Below, piece by piece: positions 1 to 6,722 of a stretch of DNA of 6,722 bases. A model generated the notes under the pieces. It did not search any database. It was given only the letters and a program-made list of their open reading frames with translations, and was not told the origin of the DNA. Location of the stretch: positions 1 through 6,722 of the forward strand of contig NZ_JAIOSW010000241.1 of assembly GCF_021107415.1 (NCBI RefSeq), read 5' to 3'. The DNA comes from Desulfobacula sp. (GTDB lineage Bacteria; Desulfobacterota; Desulfobacteria; Desulfobacterales; Desulfobacteraceae). Position numbers and translations under genes: made by a program. Numbering within the stretch: the stretch's first letter is position 1; each line of letters opens with the position of its first letter.

Positions 1-1446
1 ATTTCAAGGCAGATCTGGTGGGGTCACAGAATTCCCGTCTGGAAATGCCCGGACTGTAATGAGGTGATTGTTGAAGAGAGTGATCCGACCCAGTGTCCTT
101 CCTGCGGATCAAAAAAGATTGCTCAGGAGACAGATGTGTTGGATACCTGGTTCTCAAGTGCACTCTGGCCGTTTTCAACCATGGGATGGCCGGAAAATAC
201 GGATCTTTTAAAGACATTTTATCCCACCAATGTGCTGGTAACCGGTTTTGATATTCTTTTTTTCTGGGTTGCCAGGATGATGATGATGGGGACTCATTTC
301 ATGGAGGATGTACCGTTTGATGATGTCTATATCCATGCCCTTGTCAGGGATGAGCATGGAAAAAAAATGAGCAAATCTAAGGGAAACGTCATTGATCCGT
401 TAAAAGTGATTGATGAATATGGTGCAGATGCGTTCAGGTTTACTTTGGCGGCTTTTGCGGCCCAGGGACGTGATGTCAAGATGTCTGAATCAAGGGTGGA
501 AGGATACCGCCATTTTGTCAACAAGCTTTGGAATGCATCACGATTTGCCCTTATGCATATTACAGAAAAAGATACAAAGATTGACTGTAAAAGGCTTAAT
601 CTGGCTGAAAAATGGATACTCTCAAGATGTGCTTATACCTCCCTTGCTGTAAAAGACGGCATTGAAAACTATAAGTTTAATGAAGCGGCATCAGCGGCTT
701 ACAAATTTGTATGGCATGAGTTCTGTGACTGGTTTCTTGAGACTGCCAAGCCTGCGCTTTATGAAAAAGAGGGTGTTCAAAGAAGGGATTGTGCAAGAAA
801 TGTTCTTTCGAAAATTCTGAAAGATATTCTGATTATACTTCATCCGTTTATGCCCTTTGTTACCGAAGAGATTTACAGCATCCTGCCGGCAACCAAAGGC
901 TCTGTTATGGCGGCGTCTTACCCCTATAATGAAAAAGAATATGAAACCAACAGGAATAAGGCCGTTGAAAAGGATATGGAATTTATTTTTGGTCTGATCA
1001 CAGGTATTCGGAATATCAGAAGCGAGATGAATATCCAGCCATCCATGAAAATCAAAGTGCTGGGACATACAGCAGATGAAAAAGAAAAAATTATTATTGC
1101 TGAAAATAAATCCATTATTGTAAATCTTGCAGCGCTTGAAAGTTTTTATTTTTCTAATGCAGACAACATCCCTTCCTCCAGTGCATCTTCCGTTACCGGG
1201 AACACTACCTGTTTTGTCTCCCTTGAGGGTGTTATTGATTTTGACAAGGAGATTAAACGGCTTGAAAAAGAACTTGAAAAAAATACCAAAGAGCTTTTGA
1301 TTGTTCAGAAAAGACTTAACAATGAAAGTTTCCTTGAAAAGGCACCGGAAGAAGTAATCCAAAAAGTTAAATCACAGCACACAGAGCTTGAAGAAAAGAA
1401 TAACAAGCTTAAAGAAAATCTTGAGAGAATACTCAGATTGAAGTGA
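1..1446 (+). CDS. valS: Valine--tRNA ligase, C-terminal part (5' end outside window)
   Basis: This class I aminoacyl-tRNA synthetase charges tRNA-Val with valine in the cytoplasm. The frame is open from base 1, so the gene begins upstream; 481 residues are visible, a little over half of a usual bacterial ValS (about 880-950). The visible part opens with the catalytic-core stretch ISRQIWWGHRIPVW. A Cys pair CPDC (visible residues 16-19) and a second pair CPSC (32-35) look like a zinc-binding knuckle. DVLDTWFSSALWPFSTMGWP follows, then KMSKS (122-126, bases 364-378), the ATP-binding loop. Next come the ValS-like NKLWNASRF segment and the anticodon-binding domain with HPFMPFVTEEIY. The last 65 or so residues are a Lys/Glu-rich coiled coil, the tRNA-binding arm typical of ValS rather than IleS. 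A GTG at 64 can open a shorter frame, but it falls inside the conserved core and is not a start. Nothing looks broken. nadC follows after 6 nt. Confidence 0.97.
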   Translation: MSRQIWWGHRIPVWKCPDCNEVIVEESDPTQCPSCGSKKIAQETDVLDTWFSSALWPFSTMGWPENTDLLKTFYPTNVLVTGFDILFFWVARMMMMGTHFMEDVPFDDVYIHALVRDEHGKKMSKSKGNVIDPLKVIDEYGADAFRFTLAAFAAQGRDVKMSESRVEGYRHFVNKLWNASRFALMHITEKDTKIDCKRLNLAEKWILSRCAYTSLAVKDGIENYKFNEAASAAYKFVWHEFCDWFLETAKPALYEKEGVQRRDCARNVLSKILKDILIILHPFMPFVTEEIYSILPATKGSVMAASYPYNEKEYETNRNKAVEKDMEFIFGLITGIRNIRSEMNIQPSMKIKVLGHTADEKEKIIIAENKSIIVNLAALESFYFSNADNIPSSSASSVTGNTTCFVSLEGVIDFDKEIKRLEKELEKNTKELLIVQKRLNNESFLEKAPEEVIQKVKSQHTELEEKNNKLKENLERILRLK

Positions 1447-1452
1447 TCGACC

Positions 1453-2283
1453 ATGAATACTATTGAAAATATAATCAAATTAGCTCTTTTTGAAGATTCA
1501 GGCCTTGGCGATATCACAACAGAATGTATTTTATCGAAATCTCTTCCAGGCATAGGCGTGATCGTTGCAAAAGAGCCATTTGTTCTTGCCGGAATTGAGG
1601 TGGCAACAAGGGTGTTCAAACTCTTAGATCCGGATTGTGAACTCAATTCTTCGTTTTCAGATGGTGATTCTATAAAAAAAGGGGAGGTTTTTTTTAAAGT
1701 CCATGCAGACCTTTTATCCCTTTTAAAAGGAGAGCGGGTGGCCTTAAATTTTTTACAGCGGCTCTCTGGAATTGCAACATTGACCCGTTCCTATGTAGAA
1801 GAACTAAGCTTTGAGAATGTCCGACTGACAGATACGAGAAAAACGACTCCCGGGTTACGCAGTCTTGAAAAAGAAGCAGTCAGAGCAGGAGGGGCTTTTA
1901 ATCACCGCATGTCCTTATATGACGGCATTTTGATCAAGGATAATCATATTGCTGTTGCAGGCTCTATCAAGAATGCAGTGGATGCGGTTAAAAACAGGAC
2001 CTCCCATTTGATGAAAATTGAGGTTGAAGTTTCAAATTTTGATGAAGTCAAAGCGGCGATTGATGCAGGAGTTGAAGTGATCATGCTGGATAATATGGAT
2101 TATGATCAGATGGCAGAAGCTGTAAAATATATTAAGGGCAGGGCAGTTGTGGAAGCATCCGGGAATGTCTCATTTGAAACACTGAACAAAATAGCTGCCA
2201 CGGGCGTAGATGTGATTTCCTGTGGCGCACTCACCCACCAGGCAAAATCGGTGGATATGAGCATGCGGATCAATACAGCCTGA
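1453..2283 (+). CDS. nadC: Nicotinate-nucleotide pyrophosphorylase (quinolinate phosphoribosyltransferase)
   Basis: NadC converts quinolinate and PRPP to nicotinate mononucleotide, CO2 and pyrophosphate, the last step of de novo NAD precursor synthesis. At 276 residues it is family length. The N-terminal EDSGLGDITTE (14-24), ERVALNFLQRLSGIAT (94-109), TRKTTPGLR (128-136), GGAFNHR (146-152) and IKDNH (161-165) are the standard active-site blocks supplying the Arg, Lys and His residues that bind quinolinate and PRPP. EVEV and VIMLDNM in the barrel strands, then VEASGNVS and SCGALTHQAKSVDMS near the C-terminus, complete the phosphate-binding side. The ATG start lies 6 nt after the valS stop. The Shine-Dalgarno is weak, so translational coupling to valS is likely and the two probably share a transcript. 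No nadA or nadB is nearby. The stop codon lies in a palindrome shared with the converging regulator gene. Confidence 0.96.
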   Translation: MNTIENIIKLALFEDSGLGDITTECILSKSLPGIGVIVAKEPFVLAGIEVATRVFKLLDPDCELNSSFSDGDSIKKGEVFFKVHADLLSLLKGERVALNFLQRLSGIATLTRSYVEELSFENVRLTDTRKTTPGLRSLEKEAVRAGGAFNHRMSLYDGILIKDNHIAVAGSIKNAVDAVKNRTSHLMKIEVEVSNFDEVKAAIDAGVEVIMLDNMDYDQMAEAVKYIKGRAVVEASGNVSFETLNKIAATGVDVISCGALTHQAKSVDMSMRINTA

Positions 2284-2292
2284 GTTCTCAGG
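2279..2292. other. Palindrome spanning the two converging stop codons
   Basis: CCTGAG-TT-CTCAGG forms a perfect 6-bp inverted repeat. The left arm contains the TGA of nadC (2281-2283) and the right arm contains the TGA of the opposite-strand regulator gene (complement of 2288-2290). A CAG/CTG pair beyond a 3-nt bulge could lengthen the stem. Neither strand has a U-tract after it, so it is not a convincing intrinsic terminator. It may be a weak bidirectional 3'-end hairpin or simply a by-product of tightly packed gene ends. Confidence 0.5.
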
Positions 2293-3196
2293 ATTCTGAA
2301 ACAATATAGGTTAATTTATTACGGCCGGTATCCTTTGATTGATAAAGGGCTTTATCGGATCGGCCGATAAATGATTTGAGATCTTCTCCTTTCACAAGTT
2401 CGGTGGCACCAATACTGATGGTGATTGATGCTTTTTTGCCCGGTTCCGGCTCAAATATTTGAGAGCCGATGTTGTCTTTTATTCTTGCTCCCACCACACA
2501 GGCCTTTTGAATCCTTGTCTCCGGCAAAAGAATGGCAAACTCTTCTCCACCATATCGATAGGCCGTGTCCATGGATCTCATACAGACTTTGATTGTTTTT
2601 CCAATCCTCATAAGGACCTCATCCCCTCCAAGATGCCCCCAGGTATCATTATATTTTTTAAAAAAATCAATATCCAGGATCAGCAATGACAGGGTGTGTG
2701 AATATCGGTTGTGCCGGTTGATTTCAGTTTTTATCTGGGAAAAAAAGTGTCGTGAGTTATAAAGTCCTGTCAAAGCGTCTGTAATGGCAAGTTTTTCAAG
2801 TTTTTTTAAGAGTTTTGCGCGTTCTTTTTTAAACGAGGCTTCCCTTAAAACTCTTTTAATTCGTAAATCCAGTTCTTCAAAACGAAACGGTTTGAAAATA
2901 AAATCGCTGGCCCCTGCCTGAACTGCTTCTTCGTATGAATACTCGGCACTGTAACCGGTCATGACCATGACATCAATGTCATATGATTTTTTTATCTCGC
3001 GTGTAAGTTCCAGCCCGTCCATGCCTTGCATCATAATATCCGTCAGGACAACATCTGCTTTAAACGAATTAAGTATTTCCAAGGCTTTATCTGCATTTAA
3101 AGCGCTTTTAACTTCATAATTCAAAATTTTTAGATATTCTTCTACAGATTCTTTAATCGCAACATCGTCATCAACAATCAGGATAGAATATGTCAT
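2288..3196 (-). CDS. Response regulator with GGDEF domain (probable diguanylate cyclase, PleD/WspR-like architecture)
   Basis: A 302-residue cytoplasmic signalling protein predicted to make cyclic di-GMP from two GTP when phosphorylated. Residues 1-120 are a receiver domain: acidic pocket D9-D11, phospho-acceptor D53 (LTDIMMQGMDG), T80 in VMTGYS, and K102 in FKPF. A charged helical linker (about 118-137) leads to a GGDEF domain starting at LAITDALTGLYNSRHF. It has the metal-binding DIDFFKKYND (175-184), GHLGGDEVL, and the active-site loop GGEEF (216-220). RSMD (207-210), five residues before GGEEF, matches the RxxD product-inhibition site. All catalytic positions look intact, so it should be active and feedback-inhibited. 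There are no membrane segments. The ATG is supported by GGAG 10 nt upstream (complement of 3207-3210). The cognate kinase is not in the window. The gene is divergent from lepA and convergent with nadC, so it is transcribed alone here. Confidence 0.93.
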   Translation of the reverse strand: MTYSILIVDDDVAIKESVEEYLKILNYEVKSALNADKALEILNSFKADVVLTDIMMQGMDGLELTREIKKSYDIDVMVMTGYSAEYSYEEAVQAGASDFIFKPFRFEELDLRIKRVLREASFKKERAKLLKKLEKLAITDALTGLYNSRHFFSQIKTEINRHNRYSHTLSLLILDIDFFKKYNDTWGHLGGDEVLMRIGKTIKVCMRSMDTAYRYGGEEFAILLPETRIQKACVVGARIKDNIGSQIFEPEPGKKASITISIGATELVKGEDLKSFIGRSDKALYQSKDTGRNKLTYIVSES

Positions 3197-3239
3197 GAAT
3201 TTTTTTCTCCAAGGTTATTTGCTATAGTTCGAGCTTTTC

Positions 3240-3268
3240 TTGACACCTTTTAATTCAATTGATAAATA
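3240..3268 (+). promoter_or_regulatory. Putative sigma-70-type promoter for lepA
   Basis: A perfect TTGACA (3240-3245) is followed after 17 nt by a poor -10, TAAATA (3263-3268), within an AT-rich stretch. The predicted start near 3275 would give a leader of about 55 nt before the lepA TTG. The -35 is strong and the -10 is weak; neighbouring AT-rich hexamers could serve instead. Confidence 0.45.
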
Positions 3269-3279
3269 TATAAAAATAA

Positions 3280-3308
3280 AATTTAGCTGTATACGTGGTA
3301 TTTGTCAA
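3280..3308 (-). promoter_or_regulatory. Putative sigma-70-type promoter for the REC-GGDEF gene
   Basis: On the minus strand, a perfect TTGACA (complement of 3303-3308) is separated by 17 nt from TAAATT (complement of 3280-3285), which matches the TATAAT consensus at 4 of 6 positions. The predicted start near 3273 would give a leader of about 75 nt. It overlaps the region that would be transcribed from the lepA promoter, so the two polymerase footprints should collide. Confidence 0.5.
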
Positions 3309-3319
3309 TATATTAGTTT

Positions 3320-3331
3320 GGAGAACCATTG
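3320..3331 (+). promoter_or_regulatory. Ribosome binding site and TTG start of lepA
   Basis: GGAG (3320-3323) sits 5 nt before the TTG at 3329-3331. An in-frame TAG at 3314-3316 blocks any earlier start, and the protein from this TTG begins MKLNIKNIRNFSIIAHIDHG, the normal LepA N-terminus. TTG initiation is therefore well supported. Confidence 0.85.
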
Positions 3332-5131
3332 AAATTAAACATAAAGAATATTCGAAATTTCAGCATTATCGCCCATATCGATCATGGGAAGTCAACGCTA
3401 TCCGACCGGCTGATCCAGCTTTCCGGTATTATCTTGGAAAGGGACATGAAAGACCAGATACTGGATACCATGGACATTGAAAGGGAAAGGGGCATTACTA
3501 TTAAAAGCCAGACCGTGTCTCTTCCATATACAGCTGCCGATGGCACCCAATACCTCTTAAACCTGATAGATACACCGGGTCATGTGGATTTTTCATATGA
3601 AGTATCAAGAGCGCTGGCATCCTGTGAAGGTGCATTAATACTGGTTGATGCAAGTCAGGGAGTTGAAGCTCAGACCCTGGCAAATTTATATCTTGCCATG
3701 GAACATGATCTTGAAATCATACCCGTGATTAATAAGATAGATCTGCCGTCTGCCGAGATTGACTGGGCCAGAGAGCAGATTGAAGAGGATCTGGGACTGG
3801 ATCCTGATGATGCCTTGTCGGTTTCTGCAAAAACAGGAGCCGGTGTGGATAAAATCTTCCAGGCCGTTGTGGATGGAATCCCCGCGCCTTTTACAAAGGA
3901 AGAGTCTGTTTTTAAAGCCCTGATATTTGACTCCCATTACGATGCATTCAGGGGAACCATCATTCATTTTAGAATTTTTGATGGCAGCATTAAAAAAGGA
4001 GATAAGATCCAGTTGATGTCCAATGATGCCCAGTACAAAGTTGAAGAGGTGGGATTGTTTCAAATAGAGCGAAAACCGCAAAAGGAACTTGTGGCAGGGC
4101 AGGTGGGATATTTTCTTGCAGGTATTAAAAATATCAGTGATGTAAAAATCGGGGATACCGTCACCATGGCTGATAAACGGTGCGATAAACCCATGGAAGG
4201 CTTCAGGGAACCGACACCGGTTGTTTTTTCTTCCATGTATCCGGTGGCATCTGATGATTACGAGGAACTTACCGATGCTTTGGAAAAATTTAAGCTCAAT
4301 GATGCCTCGCTGATCTATGAAAAAGACAGTTCCACGGCCCTCGGGTTTGGATACAGGTGCGGATTTCTGGGCCTTTTACATCTTGAAGTTGTCCAGGAAC
4401 GGCTTGAAAGGGAATATAATGTCTCTCTAATTTTAACATCTCCCTCTGTCATGTATGAGATTACCTATACGGACGGCACGGTAAAAATTATAGATAACCC
4501 GGTACAATACCCTGATCCGGCTGAAATCTCCCGGGTTCGTGAACCGTTTATTAATGCGTCCATCATCGTGCCGGACAAATACATGGGCAATGTTATGAAG
4601 GTTTGCCATGAATTTCGAGGGGTCAGCAATAATTACCAGTATTTAACCAGTAACCGTATGGAAATGAAATTTACGCTTCCCTTGGCTGAGGTGGTGTATG
4701 AGTTTTATGACCGGCTCAAAAGTGTTACCCAGGGATATGGGTCATTTGACTATGAGATTGCCGGATACCAGGAGACCGATCTTGTTAAGCTTGATTTCCT
4801 TATCAATGGTGAACGGGTGGATGCCCTGTCCCAGCTGATACACAGGGATAAAGCCGAAGCAAGAGCAAGGACGGCCTGTAAAAGATTAAGGGAAGAAATT
4901 CCCAGACAGCAGTTTAAAATACCCATCCAGGGCGCCATTGGAGGGAAAATTATCTCCAGGGAAACCATATCCGCATTTAGAAAAGATGTGACAGCCAAAT
5001 GTTACGGCGGTGATATATCAAGAAAACGAAAGCTTCTTGAAAAACAGAAAAAAGGCAAGAAACGAATGAAAATGGTGGGTTCTGTTGAGATTCCCCAGTC
5101 TGCATTTCTTTCTGTCTTAAAAACCGATTGA
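3329..5131 (+). CDS. lepA: Elongation factor 4 (LepA), ribosome-associated translational GTPase
   Basis: LepA binds ribosomes and hydrolyses GTP; it has been linked to back-translocation, recovery of stalled ribosomes and initiation or subunit assembly. At 600 residues it matches E. coli LepA (599). The GTPase domain is complete: P-loop AHIDHGKST (15-23), RGITI switch I (54-58), DTPGH (81-85) with the catalytic His85, NKID (135-138) and SAKTG (166-170). EF-G-like domains II and III follow, including RCGFLGLLHLEVVQERLERE, then an EF-G domain V-like part. The LepA-specific C-terminal domain carries GGKIISRETISAFRKDVTAKCYGGDISRKRKLLEKQKKGKKRMK (pieces between about 540 and 585), which distinguishes it from EF-G and TypA. 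It starts at TTG. The signal peptidase gene lepB, a common downstream partner, is absent; the next gene converges. It is probably monocistronic and ends at the hairpin at 5138-5178. Confidence 0.98.
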   Translation: MKLNIKNIRNFSIIAHIDHGKSTLSDRLIQLSGIILERDMKDQILDTMDIERERGITIKSQTVSLPYTAADGTQYLLNLIDTPGHVDFSYEVSRALASCEGALILVDASQGVEAQTLANLYLAMEHDLEIIPVINKIDLPSAEIDWAREQIEEDLGLDPDDALSVSAKTGAGVDKIFQAVVDGIPAPFTKEESVFKALIFDSHYDAFRGTIIHFRIFDGSIKKGDKIQLMSNDAQYKVEEVGLFQIERKPQKELVAGQVGYFLAGIKNISDVKIGDTVTMADKRCDKPMEGFREPTPVVFSSMYPVASDDYEELTDALEKFKLNDASLIYEKDSSTALGFGYRCGFLGLLHLEVVQERLEREYNVSLILTSPSVMYEITYTDGTVKIIDNPVQYPDPAEISRVREPFINASIIVPDKYMGNVMKVCHEFRGVSNNYQYLTSNRMEMKFTLPLAEVVYEFYDRLKSVTQGYGSFDYEIAGYQETDLVKLDFLINGERVDALSQLIHRDKAEARARTACKRLREEIPRQQFKIPIQGAIGGKIISRETISAFRKDVTAKCYGGDISRKRKLLEKQKKGKKRMKMVGSVEIPQSAFLSVLKTD

Positions 5132-5137
5132 TAGTAT

Positions 5138-5178
5138 GAAAGGCTGCAATATAGAGTTAACGGATGCCGCAGCCTTTC
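5138..5178 (+). terminator. Probable terminator after lepA, possibly bidirectional
   Basis: GAAAGGCTGC (5138-5147) and GCAGCCTTTC (5169-5178) form a perfect 10-bp stem around a 21-nt loop, 7 nt after the lepA stop. On the plus strand the 3' side runs into TTGTTCAATT, a moderately U-rich tail. On the minus strand the same stem lies 23 nt past the stop of the PEP-CTERM gene, but the tail there (ATACTATC) is poor. The large loop is not textbook. The stem symmetry and its place between converging genes still favour termination. Confidence 0.7.
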
Positions 5179-5201
5179 TTGTTCAATTGTTAAACTTTTA
5201 A

Positions 5202-6011
5202 TTATTCTTTTCTGCTAATTCTTGCAAGGCCCAGAAGCCCAAGTCCGAAAAGCATAATAGTTGCTGGCTCCGGAACAGGAGCTGCTTTAAAATTATCAAG
5301 TGCCCAAGTAGCTGGATTGTTATCAATAGAGTAGGCTCCGTAGTGAAGAAGCTGATTGTTTCCCCAGGTTCCCGTACCCCCATCGATATTAGAAATAGTA
5401 TCAGTTCCGCTGAAAATATATAATCCGATACTGGTATAGCCGGTTAAGACCTCGTAAAAAGACTGATTATTTGCAGCAGAGTTTGGCCAGCGGAAAAAAT
5501 TATTTGCTTCTAAATTAATCGAATGGGTTTCCCATCCACTAAGATCGTTGATATCAATACTTGCTGCTTGTGTTGAAACAAACATATTGTGAAGTCCTGA
5601 ATCCAGCTGATTGGAGATTACCCAGCGGGCATAGACATTGCCATCATCTCCGGAACTGCCATTTGCAATGGTTTCCCAATTAATAGTGCTGTAAATATCT
5701 GTCTGCAGTTGCATACCGGTAAGGTCCCCCAGGAATGTGTTACCTTTTATTCCCATCCAATAGGCACGTTCTTCAATCCCTTGAGCAGTTTGATAGATAT
5801 GACCGGTCGTATTGCCATACCCTGATCCTTGCCAGTTTGCAGGAGTATTCGCAAACAGTGTATCATAGAGTGGCCCACCAGATGGTCGACCTGCATATGT
5901 TTGTTCCCATCCCTGATTATTGTTATTAAAATCGTACGGTGCTGCAATAACGTTTCCAACGGCCAATAATAAAACAAGTGATAAACTTACTAAAAATAAT
6001 AGTCTTTTCAA
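5202..6011 (-). CDS. Secreted PEP-CTERM sorting domain protein
   Basis: A 269-residue exported protein (275 if the earlier TTG at 6029 is used). The N-terminus MKRLLFLVSLSLVLLLAVGNVIAAP is a classic Sec signal peptide: basic start, hydrophobic core, cleavage probably after VIA or IAA. The C-terminus is a complete PEP-CTERM tag: VPEP (246-249), a hydrophobic segment MLFGLGLLGLA, then basic RISRKE. In known systems this tag is handled by an exosortase, and such proteins are linked to exopolysaccharide and floc or biofilm surfaces. The mature part is Cys-free and rich in Asn, Gly, Ser, Thr and aromatics. The order WQGSG..GHIYQ..AYWMG..FLGDLTGMQLQTDIYS and, near the end, ATWALDNF loosely recalls laminin-B or jelly-roll beta-sandwich domains found in PEP-CTERM proteins; that is a suggestion only. 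The start was chosen because AAGGAG lies 9 nt before the TTG at 6011, whereas the TTG at 6029 would put that site inside the gene. A sigma-54 promoter lies upstream. No exosortase is in view. Confidence 0.92.
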   Translation of the reverse strand: MKRLLFLVSLSLVLLLAVGNVIAAPYDFNNNNQGWEQTYAGRPSGGPLYDTLFANTPANWQGSGYGNTTGHIYQTAQGIEERAYWMGIKGNTFLGDLTGMQLQTDIYSTINWETIANGSSGDDGNVYARWVISNQLDSGLHNMFVSTQAASIDINDLSGWETHSINLEANNFFRWPNSAANNQSFYEVLTGYTSIGLYIFSGTDTISNIDGGTGTWGNNQLLHYGAYSIDNNPATWALDNFKAAPVPEPATIMLFGLGLLGLARISRKE

Positions 6012-6026
6012 TGATTCATTCTCCTT
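6009..6026 (-). promoter_or_regulatory. Ribosome binding site deciding the TTG start of the PEP-CTERM gene
   Basis: On the minus strand AAGGAG (complement of 6021-6026) is followed by 9 nt and then TTG (complement of 6009-6011), giving MKRLLFLVS. The other in-frame start, TTG at 6029, directly follows an in-frame TAA and has the Shine-Dalgarno inside its own codons 2-3. An ATG only 1 nt after AAGGAG is out of frame and stops after three codons (Met-Asn-His). Confidence 0.75.
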
Positions 6027-6041
6027 CAATTAGTGTTTGTT

Positions 6042-6057
6042 CAAGTATAATTACTTG
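6042..6057. repeat. Inverted repeat in the PEP-CTERM gene leader
   Basis: CAAGTA (6042-6047), TAAT, TACTTG (6052-6057) form a perfect 6-bp inverted repeat. It lies about 10-25 nt after the predicted sigma-54 transcription start and 15 nt before the AAGGAG. It could be a repressor operator or an mRNA leader hairpin; the sequence alone cannot decide. Confidence 0.45.
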
Positions 6058-6076
6058 CTATCATAATTGTAGAATA

Positions 6077-6094
6077 TAGCAATTTATATGCCAA
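6077..6094 (-). promoter_or_regulatory. Sigma-54 (RpoN) -24/-12 promoter of the PEP-CTERM gene
   Basis: Read on the minus strand, TTGGCATATAAATTGCTA has the invariant GG (complement of 6091-6092) and GC (complement of 6079-6080) exactly 10 nt apart, as sigma-54 promoters require. The -24 block TTGGCA and -12 block TTGCTA match the consensus YTGGCACGRNNNTTGCW at most positions. Transcription should start near 6067, giving a leader of about 55 nt. No competing sigma-70 promoter is evident close to the gene. Sigma-54 control of PEP-CTERM genes is known in other bacteria, which supports the call. Confidence 0.8.
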
Positions 6095-6218
6095 ACATCA
6101 TTTTGTTAAAAGTTATTTACTCCAGATTGTCAGAATGGTCTATATACTTCAGTTTAAATCTGATCCATATAAGGTAATAAGGGTAATGAGACAAATTGTT
6201 TTGCTAAAAGAGGGAAAA

Positions 6219-6284
6219 TTTTTACATAGTTTTAGTACTTTTTTTACATAGTTTTATTACAATATTTTCACATAGTCCAATTTT
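6219..6284. repeat. Tandem ACATAG repeats, candidate enhancer (UAS) of a sigma-54 activator
   Basis: Two adjacent copies, 6219-6238 and 6241-6260, read TTTTTACATAGTTTTA(G/T)TAC and match at 19 of 20 positions, with a 22-bp period (about two helical turns). A third, degenerate copy keeps TTTTCACATAGT (6265-6276), with its ACATAG 24 bp after the second. The array ends about 127 bp upstream of the -24 element of the PEP-CTERM promoter and extends to about 183 bp, the usual range for enhancer-binding protein sites. Binding by the neighbouring activator is an inference. Confidence 0.6.
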
Positions 6285-6347
6285 ATTTCAGAGATAAATC
6301 CGTTCTACATCCATCTGAAACTCCATTCTCCTTGTTTATATATCTAT

Positions 6348-6362
6348 AGCAATAATATTGCT
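6348..6362. repeat. Short palindrome downstream of the activator gene
   Basis: AGCAATA-A-TATTGCT is a perfect 7-bp inverted repeat around one base, 61 nt after the stop of the activator gene. With no U-tract on the minus strand and an AT-rich stem it is a poor terminator; it could be a protein-binding site. Confidence 0.3.
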
Positions 6363-6423
6363 CTTTATCGCTGGAGCTGTTTTATCTTTGACACAGATTT
6401 TCCTGTCTGCTGTATCTTAAAAT

Positions 6424-6722
6424 TTATTCATTCATTTTTTCCAGTCTGTACCGGAGTGTGGCACGGGACAGGCCAAGGAACCTGGCAGCCTTGGAAACAT
6501 TATTATTCAACGTTTTCATCGCATAATTAATACAATAACTTTCAAGATCATCAAGGCTGAGTCCATGATCATTAATTATCAGTGGAATGAGTGAGTCCAG
6601 GTTTATTTGTTTAAATATTTTTTCCTGGGATTCATTGAGAATGACATGGTGGCTGGTGATTTGAGAGCCTTTCGTAAGAATCATGGCCCGCTCAAGAACA
6701 TTTTTTAACTCCCTGATATTTC
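6424..6722 (-). CDS. Sigma-54-dependent transcriptional activator, C-terminal end (5' end outside window)
   Basis: About 98 residues of an enhancer-binding protein are visible, and the frame is open to the right edge. The first residues, NIRELKNVLERAMIL, are the end of the AAA+ sigma-54 interaction domain (normally preceded by W-P-G), which hydrolyses ATP to remodel sigma-54 RNA polymerase. After a linker of about 45 residues comes a Fis-type helix-turn-helix, NNVSKAARFLGLSRATLRYRLEK, ending three residues before the stop. This is the NtrC-family layout; the N-terminal receiver, PAS or GAF sensor domain that would define its signal is outside the window. An internal ATG at 6684 falls within the AAA+ end and is not the real start. 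The gene lies directly upstream of, and on the same strand as, the sigma-54 promoter of the PEP-CTERM gene, making that promoter a natural target. The TLRYRLEK end is a general NtrC-family form, so assignment to the PEP-CTERM regulator PrsR is not supported by what is visible. Confidence 0.93.
   Translation of the reverse strand, partial: NIRELKNVLERAMILTKGSQITSHHVILNESQEKIFKQINLDSLIPLIINDHGLSLDDLESYCINYAMKTLNNNVSKAARFLGLSRATLRYRLEKMNE

Follow-up and report, generated by a model that had tools for sequence, protein, structure and literature searches.

What controls a solitary gene for a PEP-CTERM surface protein that lies just downstream of, and on the same strand as, the gene for an NtrC-family response regulator? 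The question is raised by a stretch of Desulfobacula DNA, 6,722 nucleotides in length and analysed in full (the window), in which the 3' part of valS, nadC, a receiver-GGDEF gene and lepA precede the PEP-CTERM gene (5202..6011, minus strand; 269 aa). The activator gene, cut by the window edge, contributes its 3' end (6424..6720, minus strand), which encodes the C-terminal 98 aa of the regulator. The receiver-GGDEF gene (2288-3196, minus strand, between nadC and lepA) places a probable diguanylate cyclase near the surface-protein gene. lepA and the PEP-CTERM gene converge on a hairpin at 5138..5178, a probable terminator, which folds on the minus strand at -18.9 kcal/mol (z -3.74). The regulator gene is directly upstream of the PEP-CTERM gene, across an intergenic gap of 412 nt. 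A sequence-only reading had seen a self-contained sigma-54 module here, and the four elements from which it was assembled (activator C-terminus, -24/-12 site, repeats and PEP-CTERM gene) are all present on the minus strand. The conclusion favoured here is of a sigma-54-type PEP-CTERM gene that is without a recognisable PrsR enhancer and that possibly represents a variant wiring of mostly familiar parts; a self-contained module is too strong a reading.

The longest ORF of the PEP-CTERM gene begins at 6029. TTG at 6011 is the likelier start, since AAGGAG (6026-6021) lies 9 nt ahead of it and the 269-aa database entry, P0001, agrees. The 269-aa protein ends in the tail VPEPATIMLFGLGLLGLARISRKE and has the C-terminal PEP motif, transmembrane helix and basic end that define PEP-CTERM proteins; its scores with PF07589 (31.7 bits, cut-off 20.7) and TIGR02595 (20.2, cut-off 16) bear out the original assignment. 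The N-terminus is hydrophobic, as judged by eye, and residues 2-18 form a helix in the structural model. That model predicts a CBM11-like jelly roll, matching the family 11 carbohydrate-binding module (PDB 1v0a) in fold at 16% identity; a Pfam search finds nothing beyond the PEP-CTERM motif and a PDB sequence search finds no match. Chains that are not carbohydrate-binding modules (meprins, reelin, a viral turret protein) score almost as high, so that the fold alone is no proof of sugar binding. We infer, with that reservation, a protein that is anchored at the surface and binds sugar.

Upstream of this gene, TGGCATATAAATTGCT (6078..6093, read from 6093 to 6078 on the minus strand) matches the sigma-54 consensus at 10 of 12 positions, with GG at -24, GC at -12 and correct spacing. 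When the intergenic strand is shuffled by dinucleotides, only 12 of 5000 shuffles match the consensus as well, and the correctly spaced sigma-54 promoter of the earlier reading is upheld. TGGCAYN5TTGC occurs without mismatch just once in the window; two matches appear when one mismatch is allowed, and since 54 of 200 whole-window shuffles give at least two, this looser form is by itself unremarkable. Judged by promoter spacing, transcription would start at about 6067 and generate a leader of about 56 nt. The 66 nt that separate TGGCATATAAATTGCT from the start codon fit the mean distance given for PEP-CTERM promoters (71, S.D. 38.5; PMC1569441). Its sequence thus suggests that TGGCATATAAATTGCT is an active promoter and that the gene depends on sigma-54. 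Another stretch, the near-palindromic TGGCACGGGACAGGCC within the 3' coding end of the activator gene (6459-6475), also resembles a sigma-54 site, whichever strand is read (9/12 and 8/12), which is probably a coding-sequence coincidence.

The 98-aa regulator fragment scores above cut-off with PF02954 (HTH_8; 47.3 bits, cut-off 22) and PF25601 (AAA_lid_14; 28.3 bits, cut-off 27). It has, in other words, the Fis-type helix-turn-helix and AAA+ lid end of the NtrC family, as had been claimed. The N-terminal parts lie outside the window; a full-length proxy, P0042 (456 aa, encoded on a different contig and matched through a padded query), is 100% identical to the fragment across its length. P0042 is built like AtoC/NtrC-type response regulators (receiver, AAA+ with GAFTGA, Fis helix-turn-helix) and keeps D53 and K103 as well as GAFTGA. 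It scores 408.9 bits with the PrsR model, TIGR02915, below the cut-off of 502.6, in agreement with the earlier view that this activator is not PrsR, and it falls short of the curated cut-off of all 23 NCBIfam models listed (AtoC, 469 vs 714; NtrC, 427 vs 559). A MobR/V4R-type activator, the best NCBIfam match of the fragment, was ruled out because P0042 carries a receiver domain. Two Desulfobacula sp. entries are 97% identical to the fragment, which points to a Desulfobacula-like sulfate reducer as the probable source. There are 436 database matches to the fragment in all. The 120 of these that were listed are 59-100% identical and bear such names as Desulfobacula, Desulfobacter, Desulforhopalus, Desulfotalea and Desulfopila, many of them Desulfobacterota. 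An alignment of 19 of those 120 (A2) was taken to viral contigs and gave 108 loci, 80 of which were kept, with a best segment 52% identical; a plasmid search with P0042 listed at least 5000 records, all under 60% identity. The PEP-CTERM family, at 75 database matches in a search of different depth, seems far smaller than that of the regulator. This breadth suggests that the regulator has other duties and that its position beside the PEP-CTERM gene may be accidental.

Between the two genes lie three copies of ACATAGT (ACTATGT on the strand of the gene) that are candidate activator-binding sites. They occupy 6224-6230, 6246-6252 and 6270-6276 on the plus strand (6224..6276 overall; spacing 22 and 24), 157-209 nt upstream of the presumed transcription start. 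The closest copy is 130 nt above the -24 element, compared with a published PrsR spacer of 32-92 nt (PMC1569441). The repeats are AT-rich, and no dyad akin to the TGT-N11-ACA of the PrsR box is seen in them by eye; a repeat search returns two pairs, one of 22 nt (86%) and one of 16 nt (88%). Some 7-mer occurs three times within 60 bp in 21 of 2000 shuffles, or about 1%, by a statistic that was picked after the repeats had been seen. Enhancer-like repeats are thus present at the usual enhancer distance, as first described, but they are barely beyond chance. They may be the sites of the neighbouring regulator.

Searching genome contigs with the single PEP-CTERM protein gave no match. A1, an alignment of 27 of its 41 matches (with P0040 and P0041 the common part is the PEP-CTERM tail only), found four loci on contigs of 4-13 kb, identified by number as G001:C115, G002:C152, G003:C227 and G004:C227. 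The closest relative with surroundings that could be read is the gene at L001, from a gammaproteobacterial MAG (G001), which is 59% identical; its contig, 4.2 kb long, holds no activator gene next to it. At L001:738-844 a sigma-54 site that matches at 9/12 (a score reached by 86 of 5000 shuffles) is preceded, at 74 nt, by a PrsR box, TGTCAGAATAATTTACA, and G001 encodes a PrsR at 724.5 bits, above the cut-off, flanked by genes that on visual inspection resemble those for a histidine kinase and a TPR protein. The best PrsR-model matches in G002-G004 (420.7-434.7) fall under 502.6, with P0042 near them. A single protein family therefore seems to have been placed under different enhancer types, with a full PrsR box at L001 and without one in the window. 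Searches of plasmids with P0001, and of viral contigs with A1 and with LepA, gave no match. LepA of G004, an unclassified MAG that does not look like Desulfobacterota, is 56% identical to LepA of the window. A literature search turned up no account of PEP-CTERM in Desulfobacula.

The alternatives differ in what they make of the promoter and its enhancer. Transcription might be of the sigma-70 type, from a TTGGCA-N17-TACAAT that overlaps TGGCATATAAATTGCT on the same bases and also matches at 10/12, or it might come from read-through of the regulator transcript across a gap in which a scan found no minus-strand terminator; the sigma-54 match would then be a coincidence. The sigma-70-like site is itself at chance level, however: it is present in 1241 of 5000 shuffles (against 12 for the sigma-54 site) and the whole promoter region holds 5 such sites, where the shuffles average 4.9. 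It was rejected as a candidate and, with 412 nt for read-through to cross, we consider either route very unlikely. Canonical control by PrsK/PrsR is a further alternative. The window resembles the PrsK/PrsR genes described by Haft (2006; PMC1569441) in its single-gene unit, its long intergenic region and the position of its -24/-12 site, some 70 nt upstream of the start; it differs from them in being without the 17-nt box and in a neighbouring regulator that falls short of the PrsR cut-off. That box, derived from gammaproteobacterial loci, has a fixed orientation and stands 32-92 nt above the -24/-12 element, and no such arrangement is found in the window. A weight matrix built from 14 sites, all gammaproteobacterial and scoring 17.5-25.2, finds no box in the promoter region of the window, where the best score is 4.4. 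Among 30 gammaproteobacterial PEP-CTERM loci fetched from a longer list of matches, 13 have a TGTCAG-N5-TTTACA-like box with a sigma-54 site, compared with 2 of 150 shuffled loci, which reproduces the published two-motif layout (PMC1569441); the 13/30 is partly circular because the box consensus came from the same loci, and the published layout and the shuffled loci are the independent checks. Absence of the box is common, since 99 of the 167 PEP-CTERM genes surveyed in proteobacteria were reported to have a site (PMC1569441), as do those 13 of 30 loci here.

Control by PrsK/PrsR would then need a box that has degenerated or diverged; a possible candidate is TGTCAGAATGGTCTATA (6128..6144, plus strand), which is reversed. 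In favour of such control, the L001 homologue has its box above a sigma-54 site, G001 encodes a PrsR that clears the cut-off, and the window shares TGTCAGAAT at 34 nt above the promoter, inside the published range of 32-92 (PMC1569441). But TGTCAGAATGGTCTATA is wrongly oriented, scores the 4.4 already cited, and its simple match of 10/12 is equalled by 367 of 5000 shuffles; the likeness is probably chance and we think this route unlikely. A stronger competitor, though in our estimate still doubtful, accepts a sigma-54-dependent gene, patchily distributed, and looks for its activator in some other non-PrsR response regulator encoded elsewhere, the neighbour controlling other genes and being adjacent by accident. 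The wide conservation of the regulator C-terminus among many Desulfobacterota speaks for it, as do the small size and patchiness of the PEP-CTERM family (present in G001 alone among 186 genomes around it), the L001 gene with no adjoining activator, and the absence of all four homologue contigs from the listed NtrC-type matches. Against it stand a neighbour that is directly upstream on the same strand and repeats at the usual enhancer distance. The proposal that we tentatively prefer, without rating it quite as probable, is of a single-gene sigma-54 unit for an exported PEP-CTERM jelly roll under non-PrsR control, with the neighbour as best candidate, acting through the repeats. Non-PrsR wiring is a fair reading because P0042 falls below the PrsR cut-off and the region is without a PrsR box. 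To that extent the different local wiring first suggested survives, with the neighbour as a candidate activator and the repeats as its candidate sites. What finds no support is the term self-contained, with its implication of a dedicated regulator, in view of 436 as against 75 matches and of L001, with no activator beside its gene on that short contig.

In the preferred scheme, a single-gene, sigma-54-dependent unit would be under a response regulator of the NtrC family that is not PrsR. The upstream regulator, to judge by position and strand the best single candidate, would bind the ACATAGT repeats and loop to sigma-54 RNA polymerase; exosortase would process the product, an exported protein with a carbohydrate-binding-like jelly roll, on the cell surface or in the matrix. 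Should the upstream regulator prove to be the activator, the display of surface proteins in these bacteria would respond to a second two-component signal, and two different sigma-54 enhancers could be compared in their control of homologous surface proteins; otherwise the locus adds another PEP-CTERM gene of the sigma-54 type, under some other activator. A more elaborate history, which we regard as rather speculative, is that the gene left the PrsK/PrsR regulon and was rewired to a widely conserved Desulfobacterota response regulator by way of a new enhancer of three half-sites, about two helical turns apart, the gammaproteobacterial homologue having kept its PrsR box.

Related cases are on record in other bacteria. 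pepA of Aquincola tertiaricarbonis, like the gene in the window a PEP-CTERM gene with -24/-12 motifs, has had its start mapped and its dependence on RpoN1 measured (PMC9850573). PrsK-PrsR are proposed there as the probable regulators and an enhancer sequence is reported; neither was found in the window. In D. vulgaris, a model sulfate reducer, DVUA0057, which is PrsR-type (and is PrsR in Table 1 of PMC1569441), binds five PEP-CTERM genes, and DVU0804 and DVU0110 have a few targets in common with it (PMC3333781). This offers a precedent of sorts, by analogy, for control of a PEP-CTERM gene by more than one regulator.

The homologue search brought a further feature to light. Of the 78 matches listed, 30 are without PEP-CTERM and end like SFGSVKALFR or TSLDALKALYR, 27 of them strictly in KAL[YF]R; in Krumholzibacteriia-type homologues the KALYR/KALFR tail takes the place of PEP-CTERM. 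The tailed proteins include the one on the Krumholzibacteriia contig L002 (protein end at G002:C152:5635), along with P0025-P0035, P0163 and P0165-P0178, and G004:C227:7397 has the pattern at the expected end of the homologue at L004. Five homologues that carry the tail or a version of it have no NCBIfam match, and the three of them compared with Pfam have none there, in both cases at E up to 1. A DNA pattern that encodes KAL[YF]R and then a stop (or TGG) has 316 matches in 58 genomes of the G002 phylum, where the reversed control has 37; the 57 genomes searched around G001 give 57 matches against 43, with 21 of the 43 in one genome. Thirty of 35 matching loci were fetched and 29 distinct stretches read; in 26 of these the tail closes an ORF of 152-467 aa, and a crude pattern picks out a signal-peptide-like N-terminus in 24 of the 26 ORFs. 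A literature search on C-terminal sorting in Krumholzibacteri- found no description of a KAL[YF]R tag. That one domain ends in PEP-CTERM in some phyla and in KAL[YF]R in another suggests a second C-terminal sorting tag, which may be more novel than the sigma-54 PEP-CTERM locus itself.
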